From the NCBI RefSeq assembly GCF_000331025.1, contig NC_020055.1, positions 3,629,370 through 3,693,369 on the forward strand: a stretch of 64,000 nucleotides of DNA, in the 5' to 3' direction. The DNA comes from Maridesulfovibrio hydrothermalis AM13 = DSM 14728. Lineage in GTDB: Bacteria; Desulfobacterota; Desulfovibrionia; Desulfovibrionales; Desulfovibrionaceae. Below, piece by piece: positions 1-64,000 of the stretch (its first letter is position 1; each line of letters opens with the position of its first letter). The notes below the pieces were generated by a model, which saw nothing but the letters and a program-made list of their open reading frames with translations, had not been told where the DNA came from and ran no database searches. The position numbers were made by a program, and so were the translations under genes.

Positions 1-513
1 AGGTGTTCCCATATCAAGTTCTTTTCCCGTATGCAGACTGATAATAGTCAGGTCGATAGTTGAACCGCGTGAATGGCCTGACTTGGCCGCAATATAACCA
101 TCCCGAAAAAGATTCTTCTTTTCAACATCAGGGTAAAATACGCTTTTCATCCGGATATCAGATAAATTTTCAGCCCAGCGAACAAAATGATGCACCGCCC
201 GCTGCGGTCTATAGCCGTCAAAAAACTTCAATCCCAGCCCAAATGGCGCAAGCTCCTTCTGTACCTCTGCCAGAGCCTTGGCTGCGACTACTGTCAAAAC
301 TACCTTCGGCGCATTGTAACCGTTAATCCTTTCGCCAACAAAATTGTTTTCGCTGTAATAACGGGCATCGAAAGCAGCATCAGGCACAACCTCATCCAGA
401 TAACAAAAATTATCATGCAGACTTTTAGATTCAGCAACCGGCGCAGTTAAACTCAAAATAAGCAATGCTACAATCATGATACACAAGCGAATATAATTTG
501 CTTTAATAATCAT
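1..513 (-). CDS. D-alanyl-D-alanine dipeptidase (VanX/DdpX family), 3' part beyond window
   Basis: The reverse strand is open from an ATG at 513 to the window edge (171 codons seen). A good Shine-Dalgarno (AAGGAG) lies just upstream of the ATG. Residues 1-30 form a signal peptide with a hydrophobic core, so the enzyme is probably periplasmic. The motif FFDGYRP (around residue 100) and the zinc-binding signature SGHSRGSTID (around residue 150) match peptidase family M15D, which cleaves D-Ala-D-Ala dipeptides during peptidoglycan turnover. The remaining zinc ligand and catalytic Glu region would lie beyond position 1. There is no resistance cluster in view, so a role in cell-wall recycling or nutrient scavenging is more likely than glycopeptide resistance. 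The family assignment is strong; the exact role is inferred. Confidence 0.85.
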   Translation of the reverse strand, partial: MIIKANYIRLCIMIVALLILSLTAPVAESKSLHDNFCYLDEVVPDAAFDARYYSENNFVGERINGYNAPKVVLTVVAAKALAEVQKELAPFGLGLKFFDGYRPQRAVHHFVRWAENLSDIRMKSVFYPDVEKKNLFRDGYIAAKSGHSRGSTIDLTIISLHTGKELDMGTP

Positions 514-723
514 CTGCATCTCCTTAATGTGATTTATAAAAGATACTTCTAAATTAAAAACATTAAATCCTTTCAAAATATATCAGTATTTCTTTCCTGC
601 TAAATAGTGAACGATAAAAATCATTGCCCCGTACCAAGAAGACGTATATATCTAGGGCAAAATACATCTCCGACAATGATATAAATCAATATACCCTGCA
701 AAGCTGGTCTACATAATAAAAAT

Positions 724-1746
724 ATGACCATAAAACGAACAATTACCACTAATAAGCACATAAATATTCTGTTCAAAGGGTCAGTATACATACTAGTCTG
801 CATAATTATAATATTGACAACAGCTCAAAGTTCTTATTCTAAATCAACTATAGTTGTAATTCCAAAAGCTACATTACCACATTACTGGAAAATAGTATGT
901 ACCGGTGCACATACAGCAATACAAAATACCAGCTCAGAATTAATTTGGAGAGGACCGCGTACTGAAAATAAAATAGGTGCTCAAGTCCACCTTATGGATT
1001 TTTACATAAAGAAAAAAGTTGATGCGATTGTTATTGCCCCTTCCCACAAGTTTAAAATCAACGAAAGCATTGATAAAGCTGTTCATGCCGGCATCAAAGT
1101 AGTTGTTATTGATTCACAGACCTCCACCAAAACCATACACAGTTTTATAGGCACAGATAATTTCAAAGCCGGCGCTCTGGGGGCAAAAATAATTGTCGGT
1201 AAAATAAAAAAGAAAGGACCTGTTCTTTTAATGGGGCACGTCCCCGGCAGTGCTTCTATAGAAAACAGAGTAGACGGATTCATTGAAGAGATACATAAAA
1301 TAGCCCCGGGGCTATCCATAATACGAGCGGACCTGATAGAAGGGGCTGCCGGCGAAGCACGCCTTGTGGCAGAAACAATTATTAAAAACACTCCGAGCAT
1401 TGCAGGAATTTTTGCAGTAAACGAAACGACCGCCGAAGGAGTGCTGCACGCTCTTGATAAGATAGATATAACTATCCCTTTTGTCGGTTTTGACTACAGC
1501 CAAAAACTTTTAAAAGGTATTAAGGACGGAAGAATTGATGCCTTAATAACCCAGACTCCTTATGCCATTGGATACATGGGGGTGAAAACTGCGCTTAACC
1601 TCATTAAAGGGAAAAAAGTCCCTGCAATAATGGAAAGTCCGGTTAAAGTCCTGACATTGGAAAATATTGATTCAGCTCAAAGTTTAAGATGTCTGCAAAA
1701 ACTGTCCGAAGAATTAAAAGATAAATGCCCCATGTGTTTTAACTAA
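724..1746 (+). CDS. Periplasmic sugar-binding-type protein (PBP1 fold, Peripla_BP_4), orphan
   Basis: 340 residues with an N-terminal hydrophobic segment (about residues 17-37) that fits a long signal peptide, followed by a ribose-binding-protein-like PBP1 domain. Typical PBP1 stretches are visible: VDAIVIAPSH, KVVVIDS, FIGTDNFKAG, GIFAVNE and a late PFVGFDY. The length fits RbsB-like proteins. No ABC ATPase or permease gene is adjacent; both neighbours are on the minus strand. The protein therefore either works with a distant transporter or presents a ligand to a membrane sensor, as TorT-type proteins do. No convincing Shine-Dalgarno precedes the ATG, and the surrounding DNA is more AT-rich than the neighbouring genes. 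The ligand is unknown. Confidence 0.8.
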   Translation: MTIKRTITTNKHINILFKGSVYILVCIIIILTTAQSSYSKSTIVVIPKATLPHYWKIVCTGAHTAIQNTSSELIWRGPRTENKIGAQVHLMDFYIKKKVDAIVIAPSHKFKINESIDKAVHAGIKVVVIDSQTSTKTIHSFIGTDNFKAGALGAKIIVGKIKKKGPVLLMGHVPGSASIENRVDGFIEEIHKIAPGLSIIRADLIEGAAGEARLVAETIIKNTPSIAGIFAVNETTAEGVLHALDKIDITIPFVGFDYSQKLLKGIKDGRIDALITQTPYAIGYMGVKTALNLIKGKKVPAIMESPVKVLTLENIDSAQSLRCLQKLSEELKDKCPMCFN

Positions 1747-1776
1747 TTTTGCGTAATCACAAGATAGTTACCGCCG

Positions 1777-2110
1777 TTAATCATTGTCGCGGTTTCTAAC
1801 ATCATCACGCCAAGTCATCAGCGGAGCGCAGCATCCCTGTCCTTCGAACAGCTGACGCTTTGCATCATCCCCTTCGGTTACATCTCCCATGAGACGGCAC
1901 AAATACCGTCCCTGCACATCATCCCAATTAAGATCGGGGCAACGCCGGGTATAACCGTACTTACGATGCGACACCTCACAAGGATCTGAGATACAACACC
2001 ATCCGCATCCAACACATGGCTTAACTGACAAGATAAAAGCCGCCCTTGCAGACGGCATGTAACATTCCAGTTCCCGAGGCGGATACCGCCCCGAAATTAT
2101 ATTTGGTCAT
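1777..2110 (-). pseudogene. Small Cys-cluster protein (YkgJ-like), apparent +1 frameshift near its start
   Basis: The uninterrupted downstream part (1777-2058, 93 codons from an internal ATG) has a dense metal-ligand pattern: PCVGCGWCC, DPC, RRCPDLNWD, YLCRL and a late GCCAP. This suggests a small iron-sulfur or zinc protein resembling the YkgJ cysteine-cluster family. The same frame stays open upstream, reading GRYPPRELECY, but contains no start codon before a stop. In the next frame an ATG at 2110, preceded by AGGA, reads MTKYNF and enters a GGGG run (2089-2092). Deleting one G joins both parts into one protein of about 110 residues. So this is either a real frameshift, a sequencing error in the homopolymer, or a shorter gene starting at 2058. 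Function unknown. Confidence 0.6.
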
Positions 2111-2538
2111 TAGAAGAATTCCTGAATAAAATTAAACAATATTGCAAGTCTTAATTTGAAACTCAAAGAGATCCTATAGTTGAAGCCTCTTTTAGGCAAG
2201 CTGGAGATTTTCAAAATCTGCTGAATTACAAAGCATAGCAAGGCAGAATGAAAAAGATATAAGCAGGCCCTTTAATGCTCGTTTTTGAAAGCTCCATTGG
2301 CCCCTGATCTCGTTCTAATTACCTTGACATAATTTCGCCTGCGGCTAACTAGGACTAAGCAGCTGCTCTGACTTAACACTCTCTTCTGACATTAATAGCA
2401 GGCACGCTTTAAGTATGTGACATCATCATATGTTTATATGGTAATTGACCAGATAGTCCCGTTCCTATGTCAATCTCAAGATTTTGCCTTAGCACCGGCA
2501 GCAACAAACAAAACAATACAACTGAGCGTAAATTCTAA
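2111..2538. other. Intergenic region, no gene recognised
   Basis: 428 bases between the divergent Cys-cluster gene and the HpnA-like gene. I find no convincing open frame on either strand. A TTGACA hexamer occurs near 2333, but no well-spaced -10 box follows it. Promoters for both flanking genes presumably lie here, but I cannot place them. Confidence 0.4.
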
Positions 2539-3531
2539 ATGAATATATTAGTTACCGGCGCAACCGGCTTGATCGGCTCCAACCTTGTCCCTGTTTTAAT
2601 TGAACAAGGATTCAAAGTCCGTGCTCTTGTCCGCGATCCAGCTAGAGCTAAAAAAATCCTGAGCGACCCGGTCGAAATATTTGCCGGTGATTTGAATAAT
2701 TCTGAAGCAATGGCACAAGCCCTTGAAGGCTGCGACTATCTTTTTCACCTTGCAGCGGACTATCGCCTCTGGGTTCCCGATCCGGAAACCATGTACCGCA
2801 CAAATGTGGAAGGAACAAAACTTCTCATGGAAAAAGCACTCGAAGCTGCTGTTGAACGCATTGTCTACACTTCAAGCGTTTGCGTTCTCGGAACCGGCAA
2901 TGACGAAACTGCTACCGATGAAGATGCAAAATCAAGCATAGAAGACATGATCAGCCCTTACAAAAAAACTAAATTTCAGGCTGAAGAAGTTGTATCGCGC
3001 ATGGTCAGAGAGCAGGGCCTCCCGGCCGTTATTGTCAACCCCTCAACTCCTGTAGGCCCCGGCGACTCACGCCCCACACCGACAGGAACAATGATACTTA
3101 ATACCGCCAGAAACGGCGGCCTGTTCTACGCCGACACAGGACTGAACATTGCTCACGTAGAAGACATCGCCAAAGGACACCTGCTGGCATTGCAAAAAGG
3201 AACCATCGGGCGAAGATACATTCTCGGAGGAGACAACTTACCCCTCAAAGATATTTTTGAAATGACTGCCCGTACAACAAAGAAAGCCGGTCCAAAGTTT
3301 AAAGTCCCGTCATCCATCATGTATCCGGTCGGATTCGTGGGAGAACTCATGGCGAGAATAGGTCTGATCAAAGAACCTGTTGCAACAATGGACAGTATCC
3401 GCATGGCAGCAAAAAAAATGTACTACAGCTCACAGAGAGCAGAAAAAGAACTCGGCTACCCCCACCGTCCGGCAATTGATGCAATTAACGACTCGGTCGA
3501 CTGGTTTAAGAAAAACGGAATGCTCGATTAA
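2539..3531 (+). CDS. hpnA: NAD(P)-dependent epimerase/reductase, hopanoid-associated HpnA-like
   Basis: 330 residues, an extended short-chain dehydrogenase. The Rossmann motif GATGLIGS is at residues 7-14, the active-site YKKTK is near residue 140, and the family-typical stretch AADYRLWVPDPE is near residue 73. The latter is characteristic of HpnA-type and dihydroflavonol-4-reductase-like enzymes found in hopanoid gene sets. It would reduce or epimerise an NAD(P)-bound sugar or lipid-head-group intermediate in the cytoplasm. No squalene-hopene cyclase or other hpn gene is in this window, so a hopanoid role is by family only. The start has only a weak ribosome site (GAGCG). Confidence 0.8.
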   Translation: MNILVTGATGLIGSNLVPVLIEQGFKVRALVRDPARAKKILSDPVEIFAGDLNNSEAMAQALEGCDYLFHLAADYRLWVPDPETMYRTNVEGTKLLMEKALEAAVERIVYTSSVCVLGTGNDETATDEDAKSSIEDMISPYKKTKFQAEEVVSRMVREQGLPAVIVNPSTPVGPGDSRPTPTGTMILNTARNGGLFYADTGLNIAHVEDIAKGHLLALQKGTIGRRYILGGDNLPLKDIFEMTARTTKKAGPKFKVPSSIMYPVGFVGELMARIGLIKEPVATMDSIRMAAKKMYYSSQRAEKELGYPHRPAIDAINDSVDWFKKNGMLD

Positions 3532-3712
3532 GATCATTTATATTCTGTAAATTGCGTTCAAGAATCACAGCTCTCTACACTTTTGATTGCAACAGGCTAA
3601 ATCAGATTACGATCAGGCCCGGAAACAGTTGACATAAACCTGTTTTCGAAGTCATTTATCGCTTTCGAAATAACAGATAGAAACTTGAACTTAAAAGCAG
3701 CGGAGCAAATAT

Positions 3713-4096
3713 ATGAGCCAGTACGCAGATATTTTTACTCAGGAAAAACTTAAATCTCTTTTCCCGGCAACAAGATCAAATGATTTTTTTGAAGCCCTTT
3801 TCGGTGATGCAGACGAAGGAAGTTATGACATTTCCCTCGCCTATACAGGGGAAAGCCAAGACACTGTTAAATTTGAACTGCATCTTAAACAGAGACCGGG
3901 CTGCTGTCTCGCCTGCAATCTCACTTACGGACTGCCACAAGTTTTCTCCCGCCATCCAATAATTAATATTCAAGGCGTGGCTGAAAAAGTCGGCGAAGCT
4001 ATAGGCAAAACAGATAACGTAAGCTGGAAACTGGGGATGACTCAGGAAAAAAGCAAGCAACTGCATATAATTCCACTGTTCATCTCACTCGGATAA
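3713..4096 (+). CDS. Conserved hypothetical protein, 127 aa
   Basis: A soluble 127-residue protein without signal peptide or membrane segment. The start is supported by GGAG seven bases upstream of the ATG. Near the middle is a short CCLAC cysteine cluster (CxxC spacing) within QRPGCCLACNLTYGLP, the only obvious motif; it could bind a metal but there are too few ligands to be sure. The composition is ordinary for this genome and a strong terminator follows, so the gene looks real and monocistronic. I do not recognise a functional family. Confidence 0.7.
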   Translation: MSQYADIFTQEKLKSLFPATRSNDFFEALFGDADEGSYDISLAYTGESQDTVKFELHLKQRPGCCLACNLTYGLPQVFSRHPIINIQGVAEKVGEAIGKTDNVSWKLGMTQEKSKQLHIIPLFISLG

Positions 4097-4165
4097 AATG
4101 ATAAAAAATCAAATTGAATGATAATAGAATAACTACATTCTTTATGCGATTCAGTATTTATTAGA

Positions 4166-4206
4166 AAAAGCAGGGCTTTCTTTTTAAAGAAAGCCCTGCT
4201 TTCTTG
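4166..4206 (+). terminator. Rho-independent terminator
   Basis: A 15-bp perfect stem (AGCAGGGCTTTCTTT pairing with AAAGAAAGCCCTGCT) flanked by A-rich and T-rich sequence, located 70 bases after the 127-aa gene. Confidence 0.85.
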
Positions 4207-4322
4207 TATAAAAAACAAAAACTGCTTTTTAATTTTAGTTTATAAGCCTACAAATATAGTTGAATCATCCCCCTAGAGAATGTATTATTAAAAAATTCAA
4301 TCGATTACTTGAGGAGAGGGGA

Positions 4323-5411
4323 ATGCTTGGCGAGTTAAGATATGGTATTTTTTCCAGCAATTCACGGCATATATCAAATGACAGACTGACATTAGTCGGC
4401 CTCGGAGCTTCAAATATTAATGTTTACTCTACATGGGAAAGTGCCATTGAAGCTCTTCAGAGCAAAGCAATAGACGTTGCCCTAGTTGATGAATCCCTTC
4501 ATGATTCATCAGGAGCAGAGTGTGTACGTAAATTGCGCAGGCATGCCTCAAGATCCCTTCCGGTTATTATGGTCACTCAGGACCAGCGTAAAGATTCTGT
4601 ACTGGATTCAATATCAGCAGGTTGCGGAGGGTATGTACTGCGCCCTTACAGTATGGAAACCCTCAAACGACATCTTTTTTCCGCGTACATGAGTGCCTCC
4701 CCTGATGAAATTGAACAAGAGTTGCTTAATGGTTCATGGGAGTTAGTATCCAACGGCAGCTTTGACGAAGCTCTTGATGGATTTGAAGAAATCGTTGAAG
4801 AAATCACCGAGCAGCAGAACCCGGCAGAAGAATTATTCGAAAAGGGGTTGAACTTTCTGGCAAAAGAGAAGTTCGGCAAAGCAATAATAGCTTTTAACAA
4901 AGCCATTGCCATGAATGAAATGTATGCTGAAGCGTACAAAGGAATGGCTGACGCCTACAAAGGCAAAGGAGATATGGACAGTTACAATAAATATCTCAAT
5001 AAATCAGCAGATATCTACGCAGCGCAAGACAGCCTTGATGACGTAAAAGCCCTATTCATTGAAATCCTGCAAAATGATCCTGACGCGGTCAACCCCTTCA
5101 ACCGCCTAGGTGTTAAACTCAGAAAAGAAGGTGACTACCACGGGGCCATCAAAGCATACCATCAGGCTTGCACATTTACACCCAACGATGCCAACCTGTA
5201 TTACAATATGGCCAGAGCCTACACGTACTCCAAAGACTATGAAAGCGCACTGAACTATACAGAACTGAGCTTGCGCCTTGACCCCGGCATGGAGCCGGGA
5301 AAAGCCCTGCACACGCAGATAATCAAACTTATGGAAAAGGAACAGCAAAAAACAAATCCGCAAAAAAGCACCACCCTGCAAAAAAAAGTAACTATCGATA
5401 ACGGCGAATAA
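4323..5411 (+). CDS. Response-regulator receiver fused to tetratricopeptide repeats
   Basis: From the ATG at 4323, which has a strong GAGGAGAGGGG site directly upstream, the protein has 362 residues; the frame is open further upstream but without a good ribosome site. Residues 1-120 look like a CheY-type receiver: the putative phospho-acceptor Asp lies in DVALVDESL and the Thr position in IMVTQ. The conserved Lys before Pro is replaced by Arg (YVLRPYS), so phosphorylation chemistry may be altered. Residues 175-345 contain about four TPR units, ending in a Lys/Gln-rich tail. TPR output suggests regulation by protein-protein contact rather than DNA binding. No histidine kinase gene is adjacent. 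Confidence 0.8.
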   Translation: MLGELRYGIFSSNSRHISNDRLTLVGLGASNINVYSTWESAIEALQSKAIDVALVDESLHDSSGAECVRKLRRHASRSLPVIMVTQDQRKDSVLDSISAGCGGYVLRPYSMETLKRHLFSAYMSASPDEIEQELLNGSWELVSNGSFDEALDGFEEIVEEITEQQNPAEELFEKGLNFLAKEKFGKAIIAFNKAIAMNEMYAEAYKGMADAYKGKGDMDSYNKYLNKSADIYAAQDSLDDVKALFIEILQNDPDAVNPFNRLGVKLRKEGDYHGAIKAYHQACTFTPNDANLYYNMARAYTYSKDYESALNYTELSLRLDPGMEPGKALHTQIIKLMEKEQQKTNPQKSTTLQKKVTIDNGE

Positions 5412-5422
5412 CTGACCGAGTT

Positions 5423-5929
5423 TTACTCAGCCGCCATTACCCCTCTTTCCAGTTCAATAAGTTTTTGCTTGATGGTAAGCCCATGTGCAAATCCGGTCAG
5501 CGCCCCATTTGCGCCCACAACCCTATGGCAGGGAATAATCAGCGGTATCGGGTTTTTTGAATTTGCCATTCCTACCGCTCTGCCGGCATTTTTATTTCCA
5601 ATTTTTTCTGCAACCTGTTTATAAGAACGAGTCTCTCCGTAAGGAATTGTGCGTAATGCTTCCCATACCCTTTTCTGAAATTCCGTCCCTTGCGGATTAA
5701 GCTTCAACTTAAAAAAAGTCCGGCTGCCCGCGCAAAAATCGTTTATCTGACTGGCTGCTTCTATGAAAAATTTATCATCTCTAACCCAATGCCCCGCAAT
5801 GGAGAACTCTTTTTTCCCCTCTCCGGTTTGCAAGTGCAGATGGATCAGCCCTGCTTTATTTCCAACCAGAGTAATTCCGCATAAAGGACTCATAAATGTA
5901 GTGTAATAAACAGTCGTTCTGCCAATCAT
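5423..5929 (-). CDS. ogt: Methylated-DNA--[protein]-cysteine S-methyltransferase
   Basis: 168 residues, the usual length for Ogt/MGMT. It repairs O6-alkylguanine by transferring the alkyl group to its own active-site Cys in IPCHRVVG (around residue 134). The helix-turn-helix DNA-binding part includes FQKRVWEALRTIPYGETRSY. A perfect GGAGGAG ribosome site precedes the ATG. The gene converges on the receiver-TPR gene with an 11-base gap and no visible terminator between them. It has no Ada regulatory domain. Confidence 0.93.
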   Translation of the reverse strand: MIGRTTVYYTTFMSPLCGITLVGNKAGLIHLHLQTGEGKKEFSIAGHWVRDDKFFIEAASQINDFCAGSRTFFKLKLNPQGTEFQKRVWEALRTIPYGETRSYKQVAEKIGNKNAGRAVGMANSKNPIPLIIPCHRVVGANGALTGFAHGLTIKQKLIELERGVMAAE

Positions 5930-6110
5930 TTCGCTTCTCCTCCGGCTGGGGTTCTCCCGAAAGTTAACGGTCCGACAAATTCTGAACTTTACTTAAAACA
6001 ACTTGAATAATGCAATCATCTTTCTTATCCCCGAAGCCCGTTCAAAACCGGAAAACCTTTCCGGCATTTAATCTTTACCGCTACCGATCAAGCCGCAATG
6101 ACTTTAATTA

Positions 6111-8573
6111 TCAAACGGGATAGTTACCGCCTTTTTTGATGAATTCAATAATTTCAGGGGCAGGAAGCGGCTTACATTTAAGAAATCCCTGATACAGATC
6201 ACATTTTCTGTCCCGAATTACCTTGAGATCATCTACTTTCTCCACCCCTTCAGCCACAATTCTCATTCCAAGGGACTGCCCCATAGACAGTATACTTTGA
6301 AATATCTTACTGCTTCTATTCCGGCTATGAACCTTGAAAATAAAGGTTTTGTCGATCTTCATATAATCAAAAGGCAAAGTCAGTACATGAGTCAGGCTGG
6401 AATAACCTGTCCCGAAATCATCCAAAGCAAGACCTACTCCAAGCTCCTTAAGTTTTTCAATATTACTTTTCGCAATATCATATTCGCTAATCAACGCAGA
6501 CTCGGTAAGCTCCAAAGTAACGCGTTCAGGATCAAGTGAATGCTTAATTAGTTTTTCATTAACGCTGGCAGCAAAAGTGCTGTTGGTTATCTGATATGCA
6601 GAAACATTAATATTGAGCCGTATAGTCCTTCCAGTCTCCAGCTCAACCTGTTTCAGAAAAGCAACCCCTTCATCAAATACAAAATCAAAAATAGAACAGA
6701 TCAGCCCTGCATCTTCCGCCACGGGAATGAAATCGTCGGGTGCAATCTCCCCATGATCGGGATGTATCCATCTGGCCAATGCTTCCACGGATTCAGTTTC
6801 ATCGCTATTTACACTTAAAATCGGCTGATAAAAAACCTGTAAAGAGCCGTTGCTAAGCGCTTTTCGCAACCCTGTTTCAATATGAAAGACCTCAGGGGTC
6901 GTCAAAGCACCGTCAAACTCATAATTTTTGAACTGCCCTCTTCCAAGCTTTTTAGCCTCATACATAGCCATATCAGCCTTGGCCAGAACCGCGTTGATAT
7001 CTATGCTGCTATCCGTTGAAACAAACAATCCGACGCTACAGGTGACAACAACATTCTCACCGCAAAGCCTGACAGGCTCGGCTATAACTTCTAATACTCT
7101 ATCCGCAACAATAGCAGCGGAATCAGGCCCCTCCACTTCATTAAGAAGAATTATGAACTCATCTCCGCCAAGCCGGCTCACAGTATCTTCAGCACGGGTA
7201 AGTCTTTTAAGACGGGCAGAAATCTCAATGAGAAGCTTATCACCGGCATTATGTCCCAAGGTATCATTTATAAACTTAAACCTGTCCAAATCTATAAAAA
7301 GCACCGCATAAGGACGCTGCGGGTCACGTTCAAATCTGGCAATAGCGACCTTAAGCCTGTTGATAAGCGCATGTCTGTTGGCAAGTCCGGTCAAGTTATC
7401 ATGAAGAGCTTTGAAAGTTAGTTCATCCTCCAGCTTCTTACGTTCAGTAATATTATGAAGGATAAAAACCTTGTATAACGCCTCATTATTTTTAATCTTT
7501 GATGAGCTGACCAGAACATGACGTTCGCTTCCGTCTTTGGGCACAATTTTAAGTTCTAGACCATGTTCTTTATGATTCGTATTTTTTTCGTATTTAAAAT
7601 TCCGATAGGATTCTTCATCAATATAATCATAAATGCTTCTGCCCACCGCTTCCGTCATGCTGGAATCCAAAAGTATTTCCGCAGCATTATTAATGATAAC
7701 TATATTATCATTTTCATCGGTAACAATGACCCCGTCACGCATCCCGTACAAAATACCGTTAAAGAAATCTCTTGAAATAGTAGTATTTTTAAGCTCTCTG
7801 GCCATGCTGAGCATCGACCTGCCAAGCGATCCTATTTCGTCACGCCGCTCAATCGGCAAAGACAGCTGGAAATCACCGCGACCGACTTTGCTCATAGCAT
7901 CCGATAAACTTTTAAGCGGCTCAGAAAGACGGCATGCAGTCCAATAGGCAAGAAAAGCCGCGCCGATAAGCAGAAAAATAACTACACCTAATCCGGCACG
8001 AAACAACATTTCATACGAATTTCTTTCAACTTTATGCAGCTCTTCATCAAGATTGCTTATTGCCCTTTCAATACGATCAGAGGTCATGACAATGCAGACT
8101 CCGCCCAAAAGCTCCCCATCGTACTGAACCGGGCTGGTGGTTATAATCAGTCCGGATTCCTGATTAATTACACTGGTATGCGAAAACATATCATCTAAAG
8201 GAATAATAGAGACAATCGGTTCATTATAATTTTCCATAGAATATGTTCCGTCACTGAGGATATTTCCGTCACTGCTGTAAACATAAACATCCTGCACAAA
8301 ATCAATACTTTTAAGAGCATTAGTCAATGAAGAGAACAAGTGACGGTCATGTACCAAAAAAGGATCAATCATGGCATCGGCGAGCACTGCGGCAAGCGAC
8401 TCCCCTTCTTTAATAAAATTATAAACCAGAGTTGATTCCATTGATTCTCTGGATGCTTCACCAATACGCGTAAACGAATGGCCCACATGAAAAAAAAGCG
8501 TGCCCGCCAGACTGACCACAGTCAGAATGATAAGCAGCAGAATTATACTGAAATATCTGTAAACAAGTTTCAT
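6111..8573 (-). CDS. Membrane GGDEF-EAL protein with periplasmic sensor, HAMP and PAS domains
   Basis: 820 residues. Order: membrane helix 1 (9-31), periplasmic sensor (about 32-190, Cache-like), helix 2 (about 193-213), HAMP (214-268), PAS (275-385), GGDEF (395-550) and EAL (560-815). The cyclase has intact RLGGDEF and an inhibitory I-site (RAED) five residues before it. The phosphodiesterase part keeps EAL (VEALARW), LELTE, DDFGTG and AEGVE, so both activities could be present. It would make or degrade cyclic di-GMP in response to a periplasmic signal. It starts five bases after the stop of the PhnD-like binding-protein gene, so the two are very likely co-transcribed and possibly cooperate in sensing. 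Confidence 0.92.
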   Translation of the reverse strand: MKLVYRYFSIILLLIILTVVSLAGTLFFHVGHSFTRIGEASRESMESTLVYNFIKEGESLAAVLADAMIDPFLVHDRHLFSSLTNALKSIDFVQDVYVYSSDGNILSDGTYSMENYNEPIVSIIPLDDMFSHTSVINQESGLIITTSPVQYDGELLGGVCIVMTSDRIERAISNLDEELHKVERNSYEMLFRAGLGVVIFLLIGAAFLAYWTACRLSEPLKSLSDAMSKVGRGDFQLSLPIERRDEIGSLGRSMLSMARELKNTTISRDFFNGILYGMRDGVIVTDENDNIVIINNAAEILLDSSMTEAVGRSIYDYIDEESYRNFKYEKNTNHKEHGLELKIVPKDGSERHVLVSSSKIKNNEALYKVFILHNITERKKLEDELTFKALHDNLTGLANRHALINRLKVAIARFERDPQRPYAVLFIDLDRFKFINDTLGHNAGDKLLIEISARLKRLTRAEDTVSRLGGDEFIILLNEVEGPDSAAIVADRVLEVIAEPVRLCGENVVVTCSVGLFVSTDSSIDINAVLAKADMAMYEAKKLGRGQFKNYEFDGALTTPEVFHIETGLRKALSNGSLQVFYQPILSVNSDETESVEALARWIHPDHGEIAPDDFIPVAEDAGLICSIFDFVFDEGVAFLKQVELETGRTIRLNINVSAYQITNSTFAASVNEKLIKHSLDPERVTLELTESALISEYDIAKSNIEKLKELGVGLALDDFGTGYSSLTHVLTLPFDYMKIDKTFIFKVHSRNRSSKIFQSILSMGQSLGMRIVAEGVEKVDDLKVIRDRKCDLYQGFLKCKPLPAPEIIEFIKKGGNYPV

Positions 8574-8578
8574 TGGGC

Positions 8579-9514
8579 TTAATTCCCGGAAAGGTATCGC
8601 ATTCTATTAATTATCTCATCAGTGGACTTGTCTATTCGAATATATCCCGTAGCACCGCGATAACCGGACACGGCTTTGCGACCTTGTTCCGTTTGATCAA
8701 CAGTAAGCAGAATTTCCACAAGAGAAGCTCTGACCTCTGTACTGAGATGTCTCCCGACGAGAAGTATTGATCTGGGCACTTCTTCGGTCCTGCCGATAAT
8801 AGCCAAGTCCTTTTTCATCTTGGAGGGAACCCTTTTTTCATTGTTCCAATCTTTCATCCCAAGGCAACCTATATCTGCATATCCATTGAAAACCCAGGTA
8901 ACCAGCTTAAGCTCATCCTCAGCAAATCCATAGCCGAGTAAGTCATTTGGAACATTCGGTTTACCGCGTAAAGGAGCTTCCATTTCCTCCAGCTTATATC
9001 CTTTGCTTAAAAAAAGGTTACGGGGCAAAAAATAACCACTGGTGGACCCGGCATCCTCGAAGGCAATATACGCCCCCTCAAGCCCTTCTAAATTCTTAAT
9101 ACTACTATCTTTGCGGGCAAAAAGGATACCGAAATAAGTTAACATCCCATCCCGTTTTTCAATCAGCAACGGAACAGCCCCGCCATCGTTCATAAAAATT
9201 GATGCCCCGTAAATGGTTTCAGAAGCAATATCCAGTTCTCCTTTTTTAAACAACTCTGCCATTTCAGCATTATTTTTGGCAAAAACAACCTCCAGCTGTG
9301 TATACCCATGCTGCTTTAACCTGCTGACAAGGAAATTACCCATCAACTTCATGGGGATATAATCTTTACGGGGAGAATTAGAAACCCTTCCGATATATAA
9401 AGTACGCCCCGGCGCAGCAATATTGCTCCCGGCAAAAACAGGGACAGCTGTTGAGACAAAAAAAGATCCAGCTAACAAGCTGAGCATAAAAATCAAACTG
9501 GAAAAATATTTCAT
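8579..9514 (-). CDS. PhnD-like phosphate/phosphonate-type periplasmic binding protein
   Basis: 311 residues from the ATG at 9514, which is preceded by GGGTGG and begins a clear signal peptide (hydrophobic core near residues 4-22, cleavage near VFA). The body matches PhnD/HtxB-type PBP2 proteins: ELDIASETIYGAS, IAFEDAGSTSGYFLPR and the late GYRGATGYIRID region. A slightly longer frame begins at 9544 but lacks a signal-peptide start. No phosphonate permease or ATPase gene is nearby. The next gene is a GGDEF-EAL protein five bases downstream, pointing to a role as a ligand-binding partner of that sensor rather than a transporter component. The ligand is unknown. Confidence 0.85.
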   Translation of the reverse strand: MKYFSSLIFMLSLLAGSFFVSTAVPVFAGSNIAAPGRTLYIGRVSNSPRKDYIPMKLMGNFLVSRLKQHGYTQLEVVFAKNNAEMAELFKKGELDIASETIYGASIFMNDGGAVPLLIEKRDGMLTYFGILFARKDSSIKNLEGLEGAYIAFEDAGSTSGYFLPRNLFLSKGYKLEEMEAPLRGKPNVPNDLLGYGFAEDELKLVTWVFNGYADIGCLGMKDWNNEKRVPSKMKKDLAIIGRTEEVPRSILLVGRHLSTEVRASLVEILLTVDQTEQGRKAVSGYRGATGYIRIDKSTDEIINRMRYLSGN

Positions 9515-9748
9515 ATTACCACCCATAAATGGAACTAAACACAACTACTCCACCCAATAAAAGAGCAGCCTGCCATCTTAAAAAAGAACAGGCTCCCGTA
9601 GTGAATTATTGACAACTCAGACAAAAATCTGATTTGAATTATGAAAAAGTATATTAAGACGAAGAAAAAGTTGGCATGACTGTCGACAATTCCCCTCCAT
9701 TATCCCCTCCATCTATTAACCATATAACTATATTTTAACGGAGAAACA

Positions 9749-10054
9749 ATGATAATAGTTAATGCAACCATGCAAGCTGCAACCGGAAAGGAAAAAGAAC
9801 TGGAAGAAATTCTGCTTGAGCTGGTAAAAGGAACAGCCACAGAAGAAGGAGCTGTAGAATACAGACTCCACAAATTTGCCGATGCTACAGGAAAATATCG
9901 CTTCTATGAAAAGTTCAAAGACCAAAAAGCTTTTGACTTTCACTGTGAGACAGATCACTTCAAAACTCTTTTCTCAAAATTAGGGCCTTTGCTCGCCGAA
10001 GAAGCCGTACTCGATAAGCTTGAACTTATCGACTCTATTCCCGAATCAAAATAA
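9749..10054 (+). CDS. Antibiotic biosynthesis monooxygenase (ABM) domain protein
   Basis: 101 residues forming one dimeric alpha+beta-barrel ABM domain: IIVNATMQAATGKEKELEE at the start, GAVEYRLHKF in the middle, FYEKFKDQKAFDFH later. Such small proteins (YgiN-like) act as quinol or aromatic monooxygenases or as heme/quinone-binding proteins; no cofactor residues can be assigned here. The ribosome site CGGAG is eight bases upstream. The gene is monocistronic, with a strong terminator directly after it. A second ABM protein is encoded at 31894-32238. Confidence 0.85.
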   Translation: MIIVNATMQAATGKEKELEEILLELVKGTATEEGAVEYRLHKFADATGKYRFYEKFKDQKAFDFHCETDHFKTLFSKLGPLLAEEAVLDKLELIDSIPESK

Positions 10055-10074
10055 GACTACTCAAAACAACCATG

Positions 10075-10114
10075 AAGGCCAAGGCTCTTACAAGAGCCTT
10101 GGCCTTCTATTTTT
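10075..10114 (+). terminator. Rho-independent terminator
   Basis: A perfect 15-bp stem (AAGGCCAAGGCTCTT with its complement) around AC, followed by CTATTTTTT. It ends the ABM gene and may also work for the convergent MFS gene, whose stop is at 10129. Confidence 0.9.
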
Positions 10115-10128
10115 TACCATAAACCCAA

Positions 10129-11280
10129 TCAGTTAACAGTTTTTCGTCTTTTCAGTAAAAGCAGCGCAGTCAGTGGAACCAGTCCTCCGGCCATCCCCAT
10201 TTTACCGATTACGGCCATCTTGGCTCCCCAGTCCAGTGATATAATCCCCATGGCAATGGCCCCAAAAATAAAATAGCTGAATGTCAGCAACGCTGATGCG
10301 GCCCCGATATCAGTTTCGAGCGTTTCAAGAATCATATGATTACTGACAGGTCTGCTGACCCCGATAAAAAAAGTCATCAAAAACATAGTTACAGCAAACA
10401 TGTACTGAGTAGTGCCCAGAAAATAGATACCTAAACTGGCAAGCACCACCCCGAGCAGTGAGACCTGAAGTATTGCCGTTGAAGAATAACCGACACAAAG
10501 GCGTGAGCAGGTGAAGGAACCGGTCATAAATCCCAGAGCATTTACCCCGAAAAAAATGGCATACTGCTGTTCAGTTAGTCCGAATTCCCTGATATAAATA
10601 TCTGCCGATCCGGCCAGAAAGGCAAAAAAACCAACACTTACAAGTGAAAAAGAAAAACAATAAATGCTGAACTCAACATTTTTAAGTACCACCAGATAAC
10701 GACCCATCATAGCCAGTATCCCACCGGAAGTTTTATCAAACTCAGGTTCCTTAAAAACCAGCGTCCCGTAAAACGCCATAGAAGCCAGCACCGCCTGACA
10801 GACAAAAATCCACCTCCATGACAAATATTCCAGCATCATACTGCCCATCATAGGCGCAATCATAGGGCATAAAGGAACAATAACACCTACGTAAGCCAAC
10901 ACTTTCTGCCGCTCAGTTCCTTCATATAAGTCCTTTGCCAAGGCCATAGACAAAGCGGATGCTGCGCCAGCTCCGGCTGCCTGAACAATCCGCGCCACCA
11001 CCAGAAACCGGATATCTGTGGCCAAAGCACATAAGATACACCCCACCACATACATGCCCACTCCACCTATGAGCACAGGTTTGCGTCCGAATTTGTCAGA
11101 GAGCGGCCCGTAAACGAGCATGAACAAACTGAAAAAAACGAAAAACATAACCAGCGATAAATTAACTGAAGCAAGGGAAATCCCCCACTGCTCCTGAATA
11201 GTGGGAAGCGCAGGCAGATACATATCTGTAGATAAAGCCGGAAATGCAGCCAGCATGGTGATGAATAAAAAATTAGGCAT
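10129..11280 (-). CDS. MFS drug-efflux transporter, Bcr/CflA type (DHA1)
   Basis: 383 residues with about twelve hydrophobic segments and a short N-terminus that starts directly in helix 1 (AAFPALSTDMYLPALP), typical of Bcr/CflA exporters. The loop 2-3 motif GPLSDKFGRKPVL is the MFS motif A. It would export small hydrophobic or sulfonamide-like compounds by proton antiport at the inner membrane. A GGTG ribosome site precedes the ATG. No regulator gene is adjacent. The substrate cannot be told from sequence. Confidence 0.88.
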   Translation of the reverse strand: MPNFLFITMLAAFPALSTDMYLPALPTIQEQWGISLASVNLSLVMFFVFFSLFMLVYGPLSDKFGRKPVLIGGVGMYVVGCILCALATDIRFLVVARIVQAAGAGAASALSMALAKDLYEGTERQKVLAYVGVIVPLCPMIAPMMGSMMLEYLSWRWIFVCQAVLASMAFYGTLVFKEPEFDKTSGGILAMMGRYLVVLKNVEFSIYCFSFSLVSVGFFAFLAGSADIYIREFGLTEQQYAIFFGVNALGFMTGSFTCSRLCVGYSSTAILQVSLLGVVLASLGIYFLGTTQYMFAVTMFLMTFFIGVSRPVSNHMILETLETDIGAASALLTFSYFIFGAIAMGIISLDWGAKMAVIGKMGMAGGLVPLTALLLLKRRKTVN

Positions 11281-11457
11281 AAAGCACCATTAGAATAAAG
11301 CTTAAATAATTAGGAAAAACTTCAGAAGAAAAGTGGAAGGAATATTCTCAGGTCGATTCTGAATAACAACACGGCTTAGGCAGGAGATTCATACTATGCA
11401 TCACCTCTTCGCCGGTCAACAGCTTATATTATAACTGGAAAGTTAACCGATACGGAT

Positions 11458-11502
11458 AAAAAAAAGAGGCGGAACACCCCGGAGTTCCCCCTTTTTAAGT
11501 AT
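11458..11502 (-). terminator. Terminator of the heme-sensor kinase gene
   Basis: On the minus strand an imperfect GC-rich stem (GGGGGAAC with GTTCCGCCTC) is followed by a run of eight T. It lies about 45 bases after the stop at 11546. Confidence 0.7.
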
Positions 11503-11545
11503 TCTTAAAATGCAATAAGCTACTATAAAACATCATATATTTTGC

Positions 11546-13480
11546 CTAGAGCCCAAGAGGTAGGGATATAATAAACACAGCCCCTCTGCTTGAGTAGCTT
11601 TCTGCTGAAATGTCTCCGTCATGTTCATTTATTATTCTTTGCGCGACTGCAAGCCCCTGCCCTGTACCTTTGCCCGGTTTTTTAGTGGTAAAAAAAGGTT
11701 CAAAAATTCTGGGAAGATCATCATGAGAGATACCTATACCATTATCAGAAACAACAATACGCAATTCTCCGCCGACCCTGCCGGTGGCAATCCTGATCGT
11801 CCCCTTATCGCTGCTTTGCTTTCCGGCACGCATCAGCTCTATGGAGTCGACAGCATTCATAATAATTGTGATAAGCACCTGATTAATATCTCTTGATATA
11901 CAATTAAGCAGGAGAGGATCAGAAGCAAGATCTGCATCCATCTCTGCAACGCTGCTCCATGAACCTCGCGTAATCTCAATACATTGCCGCACGAGAGAAT
12001 TAATATCCTCCGGCTCAGGATGCACAGGGCCGGTACGGGCAAGTTCTTTGATTGATGTGGCAATGTCTGAAATACGCAGAATGCTCTTTTCATTCTCATC
12101 CAGAACATTTGGTATTTCTTGAATCATTTTGGTAATTTCATGCTGTTTGAGCCGCGCTTCAAAAGCGGAGGTTGATTCTCCTAGTTTCAGAAGAACTTTC
12201 TGATCATGCATAAATTCATTAAATGAATCAAAAGCCCGGCGCAGAAAATTTGAATTAACCTCCAGAAATTGAAGCGGCCCGCTGATTTCATGAGCCACGC
12301 CGCCCGCAAGCATGCCTACTGAGCTTAAACGCTGCTGGCGAAGCATCTCTTTTTCCATCTTTTTAAGGCTTGAAATATCGGTTGTAACGGCCAAAAGCCC
12401 TACTGCTTCATATGAATCGCTGCGCAAAATTCGAGGAGAAAAAAGAATCGTAACCTGTCCACCGGATCTTTTAAGGAGGTTAAGTTCAAACGAACCTTGA
12501 TGCCCGCTTGTTATTGCCTCTACTTTGCGGGTATACTCCCCGCAACTATCTGCGTCCAAGTATACCTGAAGGGATGTATGACGAAGCTCATCCGGCTCAT
12601 AACCAAGCATGTTTGCAAAAGGCGCATTACAGAAAATTATATCGCTTTCACCATCAAGAATTATAATTCCCTCACTCATGGTCTCGATAAGGGTGCGGTA
12701 CTTCTTCTCATTTGCTCTGGCTTTTATTTCAGCCTTCTTAATCCGGGCCACGCCATAAATGACAAAACATCCCAGCAACCACGCCAGTCCAATAGCGGAA
12801 ATGAGAATCCTGCGTCCTTGCAGATCACCAGCAATAAGGGGGGCAAGCGGAACTTTGACACTAATTCCACCTCGAATATCACCGACCTTGTAACCTTGTC
12901 CGGAATGACATTTTAAGCAATTTTTTTCAGTTAAAAGTGGAACCATCCTTCGCAAAATTTTCTCACCATTTATTATCTGAACAGAACTGACATCTGCATG
13001 GCCTTTTTCAAGTTCTTTAAGGGCACTTATTTCCCAGTCATCCGCCCTGTTCTGAGGGCGGAGAGGTTTCAAGCTAGTAATATCGCCGACAATAATAGAT
13101 TCTTTGCTCCCCATTTCACTTACTTGTCTCGTCATATATGCAGGATTTATTTTGGTAAGCTTCTGGCCGGTAGTAGTTTCGACATCCCGATCAGGTACAG
13201 TGAGATATAAATTAGGAGACAGATTATCGCTTACAGGAGCATAAAGACCGCCATGCATGGCATTCCATCTACGGTAGAGTATATCCAGTTCAGTGATTGT
13301 AGTTGCATACATACGGGCGGAATCAACAATGCCTTCATCCCTCTTCTGCAAGCTCCAGTACAACAATAAACCGGCGGCTAACGTCCACAATAAAAGAACA
13401 ACCCCGAAAAAGATTTTATAACTTGAACTGGAACCATGATTACCAAATATTATATTTTCCTGTCTGCGTAACTCTAGCAT
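11546..13480 (-). CDS. Sensor histidine kinase with periplasmic c-type heme (DUF3365/Tll0287-like) and PAS domain
   Basis: 644 residues from the ATG at 13480, chosen because GAGGGAG lies just upstream; a TTG 18 bases earlier has no ribosome site. Order: membrane helix (about 25-45), periplasmic domain with one heme c motif CLKCH near residue 190, second helix (about 222-242), PAS (260-385), histidine kinase H-box (VAHEISGPLQFLEV) and HATPase with DNGIGI and GTGQGLA. The CxxCH in a Tll0287-like domain implies covalent heme in the periplasm, so the kinase probably senses redox state, NO, CO or oxygen. No response regulator gene is adjacent; its partner is unknown. Confidence 0.9.
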   Translation of the reverse strand: MLELRRQENIIFGNHGSSSSYKIFFGVVLLLWTLAAGLLLYWSLQKRDEGIVDSARMYATTITELDILYRRWNAMHGGLYAPVSDNLSPNLYLTVPDRDVETTTGQKLTKINPAYMTRQVSEMGSKESIIVGDITSLKPLRPQNRADDWEISALKELEKGHADVSSVQIINGEKILRRMVPLLTEKNCLKCHSGQGYKVGDIRGGISVKVPLAPLIAGDLQGRRILISAIGLAWLLGCFVIYGVARIKKAEIKARANEKKYRTLIETMSEGIIILDGESDIIFCNAPFANMLGYEPDELRHTSLQVYLDADSCGEYTRKVEAITSGHQGSFELNLLKRSGGQVTILFSPRILRSDSYEAVGLLAVTTDISSLKKMEKEMLRQQRLSSVGMLAGGVAHEISGPLQFLEVNSNFLRRAFDSFNEFMHDQKVLLKLGESTSAFEARLKQHEITKMIQEIPNVLDENEKSILRISDIATSIKELARTGPVHPEPEDINSLVRQCIEITRGSWSSVAEMDADLASDPLLLNCISRDINQVLITIIMNAVDSIELMRAGKQSSDKGTIRIATGRVGGELRIVVSDNGIGISHDDLPRIFEPFFTTKKPGKGTGQGLAVAQRIINEHDGDISAESYSSRGAVFIISLPLGL

Positions 13481-13675
13481 GCTCCCTCTTTCATTCAAAA
13501 GGACTACAAATCAAGAATATTTACAGCTAACAATAGCCTACATCATGATTTTATGTCCAATACTATTGAATAAAAGGAAGCTTATTCTGAGGCGAAGAAT
13601 TCTGAATTGATTTCAATTCGATTTTAGCGATTTAAAACTGTTCACGAGGTCATGCATTCTTTTGCCGATCCTCAG

Positions 13676-14743
13676 TTAAACATGTTCTGCATAATAAAGC
13701 CCTTCAGAACAATCGAACTGCTTGTTGAGTTCTTTCACGCAACGCCCCGAGGTCAGGACAATTATGTAGTCACCGGATTTTACTTCGAACGAAGAATCTG
13801 GAAGTTTATTTAAAACCTGCTCCTGCCCGTTACTGCGACTTACTCCGATAGCCAGCACGTTGAATGTATTTTTGAGATCATCAAAAACAGCACCATAAGT
13901 CATCCCTGCGTATTTAATGCCCTCTTTTACGTAATACTGCTGAATATCATAATCTTTATTATCCGCCGCAGATGATAAAAGGTCTTCATTAAAACGGGCA
14001 ACGCTGGGTTCGAAAATATAGCTTGCAACAATCTTGGATGAGATATCATTACGGCAGACAGCGAAACTTACTCCTGCGCTGGTAAAAGTCTCTTTAAGCT
14101 CGCCATTATCAATGGTTACAACAAAAGAAAGGTGCGGATGATACTTTTTCGCATTCAACACAAACACAAGATTTTTAGCATCATCGCCGAAATTCGGCAT
14201 AAGGGACACAGCTTCTGAGGCATTGGCCTTTTTAAGACACTCGCGGCAATTCATGTCTGAATAAACCACAAAAACCTGTTCCTTTTTAAAATTTTCATAA
14301 ATGAAATCAATATGGTCTTTGTTGTCAGTAATAACACAAACCTTTTTCCCGGCATGAACCAGCTGAGTCAGCACGTCCTCAGAAAATTCATTCCATCCCA
14401 CAATAATCACATGATTTGAAAAATCGGTTCCGTCAAAGCCCATTTTACGTCTCTCCGCCAAAGCTTGAATATATTCGGTAAGTTTACCTATAAAAAGTCC
14501 CAGAATCCCGAGGCTGCCCAGCACCATAGTCATGGATATCATCTTACCGGCGATAGAGGTCGGATATAGATCTCCGTACCCGACAGTTGTCAGGGTCACC
14601 AGCGAATACCAGAAAGCATCAAAGAGAGTCTTAATGTTTGAACTCTCATTTGCTGATTCAAAATAATATATGAGCAGAATTACGGCCGAATATCCGACCA
14701 GAGCTGCAACAAAAAGAATACTGCCTTTTTTCATAGCCATCAC
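13676..14743 (-). CDS. Two-helix potassium channel with RCK (TrkA-N/TrkA-C) domains
   Basis: 355 residues. Two membrane helices (about 9-27 and 66-90) flank the pore loop, whose selectivity filter TTVGYGDLYP is at residues 52-61. Then come RCK-N (about 105-225; VIIVGWNEFS replaces the strict GxGxxG of NAD-binding forms) and RCK-C (about 255-350). This is the MthK-like layout: a K+ channel gated by ligand binding to a cytoplasmic RCK ring. The altered glycine motif suggests a ligand other than NAD. Two further in-frame ATGs lie within the first four codons and no clear Shine-Dalgarno decides between them. No neighbour is functionally linked. Confidence 0.9.
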   Translation of the reverse strand: MMAMKKGSILFVAALVGYSAVILLIYYFESANESSNIKTLFDAFWYSLVTLTTVGYGDLYPTSIAGKMISMTMVLGSLGILGLFIGKLTEYIQALAERRKMGFDGTDFSNHVIIVGWNEFSEDVLTQLVHAGKKVCVITDNKDHIDFIYENFKKEQVFVVYSDMNCRECLKKANASEAVSLMPNFGDDAKNLVFVLNAKKYHPHLSFVVTIDNGELKETFTSAGVSFAVCRNDISSKIVASYIFEPSVARFNEDLLSSAADNKDYDIQQYYVKEGIKYAGMTYGAVFDDLKNTFNVLAIGVSRSNGQEQVLNKLPDSSFEVKSGDYIIVLTSGRCVKELNKQFDCSEGLYYAEHV

Positions 14744-15010
14744 AAATTAAGATTTAATTAAGATAATCAGAACAACCCCTTGCCTTAAACCCGAACATTA
14801 CCACTAACGATTTAATGGAAACAGCAGAACTTAGGTCTCGCCTGAAATATAGTCACCTTTTCACGTTAGCCGCAACATCAGACTGAGACAATAATAATTT
14901 TATTGCTTTCACTTGGCATATCAACCCATGATTCTTTATCTGTCATCCATGTAAACGAAATTGAGTATCAGACTTATTTACACTGGGCACATGCCAGGTG
15001 AAGCACAAAA

Positions 15011-15047
15011 AAGGCTTGGAAGAAACATCTTCCAAGCCTTTTTTTGC
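15011..15047. terminator. Bidirectional terminator after the DUF805 gene
   Basis: A perfect 12-bp stem (AAGGCTTGGAAG with its complement) with a six-base loop, flanked by A and T runs on both sides, so it can act on either strand. The stop of the minus-strand DUF805 gene is 18 bases away. Confidence 0.85.
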
Positions 15048-15064
15048 CAGTATTTATCTTAAAA

Positions 15065-15466
15065 CTACGAAGCACTCTGCCTCTTGGGGCACTTTTGAAA
15101 AATACCTTTTATGCTTTCCGCAATCCCGCCGGACTTTTTCTTTCCATCAGCCTTAAGACAGATAACCAGAAGATATAAAAGCCCTGCAACCGGAACAAGT
15201 GCTGCAAAAGCCAACTTTGGATTACGGCCCAATGCGTTCAGACGGCGAACAAATAAAGCAGTGCAAGACAAAAGAGATCCTACAACAAAGAGTCCGGTTA
15301 TGGTATCCAGAACTTTGATGACCAAAGCATGATCAGTTGCAAATTGCAAAAAGCTCAGCACGCAGATAATTGCGGCATGAATCATAATAAAATGCTTAAA
15401 CTCAGAGCGGCTTGCTTTGCCGCTAAAATCATTAAATTTCTTCAATATTTCAAAATAATATTTCAT
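15065..15466 (-). CDS. DUF805 small membrane protein
   Basis: 133 residues from the ATG at 15466, which has AGGAG upstream. The frame is open for another 74 codons upstream, but that part does not look like the family and has no ribosome site. The start MKYYFEILKKFNDFSGKASRSEF is typical of DUF805, followed by three to four membrane helices and the conserved RRLNALGRN loop. The C-terminus is Lys-rich and contains one Cys. DUF805 proteins are small inner-membrane proteins of unknown function. Confidence 0.85.
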   Translation of the reverse strand: MKYYFEILKKFNDFSGKASRSEFKHFIMIHAAIICVLSFLQFATDHALVIKVLDTITGLFVVGSLLSCTALFVRRLNALGRNPKLAFAALVPVAGLLYLLVICLKADGKKKSGGIAESIKGIFQKCPKRQSAS

Positions 15467-15832
15467 ATTTAACTCCTGCTTTATGAAGCAATCAGACTGC
15501 CGCATCATATCGTAACCAATAAGCATGATAAACAAATCAAAATTAATTGGCAGACAATCCGCCGCAGCATTATCTTTGGCAAACTTTTCGGTCCTATTTA
15601 TATTTATGTCAAGAATTTTCACTTTTTCAGAACCGGCACATTTCACCCCGCAGCCTATATAACAAGCAATATCTGCCACCTCTGCCACAAGGCAATTTTA
15701 AACTCTTTTTCTGTCGACTCTTTAATTGTTTTTTAAATATCTAAAGTTGCTCTACAGGTATTCAAAATTTTAATGGCCGAATTATATGAAAAAAGTGTAC
15801 TCAGAAATGGAAATATATTTAACCTTACTCAT
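15467..15832. other. Intergenic region upstream of the DUF805 gene
   Basis: 366 bases between the DUF805 start and the terminator of the hemerythrin MCP gene. Minus-strand reading is open over about 220 bases (to 15688) but without family resemblance, so I treat it as leader. A TTGACA on the minus strand near 15610 may be a -35 element, but I could not find a matching -10. Confidence 0.35.
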
Positions 15833-15868
15833 AAAAAAATCCGGACAGCATAACTGCTGCCCGGATTT
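15833..15868 (-). terminator. Terminator of the hemerythrin MCP gene
   Basis: A 14-bp stem with one mismatch (AAATCCGGGCAGCA) and a four-base loop; on the minus strand it is followed by seven T. It lies 24 bases after the stop. Confidence 0.85.
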
Positions 15869-15891
15869 AAAAATCTTCGTGTTTTTGCTGA

Positions 15892-17625
15892 CTACCTGAC
15901 TCCATTGCTGTTCATAAAAGAAGTATATTTTCTGTCTTCACCCTGAATGTGCTGAATCAGCCAGTCTTTAAGAAAATGCATTACTTCCATAGTAACCTTA
16001 GCTTTACCGCTACGCAATGCGGAATCAAATTCAAGCACCTGATTTACAAATTTTTCATGCAATACCTTATGCTCTGCGGTATGAGGATAGCCAAATTTAT
16101 CAAAAAGCTGTTCTTCGGTTCTGAAATGCTCGACAGTATAATTTTTGAGTTTATCAACCAGCTCCTGCATAACAGATCCCGAAGCGCGATCACGCATAGC
16201 CTTGTGCAGAGCATTGATCATACCTACCAGCTTTTTATGCTGCACGTCGATTGTACGGACACCTACTGAATAAGCACTATCACTCCATGTAACCAGCTCC
16301 TTGCCGGAAGCTCCATCCAGATTTCCCGTAGCCATGCCATGAATCAAAGAGTCCAATTCCTGCACCAGACCGGATACTTCGATAAGCACATGACGTGCCT
16401 GCTCCATCCCTTCAGCCGTTTCCTGCGCCACGCGGGTTACATCAGAAACTGCACTGTTAATTTCTTCGCTGGTGGCTGACTGTTCTTCAGAAGCGGTCGC
16501 AATGGAATCAACCTGTTCGGAAGTGGAATCAATAATTGCTACAATCTGATGCATATACCGTCCGGACTCAACTGCTGTCTCGGTTCCGGAAACAATATCC
16601 GCAGCGGCACGTTCAACCGATGCAACGTTGGTATGCGCGTGGGATTGAATATCATTTATTGCATCGCCGACCTCTTTGGTAGCGACCATAGTTTTCTCTG
16701 CAAGTTTGCGGACCTCATCAGCAACGACTGCAAATCCGCGTCCGGCCTCTCCTGCTCTGGCAGCCTCAATGGCCGCGTTCAAAGCCAGAAGGTTGGTCTG
16801 ATCAGCGATGTCATTGATCACATCAATAACATTACCGATATTCACAGCCCTGTCTCCAAGCTGGGCCATCGTTTCTTTAAGGGAAAGAACTTCTTTTTCA
16901 ACTTTTCTTATCGCTTCGACAGATTCGCTGACCCCCTTGGCTCCGGTGCTGGCTTTACTCTTGGACTCCTCAGCATTTCCAGCTGCAAGGGAAGCATTTC
17001 TGGCCACTTCAAAAACAGTGGAATTCATTTCCTCCATAGCTGTAGCAGTCTCAGTCATACGGTCACGCTGAATGTCAACGCCTTCACTGACAGATTCTAT
17101 GCGCTCAGTCAGTTCATTAAGGTTCGAAAAGATACGGACCGAAGACTCTGTAGCTTTATCAGCAACCTTACGCATGGAGGTGATAAGCTTGTTAGTTTCC
17201 TCTTCCTTTTCACGGCTGCTTTTTAGAGCATTTTCACTTTCAAGAGCTTTAATTTCAGCTTCACGCCGCAGGGCTTTGGCATTTTCACTTGCTTCTTCAA
17301 GGCCATCAACCATTGCACAGATCGCTTCCTTAAGTTCAAGTAACTCATATTTAAAATTCCCGTCACAAGCGTTCATTCTTTTACCTTTCTGAATGCTGAC
17401 AGCATACTGTCCAAGCTTTTTCATAGGGGTCGTTAAATCACGGCGGATACTGAAAAAAACCAATCCGGCCACAATTAAACTGAAAACAGTGCTACTGACC
17501 AGCACAGTTGTTACATTCCCTGTTCTGGTAAGTTCAGGACAAATAAACCATATTATCAGTGCCAAAAGAACTGGAATAAGCCCAAGAAGAACAACCGAAA
17601 ATTTCAGGCGGGTAGAAATATTCAT
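15892..17625 (-). CDS. Methyl-accepting chemotaxis protein with C-terminal bacteriohemerythrin domain (DcrH-like)
   Basis: 577 residues from the ATG at 17625. Two membrane helices sit near the N-terminus (about 9-30 and 36-58) with almost no periplasmic loop, so the input is not periplasmic. A HAMP-like and coiled-coil region is followed by the MCP signalling tip ([26 protein letters not shown]). Residues about 440-577 form a hemerythrin domain with [26 protein letters not shown] and [10 protein letters not shown], supplying the di-iron His/Glu/Asp ligands. The domain order resembles DcrH of Desulfovibrio vulgaris, an oxygen/redox chemoreceptor; here too it should steer cells away from oxygen. 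Confidence 0.93.
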
Positions 17626-17631
17626 TTTCAA

Positions 17632-18056
17632 TTTCCATTAGTTAGAATTGAGTAATTTCGAATGTCAGCAGTATCTGAACTGCTTTGAACGAAAATTATC
17701 CAAGTATCAAAAGAAGGTAAAGCCATTAGCAGCAAAGATTTATATTTTTTTTGCAACAATATGATTTTTTTATCACTGAGCCTTAATAAAGAGATATTAT
17801 TTTTAACAGTGGTTAATGATCACGCCTGTTAAATGATTGATCAAGCATCAAGACACTAATTCCGGTTTAACCGTCATGCCGAAAAAAAAGTGACAGGATC
17901 GGCTTTTAGAACATGCACCGAAACGCACAATAAGGCTAAAAACGGTATCAATCTCAGCTTACAAAGTGCCAAACTGGTCACAACGTTTTATGATTGGACT
18001 TTCAGATCGATTCAGGCATTATTTACAGTCATACTATTAAACAAAGGATCTTTATC
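17632..18056. other. Intergenic region between divergent genes
   Basis: About 425 bases between the hemerythrin MCP gene and the thioredoxin-like gene. I see no gene. Promoters for both directions must lie here. A TTTGGCACTTTGTAAGC stretch on the minus strand near 17970 has half of a sigma-54 promoter (TGGCAC), but the GC element is poor, so I do not call it. Confidence 0.35.
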
Positions 18057-18608
18057 ATGAATAAACTTATTCCCACATTTTTGCTTTTAGCAATATTTCT
18101 CGGAACCGCAGCTTATGCCGAACCGCCGCAAAAAGGAGACCCCTTTCCAAACATAACGTTAAGCGGAAAGCTGAGCGCAGCACAGCAGAACTACTTAGGA
18201 ATAAATGAAGACGGCCCCTTGAACATTGCCGCTATTGATGCGGAATTTATTATCATAGAGATATACAGCATGTACTGCCCACATTGCCAGAAGGAGGCTC
18301 CGGCTGTGAATAATCTTTATGATAAGCTCAAAAACTCAAAAACAGGCAACCGCATGAAACTGATCGGCATCGGGGCTGGCAATTCAGAATTTGAAATTGA
18401 TTTCTTCAAAAAAAAATACAAAATAAAATTCCCGTTATTTGAAGATGGAGATCTGTCCATCCATACAGCTACAGGAGAAGCCGGCACACCGCATTTCTTT
18501 TTGATACACAACATCAACGGCAAACTGAAAACCGTCTACTCCCATAAAGGAAGGATGGGCAACCCTGTGGATTTTCTGAAAAGCTTGAAAGAGGCTGCCG
18601 GGATTTAA
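18057..18608 (+). CDS. Periplasmic thioredoxin-like (TlpA/ResA-type) protein
   Basis: 183 residues from the ATG at 18057, preceded by AAAGGA; the frame continues upstream without a ribosome site. A clear signal peptide (residues 1-20, cleavage after AAYA) precedes a thioredoxin fold with the CxxC site YSMYCPHCQKEAP (around residue 75) and the cis-Pro loop GTPHFF. CPHC is the redox pair also found in DsbA-type proteins. It probably reduces or shuffles disulfides, or helps cytochrome c maturation, in the periplasm. No cytochrome or dsb gene is adjacent. Confidence 0.85.
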   Translation: MNKLIPTFLLLAIFLGTAAYAEPPQKGDPFPNITLSGKLSAAQQNYLGINEDGPLNIAAIDAEFIIIEIYSMYCPHCQKEAPAVNNLYDKLKNSKTGNRMKLIGIGAGNSEFEIDFFKKKYKIKFPLFEDGDLSIHTATGEAGTPHFFLIHNINGKLKTVYSHKGRMGNPVDFLKSLKEAAGI

Positions 18609-18664
18609 TCCTCCCCCCATCTATTTAAAGGGACATAATAAATACAAGCTAGTCTAAATATTAT

Positions 18665-19861
18665 TTAAATCAAAGCGGGAGCGGGATAAACCACCACTCG
18701 GTCCCGCCCTTTTTCTTTGGCTTCATAAAGAGCTTTGTCGGCGGTTTCAAGAAGCTGCCCGACATTCTCCACACCGGAATACTCTGTCATCCCGATACTG
18801 ACTGTAAGTTTTTTACCATGCGGAAAAACATTTTGAGCAACGACTTCCTTTAGTTCAAAAAGAACCTGTGCGGCAACTTTAACCGATGTTTCAGGCATAA
18901 CGAGAATAAATTCTTCCCCCCCGATACGGGCAAATAAATCCGTATTTCTGATCCTGCTGCAAACCAGCCGGGAAAATTCTATCAGGACTTCATCCCCCAT
19001 GCCATGCCCGTATGTATCGTTAACCTCTTTAAAGTAATCAAGATCCAACATTGCAATGGACAAAGGGTGATTATAGCGACTGCTTAAATACATCAGTCTT
19101 GCAACTTCTGAATTGAATCCACGCCTATTAGGCAGTCCGGTCAACTCATCAGTAACGGCTATATCTTTCATCGTCTTGAAATTTTCATCAAGCCTGCTGC
19201 GCATGTCATCCAAAGTTCTTCCAAGCATGGACAGCTCATCCCTGCCCTGCCACTCGCACGCGATACCAAGCTCACCTGCCGACAATACTTCAGCCTGCTT
19301 TTTCAGCCGGTTAAGAGGCTTTAATATTTTGAAATAAATAGTAGGGAGAACTAGCAGCAAAGCTCCCAGAAACATAGCTAAAAAAAGGAGAAAAATACTA
19401 TTACGCTCTGCCTCTATCCGGGGAACTATCCAACTGCGATCAACTGTAACCTGAACATATCCAAGTTCTTCTCCATCTTTTGAAACGACTTCCCGCAAGG
19501 TTACGGAATCAAATTGCTGTTCAAAAATCTCTTTGGATACCTTCATAAGATACAGATCAAAAATAGCTGAAAAAACTTCAATACTGACTATCCGTTCATC
19601 TCTTAAAAGAAACTGAACCGTATTGCTGACCCCTTCCGGTGAAAATGAAAGCATTGCATCCTCAGTGCTTTCCACAAGGGTCTTTAAAGTTTCCTGATGA
19701 AAATCAGCCAACCCTTCCTCAAGCTCCCTCCGTTCATGCTCAAGGGTGATTATCATACCGGCAGTCAGCGGAAGAAGCAGCCCTAAAAGTAAAACCCAGA
19801 CCAGATACAAAGCCACACTATGAAATTTAGTATCATTATTTGCAATCAGGGAAGGGGACAC
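18665..19861 (-). CDS. Membrane-bound diguanylate cyclase (GGDEF)
   Basis: 398 residues, with a GTG start inside the end of the upstream binding-protein gene (16-base overlap, different frame). Membrane helices at about 18-38 and 158-180 enclose a roughly 120-residue periplasmic sensor. Then HAMP (about 182-232) and GGDEF (about 238-395) with ARIGGEEF and an I-site RNTD five residues before it; no EAL domain. It should synthesise cyclic di-GMP. The overlap with the BMP-type binding-protein gene implies translational coupling and suggests that the binding protein feeds ligand information to this enzyme. Confidence 0.92.
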   Translation of the reverse strand: MSPSLIANNDTKFHSVALYLVWVLLLGLLLPLTAGMIITLEHERRELEEGLADFHQETLKTLVESTEDAMLSFSPEGVSNTVQFLLRDERIVSIEVFSAIFDLYLMKVSKEIFEQQFDSVTLREVVSKDGEELGYVQVTVDRSWIVPRIEAERNSIFLLFLAMFLGALLLVLPTIYFKILKPLNRLKKQAEVLSAGELGIACEWQGRDELSMLGRTLDDMRSRLDENFKTMKDIAVTDELTGLPNRRGFNSEVARLMYLSSRYNHPLSIAMLDLDYFKEVNDTYGHGMGDEVLIEFSRLVCSRIRNTDLFARIGGEEFILVMPETSVKVAAQVLFELKEVVAQNVFPHGKKLTVSIGMTEYSGVENVGQLLETADKALYEAKEKGRDRVVVYPAPALI

Positions 19862-20850
19862 TTCAAATCCTCAGTGTAGTCGTGAACAGAGATAGAACCA
19901 AGAACAATATCTTTCTTTATAGTCTCAATTCGCAAGCGCATTTCAGAAGTAATCAAAGATTTGTTGTGCTCATCGAAAGAAATCCCCACAACCTCCTGTT
20001 CAAGTCCAAGCCGTTTAAAATTATCCCGCCAAATCCCCCTTTTGGCTAGCATCAACGCCGCCAGAATAATTTTATCAGTACGTTTAAGCATGGAGGTCAG
20101 CACACTGCCGGGATAAAGCCCATTCTGATTAACGTCCACGCCGATCCCAAGTTTTCCGCGAGCGGCAGCGGCCTTCAATACAGCAGGCCCGGCCCCGCCG
20201 GCAGCCTGATAGATGACATCCGCTCCCTGATCCATAAGATCATCAGCAAGAGCGGCTGTGGCATTGCCGTCAAACCACGCTCCATCGTAACTGCCAATAA
20301 ACCCGTCTAGAACTGTTATTTGCGGGTCAACGTATTTTGCCCCCTGCACATACCCGCACCAGAACCGCCGCAAAAATGGAATGTCGACAACCGAAATAAA
20401 ACCGATTATTTTACTTTTTGAAGCCATAGCTGCCAAGGCTCCGGCAAGAAACGATCCCTCGTGTTCTTCCAGAACAAAAGAAAACATATTAGGCTCATCA
20501 TAAACAGTATCAAGCACAATAAAACGCGTTGCCGGATACCGGCGCACAAAATCAACCAAACCTGAAAAGTGATTGCCATAAAGTGCAAAAATGGGAGAGT
20601 AGCCATCATCTGCATATTTTACAACACAGTCGAAATATTTATCCATGCCAAAACCGACAACGACCTCAGTGCAATTTAAACCGGTCTTTTCTGTAAAACT
20701 CTTAACACCTTCGTGGACAGATACATTAAATGAATTGTCTTCAATACTTCCCTGATAGATAATAACAGGATTAAACTTGTCAGCATGGGCGCAATCAGCA
20801 TACGCAAAGAGAACAGCGAAAAAAGAAATTAAGATAATAAAATAACGCAT
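19846..20850 (-). CDS. BMP/Med-family periplasmic binding protein, partner of a GGDEF gene
   Basis: 334 residues from the ATG at 20850 (GGAA nine bases upstream); an ATG nine bases earlier is the alternative start. A signal peptide ends near ADCAHA. The body is a Bmp/TmpC/Med lipoprotein-like PBP1 domain: VIIYQGSIEDNSFN, HEGVKSF, EHEGSFLAGALAA, DVIYQAAGGAGPAVLKAA, GIGVDVNQNG. Family members bind nucleosides (BmpA/PnrA) or other small molecules. No permease or ATPase gene is present. Its 3' end overlaps the diguanylate cyclase gene by 16 bases, so sensing is a likelier role than uptake. Confidence 0.85.
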   Translation of the reverse strand: MRYFIILISFFAVLFAYADCAHADKFNPVIIYQGSIEDNSFNVSVHEGVKSFTEKTGLNCTEVVVGFGMDKYFDCVVKYADDGYSPIFALYGNHFSGLVDFVRRYPATRFIVLDTVYDEPNMFSFVLEEHEGSFLAGALAAMASKSKIIGFISVVDIPFLRRFWCGYVQGAKYVDPQITVLDGFIGSYDGAWFDGNATAALADDLMDQGADVIYQAAGGAGPAVLKAAAARGKLGIGVDVNQNGLYPGSVLTSMLKRTDKIILAALMLAKRGIWRDNFKRLGLEQEVVGISFDEHNKSLITSEMRLRIETIKKDIVLGSISVHDYTEDLKCPLP

Positions 20851-21142
20851 CAACACCATTTCCGTGTATAATTATTGAAGAGGCGAACAATCATTTAGGT
20901 TGTTCCACATATGTTTCATGACAAATGGACCAATAACAGATCGATAAATTTGTAAACTTCCTTCAATCTTTATATGCATAGAGCAAAAAATGCAAGAAAC
21001 CTTCAAATGACTTGTTTAGAACTTATTTATTTTTAACTTAAAATCATGAACACAGTGCCAAAAGGCTGCAACTTTACACCAAGGGATATTTCATACTATT
21101 ACGGTAGTATATGAGTATAAAAATATAATCAAAGAAAAAAAC

Positions 21143-21739
21143 ATGCTAAAATACATCACATCATTTATAGTTGCGGCACTATTTACGCTTTGCCTTTCAA
21201 GTGCAAATGCCCAGATATCACAGAATGTTATCTATAAATCAGAGAAGATAAAGCCTGTGGACAGCACCCTGAAAGTCTCTACCGGAGACAGTGCACCTGA
21301 TTTTAACCTGCCCTGCATATCCGGCAGGAAAATCAGTCTTTCATCTTATAAAGGTAAAATGAACGTAGTGCTGTCCTTTGTACCCGCAGCATTCACCCCT
21401 GTCTGCTCTGATCAATGGCCCGGCTACAATATTGCCAGAGAGCTTTTTGAACAAAACGATGCCGTTTTACTGGGCATAACCGTTGACAATGTTCCATCGC
21501 TCTATGCATGGACCAGACAAATGGGAGAAGGGGGCGTATGGTTTCCAGTTCTGTCCGATTTCTGGCCCCACGGTAAAACAGCACAGAAATACGGCATACT
21601 CCGCCCTGAAGGAATCACCGAACGGGCGATATTCATCATCGATAAACAAGGAATCATACGCTACATAGATGTGCACGATATCAATACACGGCCAGATCTG
21701 GGCGGGATCATCAAAGCACTGAGCAGCATTAACAAATGA
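21143..21739 (+). CDS. Periplasmic peroxiredoxin (AhpC/TSA family)
   Basis: 198 residues with a signal peptide (about 1-23, cleavage after SANA). The peroxidatic site reads FVPAAFTPVCSDQW (Cys near residue 92), the classical PxxxTxxC motif. Further conserved parts are DFNLPCISGRKISLSSYKGK and FPVLSDFWPHGKTAQKYG. A second Cys (PCISG) lies upstream of the peroxidatic Cys; I cannot say whether it resolves the disulfide. It should reduce H2O2 or organic peroxides in the periplasm, sensible for an anaerobe meeting oxygen. The ribosome site is weak; a strong terminator follows. Confidence 0.88.
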   Translation: MLKYITSFIVAALFTLCLSSANAQISQNVIYKSEKIKPVDSTLKVSTGDSAPDFNLPCISGRKISLSSYKGKMNVVLSFVPAAFTPVCSDQWPGYNIARELFEQNDAVLLGITVDNVPSLYAWTRQMGEGGVWFPVLSDFWPHGKTAQKYGILRPEGITERAIFIIDKQGIIRYIDVHDINTRPDLGGIIKALSSINK

Positions 21740-21752
21740 TAATTCGCATTTA

Positions 21753-21798
21753 TCAAGCTCCATAACAGTGTATTTACTGTTATGGAGCTTGATTTTTC
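21753..21798 (+). terminator. Rho-independent terminator after the peroxiredoxin gene
   Basis: A perfect 17-bp stem (TCAAGCTCCATAACAGT with its complement), six-base loop, then TTTTT. Confidence 0.9.
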
Positions 21799-21926
21799 AG
21801 TAAGCATAATTCCGTATCAGACCGCTAGACATCTATAAAAACTTCTCTTATTCGTTTAATCCGAACTGCATAGTTATCCATAATTAAAACTCCTCTCTTT
21901 ATCCTTTTCATTTTTCAGGAATTACA

Positions 21927-22961
21927 ATGAATTTCAGACCAATATTTACATTTACCTTACTGTTTATTTTCATGACGGCATCAGCGGTTCAAGCTGATAC
22001 GGTCCTTCTTTTGAATGGCGACAGGCTCAGTGGAAAAATAATTTCCATGGAAAACAGCAAACTGAGCCTCAGAACAGATTATGCAGGTACAGTTTCAATT
22101 GACTGGCCCCGAATCAAATCCATTGATTCGGATCAGGATATGACCGTTTTTATTAAACATTCAGCAACGGCAGACAAAGAAAGTGCTGAGGATTTCAGTT
22201 CGGAAAAGATTAAAAAAGTCGGCACGGACACCCCGTTTCCAACCGCAAGAGTTGCTGCCATAAACAAAACTCCCCGCCAATATACCTTTACCGGAAAATT
22301 ACAGGCCGGCTGGAATAGATCTGAAGGCAATACCCGAAAAGAAAATATCAGTGCTGCTTTTGACCTCAGCTACAGAATCGGCAGAGACCGGTTTAATGGA
22401 CAAGGTAACCACTATTGGGGGACATCCAAGGGACAGCGATCCGGTTACAACTGGATGCTGGATGGTGAATACAACCGGTTTCTGAATGAAAAGTTATATT
22501 TCAGCGGCTCCGGTGGAATGAAGCAGGACCAGTTTCAAGATCTGAATATGAGATCGGTGATCGGCACAGGACTGGGCTATCAATTTTTCAGCAGCAGGAA
22601 TTTATCACTTTCAGTAGAAGCTGGACCGGCCTATGTCTGGGAAGAATATTCCAGCCGCAACGATAGAACTTTTCTGGCCGGAAGATGGGCCATAGATTTC
22701 GGCTGGTGGATTTTCCCGGAGTACTTAAAGCTCTTCCATACCCAGACAGGACTGATCAGCTCTTCGGATTCAGATAACTGGCTCTGGCAGTCAAAGTCCG
22801 GCGTGCAGTTCCCCATCGTGAAAAATTTCTTCGGCTCATTCCAGTACAACTACGACTGGACCAATGATCCGGTTCCGGGAAAAAGAAAAGTCGATTCACG
22901 GATGATGTTCAATCTTGGATACTCCTTCGCCGACTTCCCCTGGAACTGGGATGAAATGTAG
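21927..22961 (+). CDS. DUF481 outer-membrane beta-barrel-type protein
   Basis: 344 residues with a signal peptide (cleavage after VQA). The segment right after it (TVLLLNGDRLSGKIISME) is a short SH3-like beta unit often seen before DUF481. From about residue 115 the sequence alternates Tyr/Trp/Phe and polar residues (GKLQAGWNRSEGNTRK, GYNWMLDGEYNRF) typical of DUF481/YdiY barrels, ending in SYSFADFPWNWDEM. Probably an outer-membrane protein of unknown function. AGGAAT precedes the start. Confidence 0.85.
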   Translation: MNFRPIFTFTLLFIFMTASAVQADTVLLLNGDRLSGKIISMENSKLSLRTDYAGTVSIDWPRIKSIDSDQDMTVFIKHSATADKESAEDFSSEKIKKVGTDTPFPTARVAAINKTPRQYTFTGKLQAGWNRSEGNTRKENISAAFDLSYRIGRDRFNGQGNHYWGTSKGQRSGYNWMLDGEYNRFLNEKLYFSGSGGMKQDQFQDLNMRSVIGTGLGYQFFSSRNLSLSVEAGPAYVWEEYSSRNDRTFLAGRWAIDFGWWIFPEYLKLFHTQTGLISSSDSDNWLWQSKSGVQFPIVKNFFGSFQYNYDWTNDPVPGKRKVDSRMMFNLGYSFADFPWNWDEM

Positions 22962-23023
22962 TCTTTAAATCGCAGAATATATAAATTTAAAAAAACATTT
23001 TTTCGCGATGGCAAAACATAAAG

Positions 23024-23058
23024 CAAACGGGCCGGAAGAGTGAGCTTCCGACCCGTTT
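23024..23058. terminator. Possible hairpin terminator between convergent genes
   Basis: A 14-bp stem with one mismatch (AAACGGGCCGGAAG with CTTCCGACCCGTTT) between the DUF481 gene and the Rnf operon end. T runs are weak on both sides. Confidence 0.45.
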
Positions 23059-23230
23059 AACTTCTAAGGGGTGCGAGGTTTGGGTTTACCTCTATGGCAT
23101 TGCCGTTTTCCCGGTATCTGCTGCTTGTTGTCTTAAACGAACGGTACAGGCATCCGCTTCAGGCAGCAGACTGGAGACACTTTCATTTAGGAGGTGTTTT
23201 AGTCTCTTTCCGGGATACAGCATGGTTATT

Positions 23231-24283
23231 TTATGATCTTACAAACTTCTCCCAGCCACCGGAGCAGAGCCTTGCTCCTGATGAGCCTAGAATCAGACAT
23301 TCACTGTTTTCAAGTCCGTTTACAAACGCAACTCCGTCCTTGGGACTCATCACGAAAGCTGATGTAGAAAGGGCATCAGCCTCCATCACTGTTGGTGCAG
23401 TTACTGATACGCTGATGCTTTTACAGGGCGACATGGCTGTTCTGGGATTCACCACATGATGGAATGAACGGTCGGCATCAAAATATATCTCATATCCACC
23501 CGAAGTTGCCACGGCGGCATCTTTCAGTTGGAGAACAGCCGGGTAACGCCCCTTCTTGGCCGGATCTTCTATGGCGATAACCCAAGGCTGTCCGGCCGCA
23601 CGCTCACCCCGGGCGCGGATATCCCCGCCGGCATTGATCAGGTGATTTTCAACTCCATTCTCCGTCAGAATATCTGAGGCGCGATCTACAATAAAACCTT
23701 TGCCTATCCCATCCAGAGTAAGCCCCATGCCCTGCTTGGCGAAACTTATTTCGTTTGCAGAAACATGAAGTGAAGCTGAATCAACCAGAGCCAGCGCATC
23801 GTCAATATCGCTTCTGCTCAGATTGATCTGCCCGCCGGGATCGGCATTTTTTTTGAGCATTTCCACAACGGGTAAAACCGTTGCGTCAAAAGCCCCGTTC
23901 GACCGCTGATAAAAATCCTGAGCATTCTTCAAAACCGTGACCAGTTCAGGAGCCGCATCGGTCAATCGTCCTGTTTCATTTAAATGATGAACAGGCGTGC
24001 CTTTCCAGTGACGGTCAAATATTGCTGAAAGACGTTCAACTTCGCTAAAAGCGTTGATTATAGCCTGCTCAGCTCCATCTTTTGATTCATGTATAGCAGT
24101 AATTGATACATACGTTCCCATAAGAAAACGGGTTTCACTGAGCTTGAAACGTTTGTCACCCAGCCTGATGGCATCGGCAATGCGCATGGCAGCGGCAACC
24201 GGGGTCGAGACCAGAGCCGCCCCGATTCCTGTTGCTGCGAGAGCTTTCATAAATGAACGTCTGTTAAAACTTTTTATAGACAC
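23231..24283 (-). CDS. apbE: FAD:protein FMN transferase (ApbE), last gene of the Rnf operon
   Basis: 350 residues, GTG start with AAGGAG eight bases upstream. The N-terminus has a Tat-like signal (NRRSFMKALAATGIGAALVS), so it is probably exported. ApbE hallmarks: FLMGTYVSITA, LDGIGKGFIVDRA, NAGGDIRARG and PRTAMSP. ApbE attaches FMN covalently to Thr/Ser in RnfG and RnfD. Its place directly after rnfB fits maturation of the complex encoded upstream; a few bases separate the two genes. A C-terminal SECLILGSSGARLCSGGWE segment completes the family length. Confidence 0.93.
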   Translation of the reverse strand: MSIKSFNRRSFMKALAATGIGAALVSTPVAAAMRIADAIRLGDKRFKLSETRFLMGTYVSITAIHESKDGAEQAIINAFSEVERLSAIFDRHWKGTPVHHLNETGRLTDAAPELVTVLKNAQDFYQRSNGAFDATVLPVVEMLKKNADPGGQINLSRSDIDDALALVDSASLHVSANEISFAKQGMGLTLDGIGKGFIVDRASDILTENGVENHLINAGGDIRARGERAAGQPWVIAIEDPAKKGRYPAVLQLKDAAVATSGGYEIYFDADRSFHHVVNPRTAMSPCKSISVSVTAPTVMEADALSTSAFVMSPKDGVAFVNGLENSECLILGSSGARLCSGGWEKFVRS

Positions 24284-24286
24284 AAA

Positions 24287-26401
24287 TTACTCCTTACCCA
24301 GTTCGCAAAATTTCTGAACATCGGCATCAGCAGCGTATTCTGCGCCAGCTTCTGAATCATAACAGGTAAGGCCGCAACGCAGGCAACGGCTGCCTTCTTT
24401 ACGGGCGGCTTCATAAACGATGGAACCTTTCACCTCTTCCTTGAATGTTGAACGACGCTCTTCAACGGATATTTCAGGAACCTTGATTCTGGGAATGGTG
24501 TAGGTGACTTCCATATTCTTGAGAATGGATTCAGGAATAACTCGAAGCTGTGGATTATCAGGTTCAGGAATAGCCCCTTCGCTGATAAAATGATGAATGC
24601 CGCGAGCGGCGCGGCGACCATCTGCTACAGCCTGAATAAGAATACTGCGCCCGGTGCTTGCTTCGCCGCCGGCAAATACGTTGGGGCGGTCAGTCTGCAT
24701 GGAAGTTTTATCAGCTTTGATGCCCCCGGTCTTTTTGTTCACAGCAAAAAGAGGTGCTCCCGCTTCATCCTTCAGGCATTCGGTGTCGATCACACGGTCA
24801 GTCGCCACGACCACAAGGTCCGCAGACATAATCTTTTCAGTGCCTTCAACTGGTCTGGGGACTCCCATGGCTTTCCCGGGATCATCATACTGAACTTCAC
24901 AATATTCAATACCGCTGACCTTGCCGCCCTCGACAATAATACGGGTCGGTCTGGTCAGGAACATCAACTCACTGCCCAATTCGGCAGCGCGTTTAACCTC
25001 ATTCTTGTTGGCCGACATTTTACGCTGAATACAACCCACAAGTGAACTTACATCACAGCCGAGACGGGCTGCACTGCGTACAACATCCATGGCAGTGTTA
25101 GTATCACCAACCACAACAATCTTTTGGCCTTTAAGGTCAGTGATTGATTTGCCGACCTGTTCAAGAAAGGTGACGGCATCAACAACGCCGTCTGCATCTG
25201 CGTTTTCCACTTCAAGTGCCGGAACTTTCCATGCTCCGGTTGCAATGAATATTGCTTCATAGCCTTCCTCTTCAAGACTTTTGAGAGTGATGTCTTTACC
25301 GAATTCAACTCCGGTACACACGCTGACTCCCAGATCAAGAATAGACTGAACTTCCCAGTCCACAACTTTTGCGGGCAGACGGTATTCAGGAATAATCCCT
25401 TTCATCATGCCGCCGACCTGCTCGCGTTTTTCAAATATAACCGGCTCATGACCGATGCGCCGCAGAAAGTATGCGCAGGAAAGACCGGCAGGGCCGCCGC
25501 CGATGATTGCAACTTTATGACCTGTTGCCGGATTACAATCCAGTTTAAGCCGTGAACCGGAGTTCATCTCCCAGTCTGCAACAAAACGGTGCAGAGTATG
25601 GATGGCAACGCCGTCATCTGCAATGTTGCGTCGGCAGATAGTTTCACACGGCGCAGGACAAAGACGGCCGACTGCCAGCGGAAGCGGATTGCGCTCCTTT
25701 ATAGTCAGCAGCGCGCCGCGCATATCGCCGTGTTTCATTTGATTAATATAAGTACGCACGTCAATCTGGGCCGGACATTTCTGCATGCACGGAGCCAGAC
25801 AATCGTCAATTTTATTGAGGTGCAGCAGGTCCATGGTCATACCGCTGATGCGGATAGCTCCGGTGGGACATACCTCTGCGCATTTTCCGCAAGAACGGCA
25901 AGCATTCATATCAACTACGGGGATATCGTCTTCGTTTAGACGGATTGCATCAAAGCCGCAGACTTTGACACACGACCCCATGCCGATACAACCCAGACCG
26001 CAAGTCTTTTCGCCGCCGTACAGCAATGCTTCGGCGCGGCAGTCTTCCACACCTTCATAGTCGAAAAGCAGGTTTGCGCGGGAACCGCCTGTACAAATAT
26101 TATTGGCAACTTTAGGCTCCTTAAAAGAAGCCTCAAGCCCCATAATGGAAGCAATATTTTCTGCAATCTCAGCTCCTCCGGCCACGCATATTTCAGGTCC
26201 GGCATGACCTTTAACAATCGCGCCCGCAGCCGCGGAACAGCCCGGATAACCGCAACCACCGCAATTGGCCCCTGGAAAACAGCCTTCAACCTGCGCAATA
26301 CGGGGATCTTCACTGACATGCAGAACCTTGGAGGCAGCAGCCAGAACAGTTGCAGCAGTCAGTCCGAGTAGAAACAAAACCAGAATAGAAGAAGTAACCA
26401 T
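24287..26401 (-). CDS. rnfB: RnfB fused to a GltD/NfnB-like FAD-NAD(P) oxidoreductase
   Basis: 704 residues, over twice the usual RnfB length. Residues 1-25: membrane anchor. About 40-56: the RnfB [4Fe-4S] cluster site CFPGANCGGCGYPGC. About 125-180: further ferredoxin-like Cys sets (CGLGCIGMGSCVKVC, CRSCGKCAEVCP). From about 200 a GltD-type module begins: N-terminal Fe-S part (CMQKCPAQID, LCPAPCETICRR), FAD site VAIIGGGPAGLSCAYF near 295, NAD(P) site IVVVGDTNTAMDVVRSA near 425, and a final CLRCGLTC. The frame is uninterrupted. RnfB normally passes electrons between ferredoxin and the complex; the fused module could give it a second, pyridine-nucleotide entry or exit. Good ribosome site AAGGAG. 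Confidence 0.95.
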   Translation of the reverse strand: MVTSSILVLFLLGLTAATVLAAASKVLHVSEDPRIAQVEGCFPGANCGGCGYPGCSAAAGAIVKGHAGPEICVAGGAEIAENIASIMGLEASFKEPKVANNICTGGSRANLLFDYEGVEDCRAEALLYGGEKTCGLGCIGMGSCVKVCGFDAIRLNEDDIPVVDMNACRSCGKCAEVCPTGAIRISGMTMDLLHLNKIDDCLAPCMQKCPAQIDVRTYINQMKHGDMRGALLTIKERNPLPLAVGRLCPAPCETICRRNIADDGVAIHTLHRFVADWEMNSGSRLKLDCNPATGHKVAIIGGGPAGLSCAYFLRRIGHEPVIFEKREQVGGMMKGIIPEYRLPAKVVDWEVQSILDLGVSVCTGVEFGKDITLKSLEEEGYEAIFIATGAWKVPALEVENADADGVVDAVTFLEQVGKSITDLKGQKIVVVGDTNTAMDVVRSAARLGCDVSSLVGCIQRKMSANKNEVKRAAELGSELMFLTRPTRIIVEGGKVSGIEYCEVQYDDPGKAMGVPRPVEGTEKIMSADLVVVATDRVIDTECLKDEAGAPLFAVNKKTGGIKADKTSMQTDRPNVFAGGEASTGRSILIQAVADGRRAARGIHHFISEGAIPEPDNPQLRVIPESILKNMEVTYTIPRIKVPEISVEERRSTFKEEVKGSIVYEAARKEGSRCLRCGLTCYDSEAGAEYAADADVQKFCELGKE

Positions 26402-26423
26402 TTTAATTTATCTCCTTGCTTGG

Positions 26424-26999
26424 CTAAGCAGCCATGCCCTGAAAAGCGAAAAACGCCAGCGACATGATACCAGCCATAATCAGCGCGATGGGAACGCCTC
26501 TTAACACGTGCGGAACCGGAGCAATGTCCAGTCTTTCACGGATGGATGAAATTATGACCAGAGCAATCAGGAAACCAATGCCGGAAGCCAGTCCGTACAT
26601 CATGGACTTTATAAATGAATATTCATTACGCTGGACCATGATCGCCACACCGAGCACCGCACAGTTGGTGGTGATGAGCGGCAGAAAAAGACCCAATGAT
26701 TTATAGAGAGGCGGAAGAACCTTTTTAAGGAACATCTCGACAAACTGAACCAGTGAAGCAATAACCAGAATAAAAACAATGGTCTGCAGATACTCAATCC
26801 CCAGAGGAATGAGTATGAGCTGATGCAGAGGCCAGGTAATAGCTGTGGCCATCAATGTTACAAATATAACAGCTCCGCCCATTCCCATAGCAACATCGGT
26901 GGACTTTGATGTACCCATGAAAGGGCAAGCCCCTAGGTACTGTACCAATACGATGTTGTTGATGAAAATTGCAGAGATAAAAAGCATAAAGTATTCCAT
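26424..26999 (-). CDS. rnfA: Rnf complex membrane subunit RnfA
   Basis: 191 residues, about six membrane helices, near the usual RnfA length. Diagnostic stretches are VQYLGACPFMG (Cys near residue 25) and LPLITTNCAVLG (Cys near residue 109). In RnfA/RnfE and NqrD/NqrE these two Cys per subunit hold a [2Fe-2S] cluster inside the membrane. The gene sits between rnfE and rnfB with short gaps, in one operon. AAGGTT precedes the start. Confidence 0.95.
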   Translation of the reverse strand: MEYFMLFISAIFINNIVLVQYLGACPFMGTSKSTDVAMGMGGAVIFVTLMATAITWPLHQLILIPLGIEYLQTIVFILVIASLVQFVEMFLKKVLPPLYKSLGLFLPLITTNCAVLGVAIMVQRNEYSFIKSMMYGLASGIGFLIALVIISSIRERLDIAPVPHVLRGVPIALIMAGIMSLAFFAFQGMAA

Positions 27000-27016
27000 T
27001 TTATTTAACCTTACCC

Positions 27017-27715
27017 TTATTTACCATTGAGGTTTTCAAGGCCGCCGTTAACACCTCCGCAAGCACCGCAGGAAGCGCAGGAGGAATTCATTACACCGGG
27101 CGGAGTCTCACCTTTTTTGCGGCTCATGTATCTATTGAAAGCATTCATACCAGCCAGAATTACTCCCAGCCCGACAAAAGCTCCCGGCGCCATAACCATA
27201 AAGGCCGCAGGCTCAAAGGAATCCCACATGACCGGATGGTTGAAGACAGTACCGCTGCCGAGCATTTCGCGCATAGCTCCCAGAAAGGTAAGCGATACGG
27301 TGAATCCAATTCCCATACCGAGCGCATCGGCAATGGAAAGAATCACCCCGTTTTTGGAAGCAAATGCTTCAGCACGGCCCAGAATAAGGCAGTTAACAAC
27401 AATAAGCGGAACAAAAATTCCAAGCTTCTGATATAGCGGATATGCATAAGCCTGCATGAGCAGCTCAACGGTAACCACCAGCGAGGCGGTGATCACGATA
27501 AAGCAGGCAATGCGGACTTTTGCAGGTATAATTTTTCTGATGCAGGAGATGATCAGATTAGACATAGTCAATACAAATATGACTGCCATGCCCATGCCCA
27601 GACCATTTTCCGCAGTGGAAGTAACAGCCAGTGTGGGACACAGTCCGAGCAGCACCCTGAACGGAGGAAGCTCGGCCCAAAGTCCTTTTACAAATTCTTT
27701 TACTAAACGGCTCAT
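27017..27715 (-). CDS. rnfE: Rnf complex membrane subunit RnfE
   Basis: 232 residues with about six helices. It has the RnfE partner motifs LLGLCPTLAVT and PLIVVNCLILGRAEAFAS, whose Cys pair with those of RnfA around the intramembrane cluster. The start has AAGGAG. An unusual C-terminal tail after the last helix contains CASCGACGG, three Cys in seven residues, which could bind metal; I do not know its role. Confidence 0.95.
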   Translation of the reverse strand: MSRLVKEFVKGLWAELPPFRVLLGLCPTLAVTSTAENGLGMGMAVIFVLTMSNLIISCIRKIIPAKVRIACFIVITASLVVTVELLMQAYAYPLYQKLGIFVPLIVVNCLILGRAEAFASKNGVILSIADALGMGIGFTVSLTFLGAMREMLGSGTVFNHPVMWDSFEPAAFMVMAPGAFVGLGVILAGMNAFNRYMSRKKGETPPGVMNSSCASCGACGGVNGGLENLNGK

Positions 27716-27724
27716 GATAGCTCC

Positions 27725-28294
27725 TTAAGACTTCTTCCAGATGTATTTAATCTCAGGCCTTAAAGTCTGGTAGACTTTGATGGCCTTGCGCACCGCATCC
27801 ACTGTTCCCACAGAGGAATAAGTTGCACCGGAAATGGAATCGATATCTCCGCCCTTGGCAGTCACCTGCATGGATTCAAGGCCGTGAGCCTTAAATTTAC
27901 TGGTAAAGGAGCCGTCCATAATACGGGTTCCCAGTCCCGGTGTTTCGGTCTGGGTCGTGATGCCGATGCCCAGAAGTTCATCTTTTTCCACATCAAAGCC
28001 GACCATGACCCCGATATCACCGGAATAGCCGGGAGCAAAACTTTCGAGTGCAACTCCCACAAGCCTGCCGTCTTTTATGGCAGGAAAGACTGTCACATCG
28101 CCAATAATCACACGTTCAGCGATAGGATCATTATCGCGGTTTTCGAGCACTGAAAGAAGTGCCGGCCCTTGCACGTAAGTCAGAACCTGTTGTTCAATCT
28201 GACTTTTAGTGGCTTGCTTCAAGTTAACCAGCACCGCCCCGGAGGTGGCGCAGATGACTGAAAGAACCACAAGCATATGAAGTATTTCACGCAT
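27725..28294 (-). CDS. rnfG: Rnf complex FMN-binding subunit RnfG
   Basis: 189 residues with one N-terminal membrane helix and a periplasmic FMN-binding domain. The flavinylation motif is DSISGATYSS (near residue 155), where ApbE links FMN to the Thr by a phosphoester bond. LGIGITTQTETPGLGTRI is a second family hallmark. The gene begins four bases after the rnfD stop and is followed by rnfE. Confidence 0.95.
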   Translation of the reverse strand: MREILHMLVVLSVICATSGAVLVNLKQATKSQIEQQVLTYVQGPALLSVLENRDNDPIAERVIIGDVTVFPAIKDGRLVGVALESFAPGYSGDIGVMVGFDVEKDELLGIGITTQTETPGLGTRIMDGSFTSKFKAHGLESMQVTAKGGDIDSISGATYSSVGTVDAVRKAIKVYQTLRPEIKYIWKKS

Positions 28295-28297
28295 GGC

Positions 28298-29269
28298 TTA
28301 GCGGCCTCCGAAAGGTTTGGGGCGAACCCGATCCAGAAGGGGGGTGAGCAGATTTGCAACCATTATGGCAAATGGTACGCCGTCAGGATAAACGCCGTAT
28401 ACCCGGATAATTATCACCATAGCCCCCGCAATAAGCCCGAAAAGCACCTGCGGCATCCAGCCAACCGGACTGGAGGCAACATCAGGAGCCAGAAAAAAAG
28501 CTCCGAACATCACTGATCCGGTCAGAAGATGAAAAAGCGGGCTTGCATAAATTTCAGGATTGATCATCCAGAATATCGCGGAGGCAGCAATCACGCCCAG
28601 CAAAAATGCAATGGGGATGAAGAAACGCACCCACCCTGCTGCAATCAGGAAGATGCCCCCAGCCAGCACAGCTGCAATCTGAGATGCGCCCAGTCCGCCA
28701 AGCTGCTGGCCGATAAATAAATCCATGTAATCAAACTGGTTGATGGATTCCAGCCCAAAATATTTAAGCTGATCAAGAGGAGTATTGATCAGGTAGTGAG
28801 ACAGATTCATATCAATATCCATAGCCGCAGGCCATGAAAGACGACAGAACGCCCATGCCACCAGCGGAGCACAGATAGGATTAGTACCGAATCCGCCGAA
28901 AACAGTACGGCCCATTATTATCGTAAGGGACGCGCCCGCAACGACCAGCCACCACTGTGCTGTCGCCGGAAGCAGGAAGGCAAACAGTATGCCTTCATAA
29001 AGTGCAGAAAAATTATCAACATTGATGTCCCGGTCCTGCATCTTGAGACAGACAGCCTCAGTTATAACAGCCACCGATCCCGCAAGACCGATAACGGCAA
29101 ATGCAGGCAGACCGAACATAATAACAGCCATGACCATCGCAGGCAGAAGAGCCAGAAGATGATACTGCATCATCTTCTGCACGGTACGTCTGCTGCGCCA
29201 GTGAGGAGCAGGAGAAACCGTAAGTCTGACTGCAATGTCAGACATTGCTTTAATTACAGGAGGAGTCAT
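28298..29269 (-). CDS. rnfD: Rnf complex membrane subunit RnfD, with altered flavinylation site
   Basis: 323 residues with about nine helices, RnfD/NqrB family (SPAPHWRSRRTVQKMM near the start, IIMGRTVFGGFGTNPICAPL in the middle, LTGSVMFGAFFLAPD late). Where relatives carry SGATPL, the Thr of which takes covalent FMN, this protein reads LINTPLDQLK: the Thr-Pro-Leu core is kept but the SGA before it is not. It may be flavinylated less efficiently, differently, or not at all. AAGGGTT precedes the ATG; a 161-base spacer separates it from rnfC. Confidence 0.93.
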   Translation of the reverse strand: MTPPVIKAMSDIAVRLTVSPAPHWRSRRTVQKMMQYHLLALLPAMVMAVIMFGLPAFAVIGLAGSVAVITEAVCLKMQDRDINVDNFSALYEGILFAFLLPATAQWWLVVAGASLTIIMGRTVFGGFGTNPICAPLVAWAFCRLSWPAAMDIDMNLSHYLINTPLDQLKYFGLESINQFDYMDLFIGQQLGGLGASQIAAVLAGGIFLIAAGWVRFFIPIAFLLGVIAASAIFWMINPEIYASPLFHLLTGSVMFGAFFLAPDVASSPVGWMPQVLFGLIAGAMVIIIRVYGVYPDGVPFAIMVANLLTPLLDRVRPKPFGGR

Positions 29270-29430
29270 ATTTTAACCCTTAAAACTTGTATGTTTAACC
29301 AATCTTTTGTTCTGGCATGCATCCGGCATCCCGTCGGAAACCGAAGAGCCTCTTTGCTCTACCCCGTCCAGAGGCTTGATCCTGCCCACCGGAGCCAGCC
29401 AACCTTTAAAAGCCTAAAGCGCGTCCCGCT
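29270..29430 (-). other. Structured spacer between rnfC and rnfD
   Basis: 161 bases inside the operon, unlike the other gaps of 3-25 bases. It is GC-rich and contains an inverted repeat AGCCTCT/AGAGGCT (29347-29353 and 29370-29376). It may be a transcript processing or attenuation site, or an extragenic repeat copy; I cannot test for other copies. No open frame fits an extra Rnf subunit. Confidence 0.4.
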
Positions 29431-30564
29431 CTAAACTCCACCGGTCCGGAGCTGGTCTTTGGCAAAACGGATGTATTGCAAAATAGGCCGCCTGACTGTG
29501 CAGTTGAATGAGCATAGCCCGCATTCGAAACAACTGTTCAGGTTGTACTTCTCAGCCATTTCAAACCGTTCATATTCTGCATAACGGCTGATCATATTGG
29601 GAAGGATACGGGCCGGACAGCTGAGCACACATTCTCCGCAATTAATGCAGGTTGCATCCTCAATTGAAGGAAATTCATCTGCTGAAATTACAAACAGACC
29701 GTAATCACCCTTTTTTACTCCCTCATCCAGACTGTAAACAGCCTCCCCGCGGAAAGGACCGCCCAGAACAACCTTGTCTCCTGACTGAACTTTAATATCC
29801 AGCTCACTGAGCAAATGGCGGATGGGAGTTCCAAGAGCAACGCGGTAGTTTTTACCGCTGATCGTCATGATGGTAGAGGTGACGGGCAACCCGTATTTCG
29901 CAACCAGACCAAGGTCATAAAGATCCATGATACTCAGAATCTTAGTGTCCTCAGGATATTCCTTTCCAGTGACGGCCTTGACCGTCAGGGCATCAAGAGA
30001 TCTGGGATACTTCGGCTTGACATAAGCAGTTTGCGCGCCGTGGAGAGAAAAAGAAGATCCATACGCCACAGCCAGCGCTGTATGCATAGGGGTGATCAGC
30101 GTTTCAGCCAGCCTTAATCCGGCTTCGAGAATTTCCTTCTCATCCCTTAAAAGCTGTTCGGAGACAGATATCCCCGGCTCGGAGTTAAGACCGTTGATAA
30201 CCAGCGTCTCAGTTCGCGATGAAAGCGGGGCAACATCAATGCCCAGCCCCTGCAAGGTGCGCAAAAGTTCTTTTCCCGGCCCCATTGACTGTACATCAAC
30301 CGGCTCAACGGCTGATTCACCACCATCACATTTGATAGTTAAATGATGATAGTTGACTTTTACAGCCTTGCCGGAAGCAGCGGCGTGACAGGCTCCGCCA
30401 AACTTTGAAGGATGTTCGGCAATGATTTCACCGCGCGAAATCTTCTGGCCCTTACGGGCTTTCAGGACAAGGTTGCGAACCTGAATATTAAGTTCAGCCG
30501 GCGCGCTGATATCTGCCACGCTCTTTTGAACACCGGATTCAAGTGAATAATTAATCTTAAGCAT
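29431..30564 (-). CDS. rnfC: Rnf complex subunit RnfC, without the usual glycine-rich FMN/NADH loop
   Basis: 377 residues from the ATG at 30564, five bases after the cytochrome stop and preceded by GAGGTAGG; longer starts would overlap the cytochrome gene. It has the N-terminal barrel-sandwich part and two C-terminal [4Fe-4S] sites (CINCGECVLSCP and CFECGLCSFNC). Canonical RnfC is over 430 residues and carries GGAGFPT followed by NGAECEPY for FMN and NADH. Here the corresponding stretch reads LQGLGIDVAPLSS, then VINGLNSEPGIS: no glycine loop. It may not bind NADH. This fits electrons arriving from the adjacent cytochrome c or from the RnfB fusion. Confidence 0.92.
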   Translation of the reverse strand: MLKINYSLESGVQKSVADISAPAELNIQVRNLVLKARKGQKISRGEIIAEHPSKFGGACHAAASGKAVKVNYHHLTIKCDGGESAVEPVDVQSMGPGKELLRTLQGLGIDVAPLSSRTETLVINGLNSEPGISVSEQLLRDEKEILEAGLRLAETLITPMHTALAVAYGSSFSLHGAQTAYVKPKYPRSLDALTVKAVTGKEYPEDTKILSIMDLYDLGLVAKYGLPVTSTIMTISGKNYRVALGTPIRHLLSELDIKVQSGDKVVLGGPFRGEAVYSLDEGVKKGDYGLFVISADEFPSIEDATCINCGECVLSCPARILPNMISRYAEYERFEMAEKYNLNSCFECGLCSFNCTVRRPILQYIRFAKDQLRTGGV

Positions 30565-30569
30565 GTAGC

Positions 30570-31046
30570 CTACCTCGCATGGCATTCGTAACAGGAGTCT
30601 TCGCCATAAGGACCGCCATCACTTTCATGGCAGCTCATACACTGACCATGAAATGCATCAGCTCTTAAAGGAATGTTTTCAGTGTCCGGTCTATCCTCGT
30701 CGGCTAAGGGGGCAACAGGGACATCAGCATGGCAACGAAGACAAGCTTCATCGCTGGAAAAACTCTGCTGATGTTCAACCCTGAACTTTTCATCAAAGGC
30801 CGCAGGATGACAGGAGCCGCATGCAACAGGCCTGTCCTGCCCTATTTCATCATGATGACAGTCGGCACAGTCATAGCCATACTCATCGGCGTGCACAAAA
30901 TGGGTGAATACAACCCTGCCGCCGCTGTTATCAATAACCACACGGGCAGGATTATCCTGCACAGCAGGCGGAAAAAGAAACCCGGCAACTGCGGCTATAG
31001 CGAACACAACAACAATAGCTGTTATGGGGATATATCTGTTCTTCAA
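30570..31046 (-). CDS. Multiheme periplasmic cytochrome c, first gene of the Rnf operon
   Basis: 158 residues with a TTG start (AAGGA eight bases upstream). One N-terminal helix anchors or exports it. Five CxxCH heme motifs are present (CADCH, CGSCH, CLRCH, CMSCH, CYECH) together with extra His that could be distal ligands. It resembles class III-type multiheme cytochromes. Lying first in the operon and five bases before rnfC, it probably links the periplasmic cytochrome pool (for example hydrogenase or formate electrons via TpIc3) to Rnf. A cytochrome gene next to rnf is known from other Desulfovibrio; here I rely on the sequence itself. Confidence 0.92.
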   Translation of the reverse strand: MKNRYIPITAIVVVFAIAAVAGFLFPPAVQDNPARVVIDNSGGRVVFTHFVHADEYGYDCADCHHDEIGQDRPVACGSCHPAAFDEKFRVEHQQSFSSDEACLRCHADVPVAPLADEDRPDTENIPLRADAFHGQCMSCHESDGGPYGEDSCYECHAR

Positions 31047-31100
31047 CGGATCAATCCTTGGTTTTGAAATATTTAAATAATGGGCGCACGGCCCTGCAAA

Positions 31101-31259
31101 CTATCGGTAATCGGTAAAATGAGTTCTGAAATTTAAATGCTGCTTCCAGTCTCCCTGAAATTTTATGGTTAACGGAACCCTATCCTCTACCGGAAATTCA
31201 TCTGCCGCGATGTGGATATTGCCGACATCAACGTCTTGCTCTATTTCATGCCGATCTGT
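31101..31259 (-). pseudogene. Possible gene remnant, C-terminal part only
   Basis: A 52-codon open stretch on the minus strand ending in TAG at 31101 reads like real protein (DEFPVEDRVPLTIKFQGDWK, then HLNFRTHFTDYR). It is bounded upstream by a stop and has no ATG, GTG or TTG. It would be the tail of a decayed gene just upstream of the Rnf operon. I do not recognise the family, and chance coding cannot be excluded. Confidence 0.3.
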
Positions 31260-31893
31260 TCAGCATGCAGCGAAATGACACTGCAACCTTTTTCTGATTG
31301 ATTGATCAGTCAACAATTGCGATACTTTTATAAAAATGCCTGCGTTTCGTTCAACAGGTCATTATAACGTTCTTTTTGCTGAACGAATGGCCTGCTTACA
31401 AGCAGTTCTTCCATTCTAAAACTCAAATACCACACTATGATTGGGCAATCATTCAGTGACAATAAGCAAACACCATACCATTACACTCTAGAAAGGCAAA
31501 AATGCCATAATAAACACATCGTACTCATTCAATTTAATGGAGAAAAAAGGAAAGGAGATTTAAACTTCCTGCACCATCCAGCGTTGTAACGAGGTGAGTG
31601 TTCAAACCTATTTGTGAATTTTTACTCAAATTCTGAAAAAATAGACTCTGCAAAACCGGACTGGTGTCAAAAAGCTAGCAATAGCAGACAGTTTGCCTCG
31701 TTCCGATAAAAAGGACATGGGTCTGTTATTTCAGACGACAGATTATTACAAAAAGTATAGATAAACTTCACTTAAATATATAAAGACATTTCAAAATTTA
31801 ATAAGTAACCGTAAGATAGCCTGTTGCCAATTTTAATATTAACTAATCTGATCGAATCTGACGTATGAGTCGAACTTGTTCAATGGAGAACCT
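31260..31893. other. Long intergenic region upstream of the Rnf operon
   Basis: About 630 bases, AT-rich, between the operon side and the divergent ABM gene. No convincing gene. A purine-rich GAGAAAAAAGGAAAGGAGA stretch near 31540 resembles a ribosome site but no frame of useful length follows it. The Rnf operon promoter must lie here or in the remnant next to it. Confidence 0.35.
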
Positions 31894-32238
31894 ATGTTTG
31901 CTGTAATATTTGAAGTGAAACCAAAAGATGAAGGTAAAGCTGAATACCTTGAAATTGCAGGTAAAATCAAAAAGTTTTTGGAAGAACAAAAAGGATTTAT
32001 CTCAATAGAACGTTTCCAGAGCCTTGCTGATGAGCGCAAAGTTCTAAGTCTTTCATTCTGGGAAGATGAACCGTCCATTGAAAGGTGGCGCAAACTGCTG
32101 GAACACAGGGACGCCCAGAAACACGGTAAATATTATTTATTTGAATCCTACAGGATCAGAGTTGCAGAGGTTGTCCGGGATTATTCAGATACAGTCAGAT
32201 CAGAAGCTCCTGCTGATTCCAGCAACGAACTGTTATAA
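31894..32238 (+). CDS. ABM-domain protein (antibiotic biosynthesis monooxygenase superfamily)
   Basis: 114 residues from the ATG at 31894, preceded by TGGAGAA; an upstream in-frame TTG has no ribosome site. The fold pattern is that of a heme-oxygenase-like or YgiN-like ABM protein: MFAVIFEVKPKDEGKAEYLE at the start, GFISIERFQS, LSFWEDEPSIERWR, then HGKYYLFESYRIRV. The WEDEP and RW pattern is common in the subfamily annotated as monooxygenases of unknown substrate. It stands alone; no obvious partner. Confidence 0.82.
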   Translation: MFAVIFEVKPKDEGKAEYLEIAGKIKKFLEEQKGFISIERFQSLADERKVLSLSFWEDEPSIERWRKLLEHRDAQKHGKYYLFESYRIRVAEVVRDYSDTVRSEAPADSSNELL

Positions 32239-32486
32239 CAAATTTTAACCCTTTTAAAAATAAAAGAGACAATCACTATTCTAATAAAAATATGAAAAAG
32301 CAGTATATATAATTGCGACCATAGCTACACACCATACAGTACGAACAATACCTAACAAGCTATTGTACCAAGGGGAGGCGTAAACGATATACAGGCCGGA
32401 TGATCATGATTGGGGCATGATTGTTAAGTTTCAGAAATGGAACAGTCTGTTGTCTGCTGCAAATGTACTAACCTTAAAGGGGTGTT

Positions 32487-34520
32487 ATGAAATTTTCAAT
32501 CCGAAACAAGATTGTACTAATGTCAGTCTGTATAGCATTAGTCACTGCTATATCGATTTTTCTCACAGTTAACTACTACGTGGGTGAAGGATTTGCCACT
32601 GAAGCTGTGCGCAATATTTCTACCATGCACAAGGTCGTGGACAGGCATATTGAAACCCTCTCCAAGGGGTTTCGTGAGAAGGCGCAACTGCTCGGCAATG
32701 ATGTAGGCTTAATCAAGTCCGTCCAAAGCAGAAATAAAGAAGAAGCGCACAACCTTTTAAAAGCACTTATGTTTGAAACACAGTCTGAATTCATCACTCT
32801 GACTGATAAAAAAGGCAATGTTATTGCCCGCGCCCATTCCAGCAGAGCCGGAGATTCAGTCCAGTCCCATGGAACAGTTCAAAACGCATTACGCGGACAG
32901 GTCAGTTCCGGAATAATCAAAGGTAAAGAGGTCAAATTCTCTTTACGTGCCACCGCTCCGGTTAAAGACGGGAATCATATCATAGGCACAATTTCGCTCG
33001 GGACATCACTGTCTGACAAAGATTTCGTTGATGACATTAAAAAATTTTCCGACCTTGAAGTTACCGTTTTCAATGGCGACACAAGGGAGATGACGACCAT
33101 CATCAAATCCGGCAGACGCGCCGTCGGAACCAGAATGAACAATCCGAAAGTACTTGAAACAGTTATTAACCGCGGGGAGTCCTTCCTTGCCAGAAATAAC
33201 ATTTTGGGTATTGATTACCAGACTGCTTACTGGCCTATAAAAGGTATGAATGGTGACAACATAGGCATGTGGTTCATCGGCATGCCGATTGAAACCATGA
33301 TCAAATCACAAAATAGTGTTAGAAATTCATCGCTTGCAGTTATTGCCATCATCATCCCTTTTATCATGCTTGTTGCATGGTTTCTTGCCAGATCAATTGC
33401 GAAGCCCATTGTGCAAACAACGGAATATGCCACCAACGTAGCCGGTGGCGATCTTGATCAGGTTCTTACTGTAACTACTAAGGATGAGGTAGGAGTACTT
33501 GCTGACGCACTTGGCTCAATGGTTGTCAACCTTAAAGAAAAAATCAGCGAAGCGCAGGAGCAGACCCGCCTTGCCGCTGTAGAGACCGAAAAAGCCCACA
33601 AAGCTATGAAAGAAGCGGAAGAAGCCAGAGCACAGGCTGAGACGGCCAAACGCGACGGAATGCTTCAGGCTGCCGAAGAACTTCAGGGCGTTGTTGAGAT
33701 TATCTCAGCAGCCTCGGAAGAACTTTCTGCCCAGATTGAACAATCATCTACCGGATCTGACATGCAAAGCCAGCGCACTGGTGAAACAGCCACTGCTATG
33801 GAGGAAATGAATGCTACGGTCCTTGAAGTTGCCAGAAGCTCCGGTAAAGCTTCCGGTACAGCCAACGAAGCAAAATCCACCGCCACAGCCGGAGCAGAAG
33901 TAGTTAAAACCATGATATCCGGAATCGGCACGGTGCAAAATTACTCACAGGCCTTAGAACAGGAAATGGGGCAGCTCGGAACCAGCGCAAATAAAATAGG
34001 TCAGATTATTGATGTAATTTCAGACATTGCCGACCAGACCAATCTGCTTGCCTTAAATGCAGCAATCGAAGCCGCACGCGCAGGTGAAGCAGGACGGGGA
34101 TTTGCCGTTGTCGCAGACGAAGTACGCAAACTTGCAGAAAAAACCATGACTGCAACAAGTGAAGTTGAACAGGCCATCGCAGGCATTCAGCGGGGAACTA
34201 ATGAGAGTATCCGCCAGTGTTCAAATACTGTTAAGGAAATCAGCTCTGTTTCAAATATGGCTGCCGATGCAGGAAATTCTCTTACCGAAATCATGGCCCT
34301 CAATGATGAGGTTTCTGACCAGATTCGCGGAATTGCCGCGGCATGCGAAGAACAGTCTGCCACATCGGAAGAAATCAACCGTGCAGTTGAAGAGATCAAT
34401 AACATCTCGACCGAAACCAGCGATGCCATGCGCCAGTCATCGGAAGCAATCATGGATCTGGCCGGACAGGCCCAGAGACTGAAAGCAATAATTGAACAAA
34501 TGCAAAACGAAAACAGCTAA
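32487..34520 (+). CDS. Methyl-accepting chemotaxis protein with double-Cache periplasmic sensor
   Basis: 677 residues. Membrane helix 1 (about 9-30), large periplasmic Cache-type sensor (about 31-278, with [17 protein letters not shown] and [11 protein letters not shown]), helix 2 (about 282-305), HAMP (about 305-358), coiled coil, and a standard MCP tip ([26 protein letters not shown], near residue 520). No C-terminal pentapeptide for CheR binding is visible (the end is EQMQNENS). It should bind a small molecule outside the cell and control CheA. AAGGGGTG precedes the start and a terminator follows directly. The ligand is unknown. Confidence 0.93.
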
Positions 34521-34525
34521 CCAGA

Positions 34526-34564
34526 AAGGCCGGTCTCAGTTTAAGAGGTCGGCCTTTTTTTTAA
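34526..34564 (+). terminator. Rho-independent terminator after the Cache MCP gene
   Basis: A 12-bp stem (AAGGCCGGTCTC with GAGGTCGGCCTT, two G-U pairs), seven-base loop, then a run of T. Confidence 0.85.
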
Positions 34565-34902
34565 AATACGGCAAATTTCTGCTACTGAGAAACTGACACC
34601 TGAAGCTCATATACTATTCTATCTTCACTCAGCCATACAACTTACTCAAATCAAAAACCAATCTGCCAGATTATCTCTCTATTACCAACCTGCACGTTAA
34701 GCACTTTCCTCAAGACACATAATGATCGACTGATCAAACACTCAGCTTTGAATTGTTTTTATAATTAACAAAAAGCTGGTAACGTCATAGTAGTAGTTCC
34801 CGCTTGAAGAAGCAAACAATTATCATTACCAAGAGGCTTCAGCCGACCGTAAGTTTGTGCCACTTCATGCGTAGAACTCAATGTCAAACGGTAAGGAGAG
34901 TC
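34565..34902. other. Leader region of the TorT-like gene
   Basis: 338 bases without a recognisable gene. The frame of the TorT-like gene is open back to a TTG at 34804, but those codons do not look coding. An imperfect palindrome ATGATCGACTGATCA near 34720 could be an operator; unproven. Confidence 0.35.
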
Positions 34903-36090
34903 ATGGCAATCACCTTTTTTTTACATAGCTGCAGTTCTCTTTTTTTTCAAAAAGGATATAAACTTTGCTTCATGGTTTTGATACTGACCGCTTTATTTGT
35001 CCCTGACAGCAATGCCAATGCAGAAAACTGCTGGTGGCCCATTCAGGTAAAAAGCTACTATGGTATTTACGAGACTAAAACAAAAAAGTCTGGAAAGGCA
35101 TCCTCAACATTGCAAGGCCCAAAGCTTGAGGAATGGCTTCCCCCAACAGCGGCTGCCAGACCCTACACTATCGGAATTTCTGTTCCTCATATTAAAGATT
35201 CATACTGGGTTGCTGTTAATTACGGAATTATACAGGAAGCTAAACGCCTTGGCGTTGGCATAAAAATGCGTGAAGCCGGCGGTTACAATAATCTGGACAA
35301 ACAAATCAAGCAGGTGGAAGAACTTATCCGCTCTAACGTAGACGGAATCATTCTCGGCTCGATCAGTTATACCGGAACAGATGCAATTATCACGAAAACT
35401 GTTAAAAGCAATATTCCCATAGTTGAAGTAATTAATGATATTAATGCCCCTGACATTACAGCCAAAGCTTTGGTCTCATTTTATGACATGGGTTATTACG
35501 CCGGAGAATTTTTAGCGGAACATGCAGAAGATTCCGGTAAAAATGACCTGAGAATACTATTTCTCCCCGGACCGCAAGCTTCTGGATGGGCTTCGGATAC
35601 TTTGGACGGATTTAATGACGCTATGCAGTATTTTCCCGGCAGAGTTGATATAGTCGCTGTTAAATGGGGTGATACCGGAAGGAATAAACAAAGTGAATTG
35701 ATCCGCAATGCTATGAAAGATAATCCGGATATTGATTACATCGTAGGTAATGCGGTAGCCGCAGAAGTTGCACCTGAGATATTAAAAGAATCAGGAAAAG
35801 ATAAAAAAACAGCTGTAGTTTCAACATATATCATTCCTGCGCTATATGACAAAATTAAAACCGGAAAAGTAATTGCGGCTCCTTCTGATCTCACCGTATT
35901 TCAAGGCCGCATGGCGGTTGACATGCTTGTCCGAATTCTTAACGGAAAAAAAGCAGGGACCGACTTTCCTTTCCGTTCTGGACCGTTCATCCCCACTATT
36001 ACCCCGGAAAACATAAAGAGTTATCCCTACGAAGGTTTATTCGGTCCTAGAGATTACAAGCCTGTTTTTAAACTGGAACCGAAGAAATAA
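34903..36090 (+). CDS. torT: TorT-like periplasmic binding protein
   Basis: 395 residues from the ATG at 34903, chosen because AAGGAGAG lies three bases upstream. After a long N-terminal region a signal peptide-like helix ends near SNANA. The mature part matches TorT, the periplasmic TMAO-sensing partner of the kinase TorS: ENCWWPIQVKSYYG at the start, GISVPHIKDSYWVAVNYGI, GIILGSISYTG, YIVGNAVAAEVAPEIL, YKPVFKL at the end. TorT presents ligand to the TorS sensor domain instead of to a transporter. Directly after its stop lies only the first 43 codons of a sensor kinase, so its partner seems to have been lost here. Confidence 0.85.
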   Translation: MAITFFLHSCSSLFFQKGYKLCFMVLILTALFVPDSNANAENCWWPIQVKSYYGIYETKTKKSGKASSTLQGPKLEEWLPPTAAARPYTIGISVPHIKDSYWVAVNYGIIQEAKRLGVGIKMREAGGYNNLDKQIKQVEELIRSNVDGIILGSISYTGTDAIITKTVKSNIPIVEVINDINAPDITAKALVSFYDMGYYAGEFLAEHAEDSGKNDLRILFLPGPQASGWASDTLDGFNDAMQYFPGRVDIVAVKWGDTGRNKQSELIRNAMKDNPDIDYIVGNAVAAEVAPEILKESGKDKKTAVVSTYIIPALYDKIKTGKVIAAPSDLTVFQGRMAVDMLVRILNGKKAGTDFPFRSGPFIPTITPENIKSYPYEGLFGPRDYKPVFKLEPKK

Positions 36091-36222
36091 ATGTTCCAAA
36101 CTCTGCTTAATATCCGTATCCGGAATAAGCTCTTTTTAGCTTATTATCTTGCCTTTTTACTGGCGTTCGCTGTTGCCGGCTCCATGATTTACATGCAGGC
36201 GCGCATAATTATTAAAAGCTGA
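36091..36222 (+). pseudogene. Truncated N-terminus of a TorS-like sensor kinase
   Basis: An ATG directly following the TorT-like stop opens a 43-codon frame: IRIRNKLFLAYYLAFLLAFAVAGSMIYMQARI, the amphipathic start and first membrane helix typical of TorS-like or related histidine kinases. It ends at TGA (36220) with nothing similar in any frame afterwards; the end of the next, opposite gene is only 20 bases away. This looks like a kinase gene from which all but the first helix was deleted. Confidence 0.65.
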
Positions 36223-36242
36223 CCGTAGATTTCCGGCACTGA

Positions 36243-37022
36243 TTATCTGGCTATAGGGCAAGGCTCACTGACTTTTATATATTTGCGGGCTATCCGCTGC
36301 ACCACACCATCGTCTACTAATTCTTTGATTACCTTGTTCAACTCTTTCATCCTGTACCTCCACCGTGATCTTTTGGATACGCCGATATAGAGATCAACAC
36401 TATAGTCCGGAACGTATGGCTCCTTTACTATTACAGCATCAAGATCCTTTTCGGTTATATCATAATCAACCTGACAGTCAGTTCCGATAATTATGTCCAA
36501 GCGTCCGGCAGTCAGCATTTCCAGCAACTGCTTTTCTGAATTTTTAGCATTTTTTTTCAAGCCGGTATCATTATCAAATTTTGGAAAATATGCTGAATTA
36601 CGAGTAAAACCGACCCGTAGGCCTTTCAAATCCTCATATTTTTCAACGCTCCAACTACGCCCTGCACGAGAATAAAAAGCCGGACGGCATGCATAATATG
36701 GAATTTCAGAGTAAATAATATACTCCTCACGCTCCGCAGTTTTTGCAATGCCAGTCATAAAATCTCTGGTGCCATCTTTCATATACTTCAAACACCGCGC
36801 CCACGGATAGCGTTCAACTGTAAATTCAATGTGCATTCTTTTGCCAAGCAGAGCAAGCAGGTCTATATCTATACCGCTTAAACTCCCATCTTCCCGGGCA
36901 ATTCTAAAAGGCGGCCATAAATCAGTTGCGACTTCAGCACTGTCGGCCACGCTAAAAGCCGGACAACACATACTGAGCAGCAGGACTGCCGACAATATCG
37001 GTATTTTAATACGTAACACCAT
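36243..37022 (-). CDS. Amino-acid-type periplasmic binding protein (SBP_bac_3), orphan
   Basis: 259 residues with a signal peptide (cleavage near AFS). The PBP2 body reads ATDLWPPFRIAREDGSLSGIDIDLL, GIAKTAEREEYIIYSEIPYY, GLRVGFTRNSAYFP, DYSVDLYIGVSKRS, typical of HisJ/GlnH-like proteins that bind polar amino acids. No permease or ATPase is near. The gene is 66 bases downstream of, and on the same strand as, a large PAS/GAF/GGDEF gene, so the two may be co-transcribed. GGGGG lies close before the ATG; a GTG is the next codon. Compare the PhnD-like and BMP-like genes in this window, which also sit beside cyclic-di-GMP genes. Confidence 0.82.
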   Translation of the reverse strand: MVLRIKIPILSAVLLLSMCCPAFSVADSAEVATDLWPPFRIAREDGSLSGIDIDLLALLGKRMHIEFTVERYPWARCLKYMKDGTRDFMTGIAKTAEREEYIIYSEIPYYACRPAFYSRAGRSWSVEKYEDLKGLRVGFTRNSAYFPKFDNDTGLKKNAKNSEKQLLEMLTAGRLDIIIGTDCQVDYDITEKDLDAVIVKEPYVPDYSVDLYIGVSKRSRWRYRMKELNKVIKELVDDGVVQRIARKYIKVSEPCPIAR

Positions 37023-37088
37023 TTCCCCCTGCTCAGAAATTAACGCTGACCGCCTTTTATATCCAAGTTTTTTATATTCACAGAAAGG

Positions 37089-40000
37089 TTAACAATTACT
37101 TACAACTTTATTGCGTCCACTTTCCTTTGCTTTGTACAGACACCGGTCAGCATGCTTCATAGCAAGTTCAATAGAAGGGGTATCCCTGCTTATCCAAGTG
37201 AGACCGATACTGACAGTAAACTTAATAACCTTTCCACTTGTATGAACTTCCAATTCACTAAGCGACCTGCGTACCCGCTCGGCAACCTGCAAAGCCGACC
37301 TTGCATCGCCGTGTACCAACAGTGCTGCAAATTCCTCACCACCTATACGCCCGAAAACATCCGATGTACGCAAAGCCTCATGGGCGCAGCGGACAAGCTC
37401 TTTAAGCACTATATCACCCACATCATGACCGTAGGTGTCATTAATTCTTTTAAAATAATCAATATCAAGCATCATAATACACAGACTGCCGCCGTATCGT
37501 TTAAACCGATCAAGTTCCTCTTTGGCCCGGTCAAAAAAACAACGCCTGTTATTAGCCCCGGTAAGCGGATCAGTACTGGCAAGGCGTTTCAGATCATCCA
37601 TCAACCTTTTCTGCATGGTCACGTCACGGGCTACGGCCGTAATCTTTTCCTGATCGGGATCTGCATGCATGGACCATGAAATCCAGCGCCAGCTTCCATC
37701 CTTGCAAAGGTATCTATTTTCAAAATTTCGAATCACCGCTCCGGAAAGCAAGTCAGCCATAATTTTAATTGATTTCGCTTTGTCATCTGCGTGAATCAAA
37801 TCAATCCAGTGTTGACACTTCAGCTCCTCTTCACTCCACCCCAAAGTATTCTCCCAAGCCGGATTAAGCTCAACAAAACGCCCTTCATAGTCAGCTACGC
37901 AAAGCATATCAAGAGACACTTCAAAAATATGCTGCCGATCTTCTTCCGCAACTTTCATAGCCGTGACATCACGTCCGGCAATAGCTACAAATTTTTCATC
38001 CCCGTCCTCAGAATCAACTCGCTGATAAGTGACCGATAAGAACCGCTGTCCCACTTCAGGAAAATCAAACCACGCTTCCATGACCTGTGTCTCCCCTGCA
38101 AAAGCGGCATCAATTTTCTGCCTGGAACAGGCTTCAAAAGCTTCATGGCCAATGAGTTCCCCAAGATTATGTCCAACAAAATATTCTCTGGGTTTTCCGA
38201 ACGACTTCACATAGGCATCATTGACCATAACATACTCATAATCAGCGTTAATCAGAGAAACGAGGTCCGGGGTCACAGAAATTATTCTTTTGAAACGACG
38301 CAGCCGCTCTTCAAGCCGCCTGCGATCTGTGACGTCAAGATTGATACCAATTACAGACTGAACATTTCCATCAGCATCATAAATGGCCAAAGCACTGGTC
38401 TTGATATTCCGGATCTCTCCGTCAGGCCAGATTATGCGGAATTCAAAATCAAAATGTCCGCCACTTGCAATAGTTTCAGACAAAGTATACTCGACCTTTT
38501 TCCGGTCATCAGGATAAATCTGATTAGTCCATGCCTCATATGACCCGTCAAATTCGTCTGGATCATACTGATAAATCTGCTTCATGCGGTCATCCCAGAT
38601 CAATATACCGCCGGCAACATCCCATTCCCAGACTCCTATCCCCCCTGCACGCGTTGCAAGGGAAAGACGTCCGGCACTGGCTTGCAGCTGTTTTTCGGCT
38701 TCCCTGCGCTGTATGGATTCACGCTTGATGTCAGAATTTATTTTTTTCAGGTCGGCAAGGGCTGAACTAAGTTTTTCGGTACGGTCCAAAACCTTCTGCT
38801 CCATACTGTAATAGGCAGAACGCAATGCATCATCAGCCCGTTTACGGCACACAACATTCCACATTCCCTCCATCAGCAAAGTCAGTTGCCGCACATCATC
38901 ATCGGTGTAATCAGTCCTTTTGTTCCCGACTCCGGCAAGCAGCACAATCCGGCCCTCGTTAATCAACGGGACATTCATATGTTTTCTGACCGGAACATGC
39001 CCCTCGGGAGTACCGCTTTTATGAGGACATCCAGCATAATCATTGATAATAGTCGCTCTACGGAGGCGGATTGCATCGCCCCAAAGTCCGGTATCCTCAA
39101 CTTTATAACCATCAGGTATTTCTGCAACAGAACATTGCGGCATAACACTGCGCGACCACGCATGCAGCGTAAGTACGGTTTCATCTTTATTTAAAAAATA
39201 GATATAGCCGATTTCACTTTCAGTAATGCTTACCGCAGCTTCCAGTGCATAATCGAAAATACTGTTTAAAGATGATTCATTCATTCTTGAAAGTGCCGAC
39301 AATGCTTCAAACCTGATTTCGTCAAGCTTCATGCGAGCCTGAATACGCTGCTGCTCGCTAAGGTCACTTACAACACACATAATCAGGACTTCATGGCTGA
39401 CTTCAACCATGTTAAGTGCAATATTACAGTCCAGCAGAGAACCATCCTTAGCCTGAGACTGCCAAAGCAGCTGTTTCTTTGCTCCTTCTAAAACTTCTGA
39501 AAGGCTTTCAGCGAACAATTCCGCTGAAACTCCCCCGGCAGGTTGAACCGATGGTGACAAACTGCCAAAAGATAATTCAAGAAACTCTTTTTTAGAATAA
39601 CCGAAAAGCTTTACCGCTGCCTGATTAGCCCCTACAAGCTGCCCTGTTTTATTTAAAAGCAGGATTGCGTCAGATGCCGCTTCAAAAAGGCTGGCAAATT
39701 TACTTTCACTTTTTTTAAGATCTTCCTCAGCAGCCTTGCGCGCAGAAATATCTCTGACAGTTGCAATATGCACTTTCCTACCGTCTAATTCAGATATCGA
39801 AACGTTTACACTGGCAGTAATATACTCACCGGTCTGAGTGAGTAATTCAGTCTCAAATTCCTGTACAAAACCATATTTTAAAAGACTTGCAAGCAACTTC
39901 TCCCTATCGGCTGGATCACGATAAGTTTCCAGAACATTCTGCGGCAGAATAGGTTTATCCTGATAACCAAATAATTTTCTGGCCTTAGTATTATGCGCAA

Positions 40001-40121
40001 GTATTTCCCCGTCCGGAGCAATTATTACGATTGCATCAGGAGAGGTTTCAATGAACTGTCTGCAAAGTTCATTTTCAGCAAACAAGTTTGCTGCGGTTTC
40101 ATAAGAAGATATCACCAGCAC
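37089..40121 (-). CDS. Soluble multi-sensor diguanylate cyclase (PAS-PAS-GAF-PAS-PAS-PAS-GGDEF)
   Basis: 1010 residues without a membrane segment, so it is cytoplasmic. Order: PAS (about 18-130), PAS (135-255), GAF (275-425, with IGYIYFLNKDE and NVPLINEGRIVLLAGVGNK), a coiled coil (430-480), PAS (485-610), PAS (615-725), PAS (730-845), GGDEF (850-1008) with GRIGGEEF and an I-site RTSD. Several PAS domains may bind heme, flavin or small ligands, but no specific ligand residues can be named. It should make cyclic di-GMP from several cytoplasmic signals. Start codon: GTG at 40121, or the GTG two codons later, which has GGAG at better spacing. Confidence 0.9.
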   Translation of the reverse strand: MLVISSYETAANLFAENELCRQFIETSPDAIVIIAPDGEILAHNTKARKLFGYQDKPILPQNVLETYRDPADREKLLASLLKYGFVQEFETELLTQTGEYITASVNVSISELDGRKVHIATVRDISARKAAEEDLKKSESKFASLFEAASDAILLLNKTGQLVGANQAAVKLFGYSKKEFLELSFGSLSPSVQPAGGVSAELFAESLSEVLEGAKKQLLWQSQAKDGSLLDCNIALNMVEVSHEVLIMCVVSDLSEQQRIQARMKLDEIRFEALSALSRMNESSLNSIFDYALEAAVSITESEIGYIYFLNKDETVLTLHAWSRSVMPQCSVAEIPDGYKVEDTGLWGDAIRLRRATIINDYAGCPHKSGTPEGHVPVRKHMNVPLINEGRIVLLAGVGNKRTDYTDDDVRQLTLLMEGMWNVVCRKRADDALRSAYYSMEQKVLDRTEKLSSALADLKKINSDIKRESIQRREAEKQLQASAGRLSLATRAGGIGVWEWDVAGGILIWDDRMKQIYQYDPDEFDGSYEAWTNQIYPDDRKKVEYTLSETIASGGHFDFEFRIIWPDGEIRNIKTSALAIYDADGNVQSVIGINLDVTDRRRLEERLRRFKRIISVTPDLVSLINADYEYVMVNDAYVKSFGKPREYFVGHNLGELIGHEAFEACSRQKIDAAFAGETQVMEAWFDFPEVGQRFLSVTYQRVDSEDGDEKFVAIAGRDVTAMKVAEEDRQHIFEVSLDMLCVADYEGRFVELNPAWENTLGWSEEELKCQHWIDLIHADDKAKSIKIMADLLSGAVIRNFENRYLCKDGSWRWISWSMHADPDQEKITAVARDVTMQKRLMDDLKRLASTDPLTGANNRRCFFDRAKEELDRFKRYGGSLCIMMLDIDYFKRINDTYGHDVGDIVLKELVRCAHEALRTSDVFGRIGGEEFAALLVHGDARSALQVAERVRRSLSELEVHTSGKVIKFTVSIGLTWISRDTPSIELAMKHADRCLYKAKESGRNKVVSNC

Positions 40122-40290
40122 TCCAGAAGATTCAGTTTAGCAAATTTAAACGGGATTAAATTTTTTCCATCAGCTTATAAACATTAAAAATATAACCTAT
40201 TATAAGGTATACACTTTAAGATACCATAAGCAAAAATAAAAAACCATTATTGAGCTGAAAATATAATTGGTTAATCCCGTCTAAAATAAT

Positions 40291-40327
40291 TAAAAAATAA
40301 CGGAGTCACTCAAAGAGCAACTCCGGT
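40291..40327 (-). terminator. Terminator after the FetB-like gene
   Basis: On the minus strand CGGAGT and ACTCCG form a hairpin with a further CTC/GAG inside, followed by TTATTTTTTAA. It lies about 35 bases after the stop at 40362. Confidence 0.65.
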
Positions 40328-40361
40328 CTTTCAGAGCTTTAATATTATTTGCCAGACGTAA

Positions 40362-41144
40362 TTACTTAACCAGCAGAGTCATAGCCGGAGAAAAGGAACG
40401 CCTGCGAACAAGCAGCAGGACAATTATTGAAGATAAAGCTGTTGAAGCCACAAGCATAAACATAACCACAATCTGATAACGCACAGCCTCTTCCGGATCT
40501 GCCCCGGCCAGAATCTGTCCGGTCATCATACCCGGCAGGGAAACCAGCCCCACTCCCATAAGAGAATTAATGGCCGGAATCATCCCCGCACGCAGAGCAT
40601 TGCGAAATATATCTGCCGTAGCCTCCCTGTAATCCGCTCCGTGGCAAAGCATCATTTCAACTTCAGCACGCCTGCTCTTAAGTTCAGAAAAAAAACGTTC
40701 CAGAGTAAGAGCCAGCGAGTTCATTGAATTACCCGCCACCATTCCTCCGATAGGAATAAAGTACTGCGGATCCCACCAGGGAGTTGTTCCGATAACCAGC
40801 TTAGTGACCAGTATGGTGATCAGCGTATAACTGAAAAGGACCGCGGTAGTTGTGGGCAGAAGATATGGAATCCCTTTCTGCTTAACCCGTCCATGTACTA
40901 TATGAACCGAAAAAAGCGTCATAACGGCATATAGCCCCAGAACCAGAAAAGCATTATTCAAGCCGAAAAGTATTTTAAGCAAATACCCCATGGCCAGCAG
41001 TTGCACAAAAGTTCTGACCACACCTACAGCCAGATCCTTTTCAAGTTTCAACTGGTAATAAAGAGATACTGCACCTGAGACAGAAACCAGCCCCAAAGCA
41101 ATAAGCAGCTGTTCCCAGGAAATGGAGATAAAACCGGCAGTCAT
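40362..41144 (-). CDS. fetB: ABC transporter permease, FetB/YbbM family
   Basis: 260 residues with about seven helices of the UPF0014 family: TFVQLLAMGYLLKILFG, the PIGGMVAGNSMNSLALTLERF stretch and MMTGQILAGADPEEAVRYQI are hallmarks. In E. coli FetAB is linked to iron export and oxidative-stress resistance. The ATG overlaps the stop of the ATPase gene (TAATG), so the pair is translationally coupled. Confidence 0.9.
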   Translation of the reverse strand: MTAGFISISWEQLLIALGLVSVSGAVSLYYQLKLEKDLAVGVVRTFVQLLAMGYLLKILFGLNNAFLVLGLYAVMTLFSVHIVHGRVKQKGIPYLLPTTTAVLFSYTLITILVTKLVIGTTPWWDPQYFIPIGGMVAGNSMNSLALTLERFFSELKSRRAEVEMMLCHGADYREATADIFRNALRAGMIPAINSLMGVGLVSLPGMMTGQILAGADPEEAVRYQIVVMFMLVASTALSSIIVLLLVRRRSFSPAMTLLVK

Positions 41145-41833
41145 TATTCTTCCTCCACTTTACCGTCCGCAACGGTAAGATGCATATGCGGACAGTCCGG
41201 ATGGTAGCTGGTGTGATTAACCATCAATACCGCAATCCCCTCCGCTGCCAGCTCTTCGGCAATTCTCTCCACCCGTTCCCGGCTTTCCCGGTCGAGAGAA
41301 CTGGTCGGCTCATCAAAACAGATTACAACAGGACGGGGAAGGACGGAACGGATCAAACAAAGCCTCTGCCGCTGTCCGACAGATAAATCACCAGCTTCAT
41401 CATCCAGAGCCACATCTGTAAGAGCAAGACGCTCCATCCAGCCGGTCAGAATTTCATCTGAGGGTATAGTTGAATCAGTACGGCTTTGCAGGGTGAACGG
41501 CATAAGCAAATTATCACGGACCGATCCGGGCAGAATCACAGGCATCTGCTGCACAAATCCAATGCGGGTACGCAAGGCTGGCGGATAAAAGGAATCAAGG
41601 GGTTGACCTTGTAAAAGAATCTCACCCTGTTGAATCTCCTCCAGCCGGACCGCAAGACGCAGTAAAGTGGACTTACCCGCTCCCGATGAACCGGAAATAA
41701 GTACAAACTGTCCGGCCGGCACGGCAAATGAGACCTCGCTCAAGCCTTTTCCCCCCGGCCAGTGAAAAGTTACATCTTTAAATTCCAGAACGGGCATATC
41801 CTGATTAAAATCATCTGGTTGAGGAATATTCAT
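41144..41833 (-). CDS. fetA: ABC transporter ATP-binding protein, FetA/YbbL family
   Basis: 229 residues from the ATG at 41833, with AAGGA five bases upstream; the ATG two codons earlier sits too close to that site. Walker A GSSGAGKST, signature LSVGQRQRL, Walker B VVICFDEP and the switch His (VNHTS) are intact. It energises the FetB-like permease whose gene overlaps its stop codon. The cargo may be iron; this is by family. Confidence 0.9.
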   Translation of the reverse strand: MNIPQPDDFNQDMPVLEFKDVTFHWPGGKGLSEVSFAVPAGQFVLISGSSGAGKSTLLRLAVRLEEIQQGEILLQGQPLDSFYPPALRTRIGFVQQMPVILPGSVRDNLLMPFTLQSRTDSTIPSDEILTGWMERLALTDVALDDEAGDLSVGQRQRLCLIRSVLPRPVVICFDEPTSSLDRESRERVERIAEELAAEGIAVLMVNHTSYHPDCPHMHLTVADGKVEEE

Positions 41834-42087
41834 TATCATCCTTGTTTACTGCATAAATTTTGATGTGATGCACACTTACGGCAGATATGGGCCATTACTC
41901 TTTAACATAATTAATAAACGGCAACAATTGTTTCGCTGTTCACGCTTGAATTTTAAAACAATATTTAAGCTAACGTTTCCTGAACAACAGCCGGTAGTGA
42001 TCCATACTGCAAGTACATAAGCTACTTTATTGCCAAACCCTGTAAGCCGATATATCTTATCTTTCATGAACAAGCGCGGGAGAAAAA

Positions 42088-43410
42088 ATGAAGCACAATA
42101 AAAGCATAAAGAATATTTCCAGAAGGCAGGCACTGAAACTTACAGCCGGAGGAGCCATCGCCCTTTTGAGTGGCTGTGCAGTAAATCCGGTTACCGGACA
42201 GCAGCAATTCATGCTCGTTTCCCAGCAGCAGGAAATTCAGCTCGACAAAAAAAATTCACCACACCAGTTTTCAGCGGATTACGGTCCGGTTCAGGATAAA
42301 GCCGTAAACCGCTATGTAGAACAAGTGGGACAATCTCTGGCGGCTTCCAGCCACAGACCGGACATGCCTTATAATTTTCGCTGCGTGAATGCCAACTACG
42401 TCAATGCCTACGCCTTTCCCGGCGGCAGCATAGCCTGCACACGCGGAATCATGCTGACCCTTGAAAATGAAGCTGAGCTTGCAGCCCTCATGGGACACGA
42501 AATCGCCCATGTCAATGCACGGCACACGGCGTCACGCATGAGTTCATCCATGGCAACACAGGGGATTCTGGCCATCGGTGTAGGAGTTGCGGCAACACAG
42601 GACAGAGACTTGGTACCGCTGGTAGCTGGACTTGGCGGTATCGGTGCGGGCCTTCTGCTGGCAAGTTATTCCCGTTCCGATGAAAGACAGGCTGACAGCC
42701 TCGGCATGGAATACATGGATAAAGTCGGCTATGATCCGGAAGGCATGGTCGGGCTTATGGATGAACTTAATAAAATGCATAAAAGTCAGCCTTCATTTGT
42801 ACAGCAAATGTTTGCCTCACATCCCATGAGCGAAGAGCGTTATGCCACAGCTGTTAAACGCAGAAAGACAACCTACGCCGGCAGCAAAGGAAAGCTTCTG
42901 CGGGAAAGATACATGGACAATATAGCATCCATCCGAAAAATCCGCCCAGCCATTGAAGAAATGCAAAAGGGTGAAGGAGCTATGCGTAAAAAGAATTTCA
43001 ACGCAGCCGCAGAACACTTTGCCAAAGCCCTGAGAATAGCTCCCGGGGATTACGCAGGACTTATGCTTATGTCCAAATGCCAGATGGCGCAGGGCAATAA
43101 AAAACAAGGCTTACAATACGCAGAACGTGCCAAAGCCAACTACCCCGGAGAGGCTCAAGCCTTGCACATGGTAGGTATGCTGAGCCTTGAAAACAAACAG
43201 TTTGAACAGGCTCTGGCAAACTTTGAAGAGTATGAAAAAGCTCTTCCGGGGAACCCCATGACCACGTTCTTTAAAGGAATATCATACGAGGCACTCGGCA
43301 ACCGTGATATGGCGGCCAACGAATACTACCGCTTTCTGCAAATTAATCGTCAGGGCAGCTATGCAAAACATGCATTCAACAGGTTGAATTCATGGGGCTA
43401 TCTGGAATAA
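42088..43410 (+). CDS. M48 family metalloprotease, secreted lipoprotein with TPR repeats
   Basis: 440 residues. A twin-arginine-like start (ISRRQALKL) is followed by a lipobox (LLSGC, Cys near residue 30), so it is likely a lipoprotein. The zinc-protease site is LMGHEIAHVNARHT (HExxH) with the third ligand Glu in DERQADSLGMEYM. Glu/Gln-rich and TPR-like units fill about 300-435. This is the BepA/LoiP/YfgC-type arrangement: a periplasmic M48 protease with TPRs that checks outer-membrane protein assembly. A GGGAG site lies 7-12 bases upstream. It is monocistronic. Confidence 0.9.
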   Translation: MKHNKSIKNISRRQALKLTAGGAIALLSGCAVNPVTGQQQFMLVSQQQEIQLDKKNSPHQFSADYGPVQDKAVNRYVEQVGQSLAASSHRPDMPYNFRCVNANYVNAYAFPGGSIACTRGIMLTLENEAELAALMGHEIAHVNARHTASRMSSSMATQGILAIGVGVAATQDRDLVPLVAGLGGIGAGLLLASYSRSDERQADSLGMEYMDKVGYDPEGMVGLMDELNKMHKSQPSFVQQMFASHPMSEERYATAVKRRKTTYAGSKGKLLRERYMDNIASIRKIRPAIEEMQKGEGAMRKKNFNAAAEHFAKALRIAPGDYAGLMLMSKCQMAQGNKKQGLQYAERAKANYPGEAQALHMVGMLSLENKQFEQALANFEEYEKALPGNPMTTFFKGISYEALGNRDMAANEYYRFLQINRQGSYAKHAFNRLNSWGYLE

Positions 43411-43557
43411 CATCAAACCATTATATAAAAAACAGACTAAGTCGATAAGCAGCAGAGCCTTCAGTCGGTACACAATATTTTTACACTGAGATTTGTTAGC
43501 TATACCACTGATAAAAAACTTGCCCCTGCCAAAGCTGCAATCACGAGTTCATAACTG

Positions 43558-43584
43558 GGAAGCTGTATCAACAGCCTCCCTTTA
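43558..43584. other. Hairpin near the end of the malate synthase gene
   Basis: A ten-pair stem with one G-U (GGGAGGCTGT/ACAGCTTCCC) in the gap between two convergent genes. It lacks a T run on the minus strand, so it is not a typical terminator, though it may stabilise the transcript end. Confidence 0.4.
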
Positions 43585-43606
43585 TGAAGGTCAATAAAAC
43601 TTGCGC

Positions 43607-45775
43607 CTATTTTGCAGATTTAACCTCACGCCGTTTGGCGTGCAGGATAGGCTCAGTGTAGCCGCAGGGCTGCTTGCGGCCGCTGAAAATAAGTTCGCAG
43701 GCAGCTTGAAAAGCAATGCTCTTATCATACTCAGGAGACATATTGCGGTAATGCGGATCGCCGCTGTTCTGACGATCAACCACCGCTGACATCTGCTGCA
43801 AGCCCCGCATGACCTGAGCTTCAGTGCAGATGCCGTGATGCAGCCAGTTAGCCAGATATTGACTTGAAATACGCAATGTAGCCCGGTCTTCCATGAGTCC
43901 CACATCATTGATATCAAGAACTTTAGAGCAGCCTATCCCGTGCTCTACCCAGCGGACTACATAACCCAGAATGCCCTGACAATTGTTGTCTACCTCACGC
44001 TGCACAACTTCAGGACTCAAAGTACCTTCCAGCAATGGTATGGCCAGCAAATCGTCAAGCGTTGCTCTGGGTGATCCAGAAAGCCTGCCCTGCTGTTTAA
44101 AAACATCCACAGCATGATAATGCATAGCATGCAATACCGCAGCAGTAGGTGAAGGAACCCATGCACAATTGGCTCCGGCAAGCGGATGGCCCTGTTTGTT
44201 CTCCACCATTTCGCGCATACGGTCCGGCATAGCCCACATACCTTTTCCTATCTGCGCCTTGCCGGAAAAACCGCAGGCGAGACCTGCATCAACGTTCCAA
44301 TCCTCATATCCGCTCATCCAGCGCGCATTTTTCATATCGGCTTTGCAAACCATAGGACCGGCTTCCATGCTGGTATGAATCTCATCACCGGTGCGATCAA
44401 GAAATCCGGTATTAATAAAAATGATCCGGTCTTTTGCAGCCCGAATGCATTCTTTAAGATTAACCGTAGTACGCCGTTCTTCATCCATAACCCCGATCTT
44501 CATGGAACCGGCTGCCATACCCAGAGCTTTCTCAACTCTCTCAAAAAGTTCACAGGTAAAGGCTACCTCCTCCGGTCCATGCTGTTTGGGCTTAACTATA
44601 TAAACACTTCCGGTCTTGCTGTTCTGAAAACAACCCAGCTTTTTTATATCATGCAAAGCGATAAGTCCGGTCATCATGGCATCCAGTATGCCTTCGGGGA
44701 TCTCTGTTCCATCGGTAAGCAGCACTGCATCGGTAGTCATAAGCATGCCTACATTGCGAATCAGCAGCATACTTCTACCGGACAATGAAAAAGGTACACC
44801 GTCCGGCCCAGTGTACTCGCGGTCCGCAGCCATACGACGGGTAACTTCTTTACCGTTCTTTACAAAAGTTGTTTCAAGATCACCGCGCATAAGTCCCAGC
44901 CAGTTACTATACGCCAGAGCTTTATCAGAACCATCCACAGCTGCAACGGAGTCTTCGCAATCCTGAATAGTGGTCACGGCGGCCTCCAGAACAACATCCT
45001 TTACTCCGGCAGGATGATCACGCCCGACAACACTTTGCGCATCAATATTGATTTCAATATGCAGACCATTATTACGGAAAAGAAGGGTAGAACCGTTATC
45101 AGCATAGCCTGCAAACTGCGAAGAATCAGCAAGGAAGGACTCTGATCCGTCTTTCAGCAGAACACTGAACTCAGCCTTTCCTTTCAGGGCTACTCTGTAT
45201 TCCACAACATCAGCATGTTTCCCGCCGGCAAGCGCAATTGCGCTATCCAAAAATACTGATGCATACTCCATAACCCTGCGGCCACGGACGGGGTTGTAAC
45301 TTTCACCTTTTTCTGCGCCGCCATCTTCAGAAATCACATCGGTTCCATAAAGAGCATCATAAAGGCTGCCCCAGCGGGCATTGGCTGCGTTTAACGCGTA
45401 GCGTGCATTGGTAACAGGAACCACAAGCTGCGGTCCGGCGATAGTTGCCAGTTCAGGGTCTACCCCTTCTGTTTCTATGGAGAAAGGTTCACCCTCTGGG
45501 AGAATATAACCGATATTATAAAGAAATTTTTTATACTCTGCAGCATCATAGTCTTGCCCCTTGCGGGCCAAATGCCACTCATCAATACTTTTTTGCAAAT
45601 TTTTGCGCTTTTCTAAAAGCTCCTGATTACGGGGCATCAAATCTATAAGAATAGACTCCAGCTCCTTCCAGAAATCAGTGCACGAAGATATCCCCGTCCC
45701 GATTATAACTTTGCTCTCCACCAATTCATGCAAAGCTTTGGCCACCTTAAGACCACCAACTGCAATATGGCTCAT
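43607..45775 (-). CDS. glcB: Malate synthase G
   Basis: 722 residues from the ATG at 45775 (AGGGGGGGATT upstream), matching the ~723-residue length of malate synthase G. The catalytic Arg lies in [12 protein letters not shown], and the C-terminal block [19 protein letters not shown] with the GDPHYRNM and [12 protein letters not shown] stretches is nearly family standard. It condenses glyoxylate with acetyl-CoA to malate. No isocitrate lyase or glycolate oxidase gene is in the window, so the source of glyoxylate is not visible here. The gene is monocistronic. Confidence 0.96.
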
Positions 45776-46255
45776 AATCCCCCCCCTCACTTTTTTCAAA
45801 TTATTCGCCTATTAACCCAATTCAAGACCAACCGCCATTGGTCAGACCAATTAAACATCTGAATACATCTCTGTCAATGTGAACGAAGAACTGACAATAA
45901 AAACTCAATATAATGAATAATTTCGAATCGGACACCAAGTTAGTTTTCATATAATAAACATTAAATTATAAATAAACATGCAAAACTTACTGTAACAAAA
46001 CTGTACTCTTATATAAAAAAAAGTTCACTAAGCATTTCATATATTATTAAACTCAAAGAAGAGGTGGAGTTACAATTAAAGCATCAAACAAAACATTCTT
46101 ACGCCTGTACAGAATCTTGCGTAACATCATTTTTGAGTTCTCAGGAGGTATGATGAATTAAAACCGGCCCACGGCCGATAACAACAATTTTCAAAATAAG
46201 ACGTATGGCAGCTCAGCCGGGCCGTTTATTCTAAGATTATACGACAAACATTCAA
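45776..46255. other. Intergenic region, no gene recognised
   Basis: 480 bases upstream of glcB. AT-rich in the first half. A perfect AGGAGGT near 46144 is directly followed by ATG ATG AAT TAA, which is too close and too short to matter. A 29-codon GTG frame before it contains two Cys but has no suitable ribosome site. Confidence 0.4.
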
Positions 46256-48301
46256 CTATCCGTTACAAAAAACGAATGAAATTGTTGTTCCGTTTTTTTC
46301 TGAAGTATCAAGATTGACAGCACAGCCCTGCACCTCTGCAAGCATACGGGCACTATAGCTTCCCAGCCCCATACCGCCGGCCTTTCCCGATGTGGAATAT
46401 TTCTCGAAAAACACATCCCTGATTTCGTGAGGAACGGCTCCATCATTATGAATTTTAACAGCCGGCAGCCCTTCTTCCTCCAGAAGTAAAAGAGTTACCC
46501 TGCTATCAGACGGAGAGGCTTCAATTGCATTTTTCAACACATTTGAAAGCATGGTGAAGCAAAAATCATCTTTCCCCAGCACCATAAAGGAAGCATTTTC
46601 ATTCAGAGGTTCCCCCCGAAGCAAAACATCTATACCTACCCCCTTTACGAGAGCAAAAGGCTCAGATTCTTTAGCCAGCTTTCTGACAATTTTTACCAGA
46701 TCAACTTTTTGAGGAATAAATTCATAGGTTCCAATCTCAATTTTATACAAATCAAGAGACGCATTAATCTGGGCCAGCATCCTTTTTCCAGCGTCTTCAA
46801 TAAGCTCTAGATTTTCCAACTGATCATCAGTCAGGTTATCACCAAAAGCTATCACACGAGGAAGGTTGATTATGCCGTTCAGTGGAGATTTGAGATCATG
46901 ACGCATGATCCGTTCTACATCCTCTCGCATCCTTTCCAGATCCTTACGCGGAGAAATATCATCAAGAGTCCATATCAATCCTTCCGCAAGGTTGCCCGGA
47001 GAAATAGTCCTGCCTGCAAGCAAGCCCCAGACAATGGAACCATCTTTACGCACGAGCTGAACTTCTTTTTGAACAACTTCTCCGGCAAGCAATTTCTCTT
47101 TTACTTCCGGCCAGAAGCTCAAGTACTTCTCCTCAGACAGATACAGCAAACGGGAATTATTACCGATCAGTTCGGCAGGAGTATATCCTGTTATTTCGCA
47201 GAAACGGTGGTTGACTCTATGAAAAGTTCTGCCGCCTTTCATATACGCAATCCCCACTGCGCTGTTTTCAAATAAAACTTCAAACTCAGAAAGTACTTTT
47301 TTAAGTTCCAAGTCCTTATTTTTTCTCTCTGTAACATCTTCTTTTACAGCTATGAAATGAGTGATAACTCCTCGATAATCCTTAATGGGAGAAATTGTTG
47401 CCCCCTCCCAGAAGATCTCGCCGTTTTTTCTCTTATTGCTGAACTCTCCACGCCAAGTCAGCCCTGAATTCAAAACCGCCCACATATTTTTATAAAATTC
47501 TTTGGAGTTACGACCAGATTTCAAAATTCTGGGATTGCGCCCGACAACGTCGTCAAAAGTATATCCGGTAATCTTGGTAAAAAAAGAATTCACATATTGG
47601 ATATTCGCGTCCTGATCAGTAATCACAATAGATGCCGGACACTGCTCAATAGTGCTCCAAAGCCGGCGCAGTTCATCCATCCGTTCTTTTTGCTCAGTCA
47701 GATCCAGAACTGTTCCGTAAACTTTAGACAGCCGGCCTTCGACCTCGACTACTTTTCTTTTGATCCTGAGATGCCGTCTGTCCCCGCCTTTCTTAATTAT
47801 ACCGATCTCCATGTCGGTCGTACCCTTTTTCACACTGATACCTTTTAAAAAAGTATCGCGATCTTCAGGCAGTACATGGCTCACTACAACATCCAAAGCA
47901 GGGGTAACTTCGCCCGGATCATAGCCGAGTATCCGGAACACCTCATCCGACCAGATATGCTCACCGCTTTCAAGATCCGTTTCCCAGCTTCCGAGATGGG
48001 CCAGCTTTTCAGCTTCACGCAGCCGGAATTCACTTTGCAGCATTTCATCTACTGCCTTCAAACGCTTTATTTTGGACCGCTGCAACACCACTGAGATTAA
48101 AGTCAGCACTGCAAGAAGTACTAAATAGATTGTAACTCCCATTGCACCAGAATTAATCTGGGACTTTTCAGTTACACGGAGCAGCTCCAGAGATTTTGCA
48201 GACTCACGACTTGCCGCCCAGAGAAGAATCATCCCGAGAATGAGTGCAATAGGAAGAAAAGTAGTCCACAACCATCTTCGCCAGTACTTGATATTATCCA
48301 T
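46256..48301 (-). CDS. Membrane PAS-PAS-PAS sensor histidine kinase
   Basis: 681 residues. Two membrane helices (about 11-29 and 51-70) with almost no periplasmic loop, three PAS domains (about 90-205, 212-328, 340-455), a HisKA domain with phospho-acceptor His in IMRHDLKSPLNG (near residue 469) and a HATPase with NVLKNAIEAS and GMGLGSYSARML. An intramembrane or cytoplasmic cue is likely since there is no external domain. No response regulator gene is adjacent on either side. Confidence 0.9.
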   Translation of the reverse strand: MDNIKYWRRWLWTTFLPIALILGMILLWAASRESAKSLELLRVTEKSQINSGAMGVTIYLVLLAVLTLISVVLQRSKIKRLKAVDEMLQSEFRLREAEKLAHLGSWETDLESGEHIWSDEVFRILGYDPGEVTPALDVVVSHVLPEDRDTFLKGISVKKGTTDMEIGIIKKGGDRRHLRIKRKVVEVEGRLSKVYGTVLDLTEQKERMDELRRLWSTIEQCPASIVITDQDANIQYVNSFFTKITGYTFDDVVGRNPRILKSGRNSKEFYKNMWAVLNSGLTWRGEFSNKRKNGEIFWEGATISPIKDYRGVITHFIAVKEDVTERKNKDLELKKVLSEFEVLFENSAVGIAYMKGGRTFHRVNHRFCEITGYTPAELIGNNSRLLYLSEEKYLSFWPEVKEKLLAGEVVQKEVQLVRKDGSIVWGLLAGRTISPGNLAEGLIWTLDDISPRKDLERMREDVERIMRHDLKSPLNGIINLPRVIAFGDNLTDDQLENLELIEDAGKRMLAQINASLDLYKIEIGTYEFIPQKVDLVKIVRKLAKESEPFALVKGVGIDVLLRGEPLNENASFMVLGKDDFCFTMLSNVLKNAIEASPSDSRVTLLLLEEEGLPAVKIHNDGAVPHEIRDVFFEKYSTSGKAGGMGLGSYSARMLAEVQGCAVNLDTSEKNGTTISFVFCNG

Positions 48302-48557
48302 TCTAATGCCGAAACCTTATAGTTAGTATTGATCGGCGTAATAAGATGAAACACCGACTCTCGTAAACAGCATCTATTACCAATAAGAACAACTTATTTA
48401 AACAAAGCAACATTAAAAAACTCAAATAAGTTCTTTTTATCAATAGCAGAGGAGGTGGTATGGAACAAGTCATACAATTACTTAACAGCAAAATATTTCC
48501 ATATTTGTGTTAATAACAAAGGCCAGCTGATTTCTCAGCCGGCCTTAAATTTCATAT

Positions 48558-48623
48558 TCAATCTCTCCACACGCATGTCCCGTTCAGCCTGGCATGTTCA
48601 TACTCATACTTGAAGGCGGACAT
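48558..48623 (-). CDS. Candidate small protein, 21 aa
   Basis: A tiny minus-strand frame with GAGGTGAT eight bases before its ATG, reading MSAFKYEYEHARLNGTCVWR plus Asp and stop. It is flanked by two hairpins (48518-48546 and 48652-48682). The composition (aromatic and charged) looks protein-like, but a 21-codon frame may be chance. Confidence 0.3.
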   Translation of the reverse strand: MSAFKYEYEHARLNGTCVWRD

Positions 48624-48651
48624 ATCCTCTGATCACCTCTGCGGTTCATAA

Positions 48652-48683
48652 AAAAAGGCTGTGAAGCGAACCTCACAGCCTTT
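48652..48683 (-). terminator. Terminator of the MosB-like gene
   Basis: A perfect 11-bp stem (AAAGGCTGTGA with its complement), with a T-rich tail on the minus strand, 45 bases after the stop at 48728. Confidence 0.8.
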
Positions 48684-48727
48684 ATATGGCAACTGAAAAC
48701 CGTCAATTTATTTTAGGACGGCATAGC

Positions 48728-49576
48728 TTATTTATAAATAATTGTTCCTACATGTTCTCCGTTAAGAGCGGCATGCACATCTTCAGGGTTGCGCAGAACA
48801 TCAATAATCTGGAACTGCTTGAGGGTCTTGGCATTCTTAAGGAAAGTCAGCACTGCCCGTTCCACAATAAGGTCATCAAGGTCCATTTCAATCAGTTCGT
48901 CCACATGAAGTTTGTCATAAAACTTCAAAGTTTCCCGATCCTTGGCTTTTTTCGGATCATCTTCATACAGCCCTTTTTCATCTTTAAGATAAATAACAGA
49001 CTTCGCGCCGATGTTCTCAGCCAGCAGGAAAGCACCTGAATCAGTACGGTGCGGAGGAATAGACCCCACTTCTGCCGGATGCTCAAAGAAGCCATACGGG
49101 GGAATGCCGGTCGTAATTGGCAGGTAACCAAGCTGACAGTACATATTAAGCTGCTCAAGATGGTCGCCATGACCGATCTTCACTCCGCCGTGCTTGGCAA
49201 GCAGAACCGACAGCATTTCAGCATTCTGCCAGGAGACTTTATCACCAAGTTTAGACAGCACGCCGGTAGGCATGCCCAGATCAACACCGATATTATAAAC
49301 GTGACGGGCGCGAGTTCCACCGCCGGTCATAAGCAGAATCTTATGCTCTTCTTTGGCTTTAACCAGCTCATCGAGAATGGGCAGCAGAGCTTTAGCCCCG
49401 CGATCCATAATAGATTGACCACCGATTTTGAGCACATTGACTTCCGGCTGCATATGAAAATACTCGCCGGCCTCGGTGCTGCGCAGACAATCTTTGCTGA
49501 CAAGCGATTCACCCAGCAGGCGAGTTTCTATGTGCAAACGCCCTTTTTCATCATCCTCTTTGATCAGTTTACCCAT
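48728..49576 (-). CDS. mosB: Molybdenum storage protein (MosA/MosB)-like amino-acid-kinase-fold protein
   Basis: 282 residues with GGAGGG before the ATG. The protein has the amino-acid-kinase fold and resembles the beta subunit of the Azotobacter molybdenum storage protein: VLKIGGQSIMDRGAKALLP, LLMTGGGTRARHVYNIGVDLGMP, QNAEMLSVLLAKHGGVKIG, GSIPPHRTDSGAFLLAENIGA, VIYLKDEKGLYEDDP and the end GEHVGTIIYK. The Azotobacter protein stores about one hundred Mo or W atoms as polyoxometalate clusters with ATP hydrolysis. Here only one subunit gene is present, so it would form a homo-oligomer. The next gene upstream on the same strand is a MOT1-type transporter. A diverged UMP-kinase role is less likely. 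Confidence 0.8.
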   Translation of the reverse strand: MGKLIKEDDEKGRLHIETRLLGESLVSKDCLRSTEAGEYFHMQPEVNVLKIGGQSIMDRGAKALLPILDELVKAKEEHKILLMTGGGTRARHVYNIGVDLGMPTGVLSKLGDKVSWQNAEMLSVLLAKHGGVKIGHGDHLEQLNMYCQLGYLPITTGIPPYGFFEHPAEVGSIPPHRTDSGAFLLAENIGAKSVIYLKDEKGLYEDDPKKAKDRETLKFYDKLHVDELIEMDLDDLIVERAVLTFLKNAKTLKQFQIIDVLRNPEDVHAALNGEHVGTIIYK

Positions 49577-49805
49577 GTGTATCCCTCCGGATTATCATTT
49601 TCCTAAAAATATCAGTTTTACCTGATGATTCATTTATATTTTCAATATTCAGATTTACACAAGTTGCATAAAAAAACTCAAAACACGTCCACTACTGACA
49701 CTTTGACAGCAAAGCAGTACAGTACATACACTCTGCCTGACGATTATCCTTTGAGTATATGAACAGACATACTGAACTGCTGTATATAAGAGTACACCAT
49801 TTTTT

Positions 49806-50999
49806 CTATGATGACACCTTTAGCTTTTGCAAAAGCAGGCTTAGTATAATTCCTGCTCCAAAAGCCCATGCAAGGTTGGTCGTAAGAGTTATCCCCAGCA
49901 TGACGATCACAACGGCAATATCAACTTTAGCCCGCAGGCTTCTTACAGTCAGCACCAGTTGCCATCCGGCAAAAACGAGCAGCACACCCAGAACGCCCAT
50001 AGGAATCAGGTGCAATACTTTTATGGACTCTGAACCAAAACCGATCGCGAGCAGTACAAATATCCCCCCTACAATCAGATTTGACCCATTAGTACGCGCT
50101 CCGAAACGATAGTGCGCGGCAAGTCCTCCAGCACCATGACATACAGGCATGCCGCCGACAAACGCCGAAAACATATTTGCCAGCCCCATGCTGATGCATA
50201 AAGCCCGGTCGGTAACCCGACGACTTTCATCACCGAAATATTCAAAGCTCAAATCTTTGTTGGCAATAACAGCATTCCCCAGAGTCATGGGAACCTGTGG
50301 AAGCACCAAAGCAAGCAGTGCAAAAGAAAAGGCTTCGCCGGACGGAAAACCGAAAGGTAAAATTTCAGGAAGATGAAAGCCTAAACTTAAATCGACAAGA
50401 ACCTTCCACGCCCCGAGAAACAAACCTAAAACAGCCCCGCTGCCGACCACTACCAGTCCGGCGGGAAAACGTTTGCTTTTAATCAATGCCAAAGTGACAG
50501 CAGCGAAAAAAATTCCAATGGCTAAACTAAGCGGAACAGGTCCAATCCTCTGAAAGGAGAGAAACGGTTCAACAGCTCCTCTGGCAGCCTGAAAACTGCT
50601 ATTCCCGACGGCAAGAGCTATGCCTTTTAAAACAAGCAGTATACCGGTGGAAAGTTGAACACCACGTATGACTGACAAAGGAATAACCTTAGAAGCCTGA
50701 CTCACTATCCCCGTCAGCCCGAGAAAAAAAAGTAAAACCGCAATCATCATTCCCGAAGCAGTGATCACTTCCGGACTTAAAGCCTGAGCAATTGCATAAG
50801 CCGCGACAACTTTCATGGGCTGAACAGCAATTGGAACCCGGTAATACATGCCCCCGATAATATAAAACAGCCCGACAGTCAGAAACAATCCGGTGGCTGA
50901 TAATCCATTTATCATAATCATGGCAAAGGCCAATGGCAGCAAAGCTCCCAAATCTCCGACAGAACCGGCCCATTCCATTCTATTAAAACTGATACGCAT
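49806..50999 (-). CDS. MOT1-family molybdate (or tungstate) transporter
   Basis: 397 residues with about eleven helices and GGAGGG before the ATG. It lacks a STAS domain, so it is not an ordinary SulP transporter. MOT1 hallmarks are GSVGDLGALLPLAFAM near the start, PIAVQPMKVVAAYAIAQA, PVCHGAGGLAAHYRFGARTNG and MGVLGVLLVFAGWQL. MOT1 transports molybdate in plants and algae. A gene for a Mo-storage-like protein lies 229 bases downstream on the same strand, which supports Mo or W as substrate. Confidence 0.82.
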   Translation of the reverse strand: MRISFNRMEWAGSVGDLGALLPLAFAMIMINGLSATGLFLTVGLFYIIGGMYYRVPIAVQPMKVVAAYAIAQALSPEVITASGMMIAVLLFFLGLTGIVSQASKVIPLSVIRGVQLSTGILLVLKGIALAVGNSSFQAARGAVEPFLSFQRIGPVPLSLAIGIFFAAVTLALIKSKRFPAGLVVVGSGAVLGLFLGAWKVLVDLSLGFHLPEILPFGFPSGEAFSFALLALVLPQVPMTLGNAVIANKDLSFEYFGDESRRVTDRALCISMGLANMFSAFVGGMPVCHGAGGLAAHYRFGARTNGSNLIVGGIFVLLAIGFGSESIKVLHLIPMGVLGVLLVFAGWQLVLTVRSLRAKVDIAVVIVMLGITLTTNLAWAFGAGIILSLLLQKLKVSS

Positions 51000-51319
51000 T
51001 TATTCCCTCCAAACATCTATACCGCAATATAAAACACCCGCACAAACCATAAATATAGCCCTGAAACTAAACACTTTTCATGAAAGAATCCAGCACGTAT
51101 TAAAGTCGTATCCCGAAGGAGTTATGCATATTTAAACCTTAAAAGAATACAAAACTCATGCAGATTCTACACAAACATGAATCTGCTTTAATATACAACT
51201 TATTATGTATAGCGTTTCTCTATTTAAAAAGATATTCAGGAACAAGTTATTAAGCTGAAAGAATACGGCAAAACAGCCGGCTCTGCTCACAAAGTAAGAT
51301 ACGGATAGGAATAAATATT
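51000..51319. other. Promoter region between divergent transporter and hexapeptide genes
   Basis: 320 bases without a gene. It must carry both promoters. I found no ModE-type palindrome (CGnTATATA half-sites), which would have been expected for molybdate-controlled expression. Confidence 0.4.
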
Positions 51320-52747
51320 ATGCAAAGAATTAAAAGACTCGTAAAACATATCATTTCACGTATTAATGTTAATTTAAAACCCATGGGCCTCGACATTGAA
51401 CAGGTCTTGATGGAGTCGATCCCCTTTGATGAATTAACTAAGTATTATGCTTACTACGCCCTATCAATAGATCATCCGCTTTACTTCCGTTTTCGCGAAA
51501 GCAATCTGGGCGGAACATACTTTCTTGGAAAATGCGATGTTGACCGCTCCATCGTCTTCCTGAGTGACATTCGCGGAGATGAATTAAAAACAAAAAACAC
51601 CAAAGTTCAATTCGGCGAAGTCAAAACAGAGTTGTATCAAGACGAAATAATTCAGGTCATCAACAGCTATCTGATCAGAACTCTGGTACATAACCATTCA
51701 AGAAATCCCGAGATTCCTGAATATTTCCGCATACTGAATACTGCTGCGATGTACTACTCAAATATTCACGGAACAACCACTGAGGGTGTATATTTAGGGG
51801 CTTTTGCCACTGCGGATTTATCAGTGCTGCATAATTGCATTCTGGGAAACTATGCCTATGTTCAGGCCGGCGATCTGTCCAGAGTCTGTATAGATCCGGG
51901 CCGCATCTGGATCAGACAGGAAGGCAAATACGAATTTGACTACAGATATTCTCCGGTAACAATTGAAAAGTACGTTTCATGGGATCAAAATGGTGAACTG
52001 ACAGGAGTATTCGCAAAGTTTCTCAAAGGACGCAGAAGCGACTTTCTACCTGTATACGATTCGTTAACAGCTTCAGAAAATCAGATTCATGTGCCGAATC
52101 ATGCTTTTTTAAGCCGTTACGCCGTAGTCAAAGGCGACTGTATTATCGGCGAGAATTGTCTCGTGGCTCAGCGGGCCTACATTGAAGATTCAGTTATGGG
52201 GGCCGGAGCAAATGCTCAGGAAAACAGCTTCATCGTCAATACAGAATGCGCTGATCTATGCGTTGTGGCTCATGGTGGTAAAATGATCTACACAAAACTT
52301 GGTGAAAAAGTATTTATCGGCTTCAACTGTTTCCTGCAGGGAACTGTTGATAAAAAAATATCCATCGGCGCAGGCTCGATTATTATGCCGCACACAATAA
52401 TTGATGCCGAGGAGCCTGTTACAGTCCCTGAAGAGACACTGGTCTGGGGATATATTGCAAATCAGAACGATTTAAAAAATCAGTCCATGAGCATGGCCGA
52501 ATTCGCAAAAGAAAAAAGAATCAACCTTGGCAATATGTCTTTTACCGGTGACGGCGCCGCATTTATCAAAGATTTTCAAAACCGCATTGACCACATTCTG
52601 GTTGAAAACGGCGCCCGCTATGACGGAAAGTCTCATAGCCGTGGTCATGCCCAGAAGACTCAAAGCGTGTCCTACAATCTTTTCCAGCCCTACCTTGCCG
52701 GAGAAAAAGAAGGATTATTCCCGACTATCGTTGTTGAAGATAATTAG
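51320..52747 (+). CDS. Hexapeptide-repeat (left-handed beta-helix) protein of unknown substrate
   Basis: 475 residues without signal peptide. Between about 160 and 380 the sequence shows the [LIV]-G-x4 spacing of a left-handed beta helix (VCIDPGRIWI, YAVVKGDCIIGENCLVAQRAYI, VFIGFNCFLQGTVDKKISIGAGSIIMPHTII), as in acyl- or nucleotidyl-transferases and carbonic anhydrase-like proteins. The N-terminal 150 residues and the C-terminal tail have no match I know. Several Cys and His lie in the helix, so metal binding is possible. AGGAAT precedes the start; a terminator follows the stop. Probably an acetyltransferase-like cytoplasmic protein. Confidence 0.78.
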   Translation: MQRIKRLVKHIISRINVNLKPMGLDIEQVLMESIPFDELTKYYAYYALSIDHPLYFRFRESNLGGTYFLGKCDVDRSIVFLSDIRGDELKTKNTKVQFGEVKTELYQDEIIQVINSYLIRTLVHNHSRNPEIPEYFRILNTAAMYYSNIHGTTTEGVYLGAFATADLSVLHNCILGNYAYVQAGDLSRVCIDPGRIWIRQEGKYEFDYRYSPVTIEKYVSWDQNGELTGVFAKFLKGRRSDFLPVYDSLTASENQIHVPNHAFLSRYAVVKGDCIIGENCLVAQRAYIEDSVMGAGANAQENSFIVNTECADLCVVAHGGKMIYTKLGEKVFIGFNCFLQGTVDKKISIGAGSIIMPHTIIDAEEPVTVPEETLVWGYIANQNDLKNQSMSMAEFAKEKRINLGNMSFTGDGAAFIKDFQNRIDHILVENGARYDGKSHSRGHAQKTQSVSYNLFQPYLAGEKEGLFPTIVVEDN

Positions 52748-52797
52748 CCTGCAAACTGGCGCAGCTACGCTTAAATTTAATTTCCAAATAAATATTA

Positions 52798-52834
52798 TGT
52801 CGTGACCGGAAATTTTCAGTCACGACATTTTTTT
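52798..52834 (+). terminator. Terminator after the hexapeptide gene
   Basis: A nine-bp stem TGTCGTGAC/GTCACGACA, twelve-base loop and seven T. It overlaps the stop of the convergent 7TM gene. Confidence 0.8.
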
Positions 52835-54789
52835 AGCCGGATAATGCTTTTTTCGAGTTCTGAATAGCAGTCTGTTTGCTGGGTACAATTGACAAGAACA
52901 AACTCTGCTGTTGCATAAATATTTTTCCAGCGCGGACGCAAAGGGAGAGTTTCTGCGCAGAGATAACGATCAAGGGTTTGGGTCCGGGCGTACCCGTCCT
53001 TTTCCAAATATACATTCCAAATACCTGAATCAACAGCCAAACCTGCTTTGTCTCTTCCAGTGCCTTTTTCCCAGCATTCTATGGAATCATTCATAACTTT
53101 CACAGCAAGCTGCCTTCTATCAAGCCGCCTGACTTTACGTCTGATTACTAGCACATAGATAGTTTCACTTCCCACTTTCATCGGGCGGATAGAGATACAG
53201 GACTGCACACTGTCACCACCTGCAACGGGAAACTTAATATTATCAAGTTTTGCCGCCTTTCCTGCTGATGCCTCGTTACGCAGATATTGTACAAAATCAT
53301 CTTCCCCATGATGGCCGTTTGCATGAATCATTTCGTCAAACTTCTGCCCATGAATAGTCTCCGCTGAAAATCCGCTCAAACTTTCAAAAGCATTGTTGCA
53401 AAAATCAATCACCAGATCACGGTTTACAGCTAAAATAGCCTCATCTACAGAATCGAGCATTCCTGAAAGGCGCGCATGAACCATTTTATGATCATGTTCA
53501 TTCTTTTTCCAGACCTTAAGTTCCCCTGACATCTTTTCACAGCTGGATAATGTTTCAGCAAATCTGGCTGACATGAAAAGTGAGTATGAAACAATAAAAA
53601 TGAACGTGCCGAACGGAGCAAAATCTACTGAGCTGAATATATTCATGTCAAAAAAGATTTCATCAAGTTCAGCGCAAACAATCGCCAGATATCCGGGAGC
53701 AAGATAGACTGCCCCTTTCCTCCTTTTGCGCAGGTCATTTATAAAACATGCAAAAAGATAAATATAAGCAGTTCTGCTGATAATAAAGTATGCAAAAACA
53801 ACAGAAGAATAAGCACCGGGCGGAGCAATCAGAATGTACAAAAGGTATAATCCGCCAATGACGCTGTATACCCTGTTAATTTTCTGCCCATATTTCTGAG
53901 GAAAAAGTGAATTGTAAAAAAGTAACAGCAGAGGGATTGCAAGTCCCGCAGGAAGCAGACATATTTTAACATACCAGCCCCAGTCCATAGTGAAGAATCT
54001 GGTAACGAGAAAAGCCGAAGACGGATTGAAAACCGTGGATGTACACCAGACAAGACAAAACAGACCAAAATAAAGATTCTCCCTGTTGGATCTGCGCATC
54101 ATGAATATTACGAGGTGATAAATCCCCATAATTAAAAGCGCCCCGCCGATGATCGCACCGGAGATATGACGATAATTTATCAAATCCTGAATCTGTTCAG
54201 TGCTGCCGAGCAGTATACTGGAATTAATTCCTCCTTCCTGATTATGAAAGTTGGAAACCTCCAGAACAATATCAGCATATCCGTTCACAGGAGAAAAAAC
54301 AGGAGTCAGAAAATGCCTGTTCGGAATTTCGCTTTGACGGTCTTTGCCAATCGTTCCCGAAAAAGCAATTTCCTTCCCGTTCACCAGAACACGACAGACA
54401 GAAAGCACGCCGGAAATATATAACGATCTTTCACCTGAATCCGGAGGCAGTTTAACATTCAGGCGATATACCCCCTGCCCCTGTTTAGCCAGAGTAACCC
54501 CCTGTGCGGTCCTGCCTTTCCAGAGTGAAGGAATCGGGAAAAAATCTTTATTAACGCCTTCCGGAAAATTATCAAAACTCTGAGTAGCATCAACTTGATT
54601 CGAATAGAATTCCCATTCTCCATCAAGATGTGCCGGACCTTTCTGCTCAAAATCCCAATTAGAAAGGTCTAGACGGCCTTGAACAGCATGAATACCGACA
54701 GCATCGACATTCCTTTCACATCCACAAAGAAGTATCAGGAGAAGGATTGATGCAGATATGAATAACTTCTTAAAATAAGCACTGAACAT
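52816..54789 (-). CDS. 7TMR-DISM type receptor with PAS domain and no recognised output domain
   Basis: 657 residues. An N-terminal lipobox-like start (LLCGC near residue 23) is followed by a jelly-roll periplasmic domain (about 40-200) of the 7TMR-DISM type, binding carbohydrate-like ligands in relatives. Seven membrane helices follow (about 210-415), then a PAS domain (about 445-560, VDEAILAVNRDLVIDFCNNAF). The remaining 95 residues have no GGDEF, kinase or known effector motifs, which is unusual for this receptor class. The stop codon lies inside the terminator of the convergent gene. Confidence 0.8.
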   Translation of the reverse strand: MFSAYFKKLFISASILLLILLCGCERNVDAVGIHAVQGRLDLSNWDFEQKGPAHLDGEWEFYSNQVDATQSFDNFPEGVNKDFFPIPSLWKGRTAQGVTLAKQGQGVYRLNVKLPPDSGERSLYISGVLSVCRVLVNGKEIAFSGTIGKDRQSEIPNRHFLTPVFSPVNGYADIVLEVSNFHNQEGGINSSILLGSTEQIQDLINYRHISGAIIGGALLIMGIYHLVIFMMRRSNRENLYFGLFCLVWCTSTVFNPSSAFLVTRFFTMDWGWYVKICLLPAGLAIPLLLLFYNSLFPQKYGQKINRVYSVIGGLYLLYILIAPPGAYSSVVFAYFIISRTAYIYLFACFINDLRKRRKGAVYLAPGYLAIVCAELDEIFFDMNIFSSVDFAPFGTFIFIVSYSLFMSARFAETLSSCEKMSGELKVWKKNEHDHKMVHARLSGMLDSVDEAILAVNRDLVIDFCNNAFESLSGFSAETIHGQKFDEMIHANGHHGEDDFVQYLRNEASAGKAAKLDNIKFPVAGGDSVQSCISIRPMKVGSETIYVLVIRRKVRRLDRRQLAVKVMNDSIECWEKGTGRDKAGLAVDSGIWNVYLEKDGYARTQTLDRYLCAETLPLRPRWKNIYATAEFVLVNCTQQTDCYSELEKSIIRLKKCRD

Positions 54790-55112
54790 ATGTTAGCCTA
54801 TACCGTGTTAAACTTAAATTTAATACTGCTCAGTAGCATATTCTCTTCCGCAAAATACACCCGCTATAAAAGTACTGCATTGTGAAAATGCACAACACAC
54901 AAACGCTGTATATATTCATAACCAGTATTTTATCATATCTAACATATCCTAAGCTGACATCATCTTAAATTCATTTTATAATAACATCCGGTTGTCAATT
55001 ATATTCCATAAACCAGCAATAACCTTCACAGACTTTCATTACCATGTGCTGCCATGCAGTCCCTGAAACAGGCTGCACTCATATTTATAACGTACCTGAA
55101 CGCAATAAAGCC
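54790..55112. other. Intergenic region, nothing recognised
   Basis: 323 AT-rich bases between two minus-strand genes. No gene or hairpin of note. It should contain the 7TM gene promoter. Confidence 0.4.
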
Positions 55113-55394
55113 TTACTTTTCCCACGGCAGAGGATCGGGAAGAACCGCAAGGTCAGCATAGTCATAGCCCTCAAACTGGACAGAAAACCATTCAAAGAAC
55201 TCTTCATGTTTAAAAATACACCGGCCCGCCTCAACTTTATCCCATGCTTTATCGGCACACTCTCCCATTTCCTGTGAAGCGGCTTCCATAATAGTTTTTA
55301 AATCTTCAGGGCAAAAAAAAGGAACATTATCCCGTACAAAATATCTGATTGGGAAGCCTTCGTAACTTACCTGCTTTAAAGATAGATCGCTCAT
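55113..55394 (-). CDS. Small hypothetical protein with weak BRO-N likeness
   Basis: 93 residues from the ATG at 55394, chosen because CGAGGT lies five bases upstream; an earlier in-frame start at 55412 has no ribosome site. The middle (YEGFPIRYFVRDNVPFFCPEDL) resembles the start of BRO-N domains (phage antirepressor type), but the protein is too short and lacks the C-terminal part. Acidic and aromatic-rich towards the end (FFEWFSVQFEGYDYADL). Not confidently assigned to any family. It could be a stray prophage-derived gene or a small regulator. Confidence 0.55.
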   Translation of the reverse strand: MSDLSLKQVSYEGFPIRYFVRDNVPFFCPEDLKTIMEAASQEMGECADKAWDKVEAGRCIFKHEEFFEWFSVQFEGYDYADLAVLPDPLPWEK

Positions 55395-55802
55395 ATAAAC
55401 CTCGTTATTCAATATTCAAAAAAATTTCATATTCAAGTCTGCTTACAACAAAAACCTGTGAAGCAGATATCAAAAGAAGCATTTGTTTTCTTGCGCAAAC
55501 CCGCATCGCATTCCTCTTACTGGATAAATAGATTATGTCGATATTTCAACATATTAAATCTACGCGCGACCCTGCTTTCAAAAAACACAAAAAAAAGGGA
55601 TGACTATAAACAAGCCGGGGTTTGATCTGCCCAGCCGTATCTGGTCTTAGTCCTTGATTTCAATTTTCAGTGATGCTCAAATTGACAGCCTTGCAAAGCA
55701 AGGCATAAGCGCAACGTTTTTCACTTTTAGAAGGCATAGGTTCACAAAAAATGGCGGGGAAAATATACAATGACGTATGATGATATTTTTAAGGAGATTA
55801 TG
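55395..55802. other. Intergenic region with only very short open frames
   Basis: 408 bases. Two tiny plus-strand frames (55535-55603 and 55600-55650) touch in an ATGA overlap across an A-run, but neither has family resemblance or a good ribosome site. I see no real gene. Confidence 0.35.
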
Positions 55803-55843
55803 ATTACGCACCATAATCAGCAATTATGGTGCGTAATTTTTAT
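55803..55843. terminator. Long perfect hairpin at the end of the ABC/double-cubane operon
   Basis: A 15-bp perfect stem (ATTACGCACCATAAT with its complement) with a five-base loop, 15 bases after the last gene of the minus-strand operon. T run only on the plus strand (ATTTTTAT), so it may be a transcript-end stabiliser. Confidence 0.55.
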
Positions 55844-55852
55844 ACAATGTAA

Positions 55853-56308
55853 CTATTTTTTTTCAACCATCAATTCTCGATCTGTGAGAATAACGGCAAC
55901 TCCGTCTTTATTCCAGTGAAGTTCACCGTCAATCTTTTTACCGGCAGCCCCCATTGATTTCTCAACAGAAGCCTGTACTTTTTTCATGTATTGAGGTTTG
56001 AAAACAAGATCATAGCCATAAAAGAACGAATCATTAAAGCGTAGAAAAATAGACAGCAACGGAACTTCATCAAAATGCATGTCTAAATTTGTTCTTTCTC
56101 CGGTCAGGAAAATAGCCGAAGAACCTTTTTTATAGATATTTTTTAATGTCTTTTTTGAAAGATCAAGGTCCGGCAGATCTTTTTTAGCCGTATTCCATTG
56201 AATCCCTCGAAATCCGTCCAGAAAACCAGAATCACAATAGCCGATGGATGCAGATGACAACGTCGCAACGGTGACAAAACAGATAAGAAGAATTTTAATA
56301 CTCTTCAT
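55853..56308 (-). CDS. Secreted protein of unknown function, last gene of the operon
   Basis: 151 residues from the ATG at 56308 with a clear signal peptide (IKILLICFVTVATLSSASIGYC). An earlier ATG at 56341 overlaps the stop of the binding-protein gene (ATGATG) and is the alternative start, by translational coupling. The mature part (GFLDGFRGIQWNTAKKDLPDLDL, FFYGYDLVFKPQYMKKVQASVEK) has no family I know, though similar short signal-peptide proteins with a GxxWG-type beginning occur as periplasmic proteins of unknown function. Its position at the end of the operon suggests a link with the importer. Confidence 0.7.
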   Translation of the reverse strand: MKSIKILLICFVTVATLSSASIGYCDSGFLDGFRGIQWNTAKKDLPDLDLSKKTLKNIYKKGSSAIFLTGERTNLDMHFDEVPLLSIFLRFNDSFFYGYDLVFKPQYMKKVQASVEKSMGAAGKKIDGELHWNKDGVAVILTDRELMVEKK

Positions 56309-56337
56309 ATAATCAATTCTTTTTAAACAAAGGTTCA

Positions 56338-57315
56338 TCATTTGCGATACCCCTCCGGCAGATATGAATAATCTATCATGGGACTGAGATCATGTAGCTC
56401 CTTTACAAAACCGTACCCGACCATCAATTCCTGCTGCTCATTTAAACGAGCTATGGGTTCTGCCGGCTGCAATTCTCTAAGAGCGCAAATCATACATATA
56501 TCTTCTGGAACCTTGGTATATTTTGGAAGATGTTTGCGAGCTTCCATCTCGTGGTTTGTTACAAAGTCAAAAGATTTTGTTAAACCGACCAAAAACTTAC
56601 GGACAATATCCGGATGTTTTGCCAGGTAGTCATCGTTAAAATACAGACCTGTGAAAATCCAATTAGGAACGATGTCATGAAATGAGGCTAAAATCCGGCT
56701 GGCACCATGCGCTTCCAGCATGGCAGCTAAAGGGTCTCAGACAATAAATGCATCCACGCCCCCTGAGCGCAGAGCAGCTTCATGCTGCATCGGGTTGTCC
56801 GGACGACCGCCCCAGAGAGGACGAATATCTTTCATCTCATAATCACCAAGTTCGACAGCACGGCGAAGCAGTGTTTTTGCTCCGATACTGCCACTGGTGG
56901 CAATTCGTAACCCTTTTATGTCTTTAAGAGTTTTGTATTTAGTGTCTACGCCGACATGAATTCCACATTTTGTTTTGGCATGGGCATGTCCGTTCCATGA
57001 AACAATTTTTATGGGGATATCTTTTTTAGCCAGCTTGCACAGGGAAGATAAGGAAATCTCCCCCACATCGATATCTCCGCGCAGGACTCCGGCAAGGACG
57101 TTTTGCTCTCCCTTGACGTGAATCAGTTCAACATTGATTCCGGCTTCTTTAAAAAACCCCTCCTCTACGCCGACATAGAGGGCAATATTATCAATTGTTC
57201 TGCCATGAACAATCTTAATTGTCGGCAAATCATCACCGGCCAATGCCGGAAAGGCTCCTATACACAGGAGACCGATCATGCAGAGGATGGTACAGAGTTT
57301 CCTCTCAACGCTCAT
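56338..57315 (-). pseudogene. Nitrate/sulfonate/taurine-type ABC binding protein with in-frame TGA
   Basis: Codons from an ATG at 57315 (AGAGAGG upstream) give a signal peptide and an SsuA/TauA/ThiY-like PBP2 (TIKIVHGRTIDNIALYVGVEEGFFKEAGINVELI). At 56737-56739 the frame meets TGA in DAFIV-stop-DPLAAMLEAHGA and then stays open to 56338 with obvious family sequence (PNWIFTGLYFNDDYLAKHPDIVRKF). Relatives normally have Trp here (VWxP), so TGG to TGA by one base is the simplest explanation. Without readthrough the product stops after 192 of about 325 residues and should be inactive. Selenocysteine is less likely, as no convincing SECIS hairpin follows. A sequencing error is possible. Confidence 0.85.
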
Positions 57316-57367
57316 AAATACCTCTCTTTAAAGTTACTATACAGTCAGCAACCGGGAACTCCCCGGG

Positions 57368-58228
57368 TTAAGCTCCTCCTAAAGACGTTTCCACATGCCA
57401 GCCGAGCATCTTTCGTTCAACCAGCCGGGCAATACGATCCAGTGAAAAACCGATAATCGATAAAACCATGATTCCGGCAAAAACAAGTTCTGTATCAAAA
57501 GTTCTCTGAGCATCAATGACCATAAACCCGAGACCTGAATCACTTGAAAGCATTTCCACCCCGACCAGAGACATCATTGAAAGGGCAGTAGAAATGCGCA
57601 GTCCGGTCATAATTGTCGGTAAAGCGGCAGGAATCAGGACATGAATCCAAAGCTGAATCTTATTTGCCCCGAGAGATCTTGCGGCGTTGATCAGTTTGGA
57701 ATCAACTCCTTTGATCCCTGCTATTGTATTAAGCGCAATAGGGAAAAAGCATGACTTGAAAATGATCATTATTTTAGAAGTTTCCCCGATACCGAACCAG
57801 AGGAAAAAAATCGGAATAAGGGCAAAAGTGGAGAGAGGTCTGAGCAACTCAATGAGAGGATCAAAGATATCTTCCAGCAACTGAGACCACGCAATAAGAA
57901 GGCCGAGACTTACCCCGACAACAGCGGCAAGGGAATATCCCACAACAGCCCGCTTCATGCTTGAGCATGCATGCCCCAAAAGAACTCCTGATTGTGTAAT
58001 CTCCCATAAAGTTTCCAAAACTTTAGTCGGGGCAGGCAAAAACCAGCTCTGAACCCAGCCCAGCCGGGCGACCAGTTCCCAGATAAGCAGAACGGCAATG
58101 GGAGAAAGTACTTTCCGGCAGTTTATTTGCGAAAAATAATCAGTAAATTTCTTAAAAAAATCTAAAAGTAAATTTACTTTTGGAGCTGTAACATTTTGAT
58201 CTATTGAACTGCTCACATTTCCATCCAT
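57368..58228 (-). CDS. ABC transporter permease (SsuC/TauC/NrtB-type)
   Basis: 286 residues with about six helices, BPD_transp_1 fold. The EAA-like loop reads LINAARSLGANKIQLWIHVLIPAALPTIMTGLRIS. It would form the membrane channel for sulfonate, nitrate, taurine or thiamine-precursor-like compounds. The start overlaps the ATPase gene by 16 bases. The predicted cargo depends on the binding protein, whose gene carries a stop codon. Confidence 0.92.
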   Translation of the reverse strand: MDGNVSSSIDQNVTAPKVNLLLDFFKKFTDYFSQINCRKVLSPIAVLLIWELVARLGWVQSWFLPAPTKVLETLWEITQSGVLLGHACSSMKRAVVGYSLAAVVGVSLGLLIAWSQLLEDIFDPLIELLRPLSTFALIPIFFLWFGIGETSKIMIIFKSCFFPIALNTIAGIKGVDSKLINAARSLGANKIQLWIHVLIPAALPTIMTGLRISTALSMMSLVGVEMLSSDSGLGFMVIDAQRTFDTELVFAGIMVLSIIGFSLDRIARLVERKMLGWHVETSLGGA

Positions 58229-59007
58229 ACCAGCTCCCTAAGTTTTTTTTCATATTCACGGAATTTTTCCGAACCAGTAACTTCTCTGACTCTGGGTCTC
58301 GGCAGATCAATGGAAAGCGACGCTTTAATGGTTCCGGGCCTTTTGCTCATAACGACAACTCTGTCAGCCAGATATACAGCTTCAACAATACTGTGGGTAA
58401 CAAACAGAACAGTGCAGGTTGTTTCATGCCAAATGCGTAATAATTCAACCTGCATTGTTTCACGAGTTAAGGCATCAAGTGCCCCGAAAGGTTCATCCAT
58501 GAGCAACACTTTGGGATCATTAGCCAAAGCTCTGGCAATAGCGACTCGCTGCTTCATTCCTCCGGAAAGTTCATGCGGATAGCAATCCTTGAATTTCTCC
58601 AATCCGACCAGTTCTATAAAATGAGCTGTACGGCTTTCAATCTCCTCTTTATCAACACCTTGCAGATTGGGGCCGAATGCAATATTTTCCCGTACAGTTT
58701 TCCATGGAAAAAGAAGGTATTCCTGAAAAACCACTCCGCAACGGCTGTCCGGACCGACAACAGGATCTCCTTCCAGCAAAAGCTCTCCGCCGGAAGTTTC
58801 AACCAGCCCTGCCACCATCATCAGAAAAGTTGATTTGCCGCATCCTGAAGAACCGAGAATCGCAACAAACTCTTTTGGAGCCACGTCCAGATCCACTCCG
58901 GCAACGGCGTGAACAGACTCTCCCTTCCTGCCGGAATATATTTTAGAGACTCCTCTGGCCTGAATTATAGCCTTAGAATTTTCAGGAGGATGTTTTTCTA
59001 GATTCAT
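58213..59007 (-). CDS. ABC transporter ATP-binding protein (SsuB/TauB/NrtD-type)
   Basis: 264 residues from the ATG at 59007, preceded by GGCGG; the open frame extends 43 codons upstream into the double-cubane gene but that part is not family-like. Walker A GSSGCGKST, signature LSGGMKQRV, Walker B VLLMDEPFGALD and the switch His (FVTHS) are complete. The gene overlaps the end of the upstream gene by 26 bases and the permease start by 16, so the operon is tightly coupled. Confidence 0.93.
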   Translation of the reverse strand: MNLEKHPPENSKAIIQARGVSKIYSGRKGESVHAVAGVDLDVAPKEFVAILGSSGCGKSTFLMMVAGLVETSGGELLLEGDPVVGPDSRCGVVFQEYLLFPWKTVRENIAFGPNLQGVDKEEIESRTAHFIELVGLEKFKDCYPHELSGGMKQRVAIARALANDPKVLLMDEPFGALDALTRETMQVELLRIWHETTCTVLFVTHSIVEAVYLADRVVVMSKRPGTIKASLSIDLPRPRVREVTGSEKFREYEKKLRELVWMEM

Positions 59008-60184
59008 AACTAACCGCCTTTTCAGCTCTGACCTTGGAAGTCTTAATCTGCTCCATGAATCCTTCAATCCGCACTTTGAGCTGCCCTTCATCCTGAGATG
59101 AATAATCGGTAGTAACATGCAGGAAAGGCAATCCAAGTTTATCTTTAATCAGTTCTCTGACCCGATAGGATTCAATTTCAAAAGGCTGGCAGAACTGCCA
59201 TGCCAGATCAATGACGCCGTCGATATCAAATTCAGCGCACAAGCGTTCCAAATCTTCAAAACGCTGAGTGTTCGGTGTCATACAGGCGCATGTAACCCGT
59301 AAATACCTTTGTGCGATAGCCTCAAGCGGCGGAAGTGTTTCATCGACAAGATCTTCAATACGGGTAACTCCGCCGCACCCTTCAGAACAGACGACCATCC
59401 CGCCGGATTCCTCCACCAGCCGGAGCACCTTGCTGCACCCGAGACTGTTTCCAAGACCGGTCCAGAGAATGCGGGGTTTTCCTGCATCACAGGCGTGGAT
59501 GTTATTCTTATTTCGTTCTTCCAGTTCGTCTGCGAACGCTGAGAGCAGGTTCAGATAATCACTGTGGTCAATGTAATAATTAAGCTTTGAAGTTATGTTG
59601 GCAAAATCAAGCCCTGTAATAGGAGGCGGTGACTGTTTTCTTGAATAATGAATGCGGGTCATCAGCTTGCGCTGCTTATTTTTCATACGAATTGCGCGCG
59701 ATAAATCTTTATCAGTTATGGTAACTCCAAGCTGCTCTTCAAGAAATAATTTTGCGCTTTCAACTTCAGCCAGCCAGTGGGGGAGAGCCGCGGGTTCTTC
59801 CGGCTTTTGAGGCAGATCCATAACCTGCATGGGGACATAACGTTCCAGCAGTTCATACATTTTTTTGCGCCCGTCACAGGTCGTTTCTGAAATAATGCAA
59901 TCAGCCAAAGGAAAGAGAGGACATGTGCCTCCGGTAGCCCTGCCGAATGTGGCCTTTACCTTGGGACATTGATCAGGAGAAAGGATTTCCTCTGCCTTGG
60001 CAATCGGCTCATGTGTCGAGCCGCATAAACCGACAGGGATTGCGTTCGCGGCAAGTATCAGCTCGATCGGGCTGTATGAACACAGGCATCCCACTACTTT
60101 TTTACCTTCGTCTTTCGCCATTTCAAGCTGCAAAGCGAGATTTGTATGAACATCCTGTATGGATTCAGTTACATCAAATTCCAT
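58982..60184 (-). CDS. 2-hydroxyacyl-CoA dehydratase/double-cubane cluster (HgdB-like) protein
   Basis: 400 residues, start with GAGGGTG upstream. The protein belongs to the HgdB/BcrC/FldB superfamily; Cys are numerous and placed in blocks: CLCSYSP (33, 35), GLCGS (54), CPKVKAT (73), TCPLFPLADC (88, 96), TTCDG (103), then GCSKVL, VVCSEGCGG and VTCACMTPN. It stands alone, without the second dehydratase subunit and without CoA-transferase, and has a one-gene activator upstream. That arrangement fits the double-cubane cluster proteins, which reduce small molecules by ATP-driven electron transfer, better than a true hydroxyacyl-CoA dehydratase. The substrate is unknown; the adjacent ABC importer may supply it. 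Confidence 0.82.
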   Translation of the reverse strand: MEFDVTESIQDVHTNLALQLEMAKDEGKKVVGCLCSYSPIELILAANAIPVGLCGSTHEPIAKAEEILSPDQCPKVKATFGRATGGTCPLFPLADCIISETTCDGRKKMYELLERYVPMQVMDLPQKPEEPAALPHWLAEVESAKLFLEEQLGVTITDKDLSRAIRMKNKQRKLMTRIHYSRKQSPPPITGLDFANITSKLNYYIDHSDYLNLLSAFADELEERNKNNIHACDAGKPRILWTGLGNSLGCSKVLRLVEESGGMVVCSEGCGGVTRIEDLVDETLPPLEAIAQRYLRVTCACMTPNTQRFEDLERLCAEFDIDGVIDLAWQFCQPFEIESYRVRELIKDKLGLPFLHVTTDYSSQDEGQLKVRIEGFMEQIKTSKVRAEKAVSYESRKTSS

Positions 60185-60223
60185 GACACCCTCTCGATAT
60201 TAATTAAAATGAATACGTTAATT

Positions 60224-60994
60224 TTAAACAGAACGTTGTGCGACAACGGCCGCGCCCAAAGCACCAATCATTTGCGGATCAACTGAAAGGGGGACAAAGG
60301 TTATATCGAGATACTCACAAATAAGCCTTTCCAAATCTTTGTTTTTTGCCACTCCGCCGACAAAGGCCACCTGTTTCTTTACTCCGACACGTTTCGCCAT
60401 CGCTCCAACTCTGCGGGCAAAAGCTCCATGAAGTCCTGCTGCAATGTTTGAAGGTTTCTGCCCCGAGGCGAGCAGGGAAATCACTTCGGATTCAGCAAAG
60501 ACAGCACACATACTGGTAACTTCACATGGGCAGTCGGCTTTACCGGCCGTGGCACTGAGTCTGTTAAGATCAATCTCAAGAGCTTTTGCAGCCACTTCCA
60601 TAAATCTTCCTGTTCCCGCTGCGCATTTATCATTCATTATGAAGTCAAGCATATTGCCCTCATCATCAAGGCAGATAACTTTGCTGTCCTGACCACCGAT
60701 ATCAATGACTGTTCGAATATCCTCATTTAAGAAATGTGCACCGGCGGCGTGGCATGACAGCTCTGTAAGAGTGCTATCTGCAAATGGTATTGAAACTCTT
60801 CCATATCCAGTTCCCACAATATATTTAATGTCTGATTCTGACTTTCCGCTTTGGGTTAAGAGTTCTTCAAGTACTCGTTGTCCCGTTTTTGCAGGGTTGG
60901 CGCCTGTGTCAAAAAGTGTGCTGCAAAGCATCTTATTTCCACTGAGCGCAATGCCTTTTGCTGCACGTGAGCCTATATCTATTCCAACAAACAC
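60224..60994 (-). CDS. BadF/BadG/HgdC-type activator ATPase, reductase partner
   Basis: 256 residues, GTG start with GAGGTGAAG upstream. The ASKHA ATPase motifs are FVGIDIGSRAAKG, IDIGGQDSK and VGGVAKN. The single [4Fe-4S] cluster bridging two subunits is held by Cys in NDKCAAGTGRF and VTSMCAVF. Such activators (archerases) use ATP hydrolysis to push one electron from ferredoxin or flavodoxin to the partner protein at very low potential. It is the first gene of the six-gene operon. The partner gene begins 40 bases downstream. Confidence 0.93.
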   Translation of the reverse strand: MFVGIDIGSRAAKGIALSGNKMLCSTLFDTGANPAKTGQRVLEELLTQSGKSESDIKYIVGTGYGRVSIPFADSTLTELSCHAAGAHFLNEDIRTVIDIGGQDSKVICLDDEGNMLDFIMNDKCAAGTGRFMEVAAKALEIDLNRLSATAGKADCPCEVTSMCAVFAESEVISLLASGQKPSNIAAGLHGAFARRVGAMAKRVGVKKQVAFVGGVAKNKDLERLICEYLDITFVPLSVDPQMIGALGAAVVAQRSV

Positions 60995-61477
60995 AGCTTC
61001 ACCTCAATAATGTAGTTCATAATTTAATAGTCTGGAGGTATAACAACGTTGCTTGATCGAAAGTCAAATAATCTTTTCAAATGCGACTTGCGAAAAAGCA
61101 TGAAGGATATCTATAATTGCTGATTTTGATGGATTTTCACAACTCCACCATACAGCAACAACACAACTCAACACATTTAAATATAAGGATATTATATCGA
61201 CACTAGAACCCGTAGCCAGTTCTTTATAGTACTAAATCAGTATGAAATAGATAAGGCGAAGTTAGTTAGATTAAACATAGTTAACGTATGAATTGTTTTT
61301 AACTGACGGGCTAAAAAAAGGTTTTGAAAAGAAATGTTTTGAGTGTAAAGAAAGCCAGCCTTGCGATGAGGCAATTCAATGCTTCTGATTGCTTTTTGAC
61401 TGTTCTAGTCGTAGTTTGTCCGATCAACCTTTGTAACAGAAAAACGTGACTATAATACTTTTCAGCTCAAGCAGGTT
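60995..61477. other. Intergenic promoter region between two divergent operons
   Basis: 483 bases without a gene. It separates the minus-strand activator operon from the plus-strand two-component genes and should contain both promoters. I found no clear sigma-54 or other recognisable promoter. Confidence 0.4.
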
Positions 61478-62902
61478 ATGCACATGCCCAAATTAAACAT
61501 ACGGCAAAAAATTATAATCGGTATTGCCATATTCTCCATCTGTTTCTGGTGCATAGGAATACTTTCATATTCGAACACCATCCAGTTGGAACGCGAAGTA
61601 CTGCTTGTTGAACGTGTTGACGATCTTAGTAATATAATTCTTGAAATACGGCGTACCGAGAAAAACCTTTTCTTATACAATGATCCGGCTATCTTTTCTC
61701 AAGGTATCAAATATATTGATAAAGCTGAGACACTTTTACTTTCTCTCATGACCGAATTCAGCCGTCCTGCGGTCAGGGAGCATGGGGTATCGCTTAAAAC
61801 GGGGCTGGACCGCTACCGCGATCTGCTTGGAAAAATTGTTTTAGAGAACGGCCCGGATAAAACTCAGGAACAAAGCAGCACCCGCAGCCTTCTTCGCGAG
61901 TCAGGCCAGAATCTTGTGGAACACTCCCGCGCAATAGCCAGCTTTGAACGTAAAAATATTTTAAATATCAACAACAACTTACGCACTAACCTGTTGTTTT
62001 CTATTGTAGCAATAGGACTGGTTATTCTAGCTCTGGTTATGTTTGTCAGTTCAAACATTATCCGTCCACTGCGCTTGGTGCAGGAAGCAACAAAACGAAT
62101 TTCACTCGGCACTTTTAAAGCTATTCCCATCAAAAATGCGCACGATGAAATTCAACAGGTTTTCGCGGCACTTAATTCGATGGTTGAACAGTTGAAAAAG
62201 CGCAGGCAGCAACTGGTGCAGGCTCAAAAGTTATCTTCCATCGGAACTTTAGCTTCGGGTATAGCCCACCAGTTGAATAATCCGCTCAACAACATTTCAA
62301 CCTCCTGCCAGATTCTGATGGAAAGTGAACCTGACAGAAGTGAACTTGCAGATAAAATGATGCACAACATTAAACAGGAAACCTTAAGGTCAAGAGATAT
62401 AGTTAAAGGATTGCTGGAATTCTCACGTGAGCGGGAATATTCACCGGCTCCAATTATTCTTGATTCGGTAGTACAATCAGCCGTAAGGCTTGTCTCCAGT
62501 CAGGTTCCATCAGACATTTCGATTGAAACAAACATTCCAGAGAAAATAATACTTCAGGCGGACCGGCAGAGATTGCAGGAAGCATTCATCAACCTTATCA
62601 TCAATGCAGTTCAAGCCATTGAACCAGAATCAGGAACTATAGTTATAAGTGCGTCAACTCATAACGACAATGCTGTGATCACAGTAAAAGACACAGGAAC
62701 AGGTATGAGCACCGAAACTCTGGAACGCATATTCGACCCATTTTTCTCAACCAAAGAAGTCGGACAGGGTACGGGGCTTGGACTTTATATCGTATACGGT
62801 ATTGTAGAAAAGCATCAGGGCAAGATCCGTGCTGAAAGCATTCCCGGCGACAGCACTGCATTCTTCATCACCCTGCCTTTAGCAAAGGATAAATTTGTAT
62901 GA
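61478..62902 (+). CDS. HAMP-containing sensor histidine kinase, partner of an NtrC-type regulator
   Basis: 474 residues. Helix 1 (about 10-31), periplasmic helical bundle sensor (about 32-165, with LEIRRTEKNLFLYND typical of four-helix-bundle sensors), helix 2 (about 168-190), HAMP (about 190-243), HisKA with phospho-acceptor His in GIAHQLNNPLNNIS (near residue 264) and HATPase (DTGTGMS, GTGLGLYI). An ATG two codons downstream is an alternative start. Its stop overlaps the regulator start (ATGA), so both are translated together. It should sense a periplasmic cue and phosphorylate the NtrC-type regulator. Confidence 0.92.
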   Translation: MHMPKLNIRQKIIIGIAIFSICFWCIGILSYSNTIQLEREVLLVERVDDLSNIILEIRRTEKNLFLYNDPAIFSQGIKYIDKAETLLLSLMTEFSRPAVREHGVSLKTGLDRYRDLLGKIVLENGPDKTQEQSSTRSLLRESGQNLVEHSRAIASFERKNILNINNNLRTNLLFSIVAIGLVILALVMFVSSNIIRPLRLVQEATKRISLGTFKAIPIKNAHDEIQQVFAALNSMVEQLKKRRQQLVQAQKLSSIGTLASGIAHQLNNPLNNISTSCQILMESEPDRSELADKMMHNIKQETLRSRDIVKGLLEFSREREYSPAPIILDSVVQSAVRLVSSQVPSDISIETNIPEKIILQADRQRLQEAFINLIINAVQAIEPESGTIVISASTHNDNAVITVKDTGTGMSTETLERIFDPFFSTKEVGQGTGLGLYIVYGIVEKHQGKIRAESIPGDSTAFFITLPLAKDKFV

Positions 62903-64000
62903 TCAGCCATGCCAATATACTTATAATCGATGATGAACTTATCGCCCGTGAGAACCTTGTGCATGTTCTGACTAAAGAGGGATATAATGCTGTTGCAGTT
63001 GAAACCGGAGTCGAGGCATTGCAGCAGCTGGAAAAAAACGAGTACGAACTGGTTTTAACCGACCTGATGATGCCCGGAATGAACGGCATCCAAATTCTTG
63101 AACACATCAAGGAAATGCAGCCGACAACTGAGGTTATTGTGATTACAGGCCATGCCACAGTGTCAACCGCGGTTGTTGCTATGCAGAAAGGCGCACACTC
63201 ATACATAGCAAAACCTTTCAACCTTGACGAACTGCGCATGCAGGTATTGAAAGCCCTTGAACAAAGAGCACTTTCTGTAGAGGTACTGCGGCTCAGACAG
63301 GTTATCGCGCAAGGAAAACAGGATTTCCCTCTGGTTGGACAAAGTGAGTCTATCCTCAGACTGAAAAAGACTGTGCAGCAGCTCGCCAATATGAACTGCA
63401 ATGTTCTCATTCAAGGAGAAACAGGCACAGGTAAAGAACTCATTGCGCAAGGCATCCACATGCTCAGCAGCAGATCCGATGAACGGTTTATGGCCGTCAA
63501 CTGTGGAACTTTTACTGCGGAGCTGATGGATAAAGAATTATTCGGGCATGAGAGAGAAGCTTTTACAGGCGCTCAGCGAGGACAAAAAGGAATTCTTGAA
63601 GTGGCAGACGGAGGAACCGTTTTTTTTGATGAAATGAGCGAACTGCCATTGAATATGCAGGTAAAACTTTTACGGGTTCTGCAGGAACGAACTTTTCTGC
63701 GCGTAGGCGGGACTCAAGAAATACCTGTAAATATCAGGGTCATTGCCGCTACAAACTGTGACCTCAAAGAGAATGTTAAAAAAGGAACCTTCCGTCAGGA
63801 CTTGTTCTACAGATTAAATGTCGTAACTCTTTCCGCCCCTCCGCTTAGAGAGCACAGGGAAGACATTCCTGTGCTTGTGGGGCATTTTCTGGAGCAGCAC
63901 AGAACCCCCGAGCAGACTATCACCACGATTTCTCAGGAAACACTGGATATCCTCATGAATCATTCTTTTCCGGGAAATGTGCGTGAACTGGAAAATATTG
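62899..64000 (+). CDS. NtrC-family sigma-54-dependent response regulator, partial at window end
   Basis: 367 codons visible before the window ends. Residues 1-120 form a receiver with phospho-acceptor Asp in LVLTDLMMPGMNG, Thr in VIVITGH and Lys in YIAKPFN. From about 145 the AAA+ domain follows with GETGTGKE (Walker A), TVFFDEMSELP (Walker B) and the arginine-finger region FRQDLFYRLNV. The sigma-54 contact loop reads EREAFTGAQRG, with Glu where the first Gly of GAFTGA is usual. The C-terminal helix-turn-helix lies beyond 64000. The start overlaps the kinase stop by four bases. Targets are unknown, and the upstream gene is its likely kinase. Confidence 0.92.
   Translation, partial: MISHANILIIDDELIARENLVHVLTKEGYNAVAVETGVEALQQLEKNEYELVLTDLMMPGMNGIQILEHIKEMQPTTEVIVITGHATVSTAVVAMQKGAHSYIAKPFNLDELRMQVLKALEQRALSVEVLRLRQVIAQGKQDFPLVGQSESILRLKKTVQQLANMNCNVLIQGETGTGKELIAQGIHMLSSRSDERFMAVNCGTFTAELMDKELFGHEREAFTGAQRGQKGILEVADGGTVFFDEMSELPLNMQVKLLRVLQERTFLRVGGTQEIPVNIRVIAATNCDLKENVKKGTFRQDLFYRLNVVTLSAPPLREHREDIPVLVGHFLEQHRTPEQTITTISQETLDILMNHSFPGNVRELENI

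Follow-up and report, generated by a model that had tools for sequence, protein, structure and literature searches.

What might be imported and reduced by an operon of Maridesulfovibrio hydrothermalis AM13 that joins an activator-driven reductase to an ABC importer? The operon lies in the window, a stretch of 64,000 nucleotides of contig NC_020055.1. Double-cubane proteins, to which the reductase is assigned below, reduce molecules at very low potential, and the known one reduces acetylene, azide and hydrazine. To our knowledge, no physiological role has been established for them.

Operon and double-cubane-type reductase

Six genes are carried on the minus strand, separated by gaps of 39 and 52 bases or overlapping by 26, 16 and 4 bases; the order and coordinates given by the initial annotation are confirmed by the reading-frame check. 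The features are as follows.

60224..60994, minus strand: activator ATPase of the HgdC/BcrAD type (TIGR00241 258 bits, cut-off 125.4; PF01869)
58982..60184, minus strand: double-cubane-cluster-type reductase, a lone HGD-D protein (NF040772 457 bits, cut-off 350)
58213..59007, minus strand: ABC ATPase of the nitrate/taurine/sulfonate importer kind, by profile scores (ATG at 59007 taken as the start)
57368..58228, minus strand: ABC permease of the nitrate/taurine/sulfonate kind (sub-cut-off TauC and SaoP scores; PF00528)
56338..57315, minus strand: periplasmic SsuA-like binding protein, with selenocysteine predicted for residue 193 (motif U-D-P)
56737..56739, minus strand: in-frame UGA, predicted selenocysteine codon
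56704..56724, minus strand: SECIS-like hairpin within the coding sequence, by conservation
55853..56341, minus strand: small secreted protein (no family; conserved in L003, L004 and L005)
55803..55837, minus strand: inverted repeat, possible transcript end (-21 kcal/mol, z -7.8)

The gene order recurs across other genera and is therefore not due to chance. The inverted repeat is strong, starts 15 bases past the last gene, is devoid of a T run and is absent from the list of predicted terminators. Promoter scanning yields 4 sites, compared with an average of 9.7 in shuffled sequence. The window contains neither a tRNA nor an Rfam match that reaches its gathering threshold.

As the initial annotation had supposed, the HgdB-like protein is by sequence of the double-cubane type and not a dehydratase; its cluster and ATP-dependent reduction are predicted. 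It passes the NF040772 cut-off and misses those of the dehydratase profiles HadC (84 bits, cut-off 700) and BzdN (89 bits, cut-off 454). The adjacent activator is the predicted ATP-driven electron donor, and no second HGD-D subunit is encoded in the operon. Just two HGD-D proteins occur in the genome, and the other one groups with the solved double-cubane protein and has its own activator; a dehydratase with its second subunit elsewhere in the genome is thus ruled out, as no dehydratase partner exists. The nearest solved relatives are 7yyl (E 4e-80) and 6eno (E 1e-79), which we take to be the Carboxydothermus protein. The family model, the lone subunit, the adjacent activator and eight cysteines are shared with that protein; C35, C54, C73, C88, C103, C270, C299 and C332 align with cysteines of 7yyl, seven of these columns being Cys in 34/34 rows and one in 33/33 (rows with a residue). 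Unlike it, the operon's reductase is joined to an importer, belongs to a discrete clade of 11 (support 100/100) that excludes the solved protein, and has an extra cysteine, Cys250, found in 11/11 rows of the clade and 0/23 other rows. The initial annotation had set double-cubane proteins against dehydratases as possible kin; family score places the protein on the double-cubane side, and the tree was built without dehydratase rows. Fragmentary reductases (L009; L007, second gene; L035, first gene) are likewise omitted from the tree, as is L101, which is the same place as L034.

Predicted selenocysteine in the binding protein

The binding-protein gene consists of 192 codons, an in-frame TGA and a further 132 codons. 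The families assigned initially (activator, HgdB-like protein, ABC ATPase, permease, SsuA-like protein, secreted protein) hold, but this TGA had been missed. TGA occupies the identical codon in 12/12 genomes found, under two phylum labels, and purifying selection acts on the sequence past it. A hairpin, starting 15 bases downstream of the T in the UGA, is formed by CCAUGC, a 7-base loop and GCAUGG, with one more pair outside. The inner six pairs are identical in 12/12 genomes (invariant, so that there is no covariation to read), and the outer pair forms in 11/12. Synonymous sites in the arms are frozen at codons +5 and +10 and almost frozen at +7. A comparable stem lies 3' of 566 of the 3669 other codons in the same genes. 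The case for the hairpin rests on conservation, because its free energy taken by itself is unremarkable, no better than that of shuffles (z -0.26). The genome encodes tRNA-Sec (83 bits, gathering 47; anticodon UCA) and SelB (390 bits, cut-off 242). From the conserved TGA, the invariant hairpin, the purifying selection and this machinery, the binding protein is almost certainly a selenoprotein, with selenocysteine (Sec) predicted to be inserted at the UGA.

A pseudogene or frameshift as the origin of the split gene is ruled out by the conserved TGA, the frozen wobble sites and the purifying selection. It is very improbable that the TGA is a nonsense mutation or sequencing error and the operon a degenerate sulfonate importer with an unrelated reductase next to it: a single base change turns TGG into TGA and the ordinary free energy of the hairpin would fit, whereas recurrence in all 12 genomes under both phylum labels, selection after the TGA, frozen synonymous sites in the arms and the Sec machinery of the genome all oppose it. 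Matches of the binding protein lacking the TGA, Cys homologues included, are absent at thresholds from 1e-40 to 1e-20 in the surveys, which cover one phylum plus the genomes behind the first loci (395 genomes in one survey).

No named subfamily accommodates the importer. The binding protein scores 92.5 bits with SsuA_fam (TIGR01728; cut-off 163.5) and 67 bits with SaoX (cut-off 300), the nearest named Sec binding protein; the part encoded past the TGA aligns from SaoX position 157 onwards (by profile coordinates). The ABC ATPase reaches 248 bits with SaoA (cut-off 360) and 234 bits with the taurine profile (cut-off 357), and 0 of the 25 profile rows shown attain their own cut-off. The permease reaches 195 bits with TauC (cut-off 342) and 181 bits with SaoP (cut-off 295). 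No profile row for SaoB, SaoC, SaoD, SaoE, SaoL or SaoT appears among the operon's proteins. Membership of the SAO or SsuA group is ruled out by these sub-cut-off scores. In contrast to SsuABC/TauABC, Sec is present in a UDP motif and a sulfonate monooxygenase is absent; the Sec site is presumably often Trp-Asp-Pro in SsuA-like proteins. Sulfonates, nitriles and acetylene, named initially as candidate substrates, find no support beyond the SsuA-like fold, and the evidence points to a selenophilic substrate.

SAO is the selenocysteine-assisted organometallic system, SaoA/P/B/X/D/E (Haft and Gwadz 2023, cited in the available part of PMC13188914). It shares with the operon the ABC importer superfamily and predicted selenoprotein binding subunits, and the UxP Sec motif listed there for SaoX resembles the operon's UDP in pattern. 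A term search of the same text for double-cubane, dehydratase and YedF gave none.

Conserved linkage and selenium genes

Reductase, ABC ATPase, permease and Sec binding protein form one block in 11/11 genomes with a testable contig, which bears out the conserved neighbourhood expected initially. The importer and reductase had been recognised as a unit; its conservation across genera upholds this, but the Sec binding protein, a Sec TonB receptor and ties to selenium and SAO genes had gone unnoticed. The activator adjoins the reductase or lies one gene off in 9/12 genomes with the Sec binding protein; it is not seen in the flanking DNA examined at L006 and L032, and at L033 is split over two frames. 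At L034 a different double-cubane gene, 42% identical, is joined to the same importer. BtuC/FhuD-like importers and TonB receptors lie near close relatives of the reductase at L008 and L006; the relative at L008 stands beside a siderophore/B12-type importer, and L008 lacks any Sec binding protein. Two further loci join double-cubane genes to importers. A genuine SAO operon at L089 (G255) has a double-cubane gene (501 bits with NF040772) between its saoD and saoA (scores/cut-offs: SaoA 419/360, SaoB 270/140, SaoD 170/169, SaoE 522/325; SaoP 290/295, from just the stretch that precedes an in-frame TGA). At L102 another double-cubane/activator pair accompanies an importer whose presumed binding protein has, by eye, a Cys-Cys motif.

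In six relatives, a TonB receptor bearing a Cys-Sec motif is encoded as well; the motif reads PGC-U in 6/6 CU receptors aligned. NF049946 (CU motif) is above its cut-off in 4/390 phylum genomes (up to 1154 bits), and these are exactly the 4 genomes, other than the window's own, in which a survey of 395 genomes finds the Sec binding protein. The receptor was judged from flanking DNA in L003, L004, L005, L034 and L035 and by genome-wide search in the 390-genome sample; genome-wide search found no CU-type receptor in the window's genome. In G331 a Sec receptor (motif PCPU) and a BtuC-like permease lie ~11 kb from a double-cubane gene. Sec-motif TonB receptors are described as NF049944 to NF049947 (deep-Sep, PMC12013277), the CU type being that of the operon's relatives; the portion of that text at hand does not connect them with an ABC importer or a reductase.

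Double-cubane genes also neighbour selenium genes. Among the yedF places listed (150), 81 are in genomes that also have a double-cubane gene; 21 of these, in 21 genomes, lie within 5 kb of it and 19 within 2 kb, against ~0.3 expected within 5 kb when related genomes are counted as independent and a genome size of 3.3 Mb is assumed. The 4 reductase places above 600 bits have no listed yedF within 5 kb. Selenium genes stand beside 3/13 importer-type loci examined (two lineages): the operon at L004 is adjoined by yedF, and those at L009 and L032 by yedE, a YedF-like TusA domain and a Se/S carrier. At L088, a double-cubane homologue adjoins selB. The 17 other double-cubane loci examined were picked among ~139 lower-scoring places. 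Beside the window's operon, no selenium-metabolism gene is recognised within the window, and the genome's own yedF is far away (C2:2775189).

A double-cubane protein has been provisionally tied to selenium in a preprint (Kountz and Balskus 2023, PMC10418091), and in its accessible sections the Fig. 5 legend lists the reductase of this protein and Sao genes in selenium gene clusters. Its type 1 mlp clusters resemble the operon in pairing the double-cubane protein with its reductase, with Sao genes in clusters tied to selenium, but differ in being methyltransferase clusters, commonest in Firmicutes. No SsuA-type Sec importer beside the reductase is described in those sections. For Slackia, the STRING partners of YedF, YedE, DUF3343 and LysR_Se include a 2-hydroxyglutaryl-CoA dehydratase subunit and a CoA enzyme activase (PMC5322559, as far as its available text goes). 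In the loci analysed here, the YedE/YedF/DUF3343 selenium genes neighbour the reductase family; their own function is likewise a prediction. The pathway had been called undescribed. This may stand for the Sec-importer operon, of which no published description was found in the partial texts searched, a set other than the main SAO papers; it does not stand for the provisional double-cubane/selenium link, already in print in the preprint.

Proposed route and alternative cargoes

The preferred reading, drawn from sequence, is that a Sec-armed importer feeds an ATP-driven double-cubane reductase, with a selenium compound as the likeliest cargo; it is tentative, with a probability of roughly 0.45. 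Several observations speak against it: the lack of a recognised selenium gene beside the window's operon and the distant yedF, selenium genes at just 3/13 importer-type loci, no listed yedF near the reductase places above 600 bits, the SAO operon at L089, the L008 relative in a genome lacking the Sec binding protein, the activators unseen at L006 and L032 and split at L033, and the absence of Cys homologues. In the periplasm, the SsuA-like protein would hold its ligand via U193 of the UDP motif, and the ABC permease and ATPase would carry it into the cytoplasm. The activator would spend ATP and deliver low-potential electrons to the double-cubane protein, which would reduce or reductively cleave the cargo. 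In relatives, the TonB-dependent receptor with vicinal Cys-Sec may bring this cargo across the outer membrane. The selenium compound would be of a kind that the cell cannot use directly, and its reduction would yield selenide, from which selenophosphate is made. A fully dedicated selenium acquisition route, with Sec outer receptor, Sec binding protein, ABC importer and an ATP-driven double-cubane reductase freeing selenide from a scarce selenium compound, is somewhat less probable. A Sec importer in the same operon makes the provisional double-cubane/selenium link a testable pathway. If the selenium route were true, that link as given in the available text of PMC10418091 would acquire a definite function together with a transporter, and SAO could be interpreted likewise.

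It is somewhat unlikely that the same module handles an organometal or a soft metal or metalloid (such as mercury or arsenic), along the lines suggested for SAO, the selenol serving as metal ligand and the double-cubane protein cleaving a metal-carbon bond or reducing the metal, for detoxification or scavenging. If true, this would represent a new mode of organometal uptake and reduction. It is favoured by the double-cubane gene inside the SAO operon of L089, that system being named for organometals (PMC13188914, in part), by the importer with a Cys-Cys motif at L102, by the UxP protein SaoX as nearest named Sec binding protein and by the vicinal Cys-Sec of the TonB receptor, which suits soft metals. 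However, that SAO acts on organometals has itself only been predicted, and it is yedF that neighbours these reductases genome-wide. Among the 49 flanking proteins scanned, none is above cut-off for a mercury or arsenic family, L031 giving only a weak ferredoxin-type match to HgcB (29 bits, cut-off 99). Sao genes occur in selenium gene clusters as well, according to the sections of PMC10418091 at hand; the selenium link reported there somewhat raises the selenium reading and lowers the organometal one.

Another TonB-dependent nutrient (a corrinoid, a metallophore or similar), with Sec used for redox release and not for recognition, is an unlikely cargo. The BtuC/FhuD-like importers and TonB receptors at L008 and L006, and the PCPU receptor with its BtuC-like permease in G331, agree with it; such importers are however not in the window, and the SsuA-type Sec protein keeps to the reductase block in every testable genome having it. 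It is quite unlikely that reductase and importer share an operon and act on different things, the reductase in general selenium delivery and the importer on an unrelated cargo. Other double-cubane genes do stand by yedF, yedE, a Se/S carrier or selB where the DNA examined shows no importer of the window's type, but three types of importer with Sec or Cys-Cys proteins (window, SAO and L102) are joined to double-cubane genes, and across the sampled genomes of the phylum the CU receptor exactly follows the Sec protein.

The small secreted protein gives no family match in profile searches, and its AlphaFold model is weak (pLDDT 68). It occurs in the branch where no TonB receptor was seen, and is 72% identical to its counterpart in L003 and 44% in both L004 and L005.

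Operon and predicted selenocysteine codon

The operon comprises six genes on one strand.

60994 to 55853, minus strand: six-gene operon; gaps measure 39 and 52 bases, overlaps 26, 16 and 4

Genes are ordered as activator ATPase, double-cubane-type protein (reductase), ABC ATPase, permease, SsuA-like binding protein and small secreted protein. Identities are consistent between NCBIfam and Pfam scans. The close spacing and order described in the initial annotation are borne out by the gene coordinates. Its reading as an importer with a double-cubane reductase holds in outline, but selenocysteine and the link to selenium were overlooked. An inverted repeat is located 3' of the last gene. The genome has a size of 3.7 Mb in two contigs. 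The reductase is 88% identical to that of L003 (Pseudodesulfovibrio draft genome), the nearest relative in the scan.

The binding-protein gene is broken by an in-frame TGA at codon 193 (VDAFIV-U-DPLAAMLEAHGASR), which, judged from sequence, almost certainly encodes selenocysteine (Sec). The TGA is present in 5/5 related loci holding this gene in the first scan, and every full copy of the protein bears it. Surveys with an alignment of these copies found the protein in 5 of 395 genomes of the phylum, 2 of 199 of the family, 6 of the 7 behind the first loci and, along with one fragment, 4 of 85 from a different class; these surveys overlap and total 12 genomes. Conservation is equal on both sides of the TGA (dN/dS between the window and L003 0.08 after, 0.10 before). 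A hairpin begins 15 bases past the T of the TGA, with six inner pairs identical in 12/12. Wobble bases are frozen at its arms (same-residue codon pairs 31/31 at +5, 55/66 at +7, 66/66 at +10); elsewhere, wobble identity is 0.17–0.6 for most codons shown, except −6, −5, +1 and +22 (0.65 to 0.82) and +9 (4/4). The free energy of the hairpin by itself is unremarkable, and of 3669 other codons, 566 have a stem of this kind behind them. The genome encodes tRNA-Sec (anticodon UCA) and SelB. No Cys homologue occurs among the survey matches, so that the classical Cys/Sec pair is missing. The Sec protein is absent from all 15 other same-genus genomes in the family sample; distribution of the operon is thus patchy, and the operon is perhaps mobile. 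One genome (G132) holds, besides the complete copy, a fragment of the Sec protein with its TGA (L036:8658-8948), the two being about 49 kb apart.

Double-cubane reductase and conservation of the module

With 457 bits the reductase clears the cut-off of the double-cubane model (350); its scores on the listed dehydratase and benzoyl-CoA reductase models are far under their cut-offs. Its closest solved structures are 7yyl and 6eno. In a 34-row reductase tree, eight cysteines are common to every row with a residue at those columns. Eleven of the importer-type reductases form one clade (support 100/100), and Cys250 is confined to it (11/11 clade rows, 0/23 others). When 390 genomes are searched with a profile, the four complete clade reductases score 680 to 760 bits, the next protein 442 and a clade fragment at a contig end 314. 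The only other protein of the 2-hydroxyacyl-CoA dehydratase-type subunit family in the genome clusters with the solved double-cubane protein.

C2:498631-500721 (L037, same genome): second protein of the double-cubane kind, accompanied by an activator of its own

Reductase, ATPase, permease and Sec protein form a single block in 11/11 genomes where the contig permits the test. The activator adjoins the reductase or is one gene off in 9/12; none was found in the examined flanking DNA of L006, L032 or L030/L009, and that of L033 is split between two frames. One genome (G463, locus L034) pairs the importer with a distant reductase (42% identity) in a different gene order; the pairing thus arose at least twice. 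The clade reductase of L008 sits beside a siderophore/B12-type importer, in a genome lacking the Sec binding protein; an activator, a TonB receptor and a radical SAM protein are also present there (L008:5066-13475). NapG/NapH-like ferredoxin genes, which may supply electrons, directly follow the Sec protein in L031:7211-8859. A protein of 171–181 residues, RelE-like by eye, lies between activator and reductase (L031:13033-13548, L035:5844-6389); the L031 copy has no family match.

Selenium, related importers and candidate cargo

Among the matches listed for this phylum, a double-cubane gene lies within 5 kb of yedF, a selenium-metabolism gene, at 21 of 81 testable yedF places (expected about 0.3). 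YedE, YedF or the Se/S carrier is encoded beside 7/17 other double-cubane loci and 3/13 importer-type loci examined; selB adjoins one double-cubane locus. In the part of PMC10418091 (preprint) available, a provisional selenium link of the double-cubane family is already in print, and the Fig. 5 legend names the double-cubane protein, its reductase and Sao genes in selenium-linked clusters. According to part of PMC5322559, STRING partners of YedE, YedF, DUF3343 and LysR_Se include a 2-hydroxyglutaryl-CoA dehydratase subunit and CoA enzyme activase.

Two further loci join the family to importers, one of the selenocysteine-assisted organometallic (SAO) system and one of nitrate/taurine type.

L089:8772-15768: SAO operon, double-cubane gene between saoD and saoA, permease gene split by in-frame TGA
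L102:8990-14600: double-cubane protein and activator, together with an importer of nitrate/taurine type

SaoA, SaoB, SaoD and SaoE of L089 are over their cut-offs; SaoP is split by the TGA. The presumed partner binding protein of L102 has a Cys-Cys motif (by eye) and no TGA. Counting the window type, importers of three kinds, each with a Sec or Cys-Cys protein, have thus joined the family. Sec transporters listed in the excerpted review PMC13188914 include SaoB and, with a UxP motif, SaoX; the terms double-cubane, dehydratase and YedF are absent from the review.

Selenium and SAO lines together suggest a selenol-liking cargo. An organometal or soft metal is the main rival. A selenium compound is favoured as the predicted cargo, since no other signal is as broad as the link to yedF and the literature points the same way. 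The identity of the substrate can be tested directly. Each protein kind is known already; the joint Sec importer and double-cubane system is a novel variant. The portions of literature covered, among them passages of PMC12013277, PMC11097638, PMC12491067, PMC9462850 and PMC7306483, describe no operon that unites a selenocysteine importer of SsuA type with a double-cubane reductase; the Haft and the Jeoung/Dobbek papers could mention the neighbourhood. PMC10418091, in the part available, is closest; its Fig. 5 possibly places Sao transporter genes close to one for a double-cubane protein.

Predicted selenocysteine-containing TonB receptors

Six relatives hold a TonB-dependent receptor read through TGA (motif PGC-U). 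Its gene comes directly behind that of the Sec protein in L006, L007, L030, L032 and L033; in G132 the two are about 11 kb apart. The window, L003, L004 and L005 carry the small secreted protein in place of this receptor. Receptors with the Cys-Sec motif are over cut-off in 4/390 genomes of the phylum, the same four that, besides the present one, have the Sec protein; weaker matches occur in ten further genomes. TonB, ExbB or ExbD genes are close by in L006, L031, L033 and L035, where they keep company with an acidic-repeat protein (in L006:14782-16587 secreted, 600 residues, calcium-binding by eye). L085:4891-19400 holds a Sec TonB receptor (motif PCPU) and a BtuC-like importer, with a double-cubane gene and activator about 11 kb off.
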